Source of the DNA: a virus
Reading direction: 5' to 3' (one strand)
Virus record (IMG/VR): IMGVR_UViG_3300031382_000005
Coordinates: 1-46,032 of that record
DNA length: 46,032 nucleotides
This document shows positions 1-46,032 of this stretch, piece by piece. The notes beneath the pieces are model-generated. The model searched no databases, had not been told where the DNA came from, and saw nothing but the letters and a program-made list of their open reading frames with translations. A program made the translations under genes and the position numbers. Within the stretch, counting starts at the first letter, position 1. Every line of letters begins with the position of its first letter.

Positions 1-1515
1 ATTCAATTTTCTCTCTTTAAGTGACTGAGCTCCAGCGGTAGCTAGAGTTCTAGCGATTATACTAGTCACATCTCCGTAAACATGAGCAGGATGATCCTTA
101 ACTCCGAAACAAGAACTCCATCTAATTTCATCTACTACAGTTCCATCAAATTCTAAATCCGAATCTGAAGTTCTTCTAGCTCTTATGTTGTAAAACTTAT
201 CTCCTGGAAGACTTTCTATGTCTAAAGTAATTGCTCTTTGAGATTTAAGTTTGTTACTTCCAACGATTGTAACCCCATGAACTACAGGAGTTCCAGTGTT
301 AGTGCCTGTTGAGTCACACTCTGTTATTTCTACCTGTAAAATAACTGATGTAGAAGTCTGTAAGCTACCATTATCTTTATAAAGACCTTGAGGAGCAGTG
401 AAATTACAGACAATGCTCGTGGGATTAACATATTGCCCAATGAAGAAGGGACCTTCCCATACATCCGAAACAAGACCTATCAAAGTTCCGCTAGAAACTT
501 CGCTTTCATCAGTCGTAGCGTCTCCTATGTCACTCCACGCAGAATTAACCGAAGAAGGATTCACGAGAGTTATCGCTCCTGCATCAGAACTTAGTATTTC
601 GTAAGTACCAGACAAATTCAAAACTACACTTCCCCCAGAAGTAATTGTTTCTACTGAGCTAGCGTCTAAACTGATAGTATCTCCTGCGGAAAAATAAGTA
701 TCAAATTCAATAGTTGCACCAGAAGTTCCAGACTCTCTGATTCCATCTGGCCATTCAAAAATCAATCTGTTGTTACCAACGAAAGTGTTTAAGTTAGGAG
801 CTTCTAACTCCTGACCATTAACCTCGTTCATTCTATGAGCGGTAAAAACACCATAGGTTATACTATCCCCGATAGAAAGAACAGGAGAATCTGAGTTTGA
901 TATATTAGTGCTTGCGCTCGTTCCTGGACCATAGACTTGAAGACTACTTCCTGATATATTTGCCAACTCTGTTGATCCATCTCTTATATCAGCTATGTCA
1001 TATTCCCCACGACCCAACACGAGATGGGAAATTTCAACTTCTTTATTACTTTCGTACCTAGTAAGGGTCGGACCAACCAAATCTGGGATAATCCTTACTT
1101 GTCCGTAACAGTCGTTAATTCTAGCAAGAGGTCTTGGACCATTAGTCCTTGAAACTAGACTATTGGTTGAAGAACCTGGACGAGAGTTTCTACGGTTAAC
1201 CGTAGGTATTGATGGTACCAGAAGAATTACTGCAACAGCGACAGCGACAACCACAGCTATAAGGATTAAAACAGGATTACCGGGAAAGTTCACGAATATG
1301 ACTCTAGAGTCTTCAGGGAGTGAATCAAGAATTTCTACTCCTTCTTTATTCCTTGGAGTTATATCTGTATGATTACTTACCTGACCTAAGAAAAGACGAG
1401 CTCCATCAGGCATTTTATCATACCTTTTGGACAACTCTTCGCCGATGCTCTTACAGTTGACCATTTCCCAATCTGAGACTTGCAGTGGATTGTCACTGAT
1501 CAGTAGTTGGGGCAT
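1..1515 (-). CDS. Tail tip protein, lambda J-like (partial, C-terminus off the left edge)
   Basis: An open frame runs from ATG at 1515 without a stop to base 1, giving 505 visible residues. It is the central tail-tip/host-specificity protein by position (directly after the NlpC/P60 gene, overlap 23 bases) and by its start, which resembles the fused I/J-type N-termini of phage tail-tip proteins. Residues 82-100 form an uninterrupted hydrophobic segment (ending VILLVPSIP), as in other I/J-like proteins, and could insert in the host membrane during DNA ejection. The rest is beta-rich with many Ser/Thr/Asn/Gly. The receptor-binding end is outside the window. Family assignment rests on order and general look, not on a search. 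Confidence 0.75.
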   Translation of the reverse strand, partial: MPQLLISDNPLQVSDWEMVNCKSIGEELSKRYDKMPDGARLFLGQVSNHTDITPRNKEGVEILDSLPEDSRVIFVNFPGNPVLILIAVVVAVAVAVILLVPSIPTVNRRNSRPGSSTNSLVSRTNGPRPLARINDCYGQVRIIPDLVGPTLTRYESNKEVEISHLVLGRGEYDIADIRDGSTELANISGSSLQVYGPGTSASTNISNSDSPVLSIGDSITYGVFTAHRMNEVNGQELEAPNLNTFVGNNRLIFEWPDGIRESGTSGATIEFDTYFSAGDTISLDASSVETITSGGSVVLNLSGTYEILSSDAGAITLVNPSSVNSAWSDIGDATTDESEVSSGTLIGLVSDVWEGPFFIGQYVNPTSIVCNFTAPQGLYKDNGSLQTSTSVILQVEITECDSTGTNTGTPVVHGVTIVGSNKLKSQRAITLDIESLPGDKFYNIRARRTSDSDLEFDGTVVDEIRWSSCFGVKDHPAHVYGDVTSIIARTLATAGAQSLKERKLN

Positions 1516-1861
1516 CATAAAATTCCATTTTATTATAAAACATTGAGACTGTTGATTTCATTTGGGCAGTAGGTCCGTTTTCATCTAAGTGAAGGATTCT
1601 TCCTTTGTGGAATACACCAACATGAGGATTTCTCTTAGCGTTAAAAAGAAAAACTATACATGGATCTTTTGGTTTTTTCAGAAGAATTAATCTTTTTCTC
1701 TGATTTTTCCAAAATCTCATCTGATTAGAGAGACCTTCCGGAAAGTCAGCTTGTAGAGACAAATCAATACCAGTTAGCTCTTTCCAAGCTAACACTACGA
1801 AATCCCAACAAGTGTGACTTCCTTTTTGATATTCCTGCCAATACAAAAAATCTAAACTCAC
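1493..1861 (-). CDS. NlpC/P60-type tail tip peptidase (lambda K-like)
   Basis: 122 residues. The motif HTCWDFV carries the presumed catalytic Cys18, and NPHVGVF carries His80, followed by His91 in HLDENG; this is the Cys-His-polar arrangement of NlpC/P60 cysteine peptidases. In lambda-like phages such proteins sit in the tail tip and cleave peptidoglycan peptides during infection or act in tip assembly. It overlaps its upstream neighbour by 4 bases and its downstream J-like neighbour by 23 bases, so translation is coupled. It lacks the extra N-terminal JAB/Mov34 metalloprotease half found in lambda K. Confidence 0.8.
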   Translation of the reverse strand: MSLDFLYWQEYQKGSHTCWDFVVLAWKELTGIDLSLQADFPEGLSNQMRFWKNQRKRLILLKKPKDPCIVFLFNAKRNPHVGVFHKGRILHLDENGPTAQMKSTVSMFYNKMEFYDAPTTDQ

Positions 1862-2358
1862 AGATAACCCCTCAGTCCAGGAAAATTGATATAATCGAAT
1901 ATTATACCGGTTGACAAATTGTTAAAACTACGTGCAGAGGCATCGAAGCTAGAACCTTTCTTGTTGAAACTAAGCTTAGAAACTTCTAACTCTATTGGAC
2001 CAAAAAGAGGAACGCTTAGATTATCTGACCTGTATGTTCTGTAGATTACTTTTGGCTTTTCTTCCCAAGTATCAGAAGCATTTACTGCGTCTAACTCCAG
2101 TGGAATTATCTCACCTAAGTCTCCAAGAGAAATGTTTATTGATTGATCTAAAGTTCCAGAACTCCCAAGAGGAGTTATTTTTGCTGGGTAATATTCGAAC
2201 ACTTTAGAGACACTGTTTTCATCAATCACAGTTACTCCACCGATCGCATTTCTTACGAAACGATAAGTTTCTGTGAAAGAAGAATGACTTAGCTCAAAAG
2301 TCTCTAGCTGCACCACAGAACTCGCTGAAGATAAAAAGAATTCAGAGTAATCAGACAC
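1858..2358 (-). CDS. Minor tail protein, DUF1833-like (lambda L position)
   Basis: 166 residues. A pattern of the DUF1833 minor tail family is visible in the first two thirds (a stretch reading EYYPAKITPL, then SLGDLGEIIPLELDAV). The start is GTG at 2358, supported by an AAGGGGG Shine-Dalgarno sequence five bases upstream; it overlaps the preceding gene by 8 bases. Position between the M-like and K-like genes fits a tail-tip scaffold subunit. No catalytic motif is expected or seen. Confidence 0.65.
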   Translation of the reverse strand: MSDYSEFFLSSASSVVQLETFELSHSSFTETYRFVRNAIGGVTVIDENSVSKVFEYYPAKITPLGSSGTLDQSINISLGDLGEIIPLELDAVNASDTWEEKPKVIYRTYRSDNLSVPLFGPIELEVSKLSFNKKGSSFDASARSFNNLSTGIIFDYINFPGLRGYL

Positions 2359-2824
2359 CTAGTCCCCCTTGAGTGTTAACATTAACCAACTCTTCTAAAG
2401 AAAGCAACCATTGGTCTACATCAGCTAACTCTCCTATACTGTCTGAGATAATAAACACAGAAGAATATTCAACTGAAGGAACAGCGAGGATAGAGGCTTG
2501 GACAATTCTTCTAAGACCAGTGGCATCTGTTAGCCTTACTGACCCCGGAACGAATTGAGCGTTATGTAGCTCGACATTACCTTGAATTGATATCAAATTT
2601 ACAGTAAATGAAGAACTACCTTTAGAAATCTTTCTTTGAAAAAAGTAAGAAAACTCTAAGTATTGTGATACAGTCATGACCCAAGTTACAGAAAACTCGG
2701 TTGGTTCAATTAACTGATCAGCTCTTAGTCTAGGAAAACCTCCATCTGTATCTATTGATGTTAATCCTGTTCCGAAAGTAGCTCCATAACCACTTACGTC
2801 TGGGATGAGATTATAATGTTCCAT
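2351..2824 (-). CDS. Minor tail protein (lambda M-like position)
   Basis: 157 residues, mainly beta-rich, with a mid segment WVMTVSQYLEFSYFFQRK typical of phage distal-tail/M-like proteins that read out a tail-surface fold. It starts exactly at the end of the tape-measure gene (shared base) and ends overlapping the DUF1833-like gene. Assigned as a tail-tip component from gene order; I do not recognise the family with certainty. Confidence 0.6.
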   Translation of the reverse strand: MEHYNLIPDVSGYGATFGTGLTSIDTDGGFPRLRADQLIEPTEFSVTWVMTVSQYLEFSYFFQRKISKGSSSFTVNLISIQGNVELHNAQFVPGSVRLTDATGLRRIVQASILAVPSVEYSSVFIISDSIGELADVDQWLLSLEELVNVNTQGGLGV

Positions 2825-5800
2825 TATCTTCTTCTTTCAGCAGTTGTGTTCTCAGAAAAAGCTGATGAAATTGTGCTGTTCGAATCAACTAGCTGACCAG
2901 CTACAATTTCTGGAGTTACCTCGTTTATTTTTTTCTCAGCTTCTTCTCCAGCTATAATCCTTATCTCATCTTTACTTATCTGTTCAACTTTAACATTCTG
3001 CCCTGTATAGTTATGAACAGAAACTTTCATTCCCCCAGAAGTCATGCTCGGCTTGTCGCTACTAGACCCAGAAGCGAAAGAAGGTAGAAGTCTGGATACA
3101 TCCATACCTGAGTTTATGGCTTTTAGCAATGGAAGATTTTTAGAGGTTGCATCAGCATTTACCACGAATTCTCTGTTAGATAGCCAAGCTGGTATTTTAT
3201 CTTCTTTCGGACCTCCTGGTCCTGTGATTAAACCACCTTCTGCAAATCCCCCAGCAGCAGCAAGACCAGTGCTAAGAGCTACGGTTGAAGCGATTGCAGC
3301 AGCGGCAGGAGCAGCGTTCGTTCCTAGAGTTGCTAGAGAAGCCAGAGCAGCGGCGGGTGCCCAAGCGGCGGCAGTTGTGGCGGCAGTCGCTACGGAAGCA
3401 GCCGTTGCTGCAACAGCGATTGACTGTCCAAGAGCTGCGTTCAGTAACCACTGGATTCCCATCTCCACTAACCCTGAGATCAACGAAGCCAGAGCGTTCT
3501 GGGCTACACTTTTCAAAGCCTGACCTAAGTTTTCTGAGAAAACGATAGCTTTACCAACACTATCAGCGAATCCTGTTGTGAGAGAACCAAAGAAGTCAGA
3601 GAACACTTCACCGCTAGAAGCAGCAAATGTTCTAACTCCTTCTGTCATTCGAGATATACCCAAGAGGAAACCGTCCGCGAACGAACCATCTCCTGATTGC
3701 GTCACAGTTTCTAAGATAGTTTGATTCAACGAAGCTAAAGAAACATTGAACGCATCTTGAGATATTCTTCCTGTGTCTAGTACAAGATACAAAGCTTCGA
3801 GACTGGTTGTGTAACTATCTAATGGACCTTTGATTTCTTCGTATATTGAGGCAGACTCTTTAGCTACTTCAAGACTTCTAAGAGTTGATACAGCCAAAAG
3901 ATTTTCTTGGTCAGTTAAATTTCTTTTCAGCTCTTCTTCTATTTTCAAGATACCCTGTAGAACTGTTCTCTCTTGTGCAGTTAATTTAAGAAGATCAATT
4001 TCTTTATTCATGTTAGCTAAAATAGAAGCAAAATTCTTATCAGAACCAGAACCAGAACCAGAACCAGTGTTATTTGGATTACTATTGTCTGGAGTTAACG
4101 TATCAATTTCTGTCTGTCGCATTAAAGCTTCCGCTTCTGCTGCGGCCATGTTTTCTCGTGCTCTATCTATGATTGCTTGATTTAGAGGTTGTAAAGCAGA
4201 AGAAACTGTTTCAGCAGCGGAATCAAAAGAAGTAGATTCCCAAGATTTAGTGAAACCTGCGGCGAAAGCTTCACCCGCTCCAACGCCTCCATCACCAAAA
4301 TTAGTTCTCAATCTATCGAGATTTATGTTTTCAAGAGAATCAATCTCACTCAACCCTAGTAAATCACCAGCGCCAGTATTCGCTAATAAATTAAAAGCAT
4401 CAATGATTTTTTGAATACCTGCGACACCAATATTCCCTACGGCTTCGAATCCCGTCACGAATATATCTACGACTGCGTCTAAAGCTGATCCTGCTCCTGG
4501 ACCTAACTGTAGGAAAACGTCGATGATTCCAGTAATGACAGCAACTACTAATCTAGGGATGAATGTAAAAGCGTCGTATGCTGCCTTAATTAAAGATTTC
4601 ATCGCTTCTACAAAAACCGTAGAAAGATCAGCAAAGAAACCTAGAACGTATCCCACTGCTCTACCAAAACCTTCTACAATAAGAGTCGTTACCGGAGAGA
4701 TGACCTCTTTCATAAGTTGAAGTGCGGAGACTACGTAATCTCTGAGACCGACCACATTATCCGCGGTGACCTTTATTTTGTTCGCTAGTAAAACGAACAA
4801 GCCTACTACCGCACCGATAGCAACAGCGATCAACCCGATAGGTCCAATGAAAGCGACCAGAGACCCAACAGAAGCAGCTAGGCGACCTATTACCCCTGCC
4901 ATAGTTGGAAATAGAGCTGTTAACCTTGCCGCCATAGCCCCCTGCGCCGCTTGTGCACCCGCTAAACGGGCGTTGGCCCCCGCTAGGGTGTTGGTGGCCC
5001 CTGTTTGTGCTGCCCTTGCTGTGGCAAGCCTCCCAGCAGTCGTGAGTTCAATGTTTTCTACAATAGAAAGTTTCTGTGTTACTCTAGCGAGATTGGTTTT
5101 AGCTACTTCTAGAGCAACGAATTTACCTGTTGCGATGTTACGAGCTCTCCCGTTAACCACCGTAAATTGAGTATCAAGAACTGTTAGTTTAAGATTAGAT
5201 CTTAGTACACCCAAGAGAGCTAGACGCTGAGAAAGTTCTACTTGTCTCTGGGCATTCTGAGCTACGACTAAGGCATTGTTACGAACTGATGATAAAGATC
5301 TGAGATTCTCTACTTCAAGCAGACGACCAGACGCAAGTGCGGCCCCTCTTAAGCTGAGAATATAGTTACTGATACCTGTGATAGCTTTACCTGTGAATAC
5401 AGCAGCGAGAGCCACAGTCAATGTTGCTACTGTACCAAGTATAAGACCTATATTATTTGATAAAACTATGATCGCCCGAGCGAGTTTTCCAGAAGCATTA
5501 GTTGAGTCATCGATACTATCTAGAAACTCTAGCCAGTTTGTATTGGCGATTGATAGTGCTTGGCTTATAGTTGGCATCGTGTTTGCGAAAAGTTGATCTA
5601 TTTCTGTTTCAGCTTCTCGGAACGCTTTGAGAATAGTCAGCGCTGAAATTTTACCTTCTTCACCAAGAATTCGTAATTCACCACGAGTTACACCAAGACT
5701 CTTAGATATAACGTCAGCGACAAATGGAAGTTGTTCAAGAACAGAACGAAGTTCGTCTCCCCGCAATGTGTTTGAGGCCATACCTTGTCCAAGCTGAACA

Positions 5801-6237
5801 AGAGCTGCATGAGCTTCTCGGGCTGATGCACCTGATATGATAGTTGCTTTACTAAGGCTTTCTGAAAACCTTATCGTTTCAGCTTGAGAGATACCAAGCT
5901 CTCGCACGGAGAGTGCTGTCCTGCTATAAATTTCAGCAACAGCTTCAAATCCAGTACGACTATCTCTAGCTGTTTGAAACAAACGACGCTGTATCGAGTC
6001 TAGATTTTTTGCACTAGATGATGTCAAACGAAGTCTGTTCTCGTATTCAGTTAGTGTATCAAGTTGACGTGTTAATCCACGAAGGATTCCCGCTCCACCC
6101 AAGACGAACAAAGCCCGTTGCATCAAGAAGATGCCGCGAGTAGCAGAGTTGGCTGCTACGCCTATTTCATCGATCCTGCGCTTGATTACTCTTGCGCCAG
6201 TTTCTCGAAATCTGATGTCTACATTCTCAGTAACCAT
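2824..6237 (-). CDS. Tail tape-measure protein
   Basis: 1137 residues; sets tail length and is ejected during infection. The N-terminal 300 residues match the phage tape-measure domain (TIGR02675 type), with signatures such as GASAREAHAALVQLGQG and TLRGDELRSVLEQLPF. Around residues 455-500 is a long hydrophobic, Gly/Ala-rich stretch that could span a membrane. The C-terminal part has the lambda-type pattern AEGGLITGPGGPKEDKIPAW followed by NREFVVNA. The start codon overlaps the previous stop (TAATG). At about 0.15 nm per residue the tail would be near 170 nm. Bases 4905-5040 are clearly more GC-rich than the rest of the gene and encode an Ala/Gly/Gln/Thr-rich stretch. Confidence 0.95.
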   Translation of the reverse strand: MVTENVDIRFRETGARVIKRRIDEIGVAANSATRGIFLMQRALFVLGGAGILRGLTRQLDTLTEYENRLRLTSSSAKNLDSIQRRLFQTARDSRTGFEAVAEIYSRTALSVRELGISQAETIRFSESLSKATIISGASAREAHAALVQLGQGMASNTLRGDELRSVLEQLPFVADVISKSLGVTRGELRILGEEGKISALTILKAFREAETEIDQLFANTMPTISQALSIANTNWLEFLDSIDDSTNASGKLARAIIVLSNNIGLILGTVATLTVALAAVFTGKAITGISNYILSLRGAALASGRLLEVENLRSLSSVRNNALVVAQNAQRQVELSQRLALLGVLRSNLKLTVLDTQFTVVNGRARNIATGKFVALEVAKTNLARVTQKLSIVENIELTTAGRLATARAAQTGATNTLAGANARLAGAQAAQGAMAARLTALFPTMAGVIGRLAASVGSLVAFIGPIGLIAVAIGAVVGLFVLLANKIKVTADNVVGLRDYVVSALQLMKEVISPVTTLIVEGFGRAVGYVLGFFADLSTVFVEAMKSLIKAAYDAFTFIPRLVVAVITGIIDVFLQLGPGAGSALDAVVDIFVTGFEAVGNIGVAGIQKIIDAFNLLANTGAGDLLGLSEIDSLENINLDRLRTNFGDGGVGAGEAFAAGFTKSWESTSFDSAAETVSSALQPLNQAIIDRARENMAAAEAEALMRQTEIDTLTPDNSNPNNTGSGSGSGSDKNFASILANMNKEIDLLKLTAQERTVLQGILKIEEELKRNLTDQENLLAVSTLRSLEVAKESASIYEEIKGPLDSYTTSLEALYLVLDTGRISQDAFNVSLASLNQTILETVTQSGDGSFADGFLLGISRMTEGVRTFAASSGEVFSDFFGSLTTGFADSVGKAIVFSENLGQALKSVAQNALASLISGLVEMGIQWLLNAALGQSIAVAATAASVATAATTAAAWAPAAALASLATLGTNAAPAAAAIASTVALSTGLAAAGGFAEGGLITGPGGPKEDKIPAWLSNREFVVNADATSKNLPLLKAINSGMDVSRLLPSFASGSSSDKPSMTSGGMKVSVHNYTGQNVKVEQISKDEIRIIAGEEAEKKINEVTPEIVAGQLVDSNSTISSAFSENTTAERRR

Positions 6238-6689
6238 TAGCGTTCAAACACCCTAAATCCAGCGATTTCGACCTTAGCTTCCAACAGAGCAATTTCAATA
6301 AAACCTGCAGAGGCTTGTTTAGATGAACCGGAGTTTAGCTTCTCTATGTAAGGAGCAGCATTGCTGATATAGATAGAAGTTTCTAGACCTCTTGTAGAAG
6401 ATCGTAATGAGTTTATGCGAGCTCGTCCAGCGTTGATGGCAGCAGAAGCATTTGCGTTCTCACCAATACCAAGATTCTTTCCTGGAGAATACGCATCGAT
6501 AACAGATCTAGTAGGAGCACCAATACCCACTCGCCAATTTGAACGAGCGACGCCTTTGTCAGCAGGAGTGTTTCGAACAAGACTCTTCAAAGAACGCACA
6601 GAGACAGCTTTAACAATGCGAGAAGCGGAGTTCTCAATCTGAGAACCCCGCCGCCTGATGTTTCTAGAGAATTGAGCTAGAGTAGCCAT
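6237..6689 (-). CDS. HK97 gp10-like tail completion protein
   Basis: 150 residues, basic N-terminus, with TPADKGVARSNWRVGIG, a signature of HK97 gp10-like proteins that help join or complete the tail. In most phages this gene lies beside the tail terminator; here it sits between the frameshifted chaperone and the tape measure. The chaperone fusion ends TGA immediately before this ATG, and this gene ends TAA overlapping the tape-measure ATG. Confidence 0.7.
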   Translation of the reverse strand: MATLAQFSRNIRRRGSQIENSASRIVKAVSVRSLKSLVRNTPADKGVARSNWRVGIGAPTRSVIDAYSPGKNLGIGENANASAAINAGRARINSLRSSTRGLETSIYISNAAPYIEKLNSGSSKQASAGFIEIALLEAKVEIAGFRVFER

Positions 6690-7438
6690 TCAAGTTTTCT
6701 TCCCAATTTGCTTAAGATAAGCTAAGTCCATATCTTTCAAATGTGTGTGCATCGCCTCTATTTGTTCGTCGTCGCATCCACTTTTTTCGCAGTACTCTTG
6801 AATAGTTGTCCACCATATTGGTCCAGCACTCATACCCATTTGCCTAGAGGCAATAAGATCATGAAACCCTATATAGTATAACTCAAGGCCGGGAAGAAGA
6901 CTAGGGGCGTTGGCTATCTTTTCTGGTAGATCCCAACCCGCCCTAGTGCATTGCTCAATAATCGCTTGTTCAGAAGGTCCCTGTGTTAACTGATAACACA
7001 GGAACTCTACGAGTTTTTTGTATCATTCTCCAACTCTGCCTTGCGGTAGTTGGCAAGAGAAGCAGCTTGTTCTTGAATATCTGTGAACATTCGCGGAAGA
7101 GCTGACAGAGCTTGTTCGACATTAGCAGAGTTGAAAGGAAGGATTTTCCCGTCTGGGCTTTCGATACCAGATTTCATCTCTTTACCTTGCATAGTTTCCC
7201 AAGCAAGGATAACTGTTTTGGCATATATGTCAGCCATGAGTGCTTGAGAACGATCGTTACTCAGAGCTCCAGACTCAAGAGCACGACGAACAGGCTTGAG
7301 CTTCTTTTCAGCGTACTTGACATAATTCTTGTTACCTTGCCCAGCAGAAGCAAGAAGAACGCGGAAATCCCCATAATCAATCCAAACGCCTTTGGATTCA
7401 AGTTCCGGATCCGTCTCAAAAGTGTCGTACATTCCCAT
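6690..7438 (-). CDS. Tail assembly chaperone, -1 frameshift product (lambda GT-like)
   Basis: The upstream frame (7438 to 7013) meets a perfect slippery heptamer, A AAA AAC, at 7013-7019, only one codon before its TAG stop at 7007-7009. Slipping back one base opens a second frame of 107 codons that ends TGA at 6690-6692, directly before the next gene, giving a 249-residue fusion. The added half contains GPSEQAIIEQCTRAGWDLP and WWTTIQEYCEK. This is the classic arrangement in which a small fraction of chaperone carries a C-terminal extension that binds the tape measure. The second half has no start of its own and fills an otherwise empty 315-base gap. Confidence 0.88.
7007..7438 (-). CDS. Tail assembly chaperone, short form (lambda G-like)
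   Basis: 143 residues, made without frameshifting; ends NDTKNS. Located between the tail tube protein and the tape measure, as expected for the G-type chaperone that coats the tape measure before tube assembly. Start ATG at 7438 has AAGAAGGAATAT just upstream, a good Shine-Dalgarno sequence. Confidence 0.88.
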   Translation of the reverse strand: MGMYDTFETDPELESKGVWIDYGDFRVLLASAGQGNKNYVKYAEKKLKPVRRALESGALSNDRSQALMADIYAKTVILAWETMQGKEMKSGIESPDGKILPFNSANVEQALSALPRMFTDIQEQAASLANYRKAELENDTKNS

Positions 7439-7461
7439 ATTATATTCCTTCTTTGGTTATT

Positions 7462-7490
7462 GAGGACACCTTCACAACGAAGGTATCCTC
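7462..7490 (-). terminator. Strong hairpin after the tail tube gene
   Basis: Twelve-base arms at 7462-7473 and 7479-7490 pair completely with one G-U pair around a five-base loop. It lies between the tail tube stop and the chaperone start. There is no U-run on the minus strand, so it is more likely an mRNA-stabilising or partial attenuation element than a full terminator. Confidence 0.5.
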
Positions 7491-7499
7491 TTGAGTTTA

Positions 7500-9029
7500 T
7501 TAAGCTGCTGTTGGAAGATAGTTAAAGTAAGTGATCAACAACGTGTGATCTAGAGTTGCATCAATGTCTTCACCAGACGCAGCCTCGGTTGACAAAGGCA
7601 GGGTAATTGGTTGATCAATTTCAACCGAGAGCCGACCGTCACCGAGAGAGATAAGGGGAAGATCGAAGATAATACCTTGATTGTCACGAACAAAACCAAT
7701 ATCTAATGAGACATCTGAGTTGTTACGAACCGCGAGCACAGCAGAAACATTTGAGAAGTAAGCTGTGAGGTTACCAGAGACAGCGAATGTACCAGCAGTC
7801 ACATCAAACGCACCAAGAGTACCAACCGCTTTGTTCGGAGTTACGTTGTTATTGATAGAGATCGTGGCTTCCGTAACGAAAGCAAACAAGGCAGCAGGAG
7901 CCGCATCAGTATCTGAGACTGCAGACAACCGAATACGACTGATGTCACTAGAAGTGTTGTATTCTTTAGAAGTGAACGGTGCGACGATGCTGCTCTGCTT
8001 AGGTCCAGTGTCGGCATCACGTTGAACGTTATCAGTTGCCATCCATGTGATATCTGCATTTAACAAATCAGCAGAAGGTACATTCAATGTGAATTCGTTC
8101 GGAACGGCACCGACTAGAACTTCAGTTTGAATATTGCCGGAACTGTCGTCAGGAGCACCCAAGAGGCGTTCTACGTTATAAGAACGACGTTTGATAAGAG
8201 CTCCAGTTTCGTTACGAAGTACGTCACCGAAGAACAAACGGATATCAAGAGAAGTACCAGTTTCGTTTACCATAGTAACATCTGATTTATCAAATGTCAA
8301 TCGATTTGCTGTGATTGCTCGAATACGTTTGAAACCATTATTCGCAGCGTTAACAAACTTCTCAACAGCGAGATCACCACCAACAAAAACCCACTGTCCT
8401 GGAACAATACCAAGAGTTGTAAAATCTAGAGTAGTAGAAGTGATTGCAGGGAGAGTTCCTGAGTTGTCAACGTCTAAGTCAGCTGTCGCAGCTTCAAAAC
8501 CAACTACTCGAATGTTAGCTGTAGAAGGAGGAGAAGCTTCTGCGGTCGTAGCTGCGGCTGCGACTGATGTATCTGATACAATCGCGCTTGCGACTTGCAG
8601 AGCGTTGTTACCGAGGTTAGCGAAATTCTGACCTTTGATCAAAGAACCGACAAGAAAACCAGTAGTCGAGGTCACTTCAAAAAGTGTTCCAGTCACAGCA
8701 CTAGGCTCTTCGTAACCTTTTTCTCGCACGTCAGCAAACATAACACCCTGCATCATATTGGTCAGACTTGAAAACGTCAGGTTAGAGTTGATACCACCAG
8801 ATGCGTTGAGATCAGTCGTAACACCTTTCCGACGTTGACGAGATGGATTGATTGGATTTGGCGAAACCTTAACAATCTCACCACCAAAATCACTGTAACT
8901 GTTTGGAGACAGTGATCGCCAAACAGGAGTTCCTGATTGACCGTTCTCACCTGGAAGACTACCGAGTACAGCTTCCTCAGCGAATGCGAGGCCAGTGATA
9001 TTGGAGTCAATTTTATTTTTCTGTGCCAT
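7500..9029 (-). CDS. Major tail tube protein
   Basis: 509 residues, Ser/Thr/Ala/Asp-rich and beta-rich, long for a siphovirus tube protein, suggesting added surface domains. Its position between the tail terminator and the frameshifted chaperone defines it. The C-terminal segment with TINNNVTPNKAV-like text (near residue 395) is typical of phage tail tube proteins. Followed by a strong hairpin, fitting a highly expressed gene. Confidence 0.85.
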   Translation of the reverse strand: MAQKNKIDSNITGLAFAEEAVLGSLPGENGQSGTPVWRSLSPNSYSDFGGEIVKVSPNPINPSRQRRKGVTTDLNASGGINSNLTFSSLTNMMQGVMFADVREKGYEEPSAVTGTLFEVTSTTGFLVGSLIKGQNFANLGNNALQVASAIVSDTSVAAAATTAEASPPSTANIRVVGFEAATADLDVDNSGTLPAITSTTLDFTTLGIVPGQWVFVGGDLAVEKFVNAANNGFKRIRAITANRLTFDKSDVTMVNETGTSLDIRLFFGDVLRNETGALIKRRSYNVERLLGAPDDSSGNIQTEVLVGAVPNEFTLNVPSADLLNADITWMATDNVQRDADTGPKQSSIVAPFTSKEYNTSSDISRIRLSAVSDTDAAPAALFAFVTEATISINNNVTPNKAVGTLGAFDVTAGTFAVSGNLTAYFSNVSAVLAVRNNSDVSLDIGFVRDNQGIIFDLPLISLGDGRLSVEIDQPITLPLSTEAASGEDIDATLDHTLLITYFNYLPTAA

Positions 9030-9040
9030 TTAAGGCCTCC

Positions 9041-9457
9041 TTACTTTGTTTCAGTGTACTCAAAATCCATGAGTACGTTCAACTGACGAAATTGACCTTC
9101 ACTGGGTATTTCTTGAATGCGAACATTTTTGAACCACACTCCATTATCAGATGATTTACCTTCATATGCGTTGGCCACTACTTTAGCTAAGATGTAAGAG
9201 TCTGACAAGCCATTTCCTGTTGGAGTGAATATAGAAGCGATAGCTGTTCCTGTTCGCTCAAACATTCGGTTTCCTACTCCACCGAGAGTTTTCTGAGATC
9301 CGGTTGCGTGTCTTGTAATGAATGTAGCCCATGGATCATTTGATAAGTCTATCTGTTTTTGCACGTCATCCCAACGAAGAACATATCCAGTTGTTGTCCA
9401 TGCGGCTAACATCATTGCATTTATATCGTCGACAGCTTCTTCATAAGTAAGACTCAT
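9041..9457 (-). CDS. Tail terminator-like protein (DUF4128 type)
   Basis: 138 residues, with FERTGTAIASIFTPTGNGL and a C-terminal LNVLMDFEYTE beta strand, as in small tail-terminator proteins that cap the tail tube. It overlaps the preceding gene by 4 bases (ATGA) and is followed directly by the tube gene. Function inferred from fold-type and order. Confidence 0.65.
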   Translation of the reverse strand: MSLTYEEAVDDINAMMLAAWTTTGYVLRWDDVQKQIDLSNDPWATFITRHATGSQKTLGGVGNRMFERTGTAIASIFTPTGNGLSDSYILAKVVANAYEGKSSDNGVWFKNVRIQEIPSEGQFRQLNVLMDFEYTETK

Positions 9458-9846
9458 CTACGCATCCCAACAAGTCCAAGTAATTGAACGTCTCCGGGTT
9501 GTAGAATCTGAATAGCTTTTATACCAAATGTTTCTAACCCATCTTGTACTTTAATGAAATTACGGCAATCAATTGTTCCAGGAAAGAAGATAGCAAAATA
9601 CTCAGATGATGCAATCAAATCTTCAAATTCAGTACCTTGCCCAAGGGCGGAAAGACCGAATTGAGTAACTGATCTAGGAGGAAGAAAGACAGCTTTAGTC
9701 GTAAATACGACGTCTGCTCCTGTTTGGGCTTTCCAAGGTTTAGTCGAATCTACAGGTGTCTCGGGATTCTGAATAAATGTTATGCTACGTCCACGATCAG
9801 TGATCAAACGTTCCGAAGTTTCTGCGAGTTTATAATAATCAAACAT
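9454..9846 (-). CDS. Head closure / head-tail connector protein
   Basis: 130 residues, beta-rich, beginning MFDYYKLAETSERLI and containing VFLPPRSVTQFG. This size and position, between the DnaT-like connector and the tail terminator, fit the head-closure (stopper) protein. Coupled on both sides by short overlaps. Confidence 0.6.
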   Translation of the reverse strand: MFDYYKLAETSERLITDRGRSITFIQNPETPVDSTKPWKAQTGADVVFTTKAVFLPPRSVTQFGLSALGQGTEFEDLIASSEYFAIFFPGTIDCRNFIKVQDGLETFGIKAIQILQPGDVQLLGLVGMRR

Positions 9847-10355
9847 TAGCGGATAACACCTCCATTAGAACTTCCCAGTGTTATTTGACGCATAAGACTA
9901 TCAGCTTTGGGGACTATTGGATATTTACGCCCAACAGAGCCATTTCCTGATCCAGACCAAACAGTTCTAGTCTCAATCGGTCCCAGTTTCTCTGTAAGAG
10001 AGATTATACCTGGACCATTGATCGCTGTGTTGTTTATGAACAAGGTGTTCGTAAGAGAATAACGAAGATACTCTGCCATAGCTCTCTTGAGCTGAACAGG
10101 TAGTGCTACAGGATCAACTATGAAATAGTCCGTTGGATAAGACAGAGCTTGAGTTTCAGAGATCGTAAGTCCAGGAGCTTTATCACCCCAGCGAAGATCG
10201 ATGTACTCCGTAGTAAGACGTAACTGAACTTCAATCTGAGCTTCTGTCTCGGAAACTGCGACTCCACGATCAGACCAATAAGTAACATAATCAGAATATG
10301 ATAGATAACTCTCAGCAGTCGATAGTCCAGTTGCATCTTCTACGATGATTGTCAT
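9846..10355 (-). CDS. Head-tail connector, DnaT-like family
   Basis: 169 residues. The N-terminal TGLSTAESYLSYSDYVTYW and following helical repeats match the protein family often labelled 'DnaT-like ssDNA-binding' in phage head-tail connector positions, where it is the adaptor below the portal. The same reading frame is open further upstream, past two stops, up to 10634. Start ATG 10355 has a weak GGGAATAGGTGC leader. Confidence 0.65.
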   Translation of the reverse strand: MTIIVEDATGLSTAESYLSYSDYVTYWSDRGVAVSETEAQIEVQLRLTTEYIDLRWGDKAPGLTISETQALSYPTDYFIVDPVALPVQLKRAMAEYLRYSLTNTLFINNTAINGPGIISLTEKLGPIETRTVWSGSGNGSVGRKYPIVPKADSLMRQITLGSSNGGVIR

Positions 10356-10444
10356 TATTGCACCTATTCCCTTAAACTTCTTGCTGTATCTCTACAAGAA
10401 CACCCGTGACGGGCTTTGGATCGTGTCAGCGTTAATCAGGGAAA

Positions 10445-10482
10445 CACCGATCAATTTCATTTCTTCATTGATTGTATCGGTG
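10445..10482 (-). other. Imperfect hairpin in head-gene gap
   Basis: Arms at 10445-10455 and 10471-10482 pair with a single one-base bulge (CACCGAT-CAAT against ATTG-T-ATCGGTG). It lies in the roughly 250-base stretch between the 185-residue head protein and the connector, where no intact gene longer than 46 codons exists. Confidence 0.4.
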
Positions 10483-10493
10483 CCCCGATATCG

Positions 10494-10634
10494 TTACAGG
10501 CGTGGTGCCTGCGCTATCTTGGAACATCGTGGATAGGTCAGACGGGTCATACCTTCAGTGCCGCCTGCGAATAGAGCATCTATGGAGAACAGGTCTCTGT
10601 TAAGTATTTTTAGAAAGTCTGTTCTTTTTAGCAT
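10494..10634 (-). CDS. Possible small head-region gene, interrupted by TAA
   Basis: 46 codons from ATG 10634 to TAA 10494-10496, containing FSIDALFAGGTEGMTRLTYP. After this TAA the same frame stays open for 33 protein-like codons to a TAG at 10392-10394, and after that into the ATG of the connector at 10355. No Shine-Dalgarno sequence is visible at 10634. It could be a small gene, a decayed gene, or a gene read through stops; it could also be chance. Confidence 0.3.
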   Translation of the reverse strand: MLKRTDFLKILNRDLFSIDALFAGGTEGMTRLTYPRCSKIAQAPRL

Positions 10635-10677
10635 GATACAATGCCGCTGCCATGCGTTTTTGACCGAGAGTGCTCAT
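10600..10677 (-). CDS. Possible 25-residue peptide
   Basis: Begins MSTLGQKRMAAALYHAKK, five bases after the stop of the 185-residue head protein, so it could be translated by coupling. It overlaps the 46-codon frame in another phase; only one of the two is likely real. Confidence 0.25.
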   Translation of the reverse strand: MSTLGQKRMAAALYHAKKNRLSKNT

Positions 10678-10682
10678 GGTAA

Positions 10683-11240
10683 TTACTTTCTCATCAACGG
10701 ACGAACTTTCTTCTCACCTGATTTTGATTGATCCAACGGAGACACTGGATGTTGATCAAGCAATAGGGATCGATTTTTTTGGAAGTTAGCGACTCTACCG
10801 GCACGAGCAGCATTAGAAGATGCGATGGTCCGCATGATCTCGCGTTGATTGGCTTGAGGATCGATTTTTTGATGCATCAAACGAGCCGTAACCTCAGCTA
10901 GTGCATCACTGCGTTTTTTCTTTTCTGCTTTGAAATTTGCTTCTGCAGAAACGATTTCATCAAACTCTTCTTGAGCTTTAACGATATCTGGGTGATCGTA
11001 ACCCATGGAGTTTTCTTCAACTTCCTCATCTAACTGAGGTTGTTCTTCATCAACGTCTTTGGAAACGTCGAAGTTAACTCGTGAGAATTTTGGTGCAGCG
11101 TTGATGATGTCAGCTCGTTTCAGATTTTCAAAATCACCCAAGGAGGCAACAAAGTCTACCTTGGGCGCACCGTCCGCAGTCCATTGTTCGTCATCCATGG
11201 CGTCCATCAGTCCAAGGGCTTCTATAATTTTATCTTCCAT
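10683..11240 (-). CDS. Conserved head-region protein of unknown function
   Basis: 185 residues. Acidic centre (DEEQPQLDEEVEE) and a basic C-terminus. The N-terminal pattern DDEQWTADGAPKVDFVASL followed by KRADIINAAPKFSR is a conserved motif I know from small proteins downstream of capsid genes in many siphoviruses; its function is not established (decoration or internal head protein are possible). Its Shine-Dalgarno sequence (AAAGG) can be hidden by a hairpin with the upstream leader. Confidence 0.7.
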   Translation of the reverse strand: MEDKIIEALGLMDAMDDEQWTADGAPKVDFVASLGDFENLKRADIINAAPKFSRVNFDVSKDVDEEQPQLDEEVEENSMGYDHPDIVKAQEEFDEIVSAEANFKAEKKKRSDALAEVTARLMHQKIDPQANQREIMRTIASSNAARAGRVANFQKNRSLLLDQHPVSPLDQSKSGEKKVRPLMRK

Positions 11241-11252
11241 AGTATCGACCTT

Positions 11253-11288
11253 TCAGGAGGGAGGAAAGGAGAGCCCAAGTAGAGACAT
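11253..11288 (-). CDS. Possible 11-residue leader peptide
   Basis: ATG at 11288, preceded by AAAAGGAGAAAACA, one of the best ribosome-binding sites in the window, reads MSLLGLSFPPS and stops at TGA 11253-11255. The stop overlaps the GAAAGG that serves the next gene. CCTTTC in the leader can pair with GAAAGG, so translating the leader could expose the start of the 185-residue protein. Confidence 0.35.
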   Translation of the reverse strand: MSLLGLSFPPS

Positions 11289-11311
11289 TGTTTTCTCCTT
11301 TTATAAGATTT

Positions 11312-11333
11312 GGGCGGAACCTAAGCTCCGCCC
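11312..11333. terminator. Hairpin after the major capsid gene
   Basis: Perfect 7-base arms, GGGCGGA and TCCGCCC, around an eight-base loop, ten bases past the capsid stop. The T-run (TGTTTTT) is on the plus-strand side, so on the minus strand it lacks a good U-tail; it may stabilise capsid mRNA or stop antisense transcripts. Confidence 0.5.
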
Positions 11334-11343
11334 TGTTTTTCAG

Positions 11344-12387
11344 TTATGCCTCGCGAGAGATCAGACGAGCCATCTTGATCTGCTTGCGCTCTGGGAACAC
11401 ACGTTTCCAAGAAGCAGCAGTAGCAAGAACCGAGTTAGCTGGACCACCAGCTGGAGTCGCACCTTCATAAGCGTGGCCTTTGGGGTGAAAGCCCCAGCGA
11501 ACACGGTTGTAGAGGATTTCTTGACCAGCGCCGTTACCTGCTCCTGGTTGATCGTCAATCGCGGTTGGTTTATCCGGAGAACCTTGCGCGAAAACAATCG
11601 CACCAGCGCCGAAGACCCAGCTTTCGTAAACACCACCAGCAGCAGGAAGACCATCGTCAACAATAACTTCACGACCCAAGAAGGTGGGAACTTGAATAGC
11701 ACGTCCGTTAATACTGTCAGGGATAAAGTCGATCAAGTTGTTTTTCAACATGCGAGCGTAGACCACTGAGTGGACCATGATCATCGACAGATCTTCCATG
11801 CTGTCGCCCATTGTCAACGTAGTGTCGATAAAGGCTTCTGCGGAGAAGTCAGTTACACCAGCTTCGTAAGAGCTACCTTTGATGTCGTTGGTCATATCAC
11901 CTTGAACGTGCTCAGCATCAGCTGGAGCAGCCGCGTTATCTGCGAAAACCCCGTTAACAACGTTGACAAAAGCAACCTGTTGACGACGAACCCAATAGTC
12001 TGCGACTCGAGATTGGATAGCAGCGGCAGGGTCATCGCCCGACATCAACTTAGCGAGTTGAGTGGCAGTCCAAGAGTTGTTACGCTCAAGACGAACAGCA
12101 ACTTCTGTCAGGGTGCTGATTTTGTTCGGATCGGGGTCAACAACTCCTCCAGTGAAAGTGTTTCGCTGACTCTCGTTAGATACGCGCTCTTCGTCGTTGT
12201 CAAGGTCGTCGTAAGAAGGCATGTTGAAAGTGAGACCACCACCATTTAGCAGATCGGCCATGTCGCTATCGGAGACTACGGCACCAGAACGAATGAGGCG
12301 AGATTTTTCTTCAGTTTCCTGCATAGCGTAGGGAGTGAAGATTTCGGGGACAATGATGTCCGAGATTGAAGTGTGTCCAGAGGCCAT
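11344..12387 (-). CDS. Major capsid protein
   Basis: 347 residues. The N-terminus with SDIIVPEIFTPYAMQETEEK and the following STLTEVAVRLERNNSW stretch fit the 'major capsid protein 13-like' group of HK97-fold coat proteins. It lies after the scaffold and portal genes in the standard order. ATG 12387 has an AAAGGA ribosome-binding site. Flanked on both sides by strong hairpins. No N-terminal delta domain or protease cleavage site is obvious, which fits a separate scaffold gene. Confidence 0.88.
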   Translation of the reverse strand: MASGHTSISDIIVPEIFTPYAMQETEEKSRLIRSGAVVSDSDMADLLNGGGLTFNMPSYDDLDNDEERVSNESQRNTFTGGVVDPDPNKISTLTEVAVRLERNNSWTATQLAKLMSGDDPAAAIQSRVADYWVRRQQVAFVNVVNGVFADNAAAPADAEHVQGDMTNDIKGSSYEAGVTDFSAEAFIDTTLTMGDSMEDLSMIMVHSVVYARMLKNNLIDFIPDSINGRAIQVPTFLGREVIVDDGLPAAGGVYESWVFGAGAIVFAQGSPDKPTAIDDQPGAGNGAGQEILYNRVRWGFHPKGHAYEGATPAGGPANSVLATAASWKRVFPERKQIKMARLISREA

Positions 12388-12412
12388 TGAAGAGGATCCT
12401 TTCCTAAGATGT

Positions 12413-12441
12413 TCATGGCTAGATAATTGCTAGTCCCATGA
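12413..12441 (-). promoter_or_regulatory. Hairpin 2 of the capsid leader
   Basis: Arms 12413-12422 and 12430-12441 pair over ten bases with a two-base bulge (TCATGG-CTAG against CTAG-TC-CCATGA). It lies 26 bases upstream of the capsid start, directly after hairpin 1. Confidence 0.5.
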
Positions 12442-12456
12442 CCAGCCGAAGAGAAT

Positions 12457-12489
12457 TTGTCAAGAGCCTCCCATGGAAGCCCTTGACAA
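12457..12489 (-). promoter_or_regulatory. Hairpin 1 of the capsid leader (15 base pairs)
   Basis: Fifteen-base arms at 12457-12471 and 12475-12489 pair along their whole length in the minus-strand RNA (two G-U pairs) with a three-base loop. It stands between scaffold and capsid genes. No U-run follows, so an RNase-processing or stabilising site that raises capsid over scaffold/portal expression is more likely than termination. Confidence 0.5.
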
Positions 12490-12524
12490 TATATTTACAT
12501 CACGCTGCAGAAGATAGCAACAGG

Positions 12525-13349
12525 TTATTTGCTCGAAGCAGGACGAGCACCACCAATAGATGTTCCAGCGGCAGTTGCGAGTTGATTAGCTAACTCTCGA
12601 TCTGAGTTGATGAGTTTGCCCTGTTGAGTAACGTTCCAATTATCACCTGAGAATGGATTCTTACCACCGTTGACACCACCCATACCGCCGACAGCGCCAC
12701 CGCCTGTAGATGTAGGCCACCAGTGAGGACGCTGTTTCTGCATCTCTTGCATGAACTGCTTTACGTCTACCCCAGGAGTGACTCCATCAGCATCAGTCTT
12801 AACAATCCATTTACCAGTAGTCTCATCTTTCTCGAGGTAGTCTGCAGCCACGAGTTCAATATCGCGGAGTGCCGTGCCATGAACTTTCATCTCAGAGGCA
12901 ATCTTACGAACAACTTCGTTACGAGAGCCTGTGGTGATAGTTCCGTTCAGCTTATCGTTGTCTGAGGTCAACTCACTATTCGCTGTTGTGAGTTCTTCAA
13001 TCTGCCGTTCCAGAGGTGCAGTTTTCTGTTTCATGCGAGACTCAACGATTTTGTTGATTGCCTCATCATCCAACTTGCCCCCACTTGCGGCTTCCAACTC
13101 TTCGACGCGATCTAACGTAGCTTGAACTTCTGCGGCGTTCATACCCTTGAACGGCTTTAAATCAGCTTTCGTTTTAGCGTGGTCTTCACGTTCTTTGCGA
13201 AGACCTTCTTGGACACGGTCTACGTCCACTTGGGTTTTCATGCCAATAACGCCTGTCAACACAGCTTTGCCGTCTTGCTCAGTGTAAAGAGATTTGAAAG
13301 TGACAGGAACTTCTGCCATTGTTTGGTAAACTAGTTCGATCGGATCCAT
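12525..13349 (-). CDS. Scaffolding protein (GP20-type)
   Basis: 274 residues. A charged, predicted coiled-coil region covers about residues 45-170 (for example KEREDHAKTKADLKPF and LERQIEELTTANSELTSDN), followed by a Gly-rich tail (GGAVGGMGGVNGGKNPF). This is the make-up of minor-structural-GP20/scaffold proteins that shape the procapsid. It lies between portal and capsid genes, as expected. Confidence 0.8.
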   Translation of the reverse strand: MDPIELVYQTMAEVPVTFKSLYTEQDGKAVLTGVIGMKTQVDVDRVQEGLRKEREDHAKTKADLKPFKGMNAAEVQATLDRVEELEAASGGKLDDEAINKIVESRMKQKTAPLERQIEELTTANSELTSDNDKLNGTITTGSRNEVVRKIASEMKVHGTALRDIELVAADYLEKDETTGKWIVKTDADGVTPGVDVKQFMQEMQKQRPHWWPTSTGGGAVGGMGGVNGGKNPFSGDNWNVTQQGKLINSDRELANQLATAAGTSIGGARPASSK

Positions 13350-13368
13350 GTCCGGTCTCCTTTATATA

Positions 13369-13384
13369 ACGGCTCCATGGCCGT
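13369..13384 (-). other. Short hairpin between portal and scaffold
   Basis: ACGGC and GCCGT arms around a six-base loop in the 47-base gap downstream of the scaffold start. Small; role unknown. Confidence 0.3.
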
Positions 13385-13396
13385 GGTTAGTGGGGA

Positions 13397-14941
13397 TCAT
13401 TCCCCTGTCTTAGCTTTGTTACGGGCAGACTTTTTATCGTCTGTTTTGTCTCCAGTAGAATTTTGATCAGGTCCAGCCATATCACCAGTTTCTGGTGTTC
13501 TGAAAGGATGATCTTCAGCTTCCTCTAGTTTAGAAGCTGCCATTTCTTCTTCAAAAGTAAGCGCAGTGATTTTACGCTTGCGAGCAAGAGTATGTAATGA
13601 AGAGGCACTGATTGGGAAACCCAAGGTGCGAGCAGTTGCCATCTCTACCATCGTCTGACCTGTGAGTGGTGTCTCGCCGAATTCTTTGTTCGGTGTGACT
13701 TTTACTTCTTTTGGGTCTAGACCCATCCAAACAGCACATGTTTTAAGAATATCTTCGAGTGCCATAGCGCCAGCATCTGCGACTTGGTTGAGGTCTGCTG
13801 TGCGGCTCGCGACGCGGATTCGCATACTGTCGCCGCTTTCACGCTCGCGACTAGTGCTGTCTAAAGTATTCGCACCCATAGTACCAGCACGGCTCTCTAA
13901 CTTGTCGATAGCCTCACGTTGCTCTGTTAGACCTTTGCCTTCTACGCCAACAAATTCCGCTGTCGCACCCAATGGAAGATCTAAGCGAGCACCTGTACCG
14001 GTCCGGACAGCATCTCCTTCTTCCAGTTGTGCTCCGGTAGTAACGAAAGTATCTTGCCCCTGCATAAACAAATTTTGACGATAATCTGCATCTGATCTAA
14101 ATAGGGTGAGACAAAGGTTGCTCAAGTCCAAAAGAACTGGATCATCTGGCTCGGCGGTAACATCAACAGAGTTTACGATCACAAACGGAATTTTATTGAG
14201 TTCTCGACCTTTGTAGGAAGGTCTCTTCAACTCATCTTCGTCAAATGCGCTGTCACGAAACAATGCTTGGCTGTAAGTTCCGATTTGTTGGTTATCATCT
14301 GGTTCACCGAGAATAAGAACTCTATGTTGGGTTGTGAGATCCCACATGAAGTTATTTTTGCGAATATAAGCAGTTTCGTCTAAGACCACCATGTTTAGTG
14401 AGTCTTTGTTTAGATCAGTGGTGCCGACGTCCCAATTGATGATACGTTCTGCTCCATACAACGATAGAATAGGTAAATCTGGCCCAGAGCCGGGAACAAG
14501 AGGTAAATCTGCCATAATACCAGTGCGGCCAACAAGAAGCTGTTCTGAATTGATTCGGCGGAGTAAGTCTTCAAGTTTTTCGCCTTTACTGGAGCGAATG
14601 TCTTCCATTCCGTCAGGTAATTCTATTTTCGGAGGTTGGTTATGCATCATACCAACTGCCATCTGCACAGCTTCACGAACAAAGTTGTGATAACGAGCTC
14701 TTTTCAAATAAGCTGCGTAAGCGGTAGATCCTGTGGATTTTGCTTCTTTTCCATAACCATCTAAAATGTGAGATGACGTAGCAGGAAGATATTCAGTACT
14801 TCGAGACTTAACTCGCTTCTCACCTTTGTACGTATCACGCATCTGCTTCCAGTCTGGAAGGTGTTCCGTGTAAGAAGGGTGATTTTGAGTGAGAGAATTA
14901 TCCATAAAGAAGAGCATACCTGTATCTAATTGGTTTGACAA
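13397..14941 (-). CDS. Portal protein (DUF4055 family)
   Basis: 514 residues; forms the dodecameric DNA gate of the head. The N-terminus (MLFFMDNSLTQNHPSYTE, then DTYKGEKRVKSR and LKRARYHNFVREAVQMAVG) matches the DUF4055 portal family. The C-terminus is charged and probably disordered. Ten bases separate it from the large terminase, in the usual order. Confidence 0.88.
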   Translation of the reverse strand: MSNQLDTGMLFFMDNSLTQNHPSYTEHLPDWKQMRDTYKGEKRVKSRSTEYLPATSSHILDGYGKEAKSTGSTAYAAYLKRARYHNFVREAVQMAVGMMHNQPPKIELPDGMEDIRSSKGEKLEDLLRRINSEQLLVGRTGIMADLPLVPGSGPDLPILSLYGAERIINWDVGTTDLNKDSLNMVVLDETAYIRKNNFMWDLTTQHRVLILGEPDDNQQIGTYSQALFRDSAFDEDELKRPSYKGRELNKIPFVIVNSVDVTAEPDDPVLLDLSNLCLTLFRSDADYRQNLFMQGQDTFVTTGAQLEEGDAVRTGTGARLDLPLGATAEFVGVEGKGLTEQREAIDKLESRAGTMGANTLDSTSRERESGDSMRIRVASRTADLNQVADAGAMALEDILKTCAVWMGLDPKEVKVTPNKEFGETPLTGQTMVEMATARTLGFPISASSLHTLARKRKITALTFEEEMAASKLEEAEDHPFRTPETGDMAGPDQNSTGDKTDDKKSARNKAKTGE

Positions 14942-14951
14942 TCACTTTTTG

Positions 14952-16484
14952 TCAATGAGCACCTGTCGTTGTTCCAGAAGTTCCAGTTTGCCCAACAAAG
15001 CGAACAAAATAGCGAACTTCATCAGCGACATGGTCTTCTGCGTCAGTGTTTATGTCGTCTGGGTTCTTTTCATCACGAGGAAGAACTGGTAAAGTCTCAA
15101 TAAAAGCTGTACACGTAGTGAAAACGAATAAAGCAGGCTTCTCCCGAGGGAAAATAGCGATAACTTCACCTTTTTCATCTTTCTTTACGTTGGGACCAGC
15201 GTTTCTGATACGTTGTCTCACTTGAGTCCAGCCGGTTACACGAGATCCAGGACGTTTATCAGCCGCATTCCACATAATTCCAGGATATCTGTTCCCATCA
15301 TCTAGTCTCACTTTGGCTTTCATATCCGTGGCGATACAATTTCCGTTTTCAGCAGCAAATATCTGCGAATCAGCAACACCTGCTCGGACACGGCACCAAG
15401 TTGTTCCTCTTTCTCTCCAACCCCATTCCATTTCTCTCTTGACAATACCTTCGGAGATCTCTGATGCCAGAATATTAAGCCCTTCGTTCGGACGGTTGTC
15501 ATGGCATCCATACCATTCTCGAATACGAAATACATCTCCCCGAATGGTGCTTCTCCAACTTCCATCCCGTAGCTGTACGTCTTCTCCGTTGCTGATCGCC
15601 CACCAGCCCACAGAGAAAGGCTTGCTCGCACCCCAGTCAAAGCTTCTAGTGATCTTCCAATTAAAGGGAATATCAAACGGTAAGACAACATTGTACTTAG
15701 GATCCCATACATCGTCAAACATTCCTCCGGATACGATATCCCATGAACCGTCTAACCAAGCCTTCTTCTGGGCTTCGTTATCGGCTGATGCGGCAATCTT
15801 CTGTTTGTATTCTGGATCTGCTTCAAGAAGTATTAGGTTTTCGTCAATGTGAGATTTAATGCTGAGACGCGGTGGTTCTTTTTCCCCATCTTCATCCATG
15901 AGGTCACGACGAACTATCATGTTGAGGCTCTGTGGTTTGAAACGATTCTTTACCCAATTATGACCTGGACCCGATGGGTTCGTTGTCGCGCGACACATAC
16001 GAGGCATACCCTTCACAGATGAGCGGCAGGTAGACATCATTTTCTTGTAGCCTTTAGCGTTAGGCCAGTTACAGAGTTCTTCCCAACCAATCCATGGATA
16101 CTCGTGACCGTGATAGTTATCGTAGTCATTTTCTTTTGCAAACTGTCGTAGAAGAAGCTGCTCACCAGTTGGCCAAGTCCACGTATGCTCGGAGTGGTTG
16201 AACTTCGCAGTAGGCCAGATCTGCGGGATCCACTTTTTTGTCTTCGAGATAACATCGGTCAACTGCTTGTAGGTTTGACGAAACAGAATACCTTTCCACC
16301 CAGCGCCGTGACCTTTGCCGACGTGCATACAGTAGGACATAAGGAGAGAGTCTGTTTTCCCTCCACCTCTTGTCCCTTCAAACAACACCTCGAAGACAGG
16401 GGTGGAAGACAAGAACGCTTCTTGAGATCCAGGCATGGGTCTCCATACTACATTCTTTGGATATGATTTTGTTTCAATTTGCAT
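14952..16484 (-). CDS. Terminase large subunit
   Basis: 510 residues from ATG 16484 (an earlier in-frame start at 16517 lies inside the preceding gene). Walker A is GTRGGGKT at residues 37-44, followed by a Walker B/acidic strand in EYPWIGWEELCNW, and coupling motif RATTNPSGPGHNWVK. The C-terminal RNase H-like nuclease begins with TRSFDWGASKPFSVGWW. The enzyme packages DNA into proheads and cuts concatemers. The start overlaps the upstream gene by 11 bases. Its small-subunit partner is 8 kb away. Confidence 0.95.
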   Translation of the reverse strand: MQIETKSYPKNVVWRPMPGSQEAFLSSTPVFEVLFEGTRGGGKTDSLLMSYCMHVGKGHGAGWKGILFRQTYKQLTDVISKTKKWIPQIWPTAKFNHSEHTWTWPTGEQLLLRQFAKENDYDNYHGHEYPWIGWEELCNWPNAKGYKKMMSTCRSSVKGMPRMCRATTNPSGPGHNWVKNRFKPQSLNMIVRRDLMDEDGEKEPPRLSIKSHIDENLILLEADPEYKQKIAASADNEAQKKAWLDGSWDIVSGGMFDDVWDPKYNVVLPFDIPFNWKITRSFDWGASKPFSVGWWAISNGEDVQLRDGSWRSTIRGDVFRIREWYGCHDNRPNEGLNILASEISEGIVKREMEWGWRERGTTWCRVRAGVADSQIFAAENGNCIATDMKAKVRLDDGNRYPGIMWNAADKRPGSRVTGWTQVRQRIRNAGPNVKKDEKGEVIAIFPREKPALFVFTTCTAFIETLPVLPRDEKNPDDINTDAEDHVADEVRYFVRFVGQTGTSGTTTGAH

Positions 16485-17022
16485 TAAACTGCATTTCGTC
16501 TGTAAACAAAGCATCAACCGCAGTTTCTGTCATGACATCCATTGAAATCATAAACAATACTAGCCAGTGCATTCGCTCAACGCTTTGTGCCGTTGACCAC
16601 TCAATCTGGGCGCTTACCTTTTGGTCGTCGCTCATGTATTCAAGGAACTCATCCATTGCATTAGGCCAATTTCCCTTGGAAGCTGAAATTCCGTCATAGC
16701 TAGATAACACCTCAAAGTTGATAAGCTGTTTACAAAAATCACCCTTGCTGATGGACTTTTTCGCACGGATGTCTTTAATATCCATGTCTGAAACAGTTAC
16801 CGTGCGCAGAACGCGGTCTGCCTCTACCGTTTCAACCGTTGCCGATTTGGTGCGTGTGGTTTTCGAGTTGTCCACCGTTACATCAACAACAGGAATAAGC
16901 CGTTCGATCCCGTGGACGCCAGCGGTCGGCGGTGAAACTGTGTCGCCGTTTTCAAACGTCACCCGCCCCGTGCCGTGGTAAGTGCGAATTACTTTTCCGT
17001 CTTTGATGTGTGCTAGTTTCAT
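16474..17022 (-). CDS. Probable tail fibre accessory protein or chaperone
   Basis: 182 residues beginning MKLAHIKDGKVIRTYHGTG, then FENGDTVSPPTAGVHGIERL, a start seen in small phage tail-fibre assembly or fibre-linked proteins. The C-terminal half is helical (SAQIEWSTAQSVERMHWLVL). It directly follows the fibre genes. GC content is higher than in the adjoining head genes, like the rest of the fibre cassette. Assignment tentative. Confidence 0.45.
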   Translation of the reverse strand: MKLAHIKDGKVIRTYHGTGRVTFENGDTVSPPTAGVHGIERLIPVVDVTVDNSKTTRTKSATVETVEADRVLRTVTVSDMDIKDIRAKKSISKGDFCKQLINFEVLSSYDGISASKGNWPNAMDEFLEYMSDDQKVSAQIEWSTAQSVERMHWLVLFMISMDVMTETAVDALFTDEMQFNAN

Positions 17023-17032
17023 GGTTTACCCT

Positions 17033-17713
17033 CTATGAATTTCCATGCTTGTAGATTGTGTCGGAGAGTTGGTCGCAGCTAATCAAGTTGGCTCCATCGT
17101 AAGTTAGTCCAGATGGTAGCAATGAGGGCGAAGCAAAACTTGAAAGAATTGTTGATGAAACACCATCGTGAATATAGATTGTGTCGGAGAAGAAATCACA
17201 ACTAATTAAGTTAGTCCCATCGTAAGCTAGTCCAGATGGCCGCGACGAAGGCGAAGCAAAGCTGGATAAGATTGTAGACGAAACACCATCGTGGATGTAA
17301 ATTGTGTCGGAATCAAAATCACAGCTAATCAAGTTGGCTCCATCGTAAGTTAGTCCATATGGCCGCAATGAAGGCGAAGCAAAGCTGGATAAAATCGTTG
17401 ATGAAACACCATCGTGAATATAGATTGTGCTGCCGCTTCTGTCACAACTAATCAAGTTAGTTCCATTGTAAGCTAGTCCAAATGGTTGCGATGAAGGCGA
17501 AGCAAAACTTGAAAGAATTGTTGATGAAACACCATCGTGAATATAGATTGTGTCAGAGAAGTAATCACAACTAATTAGATTAGTCCCATCGTAAGCTAGT
17601 CCAGATGGTTGCAATGAAGACGTTGCAAAGCTGGATAAGATTGTGCTGTTAGGAGTGCCACCCCCGCCCGCTGGGATGTAACCCGACCCGATCATTGGTA
17701 AAATCAAAGTCAT
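17033..17713 (-). CDS. Beta-propeller tail fibre/spike protein with five repeats
   Basis: 226 residues. After a short Gly-rich N-terminus there are five tandem repeats of 41 residues, each with the shape ILSSFASPSxxPxGLxYDG, NLISCD and TIYIHDGVSS. The repeat is also visible in the DNA with a 123-base period. This is a YncE/NHL-like propeller pattern. Each repeat keeps one Cys. Five blades are fewer than most propellers, so it may be completed by a trimer or vary by recombination. Likely receptor-binding or surface-binding. Confidence 0.6.
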   Translation of the reverse strand: MTLILPMIGSGYIPAGGGGTPNSTILSSFATSSLQPSGLAYDGTNLISCDYFSDTIYIHDGVSSTILSSFASPSSQPFGLAYNGTNLISCDRSGSTIYIHDGVSSTILSSFASPSLRPYGLTYDGANLISCDFDSDTIYIHDGVSSTILSSFASPSSRPSGLAYDGTNLISCDFFSDTIYIHDGVSSTILSSFASPSLLPSGLTYDGANLISCDQLSDTIYKHGNS

Positions 17714-18816
17714 TGCATTGCCAGCACAGTAAGGGTCGAATACTCCGTCCCGCCGATGTCATTGACCTCAATTCGGCAAGAGAACTTATCCCCGTTTGTG
17801 GTTGTGAAGTCGTCGCCCGCAACCTTGTCAAAACCGCTTGTCGTGATTGCCCCCGCGCTGGAATTATTGATGATGAACAGGGAAAGCGTGGTGGCTGTGT
17901 TGGTCGCAACAACAGGTGGTGCCAATGTAAACGCGCCACCACCAATGATCTTTTTATATTGCGACCCTGCCGCCGTGGTGGGCGTGTAGGTTCCTGTCGT
18001 TATCGTGCCGTCGTCATCAATTGCGGCTGTGAACGCTGCCGTGAGGTTTGCCGTCGTGTCTGCCTTGAGCGTGTCCGCGTCGTATGCCTGCACGTCGGTG
18101 CCAATCGCAAGGCCGAGGTTTGTTCTTGATGTCCCCGCGTTTGCAACGTCTGACAGGTTGTTAGACGCAAGCAAACCACCTGCTGGCCCTGCTGGCCCTG
18201 CTGGCCCTGCTACACCATCACAACGGTACACCGTGACTTGGCTTTCGCCTGCTATTTGGTTAACGGTGCCAGATGCCGCGCGCTGTTTGCCCTGAACGCG
18301 GATAACATCTCCGTCAGACACAGCGAACGTAGCACTCACATGTGAAGATGACTCATTATGGCCGCTTGCAGCGCGGATGTAACCCGACTGTCCCACACCA
18401 CTGACCTTAGTATTATTATTTGTGATCCAGATACCGACGTTTGATCGCGCTACTGACCCGCTTTGGGATATGTGCGCCTGTACACTTACAACCCCATCAA
18501 AGTTGACTGTGATGCTGTCACTGGCCAAAGTGTAGTCCGAGTCTGTTGCGTCGTTTGTTCCGCCGAACGGGATGTTTGCGGCAGTGCTTACATTGATGTT
18601 AGTCGATGTGTCCGTGTTGCGTACTTGGCAGAAGGAGAAAGGAGCGGCGGACCCCTCGCCCTCCTTTGCCATTGTCTGATACGTTCCGATTGTCTTTGCA
18701 ACGGCCAAACGGTCTTCGTCTGTGATGACATAAATCTGCCCAACGAGAAGGCCATCAGCTGCGGCTAGTGTGTCAAGATCAGCGCGAGTCCCTCTCTTGT
18801 GTTGAACATCTGGCAT
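17710..18816 (-). CDS. Tail fibre protein with collagen-like segment
   Basis: 368 residues. The N-terminus (MPDVQHKRGTRADLDTLA, then GLLVGQIYVITDEDRLA) is the small attachment domain common to modular phage fibres. Around residues 35-190 is a beta-rich, C1q/TNF-like head, followed by GPAGPAGPAGG, a short collagen triplet, and a Thr/Ala-rich distal part. The four-base overlap with the propeller gene suggests co-assembly. Confidence 0.65.
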   Translation of the reverse strand: MPDVQHKRGTRADLDTLAAADGLLVGQIYVITDEDRLAVAKTIGTYQTMAKEGEGSAAPFSFCQVRNTDTSTNINVSTAANIPFGGTNDATDSDYTLASDSITVNFDGVVSVQAHISQSGSVARSNVGIWITNNNTKVSGVGQSGYIRAASGHNESSSHVSATFAVSDGDVIRVQGKQRAASGTVNQIAGESQVTVYRCDGVAGPAGPAGPAGGLLASNNLSDVANAGTSRTNLGLAIGTDVQAYDADTLKADTTANLTAAFTAAIDDDGTITTGTYTPTTAAGSQYKKIIGGGAFTLAPPVVATNTATTLSLFIINNSSAGAITTSGFDKVAGDDFTTTNGDKFSCRIEVNDIGGTEYSTLTVLAMQ

Positions 18817-19269
18817 TTAGAATGTACCGCAGTCTACCGCACCAACGGCCAAAGTGACGAAACCGTCACCAGCATCTTTTGACCAAGACATTGACGTGTT
18901 CATGCGAAAGATGCCGTCAGTGCCGTCAGTTCCCCAGATGAATCCTGCCGTGCCGCCGTCCACGACGGCAACAAGTTCGTCTGTTGAACCCGCAGGGATA
19001 TTTAGCGCAGTTTTGAACGCATCGAACGTGATCTTTTTTTCCTTCAGACCCGTTGCACTGGCATCATGCATGATTAGCAAGTCAGCTGCACCTGCAACCG
19101 TACCAATCGCGCTTAAAGCATCAATCGCCGGAACGACTGGAACCATCGTGGTAGCGTCTGTCGGGAAGTGCGCTGTCTGACGGTCAGTCGTGACGAATAT
19201 CTGACCAGGCAAGAGGGCCGATGAAGGGAGGTTTGCAAAGAGGCCGCGTTTTTGTTGAATCGAAGGCAT
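18817..19269 (-). CDS. Short tail fibre protein
   Basis: 150 residues beginning MPSIQQKRGLFANL, PGQIFVTTDRQTAH, the same attachment-type N-terminus as the neighbouring fibre. Ends one base before the next fibre gene. Probably a head-fibre or fibre subunit; function of the C-terminal domain unknown. Confidence 0.5.
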   Translation of the reverse strand: MPSIQQKRGLFANLPSSALLPGQIFVTTDRQTAHFPTDATTMVPVVPAIDALSAIGTVAGAADLLIMHDASATGLKEKKITFDAFKTALNIPAGSTDELVAVVDGGTAGFIWGTDGTDGIFRMNTSMSWSKDAGDGFVTLAVGAVDCGTF

Positions 19270-19289
19270 ATTATCGTTCCTTTGTTTTG

Positions 19290-19655
19290 TTAGTTGAAAG
19301 TGCCAAGGTCTAACGCATTTGTCACGAATAAACCTCCATCTGTTCCGGTTGTTAAGCCATTGTTAGCATCACTTGAAATGGTTGGTGCGCTCGGAGCAGC
19401 CCCAATAGTTATGCCATTTTCGACCGTCACAGTGGCACCATTTGTGAACGTACCGGACCACGGCGCAGACGCAGCCGACGCAAGGGAAGGAACGCGGACG
19501 TTTTCAGTTCCGTTAAACGAAAACAACTCTGCGGTATCACTTGTCCAATGAAGCTCCCCCTCTGTCGCAAGTGCCTTTGTCGCGGTTGCGTTTATGTTCG
19601 CCTTCAGGCCCGTTTTAGGTCTGATGATAACCGGATGGTTATTTAAGCTCTTCAT
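19290..19655 (-). CDS. Short tail fibre protein
   Basis: 121 residues with TEGELHWTSDTAELFSFNG, the same type of N-terminal fibre domain (GEL...TDT...LF.G), then a low-complexity Ala/Ser/Thr region. Overlaps the beta-helix gene by 4 bases. Confidence 0.5.
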   Translation of the reverse strand: MKSLNNHPVIIRPKTGLKANINATATKALATEGELHWTSDTAELFSFNGTENVRVPSLASAASAPWSGTFTNGATVTVENGITIGAAPSAPTISSDANNGLTTGTDGGLFVTNALDLGTFN

Positions 19656-20536
19656 GTGAGGCTACCAGTCCCGATGCACGGGCTTGCAGGGCGTAGACGA
19701 AAGTCACCATTTAGCGCGTCAACGAATAGAGGGTCGGTCGTGATAACGCCGGAACCTCCTTGGTCGTAAGCTACGTTATGAAACAGGGATGATGACACTG
19801 TGACATTGATTGTCCCTGCACCCAACTTCAAAAAGAAATCACTAATAAACCCATCATTTTCGTACAGTATGATAGTGTTTTGCAAGTTTACATTTACGGT
19901 TTCTCCAGGATCTGTACGAACTGCAAAAATACGATCAATCTCCACAGAACCAGTGACAGCCGCAGTGTTGCTGTATATCGTACAGTTTTTAAGCGTAATC
20001 GTCCCGGGGTCTCGGTCGTAAGAGAATAACGAATACGACCCGCCCGATCCATCAACGCCGCGTATGTTTATGAAAAGGCTGTTCGTGATGTTTGCTGCAA
20101 CGCAATCTTGGAAAACTCCACCCGCCGGAAGTGACCCGTTGCCATACCCCGCCAGCCAAATATCCTTAAGAACCATTCTGTCAAAAGACTGAGGCTCAAA
20201 CGAACCTTGAAATATAGGCCTTGAAACGCTAGACATCCTGACATTTTGTATAGTGAACCCATCAATGCGCGAAAGGGAAGCTGCGCCTATTCTCTCTATT
20301 TCAAGGCCATTAAAATCAAGAATGTTTTTTAAACTATCGGAGCTGCCCCCAACAAGTATTCTGTTACCAATACTAACGTTTGAAATTCCGGCAGTTTGGT
20401 TTATTGTACCTTCTTGAATGACAATAGTGTCAGTCGTTCCGCTGTTGCTCAGTGCATAATTGAGATTAAGCCACGGCGAACCTGCCGACCCATTATTAGC
20501 ATCATCGCCCGAAGGTCCAAGGTAAAAAGTCGCCAT
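19652..20536 (-). CDS. Parallel beta-helix tail spike-like protein
   Basis: 294 residues. Starts MATFYLGPSGDDANNGSAGS, the hallmark of right-handed beta-helix (DUF1565/pectate-lyase-like) phage proteins, and continues with short repeating strands (RIDGFTIQNVRM, GTITLKNCTIYSN, VNVNLQNTIILYEN). It ends DFRLRPASPCIGTG, typical of the last coil. Such proteins bind or cut surface polysaccharides; no catalytic residues can be assigned here. Confidence 0.7.
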   Translation of the reverse strand: MATFYLGPSGDDANNGSAGSPWLNLNYALSNSGTTDTIVIQEGTINQTAGISNVSIGNRILVGGSSDSLKNILDFNGLEIERIGAASLSRIDGFTIQNVRMSSVSRPIFQGSFEPQSFDRMVLKDIWLAGYGNGSLPAGGVFQDCVAANITNSLFINIRGVDGSGGSYSLFSYDRDPGTITLKNCTIYSNTAAVTGSVEIDRIFAVRTDPGETVNVNLQNTIILYENDGFISDFFLKLGAGTINVTVSSSLFHNVAYDQGGSGVITTDPLFVDALNGDFRLRPASPCIGTGSLT

Positions 20537-21348
20537 TAAAATGAACCCCCATCAATAACAAGTGGCGCGGAATAAGCGCCCATGTCAATTTTCATGTTTT
20601 GCACAAGTGGAACGTCGTTTGCGTCTTTAGCATCGCTGTTTCCCGTAATGAGCGAAAGCACCCAAGGCGAAAAGTCGGTGAACTCTATGTCGGGGACGGC
20701 CTCCGCACTGTCCGTCTGGATGTTTACGCCAGTCAAAACAGTCTGCCAAGCGCCATCGAGATAGACCTGAGTAAGGTTGCGGCCCAGTGACGCTGCGAAC
20801 ACCACGCGAACCCCGCCAAGACGTTCGTTTGCATTGGACCCGATAGACACGTTGCTCAAACGCTTGTCTGTGATGTAGTCCGCGCCGTAGCCCGAAAGGT
20901 TGCTGGTCTGCTCTACGCCCATGTCGACAGGGCCGGAACGTGGTGTCATTAACGCGGAAGATTCCTGCCAGCCGTCAACAAATAGATACATGGCGTGGTG
21001 ATCTGTCGCGTAAGCCATTGCCCCATTGTAAGACGTATCACCTAGAATGTTTATGCGTGTATCCATCGTGACAGATGTACCGTCTATGCCGTCTATGCCA
21101 TCTATGCCGTCTGTACCATCTGTGCCGTTTGTACCGTCTGTGCCACGCCCCCCCTGAGTACTCACAACGACTCTTGGTGCGACAGGTAACGAAACGACCG
21201 CCCTTGGTGCGGCAGGTAACGAAACGACAACCTGTTTCGGCGCGGTAGGTAACGAAACGACCTCCCTTGGCGCGGCAGTTACTCCTACTTGAGAAATTAC
21301 AATAGTAACAGAGTTTGGGGAAGTTACGATTATTGTTTTATCTGACAT
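20536..21348 (-). CDS. Tail fibre protein with SLP-AP repeats and collagen-like segment
   Basis: 270 residues from ATG 21348 (AGGG leader; a further in-frame start at 21366 is possible). The N-terminus carries four near-copies of a VVSLPxAPR unit, visible in DNA at about 21160-21290, then a collagen-like run of GTD/GID triplets, and a globular C-terminal domain of about 170 residues (MDTRINILGDTSYNG onward). Probably a trimeric fibre whose shaft is the triplet region. Confidence 0.6.
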   Translation of the reverse strand: MSDKTIIVTSPNSVTIVISQVGVTAAPREVVSLPTAPKQVVVSLPAAPRAVVSLPVAPRVVVSTQGGRGTDGTNGTDGTDGIDGIDGIDGTSVTMDTRINILGDTSYNGAMAYATDHHAMYLFVDGWQESSALMTPRSGPVDMGVEQTSNLSGYGADYITDKRLSNVSIGSNANERLGGVRVVFAASLGRNLTQVYLDGAWQTVLTGVNIQTDSAEAVPDIEFTDFSPWVLSLITGNSDAKDANDVPLVQNMKIDMGAYSAPLVIDGGSF

Positions 21349-21625
21349 GCACCTCAACCCTATCACTGGCTAAAGAGTCGCCATTTGAAAGCTCTACTTG
21401 CAATCTTAGATAATACTTCCCAACAGCTACCATCGAAGTACCTTCAATCGTTATGGAAGCTAATCCATTTGGTCCGTCTACGAGCGCCGTTGTGCATTTT
21501 CCACTTAGATCACCAGAGGCTTCAATTATCACCGGAGACGTGATCGGAATAGCCTCCTCAGCTTCATCCTGAAACAAGAATTGCATCGTGGCGTCTGATC
21601 CACTGGTAACAGAAATAATTGGCAT
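21338..21625 (-). CDS. Ig-like virion protein
   Basis: 95 residues, all beta, of the pattern GSDATMQFLFQDEAEEAIP ... LRLQVELSNGDSLASDRVEV, typical of immunoglobulin/BppU-like fibre-base domains. ATG 21625 has GAGGATAAA. Overlaps the collagen-like fibre start, so probably the adaptor for that fibre. Confidence 0.5.
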   Translation of the reverse strand: MPIISVTSGSDATMQFLFQDEAEEAIPITSPVIIEASGDLSGKCTTALVDGPNGLASITIEGTSMVAVGKYYLRLQVELSNGDSLASDRVEVHVR

Positions 21626-21687
21626 TTTATCCTCGTTCTGATAAAATTTAACTTAGCATTTCTTGTTCGCACTAGCAAGCCTAAAAC

Positions 21688-21972
21688 TTACCGAGACCTA
21701 TCTGTGTTACATCCCTGACAGATAATTCTCAGATTATGTATCTCGTTGGTTCCTCCCTTAGATTTTTCCAAGATGTGATCGAGACTGGCCATTCTTTTCG
21801 CTTGGGCTTTTCTTCCCTCCGGATCTTTGTTTCTTTTTATCTTTTCTTCATGAATTGGAAAGTACATTCTAGCCCCACAACAAGGACAGAAGAATTCTTT
21901 ATTAGCCCAAGCGCGAGCTTTCATGCGGCTTCCCGCTCTCATCGCTGTTTTATGATAGTTGGATTCTGTCAT
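21688..21972 (-). CDS. HNH endonuclease
   Basis: 94 residues with a zinc-ribbon CPCC near residue 30 and the HNH core SLDHILEKSKGGTNEIHNL then CQGCN. Length and motifs match small phage HNH proteins that assist packaging or act as homing nucleases. Lies just upstream (in transcription) of the terminal fibre cassette, between the two terminase subunits. Its ATG overlaps the upstream TGA. Confidence 0.8.
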   Translation of the reverse strand: MTESNYHKTAMRAGSRMKARAWANKEFFCPCCGARMYFPIHEEKIKRNKDPEGRKAQAKRMASLDHILEKSKGGTNEIHNLRIICQGCNTDRSR

Positions 21973-22047
21973 AGTACACTCTCATCGCAGTAAACCATGC
22001 GACCGTTTTCTCGTTCTAGTTCGTTGATCATGTCTCTGCTTCTCTGT

Positions 22048-22266
22048 TTACTTCGGTAATCGCTGCAACCACACATTGAGATGCACCCAGCATAGAGTAT
22101 CCACCCACCAGTCCAATGACTGAGTAGGCTGCGACCATGTTTTTGTCCACATGAGCACATCCGATACCTTGAATTTCTCCACTTCTAGCATCTTTTCTAA
22201 AAAGCTGATGACTACTTCGTTCGGCTGGGTGTTATATCCAGGTCCTGATATTACGTTATCGCTCAT
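22048..22266 (-). CDS. Small protein of unknown function
   Basis: 72 residues, MSDNVISGPGYNTQPNEVV then Trp-rich (LDWWVDTLCWVHLNVW). ATG 22266 has an ideal AAGGA-ATACC leader. Just downstream, a 20-codon frame (22031 to 21969, MINELERENGRMVY) ends overlapping the HNH start; whether it is separate or the end of a frame-broken longer protein is unclear. Confidence 0.55.
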   Translation of the reverse strand: MSDNVISGPGYNTQPNEVVISFLEKMLEVEKFKVSDVLMWTKTWSQPTQSLDWWVDTLCWVHLNVWLQRLPK

Positions 22267-22335
22267 GGTATTCCTTTCAATATTGAACCCAAGAGGGTGG
22301 GCCTTGGTCTAAAATCCGAAAATGGCTTGTCGACC

Positions 22336-22440
22336 TCAATGATCTACAATTCCGTCTGAAGTTGAAACATCATCAACATGTTCTACCTCTACCGACATAA
22401 TGAGAACTGTCATGTCTTCGGGCATCTTTATTAGTTTCAT
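22336..22440 (-). CDS. Small acidic peptide, 34 residues
   Basis: MKLIKMPEDMTVLIMSVEVE then an acidic tail ending IVDH. The AAAGGA ten bases upstream of ATG 22440 supports translation. No family recognised. Confidence 0.4.
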   Translation of the reverse strand: MKLIKMPEDMTVLIMSVEVEHVDDVSTSDGIVDH

Positions 22441-22696
22441 ATAATTGGGATCCTTTTATTTTGGTATTTTAATCAGTGTTTGTTTGGTCACGCTTTATAA
22501 TTGTAAGGGGGCGGGGTTAGGGTGACAAGTGGTTTGTGTCGCGATAAGTGAGGATTACGGAGGATGTGGTCTAGCTCTGGGTACGCGGGTGCTTGTGCCA
22601 AAAATGCAACACCCTGCCCGTTGATGGGGGCGGGTTGCATAATTACAACAGTAAGGGCAAGGCTTGCGCCCTGCCCCTTGTGTCTTGTCCGTCGCC

Positions 22697-23092
22697 TTAC
22701 TTGCTTGGCGCTACCAACCAGCTCTGTGCTACGTTGCTCGCCCATGTAGGCATATTGTGCGCTGCCCAGCCGCCGCGCGGTGGCGCTATGCTACTAGCTG
22801 CCGCGCCTGCTACAAGCGCGTCGCGGTAAGCTGCTAACGTAAAGCCCTTGGGGTTGGCCGTTGTAAGCGCACGTGCAACGTCTTGGGCATATGCGCGGTG
22901 AGTGCCGCCGCGCACGGGTGGCATAATGCCTGCTACAAAAAGCGGCGCTTGTGGCGCGGCGGCTTGTGCTGCCTTAGTACCCTTTGCCTGTTTAGTGGTG
23001 GCCACTGTGGCGCTGCCCGTGGCGGCTGTGGCGGATGGCGCGGTGCGCTTAGTTTTGGTTGCTTTGTTTGGTGCTTTGTTTGTGGTAGCCAT
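22697..23092 (-). CDS. Ala/Lys/Thr-rich small protein in a GC-rich island
   Basis: 131 residues. The first 50 are a disordered, basic Ala/Thr/Lys repeat-like tail (KATKTKRTAPSATAATG), reminiscent of histone-like tails; the rest looks folded (FTLAAYRDALVAG, then PPRGGWAAHNMPTWA). ATG 23092 has AAAGGGG eight bases upstream. Base composition (22490-23210) is much more GC-rich than its neighbours, which suggests separate origin. Possibly a DNA-binding protein; not shown. Confidence 0.55.
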   Translation of the reverse strand: MATTNKAPNKATKTKRTAPSATAATGSATVATTKQAKGTKAAQAAAPQAPLFVAGIMPPVRGGTHRAYAQDVARALTTANPKGFTLAAYRDALVAGAAASSIAPPRGGWAAHNMPTWASNVAQSWLVAPSK

Positions 23093-23207
23093 TGTGTAAA
23101 CCCCTTTAAGGTTTTGCGGGCCGTTTGCGCCCTAGGCCGTTTGCGTTATTGCTTGGCCTTGCATATACCTTACATATGCCGCCCGCATAAGCCAAGTAAA
23201 AACCTCA

Positions 23208-23249
23208 TAACATTATTGCGTTGTTAGGACCAAATACGCAACAATGTTA
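23208..23249. repeat. 13-base inverted repeat
   Basis: Arms 23208-23220 and 23237-23249 (TAACATTATTGCG against CGCAACAATGTTA) match with one mismatch around a 16-base loop, about 120 bases upstream of the GC-rich gene. Operator-like. Confidence 0.5.
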
Positions 23250-23253
23250 CGTG

Positions 23254-23292
23254 TGCTGCGATGCAGCATAGAAGGGATGCTGCGATGCAGCA
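23254..23292. repeat. Two tandem palindromes
   Basis: TGCTGCGATGCAGCA occurs at 23254-23268 and again at 23278-23292, a period of 24 bases. Each is a dyad (TGCTGC/GCAGCA). The spacing of about two helical turns would place two bound dimers nearly on one DNA face. Confidence 0.55.
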
Positions 23293-23334
23293 TTGGGAGG
23301 CATGAAGATAGCGAAGAAAATGAATAGACCAATA

Positions 23335-23446
23335 GAGAGACAGAGATTCTGATGGACGGACTCGGCGAAAATCTTCTTCCTCTTCATCGTCAAACAGGAT
23401 AACTTCTTCACAGAGACAGAGATTCCGATTGACGGACTCGGCGAAA
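23335..23446. repeat. Two copies of a 35-base box
   Basis: Copies at 23336-23370 and 23412-23446 differ at only two or three positions and end GACTCGGCGAAA. Related boxes follow two other genes at 23925-23960 and 24372-24405. Confidence 0.6.
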
Positions 23447-23447
23447 T

Positions 23448-23469
23448 CCCCGCTGAGAAATCAGCGGGG
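23448..23469 (-). terminator. Stem-loop terminator after the 94-residue gene
   Basis: Perfect nine-base stem (CCCCGCTGA/TCAGCGGGG) with a four-base loop, 16 bases past the stop at 23485, followed on the minus strand by ATTTC. Short U-tail, so a weak or assisted terminator. Confidence 0.55.
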
Positions 23470-23484
23470 ACAGTTGTGTGATTT

Positions 23485-23769
23485 TCAGTAATCGCCGGTA
23501 AACCAGCCGGGAATTTGGCTTAGGGTGAGAATAGCAGAATCTTCTTCGTCTTGGTAGCTAACATGCCAGCTAAGAGGACCGACTGGGCTAAACGTGCAGA
23601 TGCTACCTGAAGACATTGGACACATACCATAAAGTTGCGTGATAGCGCCAGAAGCTGGATTGAACTGTGGTGGACCAGCACAAAGATCTTCATTTAGCAT
23701 ATTGATTGCAAGCAAGGCAAAAAGCTGAGCTGAATCTTCGTTGTAGTTTATTTGACAAACATTTGACAT
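23485..23769 (-). CDS. Small protein of unknown function
   Basis: 94 residues, MSNVCQINYNEDSAQLFALL, rich in Cys and Pro (CAGPPQFNPAS, MCPMSSGSICTF). Expressed from its own promoter at 23813-23841, with an AAAAAGGCTACC leader. No family recognised. Confidence 0.6.
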   Translation of the reverse strand: MSNVCQINYNEDSAQLFALLAINMLNEDLCAGPPQFNPASGAITQLYGMCPMSSGSICTFSPVGPLSWHVSYQDEEDSAILTLSQIPGWFTGDY

Positions 23770-23812
23770 AGTGAGGTAGCCTTTTTTATTTATGGCGTTA
23801 ATGCCTACAATT

Positions 23813-23841
23813 AAGGTAGCATGTAACCAAGGTTAGGACTA
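23813..23841 (-). promoter_or_regulatory. Promoter-family site 1
   Basis: -35 TAGTCC, 17-base spacer, -10 TACCTT, reading toward the 94-residue gene. A TAACC-AA-GGTTA dyad lies in the spacer. Confidence 0.45.
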
Positions 23842-23864
23842 ACTCTTTTTGTCTGGGCTTACGA

Positions 23865-23904
23865 ACGATCTACGAGATCTCAAAGATCTTATGGAAGAGG
23901 ATGA
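23865..23904. repeat. 40-base direct repeat, copy 1
   Basis: Identical over all 40 bases to 24284-24323. Contains three AGATCT/GATCT blocks. Placed 24 bases upstream of promoter-family site 1, just as copy 2 is placed upstream of site 2. Confidence 0.8.
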
Positions 23905-23924
23905 TGAAGATGAAGAAGTCCACG

Positions 23925-23960
23925 GAGAGACGCCGAATCGGATATACCGACTCGGCGAAA
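23925..23960 (-). repeat. CTCGGCGAAA box with hairpin
   Basis: Follows the stop of the 75-residue gene by eight bases. CCGAATCGG (23933-23941) and CCGACTCGG (23947-23955) form a nine-base stem with one G-U pair. Confidence 0.55.
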
Positions 23961-23968
23961 TTTGAATT

Positions 23969-24196
23969 TTATCGTGCAGCTTCTCTCAGGCCCAACAAAG
24001 TAGTAAAGAGGATGACTGCTTCTTCTACGGTCTGCATGTGTTCGTTGAGTTGGATTTTCTCACCGTTTATAGACTGAACTTCTACGTATCCATTTTCTAC
24101 GGTAATGACGTAGTCTGGAGCTCCGTCTCCAGCATCAGCTTTCTCTTTCAAGATAACGTCGTTCGTCTTTGAGTCGTACCATGCAAAGAAATTCAT
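23969..24196 (-). CDS. Small protein of unknown function
   Basis: 75 residues, MNFFAWYDSKTNDVILKEK; beta-rich first half and helical end (EEAVILFTTLLGLREAAR). AAAGGCTACC leader. Own promoter at 24227-24255. No family recognised. Confidence 0.6.
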   Translation of the reverse strand: MNFFAWYDSKTNDVILKEKADAGDGAPDYVITVENGYVEVQSINGEKIQLNEHMQTVEEAVILFTTLLGLREAAR

Positions 24197-24226
24197 TTGG
24201 TAGCCTTTCGGTTTGGGTTACACCTT

Positions 24227-24255
24227 ACTATGCAATAAGTGGTAAGGTGTGACCA
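24227..24255 (-). promoter_or_regulatory. Promoter-family site 2 with 9-base operator-like dyad
   Basis: -35 TGGTCA, 17-base spacer, -10 CATAGT. The dyad ACACCTTAC (24220-24228) / GTAAGGTGT (24242-24250) spans from the -10 to the -35, a likely repressor site or RNA hairpin. Confidence 0.5.
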
Positions 24256-24283
24256 ATTCTATTTGTCGTGTCTGGGTCCATCT

Positions 24284-24323
24284 ACGATCTACGAGATCTC
24301 AAAGATCTTATGGAAGAGGATGA
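24284..24323. repeat. 40-base direct repeat, copy 2
   Basis: Identical to 23865-23904, 419 bases away. On the plus strand both copies encode DLRDLKDLMEED in a short frame, but no start site of quality is seen. Confidence 0.8.
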
Positions 24324-24371
24324 AGAGGAAGACGATTGAGAATTATCGAGGAAGATGAGGACACCTTCCTG

Positions 24372-24405
24372 CAGACAGAGAATCGGACAGACTCACTCGG
24401 CGAAA
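24372..24405 (-). repeat. CTCGGCGAAA box after the small terminase gene
   Basis: Begins two bases past the stop codon. Shares CAGACAGAG...ATCGGA...CTCGGCGAAA with the other boxes at 23336-23446 and 23925-23960. Confidence 0.5.
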
Positions 24406-24407
24406 AT

Positions 24408-25046
24408 TTAATCTTCGTTGTCTTCATCAGGAGCAGGAGTTACGTCCGTCGCCGATCCAAATCTTGTCTCCCAGTCATCGATACTCGCTGTTTCAGCTGG
24501 AGCAACTAGAACTCCACCAGTATGGTTCACTGCGATTTCTTGTTTTTCACGGTATGCCTTGTCGTGCTTCTTCAGTTCCAGTTCGATGAGACGGATAGGG
24601 TAGATCGTCTCTTTGTTGACTAGTCCACCATTCCTGTCATAAGTCTCTTTAATTGTACCATTGAAAAGAAGGTTCTGGTGATGCCCGATCAGCTTGTCTT
24701 TGTATTCTTCTTCCTGCATGTAGAAGGCTTCGGCGAATTCTTCGTCTTCTTCCATATGTCGGCGAACTGTGAGAGTCGATACTCCGGCGGCTGCTGCACT
24801 CTCTCCCATCCGTCCCCATTTCGCATACTCTAACAAGAACACTTCTTTCGCTTTCTCGTCAAACTTGGTGCGGGACATGCGGATCGCTGTTCGCCACTCT
24901 CCCGTGACTTCATCTTGAACGTCGTACTTGACGACCTTGGATCCTCGGCTGACGAGCGAGCGTGGGCGACGTCTCATCGCAAATTGCTCGTCGTACTTCT
25001 GAGCGTAGTCTGTTTCTTCGTTGTTATCGTTGTTATCGTTGTTCAT
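24408..25046 (-). CDS. Terminase small subunit
   Basis: 212 residues from ATG 25046, chosen for its GAGGA-CTAAG leader (a TTG at 25076 is also in frame). After an Asn/Asp-rich start, residues 70-100 hold a helix-turn-helix (EYAKWGRMGESAAAAGVS, then TLTVRRHMEED), followed by EEYKDKLIGHHQNLLFNGT, as in Terminase_1-type small subunits that recognise the packaging site. The C-terminus is acidic. It is the first minus-strand gene after the divergent AT-rich region and lies 8 kb from the large subunit. Confidence 0.75.
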   Translation of the reverse strand: MNNDNNDNNEETDYAQKYDEQFAMRRRPRSLVSRGSKVVKYDVQDEVTGEWRTAIRMSRTKFDEKAKEVFLLEYAKWGRMGESAAAAGVSTLTVRRHMEEDEEFAEAFYMQEEEYKDKLIGHHQNLLFNGTIKETYDRNGGLVNKETIYPIRLIELELKKHDKAYREKQEIAVNHTGGVLVAPAETASIDDWETRFGSATDVTPAPDEDNED

Positions 25047-25076
25047 CTTAGTCCTCATCATGTATAGGCGAGCCAA

Positions 25077-25413
25077 GATCGTTGAGATCTCCCACTAAAT
25101 AATTACCATCCAAACCCAAGAAACGCAAGCCACCCATTCATCAGACATCAACTTTCTATTTAGGGGGAGTCAGTCTATTTCTCTGATAAAGTCCCTAAGT
25201 TATTGTAATATACTCTTTAATTTATAATAATAATAATATAATATTATATACTCTACTATCCCCTACCCTCCACCGTAGCTACAGCCACTTTACCCCACAA
25301 CCGGACCCAGCCACCTTTGGGCCTAAACATTAATTATCTCCCGCCGTTTTATTGTGCCTTTACAACGTAAACAGAATAATATATCCTTCACCTTATATAC
25401 AAAGGAGTATCCA
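25077..25413. promoter_or_regulatory. Divergent AT-rich intergenic region
   Basis: About 340 bases without a gene, between the small terminase (minus) and the only plus-strand gene. Bases 25200-25260 are almost pure A/T with a TATAATATTATA palindrome and repeated ATATACTC, flanked on the plus side by a C-rich stretch. Candidate divergent promoters, replication origin or packaging site; none can be fixed by sequence alone. Confidence 0.5.
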
Positions 25414-26103
25414 ATGGCTTACGAATATAACAGATTTCTACCAGAACGACCCAAAGTGAACAGTGAAGGAGAGACTCTATCTTACCGCACACATATCGAT
25501 GATCCACACTCAAGATACAGGTTATATGACCCAGATAACATGACCGCACAGGTGATACTCTATCATTGGTGCAGAAATGATTTCGTTAACTTCGTATCAA
25601 TCGCCGAATTAAGAGACATCTTATTCACAAACTTCCCATCTGTCAGTAAAAGTAACATGGGGAGGACTATTTTGCAAACGACTATCTACAACCCAAGAAG
25701 GTTGAAAGGTGTCACTAAAGACAACGATAAAGCAACAGCTTGTTATCTGTGGAGATTCAAAGAAGAGTTGCAGTATGGTCTAGAGTGGATGTTATCTATG
25801 TGGATATGGAGACTTGAAAACCAATGGAAAGATATTCACAAGAACACAAACGAACAACATGCTGAAATGACGCTTGATATTTTTGATGATTTAGCTGCGC
25901 TCAGTGTGCGAGATATGGAGAGTTTGTACGCCGGAGAGGTTATGAACGAACACGCATTTGAGAAAGTGGAGAATATTGACTGGATGGCTCTTTGGGTTAA
26001 ATACAAAATGACTAAAGAAGGCAGATTAGACCACTCGGTTCCGAAAACACGAAGAGATATTCGATCGTTTAGTTGCTCCTCGAAACAGGTCTTAAAGGGT
26101 TAG
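25414..26103 (+). CDS. Lone plus-strand protein of unknown function
   Basis: 229 residues from ATG 25414, supported by AAAGGAG-TATCC. Begins MAYEYNRFLPERPKVNSEG; aromatic-rich, with helical centre (FKEELQYGLEWMLSMWIWR) and a basic C-terminus. A segment FVSIAELRDILFTNFPSVS could be a winged-helix-like unit, but I do not recognise the family. It runs against all other genes and overlaps the end of a 35-residue minus-strand gene. Opposite orientation and position beside the control region make a regulatory role plausible. Confidence 0.7.
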   Translation: MAYEYNRFLPERPKVNSEGETLSYRTHIDDPHSRYRLYDPDNMTAQVILYHWCRNDFVNFVSIAELRDILFTNFPSVSKSNMGRTILQTTIYNPRRLKGVTKDNDKATACYLWRFKEELQYGLEWMLSMWIWRLENQWKDIHKNTNEQHAEMTLDIFDDLAALSVRDMESLYAGEVMNEHAFEKVENIDWMALWVKYKMTKEGRLDHSVPKTRRDIRSFSCSSKQVLKG

Positions 26104-26176
26104 ATCTTTCCTCGACAATGGAAACTCCATACTCTGCTATCTTAGCGTCATAGGCGCTAGGGTAGTATCCCAACAT
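26069..26176 (-). CDS. Small protein, 35 residues
   Basis: MLGYYPSAYDAKIAEYGVS then an Arg/Ser end. ATG 26176 has AAGG-TGATT and begins two bases past the stop of the 56-residue gene. Its last 35 bases overlap the plus-strand gene tail to tail. Confidence 0.45.
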   Translation of the reverse strand: MLGYYPSAYDAKIAEYGVSIVEERSNPLRPVSRSN

Positions 26177-26178
26177 AA

Positions 26179-26349
26179 TCACCTTGAGGAAAGAGAGTCC
26201 ATTACTCTACTCTCTTCCCCCATGAAATCTAGCTTCAAAGGTACGCCGTCTAGTTTGACATTGTACCGATCACCTTGATGATGTGATCCGTAAAGTTCCA
26301 AGATGCGATTCACACTCGAATCATCACATCTCTCTCTTAGAAGCATCAT
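26179..26349 (-). CDS. Small protein, 56 residues
   Basis: MMLLRERCDDSSVNRILELY then a beta-like DRYNVKLDGVPLKLDFMGEE. No strong ribosome-binding site; 17 bases after the preceding gene. The codon pattern and tight packing with neighbours support it. Confidence 0.5.
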   Translation of the reverse strand: MMLLRERCDDSSVNRILELYGSHHQGDRYNVKLDGVPLKLDFMGEESRVMDSLSSR

Positions 26350-26366
26350 GATTTCTGAACAATAAA

Positions 26367-26591
26367 TTACGCATCCAGCACCGCCTTCAACTTCACACGC
26401 AACATTTGATCTTTATGAAGGTTCTCCGCTTGGGTCATATACAACGGAGCCGGTTTGAAATCACCAGTTTTAGCTAATCGTCGTTCAGCTAGAAAAGCAG
26501 CCTGTTGTAGAATACGAGCCAGAGCAAGCGTTTTAGCCTGTGCATTGAGCAACGAAGCTTGCTTACGTGGAGGTAACACAATTTTGGCCAT
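26367..26591 (-). CDS. Small helical protein of unknown function
   Basis: 74 residues, basic, Ala/Leu/Lys/Gln-rich (LLNAQAKTLALARILQQAA). AAAGGTCCTAAG leader. Probably all-helical; may bind nucleic acid. No family recognised. Confidence 0.55.
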   Translation of the reverse strand: MAKIVLPPRKQASLLNAQAKTLALARILQQAAFLAERRLAKTGDFKPAPLYMTQAENLHKDQMLRVKLKAVLDA

Positions 26592-26636
26592 CTTAGGACC
26601 TTTCTGGTTAGGGTAGGGCGCAGTAAGCAGCGCGTC

Positions 26637-26862
26637 CTAAGAGCTGTCCCCGTTTAACTGGGCATTTATTTTGCGCACCATGCCAGTGCAAAGCATACGC
26701 AGATCCTCGAGCTCGCGCCGCAGCTTTTCACTTTTAACATCTAACTCATGAATGTGAATGATCGCTGCGTTGAAAAATGTCTTCAGGTTCTAATATCCCA
26801 GAGGAAACGAATTTATCGTCTCTTATTTAGGCCAAGGCCGCGCAGATTATATTTTTCTCCAT
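26637..26862 (-). pseudogene. Broken coiled-coil gene: in-frame TAA plus one-base insertion
   Basis: Starts at ATG 26862 with an AAAGGA leader and a TGATG overlap with its upstream neighbour, both signs of a real gene. It reads MEKNIICAALA, then TAA at 26827-26829, then stays open as IRDDKFVSSGILEPEDI. At the T5 run (26773-26777) one base too many shifts it; in the shifted frame it continues AAIIHIHELDVKSEKLRREL to TAG at 26637. Corrected, it is a 74-residue coiled-coil protein. Either a decaying gene, a sequencing error at the homopolymer, or recoding. Confidence 0.6.
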
Positions 26863-27089
26863 CAACTTTTCCTTTCGATAAACGCTAGTACGTTACCACG
26901 ACGAACTTTGCCGAGATATTGAAACTTCTTGCGAGAAGGCCAGTAATCTAGCTTTTTACCAGCGACGATACGAGACCAATGAAACTCTGTGTGTTTCTCC
27001 CAGCCTCCGTCATCATTCTCGATTGCATCGTTCAAGAACTTTGTACAATCAGCCTTGAACTTGCCTTTTGAGTATTCTTTGATCTCCAT
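26862..27089 (-). CDS. Small basic protein of unknown function
   Basis: 75 residues from ATG 27089 (TGATG overlap). MEIKEYSKGKFKADCTKFLN; Lys/Trp-rich. Sits in a row of coupled small genes. Confidence 0.6.
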   Translation of the reverse strand: MEIKEYSKGKFKADCTKFLNDAIENDDGGWEKHTEFHWSRIVAGKKLDYWPSRKKFQYLGKVRRGNVLAFIERKS

Positions 27090-27199
27090 CACTTTTCCTT
27101 TTCAAGTTTGATCAATGTCAAGAGTTTCTCGTCAGATAGGTAAATCACATCTGAACCTAAAACAATACGATGTGCATCTATCGGCGCTGAATCTAACAT
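27089..27199 (-). CDS. Small protein, 36 residues
   Basis: MLDSAPIDAHRIVLGSDVIY then a Lys/Glu-rich end. ATG 27199 overlaps the previous stop, and its TGA overlaps the next ATG, so it is embedded in a coupled chain. Confidence 0.5.
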   Translation of the reverse strand: MLDSAPIDAHRIVLGSDVIYLSDEKLLTLIKLEKEK

Positions 27200-27390
27200 A
27201 AGACTTTCACTACGACCGTAAACTGTTTTGCGTCGTAGAAACCAGCGTTAATCACGGTCCAAAATCCAACTGGAGTTTGTTTGCGATACTCACGGCAAAT
27301 ACCGCGAGCAACAACACTATGAATCAACTTTTCATGGAAGAGCACAGGATGCTTTCCACCCATTTCATCTTCAAGCATTACATATTTCAT
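27193..27390 (-). CDS. Small conserved-type phage protein
   Basis: 65 residues from ATG 27390 (GGAG-TGATC leader), MKYVMLEDEMGGKHPVLFHE ... VNAGFYDAK. The pattern of a short beta-rich protein with a central helix and a terminal 'AGF' strand is common among small phage hypothetical proteins. Function unknown. Confidence 0.55.
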   Translation of the reverse strand: MKYVMLEDEMGGKHPVLFHEKLIHSVVARGICREYRKQTPVGFWTVINAGFYDAKQFTVVVKVLC

Positions 27391-27392
27391 GA

Positions 27393-27758
27393 TCACTCCA
27401 CTTCATGAGGCATCCTATCTTCACCAGTTGAAACAATGTTCGTCCAAGAAGCGTAAGCCTGAACGTCACCCAGCAGGATTTTCGCACTACTCCATTCACC
27501 ATCACCATCTGACCCGAGGAACAAACCTGTTCCAACAAAAGCCATTCCGTTCAGCTTCCAGACAGGTCGTCCAGGTTTGAGAGCACCTTCTTCATCTACC
27601 AGCATGTTGTCACCGTTGGGCAGAATGAAACCGACCTGCACGATGCTAACCTCGTGGGCCAGCCATGTCATCGCATCGTAAACTGTTTGTATGTTACCTT
27701 TCTTAATGATAACATCTGTAACGGTCCGCATGTACGGATTAATTAATATACCTCGCAT
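27393..27758 (-). CDS. Protein of unknown function
   Basis: 121 residues from ATG 27758, chosen because GGAGG-ACACCC stands directly upstream; an in-frame start at 27791 lies within the previous gene. MRGILINPYMRTVTDVIIKK, then MTWLAHEVSIVQVGFILPNG. Beta-rich, with a GDGEW turn. The final TGA sits three bases before the next start. Confidence 0.6.
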   Translation of the reverse strand: MRGILINPYMRTVTDVIIKKGNIQTVYDAMTWLAHEVSIVQVGFILPNGDNMLVDEEGALKPGRPVWKLNGMAFVGTGLFLGSDGDGEWSSAKILLGDVQAYASWTNIVSTGEDRMPHEVE

Positions 27759-27949
27759 GGGTGTCCTCCATCTTTTGCACGTTGATCCCAAAGAAGAGCA
27801 TCTCTGGTATGGCGATCTGCATCAGCAGTATCCCCGTCTTGCCTAGCGAGACCTGCCATCTCCCAATGCTGGTTGGCTTTGTTTTGACATTTTTCAGCTT
27901 AGTACATGATTTGACGCCCTTGGGCTTGTGGATGATCAAACATTGTCAT
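27743..27949 (-). pseudogene. Small gene interrupted by one in-frame TAA
   Basis: ATG 27949 opens MTMFDHPQAQGRQIMY, then TAA at 27899-27901, then 51 codons in the same frame: AEKCQNKANQHWEMAGLARQ, followed by DGDTADADRH and WDQRAKDGGHPCEVY, ending TAA at 27743. The part after the stop is strongly protein-like and looks like small helical phage proteins. Another frame (27939 to 27739, 66 codons) overlaps it but has an unlikely composition. Could be a nonsense mutation, a downstream restart at ATG in HWEMAG, or stop readthrough. Confidence 0.55.
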
Positions 27950-27957
27950 TGTGATTT

Positions 27958-28275
27958 CTACAATTTTATATTTTCGCACATATAATCCCATGCGGCTGTC
28001 GCGGCCCGAGAAGCTGTAGCTACTGCTTGATCCGGAGTTACATCAGTGAGGAACAAACAGAAGTCACCGGAAGGAGAGTGCCATTGAGCAGCTTGACAAT
28101 GAATAACATTACCCACTCTCCAAACCACGAACCAGTTAGTCCCATCTATAAACATATCGGATGTGTAAAATGCTTGTCCATCAATAGCCCAAACAACGCG
28201 GTTGTTTTCAGCATCATACGCACCCAACAAATGAGAAGTTTCTTTGTATGAAGTCGGTAGCCTGTTAATATTCAT
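27958..28275 (-). CDS. Protein of unknown function
   Basis: 105 residues, MNINRLPTSYKETSHLLGAY, beta-rich (NRVVWAIDGQAFYTSDMFID) with a helical end (AVATASRAATAAWDYM). Behind promoter-family site 3; AAAAAGGTTACC leader. Confidence 0.6.
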   Translation of the reverse strand: MNINRLPTSYKETSHLLGAYDAENNRVVWAIDGQAFYTSDMFIDGTNWFVVWRVGNVIHCQAAQWHSPSGDFCLFLTDVTPDQAVATASRAATAAWDYMCENIKL

Positions 28276-28305
28276 GTCGGTAACCTTTTTGTTAACTATA
28301 CTCAG

Positions 28306-28334
28306 AGTATAGTGTAGCTGGTAGGGTGAGACAA
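28306..28334 (-). promoter_or_regulatory. Promoter-family site 3
   Basis: -35 TTGTCT, 17-base spacer, -10 TATACT. An 8-base perfect dyad (ACTATACT-CAG-AGTATAGT) covers the -10. Confidence 0.5.
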
Positions 28335-28337
28335 ACT

Positions 28338-28592
28338 CTATTTATCCCTTCTTGGGTTGCGAAATCTATCCATGATTTCTTTTTCGTTTTGATTTTTCAA
28401 TCGTTTAATTTCCAATTGAATATCTAGTTGATCATCAATCAGTTGGTGGATTTCAGTGCGAAGCTCTTCTTGTTTCTTGATATCTTCAGATTCAACCGCT
28501 ACCTCGAACCCAATGATGGCTAGTTTCGCACGATTTGATATCAATTCAATTAACTTCATTTTCTCGTAGAGAGCTTCTAAATGCGGCACCAT
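28338..28592 (-). CDS. Coiled-coil protein of unknown function
   Basis: 84 residues, almost wholly helical and charged (LYEKMKLIELISNRAKLAII, then IEIKRLKNQNEKEIMDRF-like text). AAGGAAATAAC leader. Its stop lies three bases before the -35 of site 3. Confidence 0.6.
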   Translation of the reverse strand: MVPHLEALYEKMKLIELISNRAKLAIIGFEVAVESEDIKKQEELRTEIHQLIDDQLDIQLEIKRLKNQNEKEIMDRFRNPRRDK

Positions 28593-28604
28593 GTTATTTC
28601 CTTA

Positions 28605-28732
28605 TGGTAGCTATTGTTAAAATTGGCAGGGGGGACGCAAAAACGCCCCGCCAGACTGTCACCTTGCCGCTGCCGTAGGCTACCACACCCGCCAGCAGCA
28701 AGGGACGTCCCAGACCGCTAGTATGCGGTCTG
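28605..28732. other. GC-rich island with hairpin
   Basis: Between two small genes, with G/C runs unlike its surroundings (AGGGGGGACG, CGCCCCGCC, GGACGTCC). CAGACCGC (28711-28718) and GCGGTCTG (28725-28732) form a perfect eight-base stem over the stop of the 60-residue gene. No T-run follows. Confidence 0.5.
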
Positions 28733-28900
28733 TACTAGCCGTTTCCTGTACCCCGTAGGGCATGGTCGCGGCTGTTCTTTAGGCGATAACGTAAAACAAT
28801 CTACTGTTTTCCAGATCACTGTTTCACCGTTTCGCAAATACTTCCTCTGTACTTCTCCAGAGGTGAGCAGTCTAACAGTTTTGGTGCGGTTAAAAATCAA
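28718..28900 (-). CDS. Small protein of unknown function
   Basis: 60 residues from TTG 28900, which overlaps the previous TGA (TTGA). Reads IFNRTKTVRLLTSGEVQRKY then NGETVIWKTVDCF. The frame stays open past its TAG for nearly 40 GC-rich codons. Uncertain start. Confidence 0.45.
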   Translation of the reverse strand: MIFNRTKTVRLLTSGEVQRKYLRNGETVIWKTVDCFTLSPKEQPRPCPTGYRKRLVQTAY

Positions 28901-29139
28901 ATCATCGCCACCAAATCAAGGCAAGAGCGAACAGTGCTCGTACCGCACTCACTGCACCAGTTAGCGCGAGCATCTGGCTCACACTCTTGGGTTCCTTTAC
29001 AAGATACGCAAATCCCAGGAACAACACTGTCGTGAATGTTTTCTTCTATCATCTCAAGTGGATCGTCGTGCCCTTCAGATGAAGCTAGCTCTTGCAACAG
29101 ATTGTAATCTGTCTCTGGTATTCCAAATTCGTTTGACAT
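28897..29139 (-). CDS. Small zinc-ribbon-like protein
   Basis: 80 residues from ATG 29139 (AAGGAG-ACTACA leader). MSNEFGIPETDYNLLQELAS, then four cysteines as CVSC and CSEC (ICVSCKGTQECEPDARAN...WCSECG), a probable zinc-binding ribbon. Function unknown. Confidence 0.65.
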   Translation of the reverse strand: MSNEFGIPETDYNLLQELASSEGHDDPLEMIEENIHDSVVPGICVSCKGTQECEPDARANWCSECGTSTVRSCLDLVAMI

Positions 29140-29166
29140 TGTAGTCTCCTTGTTTAACCTGTAACC

Positions 29167-29195
29167 ACTATGCTTTAAAGACACAGCTATGACCA
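29167..29195 (-). promoter_or_regulatory. Promoter-family site 4
   Basis: -35 TGGTCA, 17-base spacer, -10 CATAGT; starts four bases past the stop of the 132-residue gene. Confidence 0.45.
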
Positions 29196-29198
29196 ACT

Positions 29199-29597
29199 TT
29201 ATTTGTCGGGTTCAGGATTATGTGACCAATGAAGAAGACCTTGGCGCTGACGTAATCTTTTAGTCATATCACCGTTGCCGTTTTTCAGCACCTGAGCGCC
29301 GTGACGAGCTCCGAACGAAGACCATCGTCCTATTTGCCAGTGATCGTAAGATTCAACTCTTCTACCTTTAGAATACCTCATGTACCATTGAAACCAACCA
29401 AGAGGATCACGTTCATCAATCCAACCACGTGATTGCCATTCAGCACGGGAAGATCCTACTTTAGGAGCGTAAAAATTCTCAGGGGCAGCAACGACACCTA
29501 TCGTGTCTTCTGGGCTTTCGTTAAAATATCCGCCATCGAAGACGCCTATTTCTAACATTTGCCGAGGTGTGAAAAATGGAGTAAAGGGAGCAGTCAT
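29199..29597 (-). CDS. Conserved phage protein with W-rich motif
   Basis: 132 residues. TPFFTPRQMLEIGVFDGGYF at the start and SRAEWQSRGWIDERDP followed by GWFQWYMRYSKGRR form a motif I know from conserved uncharacterised proteins of phages and other genomes. C-terminus basic. Function unknown. Confidence 0.65.
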   Translation of the reverse strand: MTAPFTPFFTPRQMLEIGVFDGGYFNESPEDTIGVVAAPENFYAPKVGSSRAEWQSRGWIDERDPLGWFQWYMRYSKGRRVESYDHWQIGRWSSFGARHGAQVLKNGNGDMTKRLRQRQGLLHWSHNPEPDK

Positions 29598-29627
29598 AAT
29601 GGTAGCCTTTTTTGTTTAACTAAGATT

Positions 29628-29656
29628 AGCATACAACTTAGACACAGTTACGACTA
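29628..29656 (-). promoter_or_regulatory. Promoter-family site 5
   Basis: -35 TAGTCG, 17-base spacer, -10 TATGCT, in front of the 132-residue gene with an AAAAAAGGCTACC leader. Confidence 0.45.
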
Positions 29657-29663
29657 ACTTTAT

Positions 29664-29957
29664 TTATCCTGTAGCTTCCCAGTCTTCGTACTCAAACATC
29701 TCTTCGATGTGATTTTCTAAAATGATAATTGTTTCGAGACGATTGTATTTACCCAAGTCAGGGCGGAAAAGAACTCCTACTCTAAACTTAAGAGTTCCTT
29801 CCATGAGCTCTTGCTGGCCTTTCCATCCAGGAAGTTGATCACCCAAGGGAGGTCCATTGTAATGACCCACACAAGTAAACGGTTTCCTGAACTCTGTGGG
29901 ATATTGAACCCAGAACCCTACACGTAGTCCAGCTGATATATGCACATTGTTCACCAT
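29664..29957 (-). CDS. Protein of unknown function
   Basis: 97 residues, MVNNVHISAGLRVGFWVQYP, beta-rich, acidic C-terminus. No strong ribosome-binding site at ATG 29957. Own promoter site 6. Confidence 0.55.
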   Translation of the reverse strand: MVNNVHISAGLRVGFWVQYPTEFRKPFTCVGHYNGPPLGDQLPGWKGQQELMEGTLKFRVGVLFRPDLGKYNRLETIIILENHIEEMFEYEDWEATG

Positions 29958-29964
29958 GATTTAC

Positions 29965-29993
29965 AGCTATCACCTAAGACAGTAGGGTGACAA
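29965..29993 (-). promoter_or_regulatory. Promoter-family site 6
   Basis: -35 TTGTCA, 17-base spacer, weak -10 ATAGCT. Confidence 0.35.
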
Positions 29994-30002
29994 CTTCATT
30001 TT

Positions 30003-30290
30003 CTATAGATTTTGCTCTGAAGCCCATTCGTAGGCGCTGTTCATCACGTCTTGACCATTCTCAAAGAAAGTGGCAAATTCTGTTTCTGAAAGTGTGAGAG
30101 TGTAAGGAACATCAATAAGACGCACTTCGTGAATTTCAAACACCGCTGGATGTCCAGGTTCACCTGGATCGTTCAACGAAGGCATTATGTCAGGTGATGA
30201 CCGTTCAGTCATCACCAAGTCTACTTCACAGATAACTGATTTGATCTGCTCTGTAATCCAGAACTCTTTTAACTCAAACGTGATATTCAA
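30003..30290 (-). CDS. Protein of unknown function
   Basis: 95 residues from TTG 30290 (TTGA overlap; AAGGAG eight bases upstream). Reads NITFELKEFWITEQIKSVIC; strand-rich with an acidic end. No family recognised. Confidence 0.55.
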   Translation of the reverse strand: MNITFELKEFWITEQIKSVICEVDLVMTERSSPDIMPSLNDPGEPGHPAVFEIHEVRLIDVPYTLTLSETEFATFFENGQDVMNSAYEWASEQNL

Positions 30291-30625
30291 CGGTAATTCT
30301 CCTTCAAATAAGTAGTAATATCTTCAGCGGCTTGGTGCAGTTCTTTGGTTTTGTATTTCTTACCAGTGATTTCTCCAGCAGCATCAGCGAGAGCTCGCTT
30401 GGTCGTACCTCTAATAGTCATACCTGCGCTCGCGATCCTGCATTGTCCTCTCAGTTGAGCGATTTCGAAATGCTTGAATTCTTCGGGGCTTTCCAGCTGA
30501 ATTACTCTGCTTTCTGGGTAATCTTCTTGCAGCATTTCATACGCACTATCACGGCTTTCTGCTGTAACGGTTGCACCGAATTCGCTTCCGCATTCGTCGG
30601 TAAGCACTGCGTGAAATTTAGTCAT
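30287..30625 (-). CDS. Protein of unknown function
   Basis: 112 residues, MTKFHAVLTDECGSEFGATV, then a helical C-terminal half (TTKRALADAAGEITGKKYKT). Standard GGAGGCTACC leader behind promoter site 7. Confidence 0.6.
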   Translation of the reverse strand: MTKFHAVLTDECGSEFGATVTAESRDSAYEMLQEDYPESRVIQLESPEEFKHFEIAQLRGQCRIASAGMTIRGTTKRALADAAGEITGKKYKTKELHQAAEDITTYLKENYR

Positions 30626-30652
30626 GGTAGCCTCCTAATTTACTGTGCCCCT

Positions 30653-30682
30653 AGTGTAACCCAAGGACACAGCAAATGACAA
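30653..30682 (-). promoter_or_regulatory. Promoter-family site 7
   Basis: -35 TTGTCA, 18-base spacer, -10 TACACT. Confidence 0.45.
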
Positions 30683-30685
30683 GTA

Positions 30686-30901
30686 TTACTCCTGCGTAAA
30701 GCGGGCTATCTCGAAGAACTCACTACATGGGCGGGTCCATATTGTAGTAGACATAGGTCCTTCGTTTTTGTAAACAACGACAGGGATCATAGAGTGTTCT
30801 TCAATAGCGAACGCTAAGATCTCGTATCGTTCTTTGGTTTTCACGTGCCACCAGTAGCCGAACTTCGGCAAGTATTGTGAACTTGGATCACGAATTGTCA
30901 T
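30686..30901 (-). CDS. Small protein of unknown function
   Basis: 71 residues, MTIRDPSSQYLPKFGYWWHV, SH3-like strand pattern (RYEILAFAIEEHSMIPVVVY). Overlaps the upstream gene by 14 bases; AGAGG leader. Confidence 0.55.
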   Translation of the reverse strand: MTIRDPSSQYLPKFGYWWHVKTKERYEILAFAIEEHSMIPVVVYKNEGPMSTTIWTRPCSEFFEIARFTQE

Positions 30902-31157
30902 TTCTTAACCTCTTTGCTCTTTCTGTTATGAAGTCACAGTGTGGTTTCTCTTCATCGCATCCACAACTCGTGGATCTACATTCCATGAAACCTTGTCTGC
31001 ATCCTGGATAATCAGCGTTCTGTTGATCTATTTTGGCTTGTTTGATAAAAGGATCATCACGTTTACTAGCAGCCCAAAAGGCGGGATCCAGTTTAATAGG
31101 CAGGAAAACCAGAATACCGACGATCACCAACGGACCGTAAAATACGAACCATTCCAT
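30888..31157 (-). CDS. Small membrane protein with Cys-rich tail
   Basis: 89 residues from ATG 31157 (TGATG overlap). Residues 3-21 (EWFVFYGPLVIVGILVFLP) are one membrane span; the soluble tail has a cysteine cluster (CRQGFMECRSTSCGCDEEKP). Holin-like size, but the Cys-rich tail is unusual for a holin; no role assigned. Confidence 0.55.
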   Translation of the reverse strand: MEWFVFYGPLVIVGILVFLPIKLDPAFWAASKRDDPFIKQAKIDQQNADYPGCRQGFMECRSTSCGCDEEKPHCDFITERAKRLRNDNS

Positions 31158-32173
31158 CAAAACAATATTTCTACATCAGGAAGCTGTAAGAAAATACTTT
31201 TATCAATATCCTCTGTATCAGCTTCTTTCAGTACTTTCGTAAGCCTCTCGATCATAGACTCAGTTAATTTCACGTCTACAAACTTCTCTTGGGCATCCTC
31301 TTCAACACGACTTTCGTAAAACGATTTTATTCTTTTTGGTAGATGAGCACCAGAATGGAATCTGTAAGAGACACGAGCCACATAAGTTGAACCTTGACTA
31401 CCGTAGTCAACATCCCAAGGAAGATCAGCTTCATAGATGGATTCATCTTCAGAATCCATGATAATATCTAGTTTATCAGGGTCGGTAATAGACTGCAGAG
31501 CTTTCATGATATAGATTTGGTCTGAGTAAGAGAACTTAGAAGTCCTATCCTCTGTAAGTGTCACACCTCCAGTTAAATTGTATGTAAACATCGTCGGTTT
31601 ACAATCAGTGACCCGAAGCCCACGGAAGAAAATGTGATTTGCGGGTTGATTGAAGATTTGAACGTACCCATCTTCGTAGATCAAGTCCATGTCAGTAGGC
31701 ATAAATATGACCTGCTCGTTGTAAGCTGTCTCCATTTCTTCGCACTCGATGATGATCTTAGTAGTATTCTCTGATCCTATTAGAACCCTATCTTCTAATT
31801 GACTTGACCAGCCACCTTCATCACGTGTGTTGCTTTCCAACTCGCGGACAGCCATCCATGGCTCCCAATGCTTGCCGAGCTCTGTCGTGAAAGCCAGCTT
31901 CTCATACGACCAGCGTTTTAGCGGTGAGTTCCGATTTCGCATACGGATCATCCCGAATTCTTTGCCGCGGAAGTCTTCCGCTTTGACATAGAATTCATAT
32001 TCAACCTTACCCAAAAAGAGGCGAAAAGTGCCGCCCAAGCGAAGTGTCACTGCGATCGCATATTTGAGACCTGTACCAAAGAAACCAATCGGGTTCTCGC
32101 CGAGTTTTACATTGATACCAAAAGTGGTCGCCGCTTCTAACGGCATAAGTCCTTCGTTTTGAAAAACAATCAT
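31157..32173 (-). CDS. GHKL-like ATP-binding phage protein
   Basis: 338 residues. N-terminal ENEGLMPLEAATTFGINVK-type start with PIGFFGTGLKYAIAVTLRL, a Gly-rich motif, and then AVRELESNTRDEGG, resembling the N-box of histidine-kinase-like ATPases; this pair occurs in a conserved phage protein often labelled ATP-binding. The motif order (Gly-rich first) differs from Hsp90/kinase proteins, hinting at a permuted or divergent fold. GCGGAG leader. Role unknown. Confidence 0.55.
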   Translation of the reverse strand: MIVFQNEGLMPLEAATTFGINVKLGENPIGFFGTGLKYAIAVTLRLGGTFRLFLGKVEYEFYVKAEDFRGKEFGMIRMRNRNSPLKRWSYEKLAFTTELGKHWEPWMAVRELESNTRDEGGWSSQLEDRVLIGSENTTKIIIECEEMETAYNEQVIFMPTDMDLIYEDGYVQIFNQPANHIFFRGLRVTDCKPTMFTYNLTGGVTLTEDRTSKFSYSDQIYIMKALQSITDPDKLDIIMDSEDESIYEADLPWDVDYGSQGSTYVARVSYRFHSGAHLPKRIKSFYESRVEEDAQEKFVDVKLTESMIERLTKVLKEADTEDIDKSIFLQLPDVEILF

Positions 32174-32388
32174 GAAATAGGCTCCGCTGTGAAAAACCGA
32201 TCACCTTTGTTAGAAGGTCGAACAGAAAATGCGCTAAAACCCATTTCTTTACCAAGCTCTTGCCACGCATAGTTCGCCATCTCTTGTTGGCTAGGTGGTG
32301 AGCCACATTGCAGCATGATCATCGGTGCAGGTTTAATGTGATCAAGCAGTCTGTCTAGCTGCTCTTGAGTCATTTCGAACTCTTTCAT
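32170..32388 (-). CDS. Small protein of unknown function
   Basis: 72 residues, MKEFEMTQEQLDRLLDHIKP, helical. AAAGGAAAATAA leader; overlaps the next start by four bases (ATGA). Confidence 0.55.
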   Translation of the reverse strand: MKEFEMTQEQLDRLLDHIKPAPMIMLQCGSPPSQQEMANYAWQELGKEMGFSAFSVRPSNKGDRFFTAEPIS

Positions 32389-32562
32389 TTATTTTCCTTT
32401 ATTTACAATTATCACTATCGCAACTACGATAGCAGCGGGCCAGAAAAACAACAAGCAGAAGCCAAACAAGATCCAAAGCATAACTGTCGGGTCTTTAGCT
32501 TTCTTTTTGTTAGGATTTACTCTGACTCTGTTGTGAAGCTGTTCTCGTTGCTTAGGGGTCAT
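32389..32562 (-). CDS. Small single-span membrane protein
   Basis: 57 residues, not longer than many missed genes. Basic N-terminus (MTPKQREQLHNRVRVNPNKK) and one span LWILFGFCLLFFWPAAIVVA near the C-terminus, then VNKGK. Overlaps the upstream stop (ATGA) and ends directly before the next ATG. Could be a small holin/spanin-like or host-directed membrane peptide. Confidence 0.6.
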   Translation of the reverse strand: MTPKQREQLHNRVRVNPNKKKAKDPTVMLWILFGFCLLFFWPAAIVVAIVIIVNKGK

Positions 32563-32819
32563 ATCAGAATTCCCTCATAGCTGTGTTCTATGAAACCCTC
32601 AGCGAACAATGTAGAGTTAACTTCACCTGAAGTCTTAATTTCGTCGAACCATACGTTAAAGTTCATTATGCTGAAATGCTTAATGGGTATGATAGGTGTG
32701 AACTCTCGAGCACAAACTCTCATAACAAGATCTCCGCCGTTAGTCTTAAACACATCACCATAAAGCCATTCGTCATGACATATAAGGTGGACATGTGCTC
32801 CGGTTTTCAGACAAATCAT
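32559..32819 (-). CDS. Protein of unknown function
   Basis: 86 residues, MICLKTGAHVHLICHDEWLY, beta-rich. The GGAGGCTACC leader can pair with an upstream copy of its complement (32823-32866). Confidence 0.55.
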   Translation of the reverse strand: MICLKTGAHVHLICHDEWLYGDVFKTNGGDLVMRVCAREFTPIIPIKHFSIMNFNVWFDEIKTSGEVNSTLFAEGFIEHSYEGILI

Positions 32820-32822
32820 TTT

Positions 32823-32866
32823 GGTAGCCTCCTTAGCTGTAATTAGTATGCACCATGGAGGCTACC
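32823..32866 (-). promoter_or_regulatory. Ten-base dyad that can hide a ribosome-binding site
   Basis: GGTAGCCTCC (32823-32832) and GGAGGCTACC (32857-32866) are perfect complements. The lower arm is the Shine-Dalgarno leader of the 86-residue gene; the upper arm lies inside the spacer of the local promoter. Confidence 0.6.
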
Positions 32867-32874
32867 TATGACAA
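32845..32874 (-). promoter_or_regulatory. Promoter-family site (32.8 kb)
   Basis: -35 TTGTCA, 18-base spacer, -10 CATACT. Confidence 0.4.
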
Positions 32875-32881
32875 ATTCTAC

Positions 32882-33196
32882 TTATCCGTTCTTACGTGTA
32901 AATTTCACGGTCTCGAGCTGACGATGAATTTTGACGTTGCGGCGAGCCATGTGACGGAAGACTTGACGAGTAGGCTCAATCTCTGGATATTCGATCTTGG
33001 CGTTCGCCTTGCGTTTTGCAGTCAAACGGTCGATTGCTCGGTACAGTCCGTTTCGTTCCGGCTCTGGAGATTTGTTCGAAATGTTCCAGTTGTTGTTGAT
33101 CAAAAGCTGAGCCTTGTTCATTTTATAACTATCAGACTCGTGACGAGTTCCTTTCCTACGAAAACGACGCGCTATTTTCTTTGCGATGCGTGACAT
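32882..33196 (-). CDS. Small very basic protein
   Basis: 104 residues, Arg/Lys-rich throughout (MSRIAKKIARRFRRKGTRHE, RQVFRHMARRNVKIHRQ). Probably binds nucleic acid. AAGAGGATTACATA leader. No family recognised. Confidence 0.55.
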   Translation of the reverse strand: MSRIAKKIARRFRRKGTRHESDSYKMNKAQLLINNNWNISNKSPEPERNGLYRAIDRLTAKRKANAKIEYPEIEPTRQVFRHMARRNVKIHRQLETVKFTRKNG

Positions 33197-33234
33197 TATG
33201 TAATCCTCTTAGTTGTTGAAGTGAGATTGGTCGT

Positions 33235-33543
33235 TTAGTGATCCACTGGACCCATAGGGTCTTGGGCGGCGGTGAAGTTGATATTCCAGCTTTCCATTTC
33301 GTAAGGCTTTTGCCCCTCAACGGTCAGCAATTCATGCATGAGTTCCGCGCAGATAAATGACATTGCTGCGGATTGATCTTTGAACGGTGGTGGCATGGTC
33401 GAGTTCTGCCCCTTGCCCTTACGCTCATCAATCACATCCCATTGTCCCGGTCCACCACGCAGGCGAAACAAGCGTCCAACCTCATGGCTTGTAATATCCC
33501 AATGCCCGTAGTTTCTGTGGACAACGCTAAAGCTGGTTGGCAT
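33235..33543 (-). CDS. Protein of unknown function
   Basis: 102 residues, MPTSFSVVHRNYGHWDITSH, then GRLFRLRGGPGQWDVIDER and QSAAMSFICAELMHELL. A small alpha/beta protein type seen in other phages. GC content above the local average, like the next three genes. Confidence 0.6.
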   Translation of the reverse strand: MPTSFSVVHRNYGHWDITSHEVGRLFRLRGGPGQWDVIDERKGKGQNSTMPPPFKDQSAAMSFICAELMHELLTVEGQKPYEMESWNINFTAAQDPMGPVDH

Positions 33544-33554
33544 AATCTGGTCCT

Positions 33555-33866
33555 TTAAATGTTTGAAGGTGCAGCGGCTTCGATAACGTCACTTGCTGCG
33601 CCTATTGTTTCTGAGAATATGCGTTCAAATGCTTGATCCCATCCGTGTCTCATAGCCTCGTACCGATCAGTGATGTTCCGATCCTCAAGGCCGCAGCCCA
33701 TACCCTGATCGTGGTATTCAGGCTCGTGCTCTAAGGCGGATTTTACTTCACTTAGTGCCGCTTCAAGTTCTTCTATTCTTTCTGCAGCTTGCACGCCTGC
33801 CTGATCGAACCAGTGCTTTACCCACGATGAATCACGCAATCGCTCTGTTAGTTTTCGTTGGTCCAT
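33555..33866 (-). CDS. Coiled-coil protein of unknown function
   Basis: 103 residues, MDQRKLTERLRDSSWVKHWF, then a heptad-like AAERIEELEAALSEVKSALE. Helical throughout. AAGGAACATAAAG leader. Confidence 0.55.
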   Translation of the reverse strand: MDQRKLTERLRDSSWVKHWFDQAGVQAAERIEELEAALSEVKSALEHEPEYHDQGMGCGLEDRNITDRYEAMRHGWDQAFERIFSETIGAASDVIEAAAPSNI

Positions 33867-33877
33867 CTTTATGTTCC

Positions 33878-34024
33878 TTAAATGGTTTCTTTTCTGTTGA
33901 GTTGCAGCGCCAGCAAAAACATGGCGCGGCGTATATCTTTCGGCATAGTCCTAATCGGCCCCAATGCGAGGCCCAGACGGGCCTCAAGTATGCTGCGGGC
34001 CGTGATGCACGTTAGGTCATCCAT
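33878..34024 (-). CDS. Small protein, 48 residues
   Basis: MDDLTCITARSILEARLGLA then RRAMFLLALQLNRKETI; helical. No clear ribosome-binding site (an upstream in-frame GTG is possible). Ends TAA beside the leader of the next gene. Confidence 0.45.
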   Translation of the reverse strand: MDDLTCITARSILEARLGLALGPIRTMPKDIRRAMFLLALQLNRKETI

Positions 34025-34058
34025 CGGTTTCGTTGCGCGTTGGTCGCACACTATTCAG

Positions 34059-34187
34059 CTACATCATCGCCTCTTGCAGCTTGGTTTTCACAAGCGCGGC
34101 TTCGCGACCCTCTGGCATCTGGTCTAGTGTTTCCATCGCGTCTGCAATGCTTTCGGCGGTGGCGTCCGCTGCGGTAAATTCTTTCAT
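34059..34187 (-). CDS. Small protein, 42 residues
   Basis: MKEFTAADATAESIADAMET then REAALVKTKLQEAMM; one or two helices. AAAAGGA leader eight bases before ATG 34187. GC-rich codons. Confidence 0.5.
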   Translation of the reverse strand: MKEFTAADATAESIADAMETLDQMPEGREAALVKTKLQEAMM

Positions 34188-34283
34188 ATCATCATTCCTT
34201 TTCTGTCAGGGTTTGTGCGCCGTCAGTGGCGGGATTCCGTTGTAGGTGGGCAGAGGGGTCATGTTTACACTCCAGATCTCAGA

Positions 34284-35015
34284 TCATTTCTTCGTGATTC
34301 TTTTCGCCGTAGTTGACTGTTGACGTGAGATTGGTCGTTGAATATTGACTTTATCACCTGCGGCTTGACCTTGACCATAGGCATCCATGTTCGCTTTCAT
34401 GCTACGAGAGCTACTTTTGCGAAGTTTAATGTCTGGCAGCATGGATTCCATTCCTTGATCTACAAGTGCCATTTTGATTTCCACGAGATCATTACCGGTG
34501 CTGTCTGTTTGCACTGTTCTGCTCTCAATAATTTCGTTGATCTTATAGTTAACCCGCTCAGAAAAGCCGATCATGAAGGACCAGTATTGCGTGTGACGGC
34601 TCGCGCTACTCTTTGGGTTTGTAGCGAGGAACTCTTTCCAGCCTCGATCCATGCTGTCGTGGATAAGCCCAAGAAGAAACTCAGCCATCTCGACATCATT
34701 TATCAAACCAAACATTTTGAGATGTTTCTTGGAGTTTGTGGAAGATGTCCAAGGTTTCACATTGCAAAAACGACCGATGGTCGTAGCGCAGTATTTCTGA
34801 GAAGGGTGAATTATTTTCTGCTTCTGGGTAAAAGACCCTTCACGCATATCACGTGAGAATTCTACAGACTTGAGATCAGCTTCGGTGATACCATGCTTCT
34901 CCATCAGCTTTTCGGCAATGGTCAGCGCAGCTATGGCTTCGTCTTCAGTCGCGCCACGCTCAGGGATTTTGGCCTTGAGCGCGGCAATTTTTGCGATCAT
35001 GTCTTGATTTTTCAC
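34284..35015 (-). CDS. DUF2786-type protein
   Basis: 243 residues from GTG 35015 (AGGCTACC leader). Residues 8-50 (AALKAKIPERGATEDEAIAA ... LMEKHGITEADL) match the DUF2786 N-terminal domain, found in phage proteins of unknown role; the middle resembles its usual partner domain (CATTIGRFCNVKPW onward). Basic C-terminus. Possible DNA-linked function, not established. Confidence 0.7.
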   Translation of the reverse strand: MKNQDMIAKIAALKAKIPERGATEDEAIAALTIAEKLMEKHGITEADLKSVEFSRDMREGSFTQKQKIIHPSQKYCATTIGRFCNVKPWTSSTNSKKHLKMFGLINDVEMAEFLLGLIHDSMDRGWKEFLATNPKSSASRHTQYWSFMIGFSERVNYKINEIIESRTVQTDSTGNDLVEIKMALVDQGMESMLPDIKLRKSSSRSMKANMDAYGQGQAAGDKVNIQRPISRQQSTTAKRITKK

Positions 35016-35021
35016 GGTAGC

Positions 35022-35138
35022 CTACTCTTCCTCGGTTGGAGTTATCATACCCTCTAAGTAGTGGTTAGGAGCAATAGTGTATCCAAGTTGGATAAAAGAA
35101 TCTGCGGCCCACGCTCGCAAAAGGTTTAGAAAGTGCAT
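35022..35138 (-). CDS. Small protein, 38 residues
   Basis: MHFLNLLRAWAADSFIQLGY then an acidic end. AAAGGATTACTCA leader at ATG 35138, directly behind promoter site 8; ends just before the GTG of the DUF2786 gene. Confidence 0.5.
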   Translation of the reverse strand: MHFLNLLRAWAADSFIQLGYTIAPNHYLEGMITPTEEE

Positions 35139-35164
35139 TGAGTAATCCTTTGTTTATACTACTT

Positions 35165-35193
35165 AATATAACCTTAGGACTACCCAATGACCA
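35165..35193 (-). promoter_or_regulatory. Promoter-family site 8
   Basis: -35 TGGTCA, 17-base spacer, -10 TATATT. One of the best members. Confidence 0.55.
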
Positions 35194-35200
35194 GTTCTAT

Positions 35201-35437
35201 TTATCCTGTCGGAAACAGATACTTACTAACAGAGTATGGAGTCAACGCGATCCGCACTTTGTTTGTTCTGTCTGGGCTCTCTGCGTAAGCCACGAATCCA
35301 CCTGTTGAGATGTTATCAAACGGCCATTCCATATTTATACGGCTCAAAATGAAGCTTTCAGAACATCGTCCTGGATTAATGATTTTAAGAATTTTCACAA
35401 CTTGCTGTAGTTCATGTTCGTAAATTTCTGGTAGCAT
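35201..35437 (-). CDS. Small protein of unknown function
   Basis: 78 residues, MLPEIYEHELQQVVKILKII then beta-rich (GGFVAYAESPDRTNKVRIAL). GGAGGCTACC leader behind promoter site 9. It is the first gene past the structured-RNA cassette. Confidence 0.55.
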   Translation of the reverse strand: MLPEIYEHELQQVVKILKIINPGRCSESFILSRINMEWPFDNISTGGFVAYAESPDRTNKVRIALTPYSVSKYLFPTG

Positions 35438-35462
35438 GGTAGCCTCCTAATTGCTATAATTT

Positions 35463-35491
35463 ATAGTAACTCGGGGATTGGCAAATGACAA
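35463..35491 (-). promoter_or_regulatory. Promoter-family site 9
   Basis: -35 TTGTCA, 17-base spacer, -10 TACTAT; the -10 lies in a CTATAA-T-TTATAG dyad. Confidence 0.5.
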
Positions 35492-35512
35492 GGTTAGTTA
35501 TTCACAAAAGTC

Positions 35513-35544
35513 GGGGCCGACCCAACTACCTATGGATCGACCCC
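35513..35544 (-). terminator. Terminator of the structured-RNA cassette
   Basis: GGGGTCG (35544-35538) pairs with CGGCCCC (35519-35513) over seven positions with one G-U pair, then GACTTTT follows. It ends the region downstream of the permuted tRNA. An alternative pairing of CCGACTT here with AAGTCGG at 35882-35888 could close the whole RNA. Confidence 0.55.
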
Positions 35545-35589
35545 TGTTGCTTTGATTAAAAATCAAGTGCTCAATAAAGAGCAGCACCT

Positions 35590-35787
35590 ATGACTCTCTG
35601 ACCACTGAGGTTCCGTCAATCTTACCAAATGCGCTCTACCACTGAGCTACCCGCCAGCAGTCCAACTAAAGGGTGTTGGATGGCGGGGCTGGATTCGAAC
35701 CAGCGACTTCATTGTTTAAGAAACCTCTTGTCTCCAGTCACTTTGTTTCTCACATTGAGGGGCATAAGTCTCTCAAATATGAGTCAC
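35590..35787 (-). ncRNA. Structured RNA with circularly permuted tRNA (Y-RNA/YrlA-like)
   Basis: In transcription order the tRNA 3' half comes first: variable AAGTC, T-arm GCTGG-TTCGAAT-CCAGC (35704-35688), acceptor CCCGCCA (35687-35681), then TCCA. After a 20-base linker able to form a TCCAAC/GTTGGA hairpin, the 5' half follows: acceptor TGGCGGG (35656-35650), T8, A9, D-arm GCTC-AGTGGTA-GAGC, G26, CATT. The acceptor halves pair 7/7 and CATT pairs with AATG (35713-35710) as the anticodon stem. The arm extends by long-range helices: TAAGA/TCTTA, AACCTC/GAGGTT (35607-35612 with 35722-35727), CAGT/ACTG and GAGTCAT/GTGACTC (35590-35596 with 35781-35787). Bacterial Y RNAs of the YrlA class have this permuted tRNA-mimic layout. 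No complete normal tRNA can be built. Confidence 0.65.
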
Positions 35788-35950
35788 GGGAATTTGTTTA
35801 CTCCTTAGAGTTTTTCCACCCGCATAGTTCAGTCTCAGTCTCAGTCTATCCCCTATGGGATCTATGGTGCATCAGGTCGAGCCGACTTGTCCCGATTCTT
35901 AGAGACAGTTACTTCCCCTCACGAGTGAGCTGATAGCCCGATGCAATAAG

Positions 35951-36694
35951 TTAGCCTTGGATATATCCGAAGATTTCCTTAGCAATGCTTAGATCTTTGA
36001 CGTCAACAGTGTTCGCTCGTTGGCGAGCCTTCTTGACAGCCGAGATCATTTTGTCACACCGAAGAATCATCGCCGATTTCTCGTGCGGTGTGATCATGCT
36101 TGAAGTGTGAGTTGTTTCAATACGAGCTACGGAAACGTCTTCGTTCCATTTCTCCACTTGGGCTGGATGCTCTTTCGTTGGCTCTACCAGGATTCGTGAT
36201 TTAAGAGACTTTTCAGTCTTCATAGACACAGTAGCTTCTGAACGATAAGTACCTTCACCAAGATTGGCGTCCGGTGTCCATTTGATAGACATTTCCAGAG
36301 TTGGAATGTTAAGGATCATTTCCCGAACAGCTTTGAGGCGGCTTTCCATGCCCAAAAGAAAGGTCGCTGGGACATCTTTGAGGATGGTGGTCCCATCTAC
36401 AATGAGGTCTGCTCGAGCACGTCCATTGGCCTCTTCAAGCTGCAACAGAGCATCATAATGGCGACCTATGCTTTTGAAAGCGTGATCAAGCTTGTCGGCG
36501 ACAGTAGTCACCATTTGCTTGTTTTCCACAGTGTTTTCACCTTCGCGGCTACTTTCAAAGAAATTCACTGTTTTGGACTGACCGCGAAAATGGTCAGGTT
36601 TTTTCGCAAACACAGTACTAGTCTCGGTAGTCACCGCTTGCGCTGCGTTGGTGGTGTCAGCCATTACCGCTAACAACTCATGAAGTTTCGCCAT
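35951..36694 (-). CDS. DUF7873-like conserved protein
   Basis: 247 residues, MAKLHELLAVMADTTNAAQA, then RADLIVDGTTILKDVPATFL with LGMESRLKAVREMI, KEHPAQVEKWNEDVSVA and KARQRANTVDVKDLSIAKE. This succession (start, 'A(R)ADLIVDGT.L..VP.T.L', 'HPAQVE', 'AR..AN...V') is that of a family of about 250 residues spread through bacteria and phages (DUF7873); its biochemistry is not known to me. ATG 36694 has GGAG. Its own promoter (site 10) lies upstream, and the permuted-tRNA RNA begins right after its stop, so both are probably one transcript. Confidence 0.7.
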   Translation of the reverse strand: MAKLHELLAVMADTTNAAQAVTTETSTVFAKKPDHFRGQSKTVNFFESSREGENTVENKQMVTTVADKLDHAFKSIGRHYDALLQLEEANGRARADLIVDGTTILKDVPATFLLGMESRLKAVREMILNIPTLEMSIKWTPDANLGEGTYRSEATVSMKTEKSLKSRILVEPTKEHPAQVEKWNEDVSVARIETTHTSSMITPHEKSAMILRCDKMISAVKKARQRANTVDVKDLSIAKEIFGYIQG

Positions 36695-36730
36695 TATTAC
36701 TATCTCCGTTATGTTTAATTCTTATAAGGT

Positions 36731-36759
36731 ATATTAACCTTACAAATTACCAATGACAA
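36731..36759 (-). promoter_or_regulatory. Promoter-family site 10
   Basis: -35 TTGTCA, 17-base spacer, -10 TAATAT; an AAGGT-ATATTA-ACCTT dyad covers the -10. Drives the DUF7873-like gene. Confidence 0.5.
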
Positions 36760-36760
36760 A

Positions 36761-37003
36761 TTATTTTTGTCTTCCAAAATTCATTATTCTTATAGTAGTT
36801 CCTTGAGATCCACCGAGACCATTATCTACGTCTGGACAATCGTAAGCCCAAGCGTGGAACTGTGGAACCTTGATCCACTCGTAGTTGTACCAAAACTCTG
36901 TCGCACGTTCTCTTTGGAACGCCGCCCATGACTCTCGAGCAGCCATAGGTGGTTTCCCACCCATACCTTTGAGAAGTTTCTGTTTGAGTTCTTCGTGGTT
37001 CAT
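36761..37003 (-). CDS. Small protein of unknown function
   Basis: 80 residues, MNHEELKQKLLKGMGGKPPM, then a Trp/Tyr-rich stretch (FWYNYEWIKVPQFHAWAYD). ATGA overlap with its upstream neighbour; stop three bases before the -35 of site 10. Confidence 0.55.
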   Translation of the reverse strand: MNHEELKQKLLKGMGGKPPMAARESWAAFQRERATEFWYNYEWIKVPQFHAWAYDCPDVDNGLGGSQGTTIRIMNFGRQK

Positions 37004-37248
37004 GCGTCTACCGTAGCCTTTCTCATGACTTCAACACCTTCAGATAAAGCTTTTTTCGCCCATCTTTTTGCAAAGTATTTGTTATCTTCTGGTGGTCTAG
37101 GGCAGATTTCTACAATCCGATTATCTGATACTGAAACCACTAAACCTTGGAACGTACGAGTTTCTAAGGTATCTGAATATGTGCAATCTACTTTAATCCA
37201 ATCTCCTATTACTGGACAACTCTTATAGATCCAAAGTCCCCAACTCAT
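37000..37248 (-). CDS. Small protein of unknown function
   Basis: 82 residues, MSWGLWIYKSCPVIGDWIKV, strand-rich with a helical end. Coupled on both sides by ATGA overlaps, between the ligase and the 80-residue gene. Confidence 0.55.
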   Translation of the reverse strand: MSWGLWIYKSCPVIGDWIKVDCTYSDTLETRTFQGLVVSVSDNRIVEICPRPPEDNKYFAKRWAKKALSEGVEVMRKATVDA

Positions 37249-38192
37249 TTGAACATATCCAATTGCTCTGCATCCATATCAAGAGGGTCTCGGATCCCAA
37301 GGAACTGAGGAAAACGCGGCTTATCTTTCACACCAATCTTAAAGTATTTTATCTTTGCAATTTTACCGATCAGCTCATCCCGTTGATTCCAGTAACCTTG
37401 TCTGCTGTTTTGGGTAAGTCCTTCCCCACCGCCGACGTGACCATCAAAGTCACGCCCATCCCACAACTTTCCTGATATCTCGAAGCCGCCGAGAGTTCCT
37501 TTGCCGAGCAAGTTTTCTTTGTGTCCAGAGCGCTGAGTGTTCCCAAGAGCATTTTTCTTAGCTTCGTTGGTATTCTCATTCTCTTCATAAAAGCCTGTAA
37601 TAAGAACTTCTGTATCTATCCAGCCTCCTTCTTTCATTTTGATGCACTCACATTGCACTGGAGAACCTCGGCCAAATTTATAGTAGGAGTCAGGTCGACG
37701 CAGAATAATCCCCTCATGCCCAAGAAGGGTCTGCTCTTCGTAGAATTCCCACACCTGCTCCATGGTATGAAACAGAGTTGTCTCAGCAGGTAAAACTTTG
37801 ACTTGTCCAACCCATAAATAGTCACAGATTTCTTCAACAACTTTCATTCTTTCTTCAAAAGTTCCTGGTTCATCCCATTTATCAAACACATAGAACCGCA
37901 TGTCTTCATGAGGTTTGTTAAACGACATGACAGCAGAGTCTGTACGAGAATAGCATCCTGAAGCATATGGATCACCACAGATGATCTCACCATCTAAGCC
38001 TCGTAGTATATCTTTGTTATAAGCAAAGAAAGATTGAAGCTGCTCTGATCTGGCAGCTTTTAACGATCGAGTAGAAGCAACGCCAGAGTGGTTCTCAAAA
38101 ATACGAATTCCATCGTATTTGATTTGTCCATAAAGAGGAAGCTGTTTTGCAACTTTCTCTTCAAAGAATTTTCCTGCTAATAGTGGTTTCAT
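37245..38192 (-). CDS. ATP-dependent DNA ligase
   Basis: 315 residues from ATG 38192 (GGAGG-CTACC leader; an in-frame TTG at 38204 is inside the leader). Nucleotidyltransferase motif I is IKYDGIR with Lys25 as the adenylated residue, followed by GLDGEIICGD (motif III region), and HEGIILRRPDSYYKFG (motif IV). A C-terminal OB-type part follows (GTLGGFEISGKLWDGRDFD). Seals nicks in phage replication. Behind promoter site 11. Length is typical of small phage ligases. Confidence 0.88.
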   Translation of the reverse strand: MKPLLAGKFFEEKVAKQLPLYGQIKYDGIRIFENHSGVASTRSLKAARSEQLQSFFAYNKDILRGLDGEIICGDPYASGCYSRTDSAVMSFNKPHEDMRFYVFDKWDEPGTFEERMKVVEEICDYLWVGQVKVLPAETTLFHTMEQVWEFYEEQTLLGHEGIILRRPDSYYKFGRGSPVQCECIKMKEGGWIDTEVLITGFYEENENTNEAKKNALGNTQRSGHKENLLGKGTLGGFEISGKLWDGRDFDGHVGGGEGLTQNSRQGYWNQRDELIGKIAKIKYFKIGVKDKPRFPQFLGIRDPLDMDAEQLDMFK

Positions 38193-38216
38193 GGTAGCCT
38201 CCAATAATTGAACTTT

Positions 38217-38246
38217 ATTGTAGCACAGTAGCCGCCAAACTGACCA
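38217..38246 (-). promoter_or_regulatory. Promoter-family site 11
   Basis: -35 TGGTCA, 18-base spacer, -10 TACAAT; drives the DNA ligase gene. Confidence 0.5.
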
Positions 38247-38256
38247 AACCTTTGTA

Positions 38257-38283
38257 TCCCTGCCCTATACGGTGGGGCAGGGA
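38257..38283. terminator. Perfect 9-base hairpin in a GC-rich island
   Basis: TCCCTGCCC (38257-38265) and GGGCAGGGA (38275-38283) pair fully around a nine-base loop, within a GC-rich stretch (38255-38340) after the 100-residue gene. No T-run; may still end or slow transcription ahead of the ligase promoter. Confidence 0.45.
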
Positions 38284-38338
38284 CGGCCTTGAATGCTGTA
38301 GGGGTAGGGCAGGGTAAGCAACGGCATCTAGCGCGTCC

Positions 38339-38641
38339 CTAGAGCTCGTGGTAAGCTATAAATTCCCAAGAACCGCTGAAATATTCTTTATCATTAGGGG
38401 CAGTTTCTTCAACAGCTTCTCCGATCTCAGAGAACGGATCTAGTCCGGTCTTGTATCCATTCGCTATCATTTGTATCTGCCCAAAGCAGATGTCTTCTTG
38501 CTCTGGGCAAATATGAGGTTCGTGTCCTCCATCTATTGTGTGATGTTTGAATACGAAATCGAATATTACAGTGTCGGCGATTTTTAGTTTCTCAGAGTCT
38601 CTTAAATAAGGACAATCAAAACATGGTGATGTACAAGTCAT
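38339..38641 (-). CDS. Cys-rich small protein (DUF6283-like)
   Basis: 100 residues, MTCTSPCFDCPYLRDSEKLK, later PHICPEQEDICFGQIQM. The C-x2-C-P start, a central His/Cys pair and 'C.G' resemble DUF6283-type metal-binding proteins. GGAGG leader; its ATG overlaps the primase stop (TAATG). Confidence 0.55.
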   Translation of the reverse strand: MTCTSPCFDCPYLRDSEKLKIADTVIFDFVFKHHTIDGGHEPHICPEQEDICFGQIQMIANGYKTGLDPFSEIGEAVEETAPNDKEYFSGSWEFIAYHEL

Positions 38642-41067
38642 TAGAATGGAACCTCCATCTCTCCTGGATCAAGTTCAACGGGAGAAGGCCAATCACGAGC
38701 ACCATAAACTTTGTCCCATGATATTCTACACTGATCTAAGCTCCCAAGGTCGTAATGGTATAATCTTTTCTTAGTTCTCTGGGTTCCTCCTGTTCCTTGA
38801 TCGTACTCCTCTACAGTAACTCGCTTTTGCATTTTGTTTATGTGGGGAATAACACTTTTTAAGAAACGACCTAAGAGAGTGGCGTTGCCTCTTCTCGCAA
38901 ATTTCCATTTGTCAGCGTAATTAGTGTAGTCTTTTTCAAGCAACTCTGTTTGAACATCACGCATCCAGCTGTCGTGACCTTCTAGTACGTAACCGTCCCA
39001 GAGTTTGTGATACCACCATTCTTCTTCAACACCCATAGACATTAGTTTCTGTTCGTTTAGCGCCTCAGTTTGAGGTACGTTACGAACTTCGAAATCAGTC
39101 ATATCTACATTTTGTAGATGGTACAGTAAAGCTTCATATCCACCATTATCCATTTGGTGAGTTAGTGACTTAAAGAAACCTGAGTCTTGTTTACGACCGT
39201 CCCCCATATCTAGTACGAAGTAACGGCGCTCGTCCCCTGTGGCCCTGATAACGTGAGGGTCATTCGAAGCCATGATGAGGTGAACGTAGTTGGGATAGGG
39301 TTCGGTATCAATTCCTTTGGCTTCAATTGGAATACTGTCCTCAGTGATAAGCATCTTGAGAACACTTTCATGTCTCTTATCACCAGCGAAAAAAGCTTCA
39401 TCCGCAAACAGAGATATAACGTCTCGTAAATGAGCGTTGAAGTTTCCGACAAGGTGTGAAGGATTAGCAACGTGAAGATGGTGTCTTCCAAAGAGCCTGC
39501 CGAATGTTCTTGCGAAATAGCCTTTACCAGTACCTTTTCCTCCTCTAAGGACAATCGCAACTTCTCCCGGACTTGCAGGTGTCTGAACAACTCTTGCCAT
39601 CCACTTAATGAGGTAATCATAATGTCCTTTGTCTCCACTGCATACGTTTTCTTTTAGATGCTCTAGATAAATAGAACAATCGCCGGGAATTGGCTCTACA
39701 TTAAATCCTCGCCATAAATTATAAACTCCTGGTTGATCACCCTGAGGCATGAACTTCATAGTGTCGTATTGTCTACGCATTCGGTGATTAATCCAATACT
39801 TACCCAAGGGGATATGAACAGGATCACCCTTGTCAGTAGAACCGATTTGAATTTGAATGTTACCATATCTGTTACGAACATCTTCGAAACTTGACATTGT
39901 GATACGACTGCGGTGCAGAACATCATCCTCGATCTCCTCGATGACGCGGCACTTTCCTCCAATGTTACCGATAATTGCATGTCGGTCGTTCATCTTTGTT
40001 AGATGGGGATCTTCACTGTACTCTTTTGCCCGCTTGATCTGGCGAATTGCATACTTTTCAGCACCTCCTTTGAGCTCAACAATACTGCTCGCAATCCCCC
40101 ACTCAGGGTCGGTCAAAATTGCAAATATAACACCGTCTGGAACGTTACATCTGGCCAGCGAACACACGCAATCAAACAGCCAAGCAGACCGAGAATTATC
40201 ACCCTCTTTTGGTTGATCTGGATGCTGTCCTTGTGCGATAATAACCTTAACTCTATCGGGAACTTCCCACACGTCTAATTCACTTAGGTCAGCAATTTTT
40301 TCAACATTCCCAGGAATATCAACTTTGATACCGTACTCACCACCATCATGGCGTCCAGGACCTGAAGTTTGAACTGCCTGCGCTTTCTTGAAATTTTCTA
40401 TTGAATAAGAGTTTTTCTTGTCAAACTCTAACAGCTTTGCGAGTTGCTCTGTGCGGCCTTTTTTGCGTTTCTTTGCATCAGGAACGTTAACTGTCCCAGG
40501 AAGTCGCATTATCCTGTCTACGTTGTGGCAGTGGTCGCCTCCGAACACTTGTTCTAGACGTTTGTTGTATAGTTCAAATTCACTCCACGCTGTTTCAGTT
40601 CCATCTATTCGGAAAGGTTTATCTAATTTCCAGAAAGCCTGATATCCACCACCGGAGAATATGATCACCGTTGGTTTTTCTATGCCTTTTGGTAAACGAT
40701 CAGTCAATACGCTCAGGATACGCTCTCGTTCCATTTTAATGAAACCATCCATATCTTTTTCGTCTGCTGAAGCTTCCGCTGGGTCTATATCGACATGCAA
40801 CCAATGAGCTTCAAACATGTCTTCTTTGTTTGGTTTTTTGACTCCACTTGACTTTAGAAAAGCAATGTTAGGCTGGTTGACCGTGAAATATATATTGCGA
40901 TCACCGTTGTATTTTTCAAGCCAAAACATACACTCTTCAATTGATTTCGGACCGAACGGTTTTGTGTCAATAGCTTTACGATCTGTTTGAATTGAGGTGA
41001 GAAGCCAAGGTCCCTTTGGGTAGAACTTTTGTAGGAAATCTATAGCGCGTTGTGACTCACCTTTCAT
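38641..41067 (-). CDS. PrimPol-helicase (AEP primase plus SF3/D5-like ATPase)
   Basis: 808 residues. The N-terminal archaeo-eukaryotic primase domain has VDID (Asp93/Asp95), SGGGYQAFW (138-146) and DRIMRLPGTVN (from 184), the catalytic set of phage PrimPols. The C-terminal ATPase has Walker A GGKGTGKG (509-516), SLFADEAFF (Walker B, Asp556/Glu557) and IMASNDPHVI as motif C, in the DUF5906 class. Primes and unwinds DNA for the family A polymerase. Start overlaps the HTH gene; GGAGG leader. Confidence 0.88.
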   Translation of the reverse strand: MKGESQRAIDFLQKFYPKGPWLLTSIQTDRKAIDTKPFGPKSIEECMFWLEKYNGDRNIYFTVNQPNIAFLKSSGVKKPNKEDMFEAHWLHVDIDPAEASADEKDMDGFIKMERERILSVLTDRLPKGIEKPTVIIFSGGGYQAFWKLDKPFRIDGTETAWSEFELYNKRLEQVFGGDHCHNVDRIMRLPGTVNVPDAKKRKKGRTEQLAKLLEFDKKNSYSIENFKKAQAVQTSGPGRHDGGEYGIKVDIPGNVEKIADLSELDVWEVPDRVKVIIAQGQHPDQPKEGDNSRSAWLFDCVCSLARCNVPDGVIFAILTDPEWGIASSIVELKGGAEKYAIRQIKRAKEYSEDPHLTKMNDRHAIIGNIGGKCRVIEEIEDDVLHRSRITMSSFEDVRNRYGNIQIQIGSTDKGDPVHIPLGKYWINHRMRRQYDTMKFMPQGDQPGVYNLWRGFNVEPIPGDCSIYLEHLKENVCSGDKGHYDYLIKWMARVVQTPASPGEVAIVLRGGKGTGKGYFARTFGRLFGRHHLHVANPSHLVGNFNAHLRDVISLFADEAFFAGDKRHESVLKMLITEDSIPIEAKGIDTEPYPNYVHLIMASNDPHVIRATGDERRYFVLDMGDGRKQDSGFFKSLTHQMDNGGYEALLYHLQNVDMTDFEVRNVPQTEALNEQKLMSMGVEEEWWYHKLWDGYVLEGHDSWMRDVQTELLEKDYTNYADKWKFARRGNATLLGRFLKSVIPHINKMQKRVTVEEYDQGTGGTQRTKKRLYHYDLGSLDQCRISWDKVYGARDWPSPVELDPGEMEVPF

Positions 41068-41452
41068 TCCAGAAAACCTCCAGTTTAATGGAAGGCGCTT
41101 TGCCGTTTTCCATAAGGTTGTACCAATATCGAGTAATTCCCATAGAGTCAGCGCAATACTGTTGGGTACACCCAGAGCGACGTCTCATTATGAGACACTC
41201 CTCAGCTTTGGTTAGTGGATCAACAGAAGCTACGATAGCTAGACTATCAACCCCTTGTGTTTCCATCTCGCTATATTTGCGTCGCTTGACGCCAGAAATA
41301 GCTGCCATTTGTTTCTGACTGAAACCCATACGACGTCGATAAATTAAGCTGCGTTCTCCTTGAGAAAGCTCAAGAGGCTTTCTGTCTGTAGTCCGTTCGG
41401 GTAATAGAGCAGGGCTTTTGATATCATTTCCGGTCTCGTCATGTTGTCCCAT
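41057..41452 (-). CDS. Protein with two similar HTH units
   Basis: 131 residues from ATG 41452, chosen for the GGAAGAG leader, although this overlaps the nuclease gene by 109 bases; a longer frame to 41551 exists. Two related segments, LSQGERSLIYRRRMGFSQKQ and LTKAEECLIMRRRSGCTQQY, each followed by a recognition-helix-like part, look like a duplicated Xre-type helix-turn-helix. Probable DNA-binding regulator or primase-linked protein. Confidence 0.6.
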   Translation of the reverse strand: MGQHDETGNDIKSPALLPERTTDRKPLELSQGERSLIYRRRMGFSQKQMAAISGVKRRKYSEMETQGVDSLAIVASVDPLTKAEECLIMRRRSGCTQQYCADSMGITRYWYNLMENGKAPSIKLEVFWNER

Positions 41453-41766
41453 AGTTTCTCTTCCTTGATCTGCTTTCCTGACCAAAAGAACCAAGACTTC
41501 TGAACTTGCGCACACACTAGCGCCAATCCTCCTCGATGTTCTCTTCGCCAAAGCCAGACTTGCTGCTCTTTGGATAAAGGGTGACCGAATTTCACTGGTT
41601 TTGTATCTGCCGTCTTAGGCCAATATCTTAACCACTTACATTCGATCACCCCGCCGATAAAAAATACGTCCGGAATTCCTAGTCCTGTAGAAGGACTCTC
41701 GATTGACACCGCGTCAAGCGTTTTAAGCCTTTTAACTAAGTTTGAACGTGAGGTAGCTTCCGACAT
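41344..41766 (-). CDS. PD-(D/E)XK nuclease (VRR-NUC/resolvase-like)
   Basis: 140 residues from ATG 41766 (AAAGG leader); the apparent longer frame to 41808 begins in the promoter. GIPDVFFIGG gives the catalytic Asp and IECKW the E-x-K; LSKEQQVWLWRREHRGG follows, as in VRR-NUC-type phage nucleases. Likely cuts branched DNA or flaps in replication and packaging. Confidence 0.7.
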   Translation of the reverse strand: MSEATSRSNLVKRLKTLDAVSIESPSTGLGIPDVFFIGGVIECKWLRYWPKTADTKPVKFGHPLSKEQQVWLWRREHRGGLALVCAQVQKSWFFWSGKQIKEEKLWDNMTRPEMISKALLYYPNGLQTESLLSFLKENAA

Positions 41767-41779
41767 ATCGTGAACCTTT

Positions 41780-41808
41780 ATACTAGCTGTTGAGGTGGCA
41801 ATTGACAA
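41780..41808 (-). promoter_or_regulatory. Promoter-family site 12
   Basis: -35 TTGTCA, 17-base spacer, -10 TAGTAT; drives the nuclease and probably the primase. Confidence 0.5.
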
Positions 41809-41815
41809 CCTCTAG

Positions 41816-42271
41816 TTATCGGGGAATTACCACTAGTTCTACGCCAGATTCACTAAACATAGACTTAGAGATTTCAATCTGTTCTGCCCATCTTTCGGCG
41901 TAATCACTACTTAAATCTTGGGACACAACTCTCTTAATACCATGTTGAATAATCAGCCCACAGCAGGAACAGCAAGGAAATTCGGTGGTGTAGAGAGTGG
42001 CCCATTCAAACCCAAGAAGTGGTCGTTCTCGATGCATCAATCTTGCCCCTTCGACGAGAGCGTTTGCTTCTGCATGTATTACTCTTGGGTATTTTTGAGT
42101 ACGATCGTTCAGTCTTTCATCACTTTCTAGTACTCCACTAGGAAATTGGTTGAAGCCTACGGAGAACACAGCGCCCCCAAGAACAACCACTGAACCTACT
42201 TTCGTGGAAGGATCAGGACTGAATTTGCTTGCATGAACTGCGTGTTTCATAAACATTTTATCATCATTCAT
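41816..42271 (-). CDS. dCMP deaminase family protein
   Basis: 151 residues. Zinc ligands are visible as HAEAN (His66, catalytic Glu68) and PCCSCC (Cys100, Cys103). The N-terminal MKHAVHASKFSPDPSTKVGS is the usual deoxycytidylate deaminase start. Supplies dUMP for thymidylate synthesis. ATGA overlap with the exonuclease gene. Confidence 0.85.
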   Translation of the reverse strand: MNDDKMFMKHAVHASKFSPDPSTKVGSVVVLGGAVFSVGFNQFPSGVLESDERLNDRTQKYPRVIHAEANALVEGARLMHRERPLLGFEWATLYTTEFPCCSCCGLIIQHGIKRVVSQDLSSDYAERWAEQIEISKSMFSESGVELVVIPR

Positions 42272-42807
42272 CGTTCAGTTACTCCATCGCGCATCATGTA
42301 AGATTTGTAAACACATCGAACTTGATGTTTGCAGTCATCCAAAGCATAATGGTAGATTCCTTTGCGAGGAATGGTCTTTGTGTTAAGACCAGCCATGTCG
42401 TAGACAGTTCGAGTGTCTCGGGTATTGTAGAACTGCCAAGGTGGTCTAACGCCGACTAACTTACAAGTTGCTTCCCATAAGACACTATCAAAGTTAGATC
42501 CTTGAGACCAAGCGAATTTTAACTTATTTTCTTTCCAAAAATTGTTGAATCCATTGACAACAGTTTTTAGATCCATCTGGTTTGGTTCCAAAATTTCTTT
42601 AGCAGAATCGCCTTGCGAATCCCACCATTTGATAGTGGATGGATCTTTGAAAGCTCCACATGCAATTTGATCTTCTTCCGTAATATTCTTGTAGAACTCT
42701 GCGCCCAAACGAGGAGTTCTAGGATCAAAAGCAACAGCGCCGATTGAGCGAATGACACAACCCGCTGAGGTACCAAATGTTTCTAAGTCTATCATACAGT
42801 GTTTCAA
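42268..42807 (-). CDS. 3'-5' exonuclease (RNase T-like, Rv2179c type)
   Basis: 179 residues from TTG 42807, which lies one base after the upstream stop with AAGGAA ahead of it; ATG 42840 or ATG 42795 are other options. MIDLETFGTSAG holds the first Asp-Glu pair, STIKWWDSQG and GSNFDSVLW the middle motif, and YHYALDDCKHQ the His/Asp end, a DEDDh exonuclease pattern. Acts on RNA or DNA ends. Confidence 0.75.
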   Translation of the reverse strand: MKHCMIDLETFGTSAGCVIRSIGAVAFDPRTPRLGAEFYKNITEEDQIACGAFKDPSTIKWWDSQGDSAKEILEPNQMDLKTVVNGFNNFWKENKLKFAWSQGSNFDSVLWEATCKLVGVRPPWQFYNTRDTRTVYDMAGLNTKTIPRKGIYHYALDDCKHQVRCVYKSYMMRDGVTER

Positions 42808-42808
42808 G

Positions 42809-43216
42809 TTATGTTCCTTCGATATGTTGGTGGGAACCATCAGAGGCGATACCCCATTCTCGTTTGCGATTTATTACGAGTTTAGCTTCAACCTCTTTCA
42901 TTAGGTCAAATCCGTTTTTCTCGCAAATCTGAATTAGGAAAAAAGCTACATCAGCACATTCCTCGCCGATAGACTTTTTTCCCATTCCGTTGGAAATAGT
43001 TGAAACAAGTTCAGCCATCTCTTTGTTACCACGGATTGCGATTTTCAATTCAGGATTTACTCCGAATTGTCCTTCGGCCCAACCGAGGACCTGTTTCTGA
43101 AGTTGAGAATTCATGTTAAACCTTTTTCTGTCGCTATGTGTTCTATGCTTACCACACATTTCAGCTTTGAGAGTTCCTTTGAAATTACATCCCTTTACAC
43201 TACATACATCAGACAC
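42809..43216 (-). CDS. MazG-like pyrophosphohydrolase with N-terminal Cys motif
   Basis: 135 residues from GTG 43216 (GGGGAG nine bases upstream). The catalytic part begins near MNSQLQKQVLGWAEGQFG and has KEMAELVSTI, GEECADVAFFLIQI and NRKREWGIASDGSHQHIEG, as in the DUF550/(d)NTP diphosphohydrolase group. The first 30 residues add CSVKGC and CGKH, a possible zinc knuckle. An ATG at MNSQ with its own AAGG could give a shorter form. Removes unwanted nucleotides from the pool. Confidence 0.7.
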   Translation of the reverse strand: MSDVCSVKGCNFKGTLKAEMCGKHRTHSDRKRFNMNSQLQKQVLGWAEGQFGVNPELKIAIRGNKEMAELVSTISNGMGKKSIGEECADVAFFLIQICEKNGFDLMKEVEAKLVINRKREWGIASDGSHQHIEGT

Positions 43217-45290
43217 TCTTAATTTCTCCCCACGAAGGCCCAACTTCACAGTCTACTTTGAACGGCACAAGTGGACGACAACGCTTTAGAACGCAGTCTC
43301 TCATTATGTCTCCGACAGCAACAGCTTCTGCAACTGATCCGTAACTACCATCAGTCTCATCGTGGACCTGTAGTTGTAGATAGGCGTCAGTTTTATCAAT
43401 CTCTACCAAGGCAAGTTTAGTTTGATCGGCAGAAGAACCTTGGATAACTCTGTTCAGGGCTTTGTGGGTGTAATCGTAAGAACCATCATCTCGTTGTTCA
43501 AAATGAAGGTGTCTATTAAATATTGTCTTGACAAATCCTTTAGCTTCAGCCCTTGCTGACGCAGCTTTCGCCAAGGCTCCAACGAAAGGTGCTTCTCTGT
43601 CGAACTTATCCAGTATCTCTTGACCCTCTTCACCAGCCATCTCTTTATAGTAACCTGTTCCCATATCCATTCGGGCTGACATCGCATCTTCTTTGCTGTC
43701 ATGGTACTCAATGCGGCGTTTTTTACCCCATCCTGAGATATGTGCCCAACGAGTAGGTTTGCCGATGTCCACGCAGAGTTTAGCTCCACCTTCTCCGTAG
43801 CATAACCCAAGGTAGATAGCCTTAGAGAATCCTCGCTCTAGTTTGAATTGCTTTGGGCTTTGCGACATCCACTTATCGACAATGCTGTCACCATTAACTA
43901 TACGAGTCATCATTTCATGATTGTCTGTACTTGGGTCTTCACGATAACGCTTGGCGGCATCTCTTGCCTTTGGGAAATCCATGAGCGCTGCGAAATGTGT
44001 CGTCCACCTAGGCTCTTGTTGAGAGTAGTCGTTGCAGCCCCAGATTGCCCCTTCCTCTGGTATGAAGATCTTCCTCCATTCACCGGCGATTACAGGGTCT
44101 CGATCAGGACTTGGTTGTTGTTGCAAGTTAGGATCAATGGCTGATAGTCTACCGTAGCGAACACCTTTTTGAACACCGCTTTCTGTTTCTGCTGCAATCT
44201 GTTTGAAAGAACAATGTATTTTACCTTTGACAGCATATTTATGGATTGACGCAGAGAAAGTTGTCCTGATCTTATTTACTTTACGTGCATGAAGAATAGC
44301 GTTAGGGACAGGATGGTCTGAACCTCCGAGCAGAGCTTTATCAATCTGTGGTGCTCCAGTCGTAGTTTTATTGAGTCGCATACCTATATCTTCAAGAGCA
44401 GGAGCTATGAGGTTCGGTTTCCAGATGTTGTCCAACCCAATAGAGACGCCTGTCTCACGTTTCACAAGGTCTAACGCTTTTTTCTCTTCGTCTAAGGCCC
44501 ATTTTTCAATAGACTCTAGTTTTTCAAAATCAATCCGCACACCACGACGTCGCATTCTTACGAGTACGGGGAGAACGTCTGTTTCAAGGTCCCATATCTC
44601 ACGCAATCCCGCCGCCTCAATCTTCTCTTCTTGCATTCGTAGGATATCAAGTGGAGAGGTGACGTCTTGTTCACCATAAGCTCCGACGAAACGAGCTGGT
44701 AGCCGCCAAAGACCTTTCTTTGCATCCAGTCCATGTGCTTTTGCTGCTTCAATAAGAAGCGTCTCATCTTTGGCTTCAATTCCGTGACGCTTACCGATGT
44801 TAGTGAGAGAGTAGGACCATTCAAGTTCATTGATAAGGGGATCGGCGATTTGTATATCTCTGAATTTAGCATCTCTATGCCATTCAAATCCATCGTTGTA
44901 TCCGTAGTCGACATCATAGGCAAGATTTGCCCCAACGAATTCCCCTCGGTAATTTTTGATGTTATCTCTAAGGTATCGAAGGACTTCTGTTTCGTCCAGG
45001 TTATCACCTCCTTCGTGTCGAAAAGGTAAATAGTGTTTAGGTCCTCCATCAATGGCAAAAGCCCATCCAACGGTATAGCCGTCTCGCATTTGTCCGGTTC
45101 CCAGTCCAGCACTGATTGATGGATCTCTTGTTTCAGCATCAATAGCTATCCTTTTTGCACCAGCCCAAGAAGGAAGGTCAGAAATAGAGGGAGGTCTCCA
45201 TTCTGCTTTGGGCATGAACATCGACATTTGCAACGGGGACTCTCCGCTGTTCCTAGCTTTAGCTTCTTGCTGTTTAGTCTGCTTTACCAT
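43209..45290 (-). CDS. Family A DNA polymerase with 3'-5' exonuclease domain
   Basis: 693 residues from ATG 45290 (GGAAG-TCATCA leader). The exonuclease domain begins IAIDAETRD (Asp51, Glu53). Polymerase motif A is NDYSQQEPRW (Asp421), motif B has Arg486, Lys490, Leu494 and Tyr498 (SKAIYLGLCYG), motif C is QVHDET (Asp644, Glu645). No 5' nuclease domain. Motif A carries QQEP in place of the common QIEL, and the residue matching E. coli Phe762 is Leu. Replicates the phage genome. Confidence 0.93.
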   Translation of the reverse strand: MVKQTKQQEAKARNSGESPLQMSMFMPKAEWRPPSISDLPSWAGAKRIAIDAETRDPSISAGLGTGQMRDGYTVGWAFAIDGGPKHYLPFRHEGGDNLDETEVLRYLRDNIKNYRGEFVGANLAYDVDYGYNDGFEWHRDAKFRDIQIADPLINELEWSYSLTNIGKRHGIEAKDETLLIEAAKAHGLDAKKGLWRLPARFVGAYGEQDVTSPLDILRMQEEKIEAAGLREIWDLETDVLPVLVRMRRRGVRIDFEKLESIEKWALDEEKKALDLVKRETGVSIGLDNIWKPNLIAPALEDIGMRLNKTTTGAPQIDKALLGGSDHPVPNAILHARKVNKIRTTFSASIHKYAVKGKIHCSFKQIAAETESGVQKGVRYGRLSAIDPNLQQQPSPDRDPVIAGEWRKIFIPEEGAIWGCNDYSQQEPRWTTHFAALMDFPKARDAAKRYREDPSTDNHEMMTRIVNGDSIVDKWMSQSPKQFKLERGFSKAIYLGLCYGEGGAKLCVDIGKPTRWAHISGWGKKRRIEYHDSKEDAMSARMDMGTGYYKEMAGEEGQEILDKFDREAPFVGALAKAASARAEAKGFVKTIFNRHLHFEQRDDGSYDYTHKALNRVIQGSSADQTKLALVEIDKTDAYLQLQVHDETDGSYGSVAEAVAVGDIMRDCVLKRCRPLVPFKVDCEVGPSWGEIKSV

Positions 45291-45672
45291 TGATGACTTC
45301 CACAATTCTTGCTGTTCTATTCATAGGGGTACAACACACAGATATTTCCTCTATCTCTCCTTTTACGTGATACCATAGACCGTTAATTCTTTTCTTTTTA
45401 ACTTCATTTAAAAGTACTGAAAGGCCAGATATTCCACATTTATCAATCCAAAACTGTGTGGTTTCATCGAACACTGTTCCTTCGCACCATAGACCATATT
45501 CTTTTTCTTTAATGATATCCCATCTTCCAATAACTTTATCTGTGTTGTGTTCAAGAAGCATTGGTCTAGCGAATGTTAATTTCTTTAAGTCTTTCTTAAA
45601 ACACCCTTTAACTATTACTTCACTTTCAATATCAATCTCACCAAACACTGATGCCCATCCTTTAATGATCAT
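45274..45672 (-). CDS. Prohead protease-like protein (peptidase S78 type)
   Basis: 132 residues. KGWASVFGEIDIESEVIVKG, PMLLEHNTDKVIGRW, GISGLSVLLNEV and EIEEISVCCTPMN line up with the start, His box, Ser box and Glu box of HK97-type prohead proteases (His42, Ser85, Glu109). The C-terminal extension of such enzymes is missing. It lies between a small gene and the DNA polymerase, 33 kb from the capsid, and is coupled to both by overlaps. Confidence 0.75.
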   Translation of the reverse strand: MIIKGWASVFGEIDIESEVIVKGCFKKDLKKLTFARPMLLEHNTDKVIGRWDIIKEKEYGLWCEGTVFDETTQFWIDKCGISGLSVLLNEVKKKRINGLWYHVKGEIEEISVCCTPMNRTARIVEVINGKAD

Positions 45673-46019
45673 TAGAGATCACCTGGACAATAACCAAATG
45701 GGAAAGGATGATTAATACCGACGTCTGTGGACGCGCTAGAAGCGGTGGCTTGGGTGGTGGCACCGTTAGAACGTCCGCTACCCCCTGTTTTTTGCCGCTG
45801 GGTGGCCGTTAGCGGCGCAAGGGGGCCAAGGGTACCACCTGCATCCAGTTGCACTTGTACGGCGTCCATGTAAGCACTGATTAAGCCAATCAGAACGCTG
45901 AGGTCAGTATCGTTGTGCCATTCAGCAATTCTAAGACACAGTCCAGCTTCTACCTCTGGTACCTTTGCACTGTTCACAAAATTACGATACTTTTCTTTAG
46001 CTTTTTCACGGCAATTCAT
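45672..46019 (-). CDS. Protein of unknown function with GC-rich insert
   Basis: 115 residues. The N-terminal half is helical (MNCREKAKEKYRNFVNSAKV, then CLRIAEWHNDTDLSVLIGLI). From about residue 57 there is a low-complexity Thr/Ala/Gly/Ser stretch (TGGSGRSNGATTQATASSAS) coded by a GC-rich block at 45730-45850. Ends TAATG overlapping the S78 gene. Upstream signals lie at the window edge. Confidence 0.6.
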   Translation of the reverse strand: MNCREKAKEKYRNFVNSAKVPEVEAGLCLRIAEWHNDTDLSVLIGLISAYMDAVQVQLDAGGTLGPLAPLTATQRQKTGGSGRSNGATTQATASSASTDVGINHPFPFGYCPGDL

Positions 46020-46032
46020 GAGAACATGAACG

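What the first reader, a model, noticed from the sequence alone, without database searches (positions are those of the whole stretch)
35508..36760. Self-contained cassette: promoter, DUF7873-like protein, permuted tRNA / Y-RNA-like RNA, terminator
The tRNA 3' half lies upstream of its own 5' half on one strand. The acceptor arms pair 7/7, T8/A9 and a canonical D-arm and T-arm are present, CCA is encoded, and the anticodon stem is prolonged by at least four nested helices between leader and trailer (35590-35596/35781-35787, CAGT/ACTG, 35607-35612/35722-35727, 35620-35624/35717-35721). This is the layout of the tRNA-mimic domain of bacterial Y RNAs (YrlA class), which normally work with Ro60 proteins; no Ro60 gene is visible here, and the co-transcribed neighbour is a DUF7873-like protein instead. 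If the protein is the RNA's partner, this is an undescribed phage RNA-protein module. The alternative is a truly permuted tRNA gene needing RNA end-joining.
Basis: partly seen in the sequence, partly recalled or inferred. Interest (0 to 1): 0.92.

Follow-up and report, generated by a model that had tools for sequence, protein, structure and literature searches.

The report
Phage protein–RNA pair with permuted tRNA
This phage carries a compact unit of one protein gene of unknown function (DUF7873) followed by a structured RNA containing a tRNA shape written in swapped order; the same pair recurs in dozens of unrelated phages and some Streptomyces relatives, so it looks like an undescribed RNA–protein machine that imitates tRNA.

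Summary
On the minus strand a DUF7873 gene (PF25283, E 5e-72) is followed by a tRNA whose 3' half (T-arm, acceptor, encoded CCA) precedes its 5' half, then a terminator. It is not a quirk of one genome. In 72 of 77 distinct DUF7873 loci a permuted tRNA lies just downstream. Under strict criteria it is 57 of 77, against 0 of 1540 shuffles and 0 of 365 other windows of the same loci. Acceptor, T and anticodon stems covary freely, and the flanks pair as an extended stem in place of an anticodon loop. CCA is encoded in 55 of 60. In 26 of 60 loci a second, normally ordered tRNA body starts 48-68 nt later; in the window only its D and anticodon arms remain.

The module resembles YrlA of Y RNAs (43 bits; Rfam cut-off 69). 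Ro60 is absent from the window's record and from 51 of 55 other DUF7873-bearing records searched. Phage RNAs beside Ro60 have the same module but mostly close it with a short loop, without CCA. Most likely this is an RNA–protein particle of DUF7873 and a tRNA-mimic RNA, probably cut by tRNA-processing enzymes into a two-piece form. Function is inferred. Neither Rfam nor the literature held here describes it.

The parts
36731..36759 (-). promoter-like site TTGTCA-17-TAATAT in front of the DUF7873 gene
   Evidence: consensus scan only; 7 found in the region against 3.3 expected
35951..36694 (-). DUF7873 protein gene (247 aa), constant neighbour of the RNA
   Evidence: Pfam PF25283 E 4.7e-72; AF2 model pLDDT 88.9, pTM 0.62; no significant fold or sequence match to solved structures
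35869..35944 (-). inserted ~76-nt structured element, not part of the conserved RNA
   Evidence: 86-90% identical to DNA in DSS3phi2, EE36phi1 and Mallos; absent from closest relative L013
35828..35854 (-). 5' domain, 5' strand: AGGGGAUA followed by AGACUG hexamer repeats
   Evidence: strictly conserved in close relatives; cognate 5'-domain strands pair better than swapped ones, 0 of 10,000 permutations
35758..35766 (-). 5' domain, 3' strand UAUGCCCCU, candidate partner of AGGGGAUA
   Evidence: sequence; for the family
35720..35728 (-). extended anticodon-side helix, 5' strand
   Evidence: pairs with 35607-35614; 6 of 7 pairs change on both sides
35681..35714 (-). permuted tRNA, 3' half: anticodon-stem 3' strand (35714-35709), variable region, T-arm (35704-35688), acceptor 3' strand (35687-35681)
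35677..35680 (-). encoded U73-CCA
   Evidence: CCA encoded in 55 of 60 non-redundant relatives
35657..35676 (-). linker between CCA and the 5' half, expected to be removed in maturation
   Evidence: length 1-76 nt across relatives; ends in conserved U-R-N before the 5' acceptor strand; removal is inferred
35627..35656 (-). permuted tRNA, 5' half: acceptor 5' strand (35656-35650), U8-A9, D-arm (35647-35633), anticodon-stem 5' strand (35631-35627)
35607..35614 (-). extended anticodon-side helix, 3' strand
35552..35583 (-). remnant of a second, normally ordered tRNA: D-arm (35583-35568) and anticodon arm with loop UUUUUAA (35566-35552); T-arm and acceptor lost
   Evidence: covarying arms; intact tRNA at this place in close relative L017 and in 26 of 60 relatives
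35506..35544 (-). terminal hairpin, loop AUAGGUAG, followed by UUUU: intrinsic terminator
   Evidence: stem covaries

Best explanation
The cassette encodes a ribonucleoprotein: the DUF7873 protein and a ~360-nt structured RNA made from the 3' part of the same transcript. The RNA holds a tRNA-mimic whose two halves are written in swapped order. Its acceptor stem, N73-CCA, T-arm and D-arm are tRNA-like, but its anticodon side runs on into a long helix. In many relatives a second tRNA body, usually without CCA, follows at a fixed distance. The likely path is: transcription with the DUF7873 gene; folding; recognition of the tRNA-like elbow and acceptor by host tRNA-processing enzymes (RNase P at the 5' side, a tRNA 3' nuclease at the CCA side), which cut out the linker and leave a two-piece RNA with a free CCA end, as for permuted tmRNA; and binding of DUF7873 to the 5' hexamer-repeat domain. 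The particle would then engage one or more host factors that recognise tRNA, to redirect or occupy them during infection. Shown here: architecture, covariation, linkage to DUF7873, CCA conservation, absence of Ro60. Inferred: co-transcription, linker removal, protein binding and purpose.
For: Linkage: strict permuted tRNA downstream of 57 of 77 distinct DUF7873 genes against 0 of 1540 shuffles, 0 of 365 other windows and 0 of 77 on the reverse strand; 72 of 77 with relaxed rules. Converse: at least 6 of 10 permuted tRNAs found by DNA pattern alone are beside DUF7873. The linkage reaches Rhizobium, Vibrio, Klebsiella, Rhodococcus, Gordonia, Arthrobacter and Pseudanabaena phages and Streptomyces/Nonomuraea replicons at ~30% protein identity. 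RNA selection: 51 distinct acceptor strands, 6.98 of 7 pairs in cognate against 3.74 in swapped combinations; anticodon stem 4.45 against 2.14 of 5; leader/trailer duplex -22.7 against -14.5 kcal/mol, 0 of 10,000 permutations. CCA encoded in 55 of 60, also in the first permuted copy of actinophages whose ordinary tRNAs mostly lack it. A second tRNA body starts 48-68 nt on in 26 of 60 loci, about 130-fold above background, CCA in only 3 of 26. Protein: basic residues K206, K221 and R224 invariant in 63 sequences.
Against: No transcript, cleavage, binding or charging data were available. The whole-protein pI of DUF7873 is near neutral (median 6.8) and its fold matches nothing known, so RNA binding rests on linkage and a conserved basic stretch. 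CCA may be kept for folding or pairing: in long-linker members the bases before the 5' acceptor strand are often UGG and could pair with CCA. Five of 77 loci showed no permuted tRNA by these rules (two of them, L037 and L048, appear by eye to have one). The pairing of 5' and 3' strands in the 5' domain is clear in aggregate only.
Confidence: 0.6

Rival explanations
1. It is an ordinary bacterial Y RNA (YrlA class) whose Ro60 partner is supplied by the host or lost; DUF7873 is only a neighbour.
For: Rfam YrlA is the only family that matches the module in the window, and Ro60-linked phage RNAs score no better, 28.9-43.1 bits. A few records carry both families: TROVE in those of L033, L034 and L007, weakly L044; in Nonomuraea the two genes lie about 2.5 kb apart.
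Against: TROVE is absent from the window's record and from 51 of 55 other DUF7873-bearing records, including 10 of 11 named phages. None of 8 Ro60 loci has DUF7873 within about 3-4 kb. Ro60-side modules mostly close in UUCG, GAAA, CUCG or similar short loops; 8 of 10 lack CCA. The 5' hexamer domain, second tRNA body and terminal hairpin are not part of the YrlA model.
Confidence: 0.12
2. It is a real circularly permuted tRNA gene; the ends are cut and joined in the anticodon loop to give a working tRNA.
For: Gene order, 7/7 acceptor, CCA and short linker are as in permuted tRNA genes of algae and archaea (PMC3978253). The window has TTGGTAA after the 5' anticodon strand.
Against: That sequence is not kept even in the closest relatives (L014 GTTATCA, L018 GTAATAA). 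Leader and trailer form a long covarying helix where a loop is needed. Bacteria are not known to have the bulge-helix-bulge endonuclease on which that pathway depends (general knowledge). No group I intron match.
Confidence: 0.05
3. It is a phage variant of two-piece (permuted) tmRNA, with DUF7873 playing the part of SmpB.
For: Permuted order, CCA, no anticodon and a structured 5' region; weak beta_tmRNA hits (17-35 bits) on the module in relatives. Two-piece tmRNA precursors are thought to be cut by RNase P and tRNase Z (PMC3985003).
Against: No tmRNA model reaches its cut-off at the module; the alanine determinant G3:U70 is present in 1 of 60; no tag reading frame was seen; DUF7873 has no fold match.
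Confidence: 0.08
4. Decoy or counter-defence: the RNA soaks up a host enzyme or toxin that attacks the tRNA elbow or CCA end.
For: Several records are phages with tRNA arrays. A competitive-inhibitor role has been suggested for YrlA (PMC7790460).
Against: No defence-family match in PADLOC; also present on Streptomyces and Nonomuraea replicons; no direct evidence. It is a possible purpose of the particle rather than a different object.
Confidence: 0.15

Closest known systems
YrlA module of bacterial Y RNAs (Rfam RF02553), partner Ro60/Rsr
   Same: permuted tRNA order, T-arm, acceptor and D-arm contiguous, anticodon side continued by the flanking helix; same range of bit scores as Ro60-linked phage RNAs
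   Different: no Ro60 gene; DUF7873 instead; CCA plus linker in place of a closing tetraloop; extra 5' hexamer domain, second tRNA body and conserved terminal hairpin
Two-piece (circularly permuted) tmRNA with SmpB (RF04321, RF01850)
   Same: 3' half with CCA upstream of 5' half, removable linker, no anticodon, dedicated protein
   Different: no tag reading frame seen, no G3:U70, no tmRNA model match above cut-off, protein unrelated by fold search
Circularly permuted tRNA genes of red and green algae and Thermofilum
   Same: order of halves, short intervening sequence, sometimes encoded CCA
   Different: no conserved anticodon loop; covarying helix where the splice junction would be
GOLLD and ROOL ornate RNAs of phages
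   Same: large structured phage RNAs often near tRNA genes; tRNAs sometimes inside GOLLD (PMC12286853)
   Different: no Rfam match to either; here a linked protein gene and a permuted tRNA define the class

Membership tests
Y RNA (YrlA class) | match to Rfam RF02553 at gathering score | tested here: not met
   43.1 bits against 69; Ro60-linked phage RNAs also score below 69, so this alone does not exclude
Y RNA (YrlA class) | permuted tRNA-like module | tested here: met
Y RNA (YrlA class) | linked Ro60 (TROVE) gene | tested here: not met
   none in the window's record; absent from 51 of 55 other DUF7873-bearing records; the window's record may be incomplete
Y RNA (YrlA class) | binding to Ro60 protein | not testable with these tools
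   needs pull-down
Two-piece tmRNA | match to RF00023, RF04321 or RF01850 at cut-off | tested here: not met
Two-piece tmRNA | alanine identity G3:U70 | tested here: not met
   1 of 60 relatives; window has G3-C70
Two-piece tmRNA | tag-peptide reading frame | tested here: inconclusive
   none seen in the trailer by eye; no systematic test
Permuted tRNA gene | conserved anticodon loop once the halves are joined | tested here: not met
Permuted tRNA gene | bulge-helix-bulge at the ends and a splicing endonuclease | not tested
   no dedicated search made; the extended helix is conserved in relatives
DUF7873 (PF25283) | Pfam gathering score | tested here: met
   243 bits against 27
Group I intron tRNA | match to a group I intron model | tested here: not met

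The most novel reading that the evidence does not exclude
DUF7873 and its RNA are a new class of ribonucleoprotein, spread among phages of proteobacteria, actinobacteria and cyanobacteria and on Streptomyces and Nonomuraea replicons. The RNA carries a permuted, CCA-ended (possibly aminoacylated) tRNA-mimic beside a second tRNA body at fixed spacing. It is unrelated in function to Ro60/Y RNA and acts on the host translation or tRNA-processing machinery.
Probability: 0.45. Interest if true: 0.9.

Novelty: new variant of a known kind. Interest (0 to 1): 0.78.

Why it matters
Permuted tRNA-mimics were known as a part of Y RNAs and, in relaxed form, of two-piece tmRNA. Finding the same module tied to an unrelated protein family in dozens of phages shows that it is a reusable building block and that Ro60 is not its only partner. 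It gives DUF7873, a family of unknown function, a concrete RNA to test, and it gives a set of natural variants (one or two permuted copies, with or without CCA, intact or decayed second tRNA) with which to ask which host factor the mimic addresses. It also explains some odd tRNA calls in annotated phage genomes, such as tRNA-Sup-TTA in Klebsiella phage FBKp24, which overlaps the module.

Tried and rejected
Rfam at gathering level found nothing in the window. Solved-structure sequence search and Foldseek against PDB and BFVD gave no significant match for DUF7873. PADLOC and NCBIfam gave nothing useful. Paper searches for DUF7873, permuted tRNA with phage, and tRNA-like RNA with phage found no description; the key Y RNA papers (RNA 2014; Microbiol Spectr 2018) are not held, so Y RNA background rests on citing papers and general knowledge. 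The alignment-based scan of genome contigs failed for lack of conserved stretches and the single-protein scan found one MAG. A genus scan for Streptomyces was not possible. Single-protein scans with two Ro60 proteins gave no useful set, so Ro60 controls came from named phages. The idea that the first 68 nt after the gene belong to the RNA was dropped: they are an insertion missing in the nearest relative. A clear H-type pseudoknot in the 5' domain was suspected from L005 and L037 but not shown for the window.

Full report
What is there. The window is a 46-kb virus record from IMG/VR. On the minus strand, a DUF7873 gene (35951-36694; PF25283, 243 bits, E 4.7e-72) has a promoter-like site in front (36759-36731) and a terminator hairpin 0.4 kb behind it (35544-35513). 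The next promoter-like site follows at 35491-35463, so the unit looks self-contained, though consensus matches prove nothing by themselves. Between gene and terminator lies a permuted tRNA: T-arm 35704-35688, acceptor 35687-35681, UCCA 35680-35677, linker 35676-35657, acceptor 35656-35650 (7/7 pairs), UA, D-arm 35647-35633. ARAGORN does not see it. The only Rfam family that answers above noise is YrlA, at 43.1 bits and E 2.6e-8, under its gathering score of 69.

It is a family, not an accident. An alignment-based search of IMG/VR gave 362 relatives of DUF7873, of which 80 loci were kept; named phages of Rhizobium, Vibrio, Klebsiella, Rhodococcus, Gordonia, Arthrobacter and Pseudanabaena came. 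A detector that asks for T-arm, 7/7 acceptor, CCA and D-arm in permuted order finds it within 800 nt downstream in 57 of 77 distinct loci, and in 0 of 77 reverse strands, 0 of 1540 dinucleotide shuffles and 0 of 365 other windows of the same loci. Relaxed rules raise this to 72 of 77; of the remaining five, L037 and L048 appear by eye to carry one too. Conversely, a DNA pattern that knows nothing of the protein found ten 7/7 permuted tRNAs in viral contigs. Six have DUF7873 158-254 nt upstream, a seventh (L134) lies in the contig of L089, one (L122) is in a Ro60 phage, and two (L177, L178) have neither.

Selection on structure. Among 60 non-redundant loci there are 51 different acceptor strands. 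Cognate halves form 6.98 of 7 acceptor pairs and 4.45 of 5 anticodon-stem pairs, swapped halves 3.74 and 2.14. The acceptor figure is partly fixed by the detector, the anticodon-stem figure much less so. The 55 nt before the 3' half and the 50 nt after the 5' half pair with each other at -22.7 kcal/mol against -14.5 for swapped partners, never matched in 10,000 permutations. So the anticodon loop is replaced by an extended stem, which speaks against a tRNA made by end-joining; the window's TTGGTAA, which looks like an anticodon loop, is not conserved.

Upstream, the family shares a helix (for example GGGUCA/UGACCC, GGACUCA/UGAGUCC) followed by hexamer repeats such as AGCUUC or AGACUG; cognate strands pair better than swapped ones. 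Downstream, 26 of 60 loci have an ordinary tRNA starting 48-68 nt after the permuted 5' half. That is about 130 times the background density, with many different anticodons and encoded CCA in only 3 of 26. In the window this tRNA has decayed to a D-arm and anticodon arm, while close relative L017 keeps it whole. In actinophages, cyanophages, Klebsiella jumbo phages and Streptomyces/Nonomuraea replicons a second permuted tRNA stands in its place. The terminal hairpin often has a loop like GCAGGCUAG.

CCA. It is encoded in 55 of 60. In actinophages whose own tRNA genes mostly lack CCA (0 of 8 in Mimi, 0 of 10 in NiceHouse, 2 of 16 in GodonK) the first permuted copy still has ACCA. So CCA appears to be kept for this RNA itself. 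RNase P and tRNA 3' nucleases recognise these features (general knowledge), and two-piece tmRNA precursors are thought to be cut by RNase P and tRNase Z (PMC3985003). I therefore infer removal of the linker and a two-piece mature RNA. This is not shown. In long-linker members the last bases before the 5' half often read UGG and could pair with CCA; such leader-RCCA pairing is reported to hinder RNase P (PMC9433436, abstract), so processing may vary.

Is it a Y RNA? Ro60 (TROVE) was searched in whole records: 42 DUF7873 records including the window's (three further records there, L122, L177 and L178, are not DUF7873 records) and 14 (Nonomuraea was too long to search). It is absent from the window's record and from 51 of the 55 others, including 10 of 11 named phages; the weak hit in L044's record is counted as present. 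As a control, eight Ro60 loci from phages were taken. None has DUF7873 within about 3-4 kb, their permuted modules score 28.9-43.1 bits with YrlA, and most are closed by UUCG, GAAA, CUCG or other short loops, CCA being present in 2 of 10. The same module is thus used beside two different protein families. A few genomes hold both, and in Nonomuraea gerenzanensis the two genes are about 2.5 kb apart, so a functional relation is possible.

The protein. AlphaFold2 gives pLDDT 88.9 and pTM 0.62 for a mixed helix-strand protein. Foldseek and profile searches find no relative of known structure. K206, K221, R224, A227 and N228 are invariant in 63 sequences, which fits an RNA-binding helix, but overall charge is near neutral.

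Verdict. Observation confirmed; interpretation partly supported and widened. The best account is a DUF7873-RNA particle whose RNA presents a permuted, CCA-ended tRNA-mimic to the host's tRNA machinery. What the particle does there (recruit, occupy or protect) is open. I file the module as YrlA-like in structure but not as a Y RNA.

Noticed in passing
window 35869-35944 (-); L002, L003, L004, L231: A ~76-nt element with a conserved core and an outer stem that differs in each genome, found in N4-like Roseobacter phages, Xanthomonas phage Mallos and one more viral contig; missing from the window's closest relative, so apparently inserted. No Rfam match.
   Followed up: partly
L093 (Nonomuraea gerenzanensis): Ro60 gene with YrlA-like RNAs lies about 2.5 kb upstream of DUF7873 with two permuted tRNAs; the control genome Deinobacterium chartae also has both protein families.
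   Followed up: partly
L122 / L233: Ro60 phage contig with what look like three permuted tRNA modules in a row upstream of Ro60, two of them closed by UUCG.
   Followed up: no
L177, L178: Permuted tRNAs with CCA in viral contigs of 144 and 283 kb with neither DUF7873 found nearby nor TROVE in the record.
   Followed up: partly
L236 (Gordonia phage GMA2): Ro60 gene followed by a tmRNA, a YrlA-like RNA and a Pistol ribozyme within about 1 kb, at the head of a tRNA array.
   Followed up: no
L061 5505-5895: A phage-encoded tmRNA (114 bits) lies about 1.5 kb downstream of the permuted tRNA.
   Followed up: no
L102 (Microcoleus phage): The reading frame downstream of DUF7873 begins like an IscB nuclease (by eye); the permuted tRNA was not clear there.
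   Followed up: no
L009 (Klebsiella phage FBKp24): Annotated tRNA-Sup-TTA overlaps the second permuted tRNA and is probably a mis-call.
   Followed up: partly
window 37245-38204 (-): ATP-dependent DNA ligase-like gene upstream of DUF7873, with a sub-threshold RNA_ligase match.
   Followed up: no
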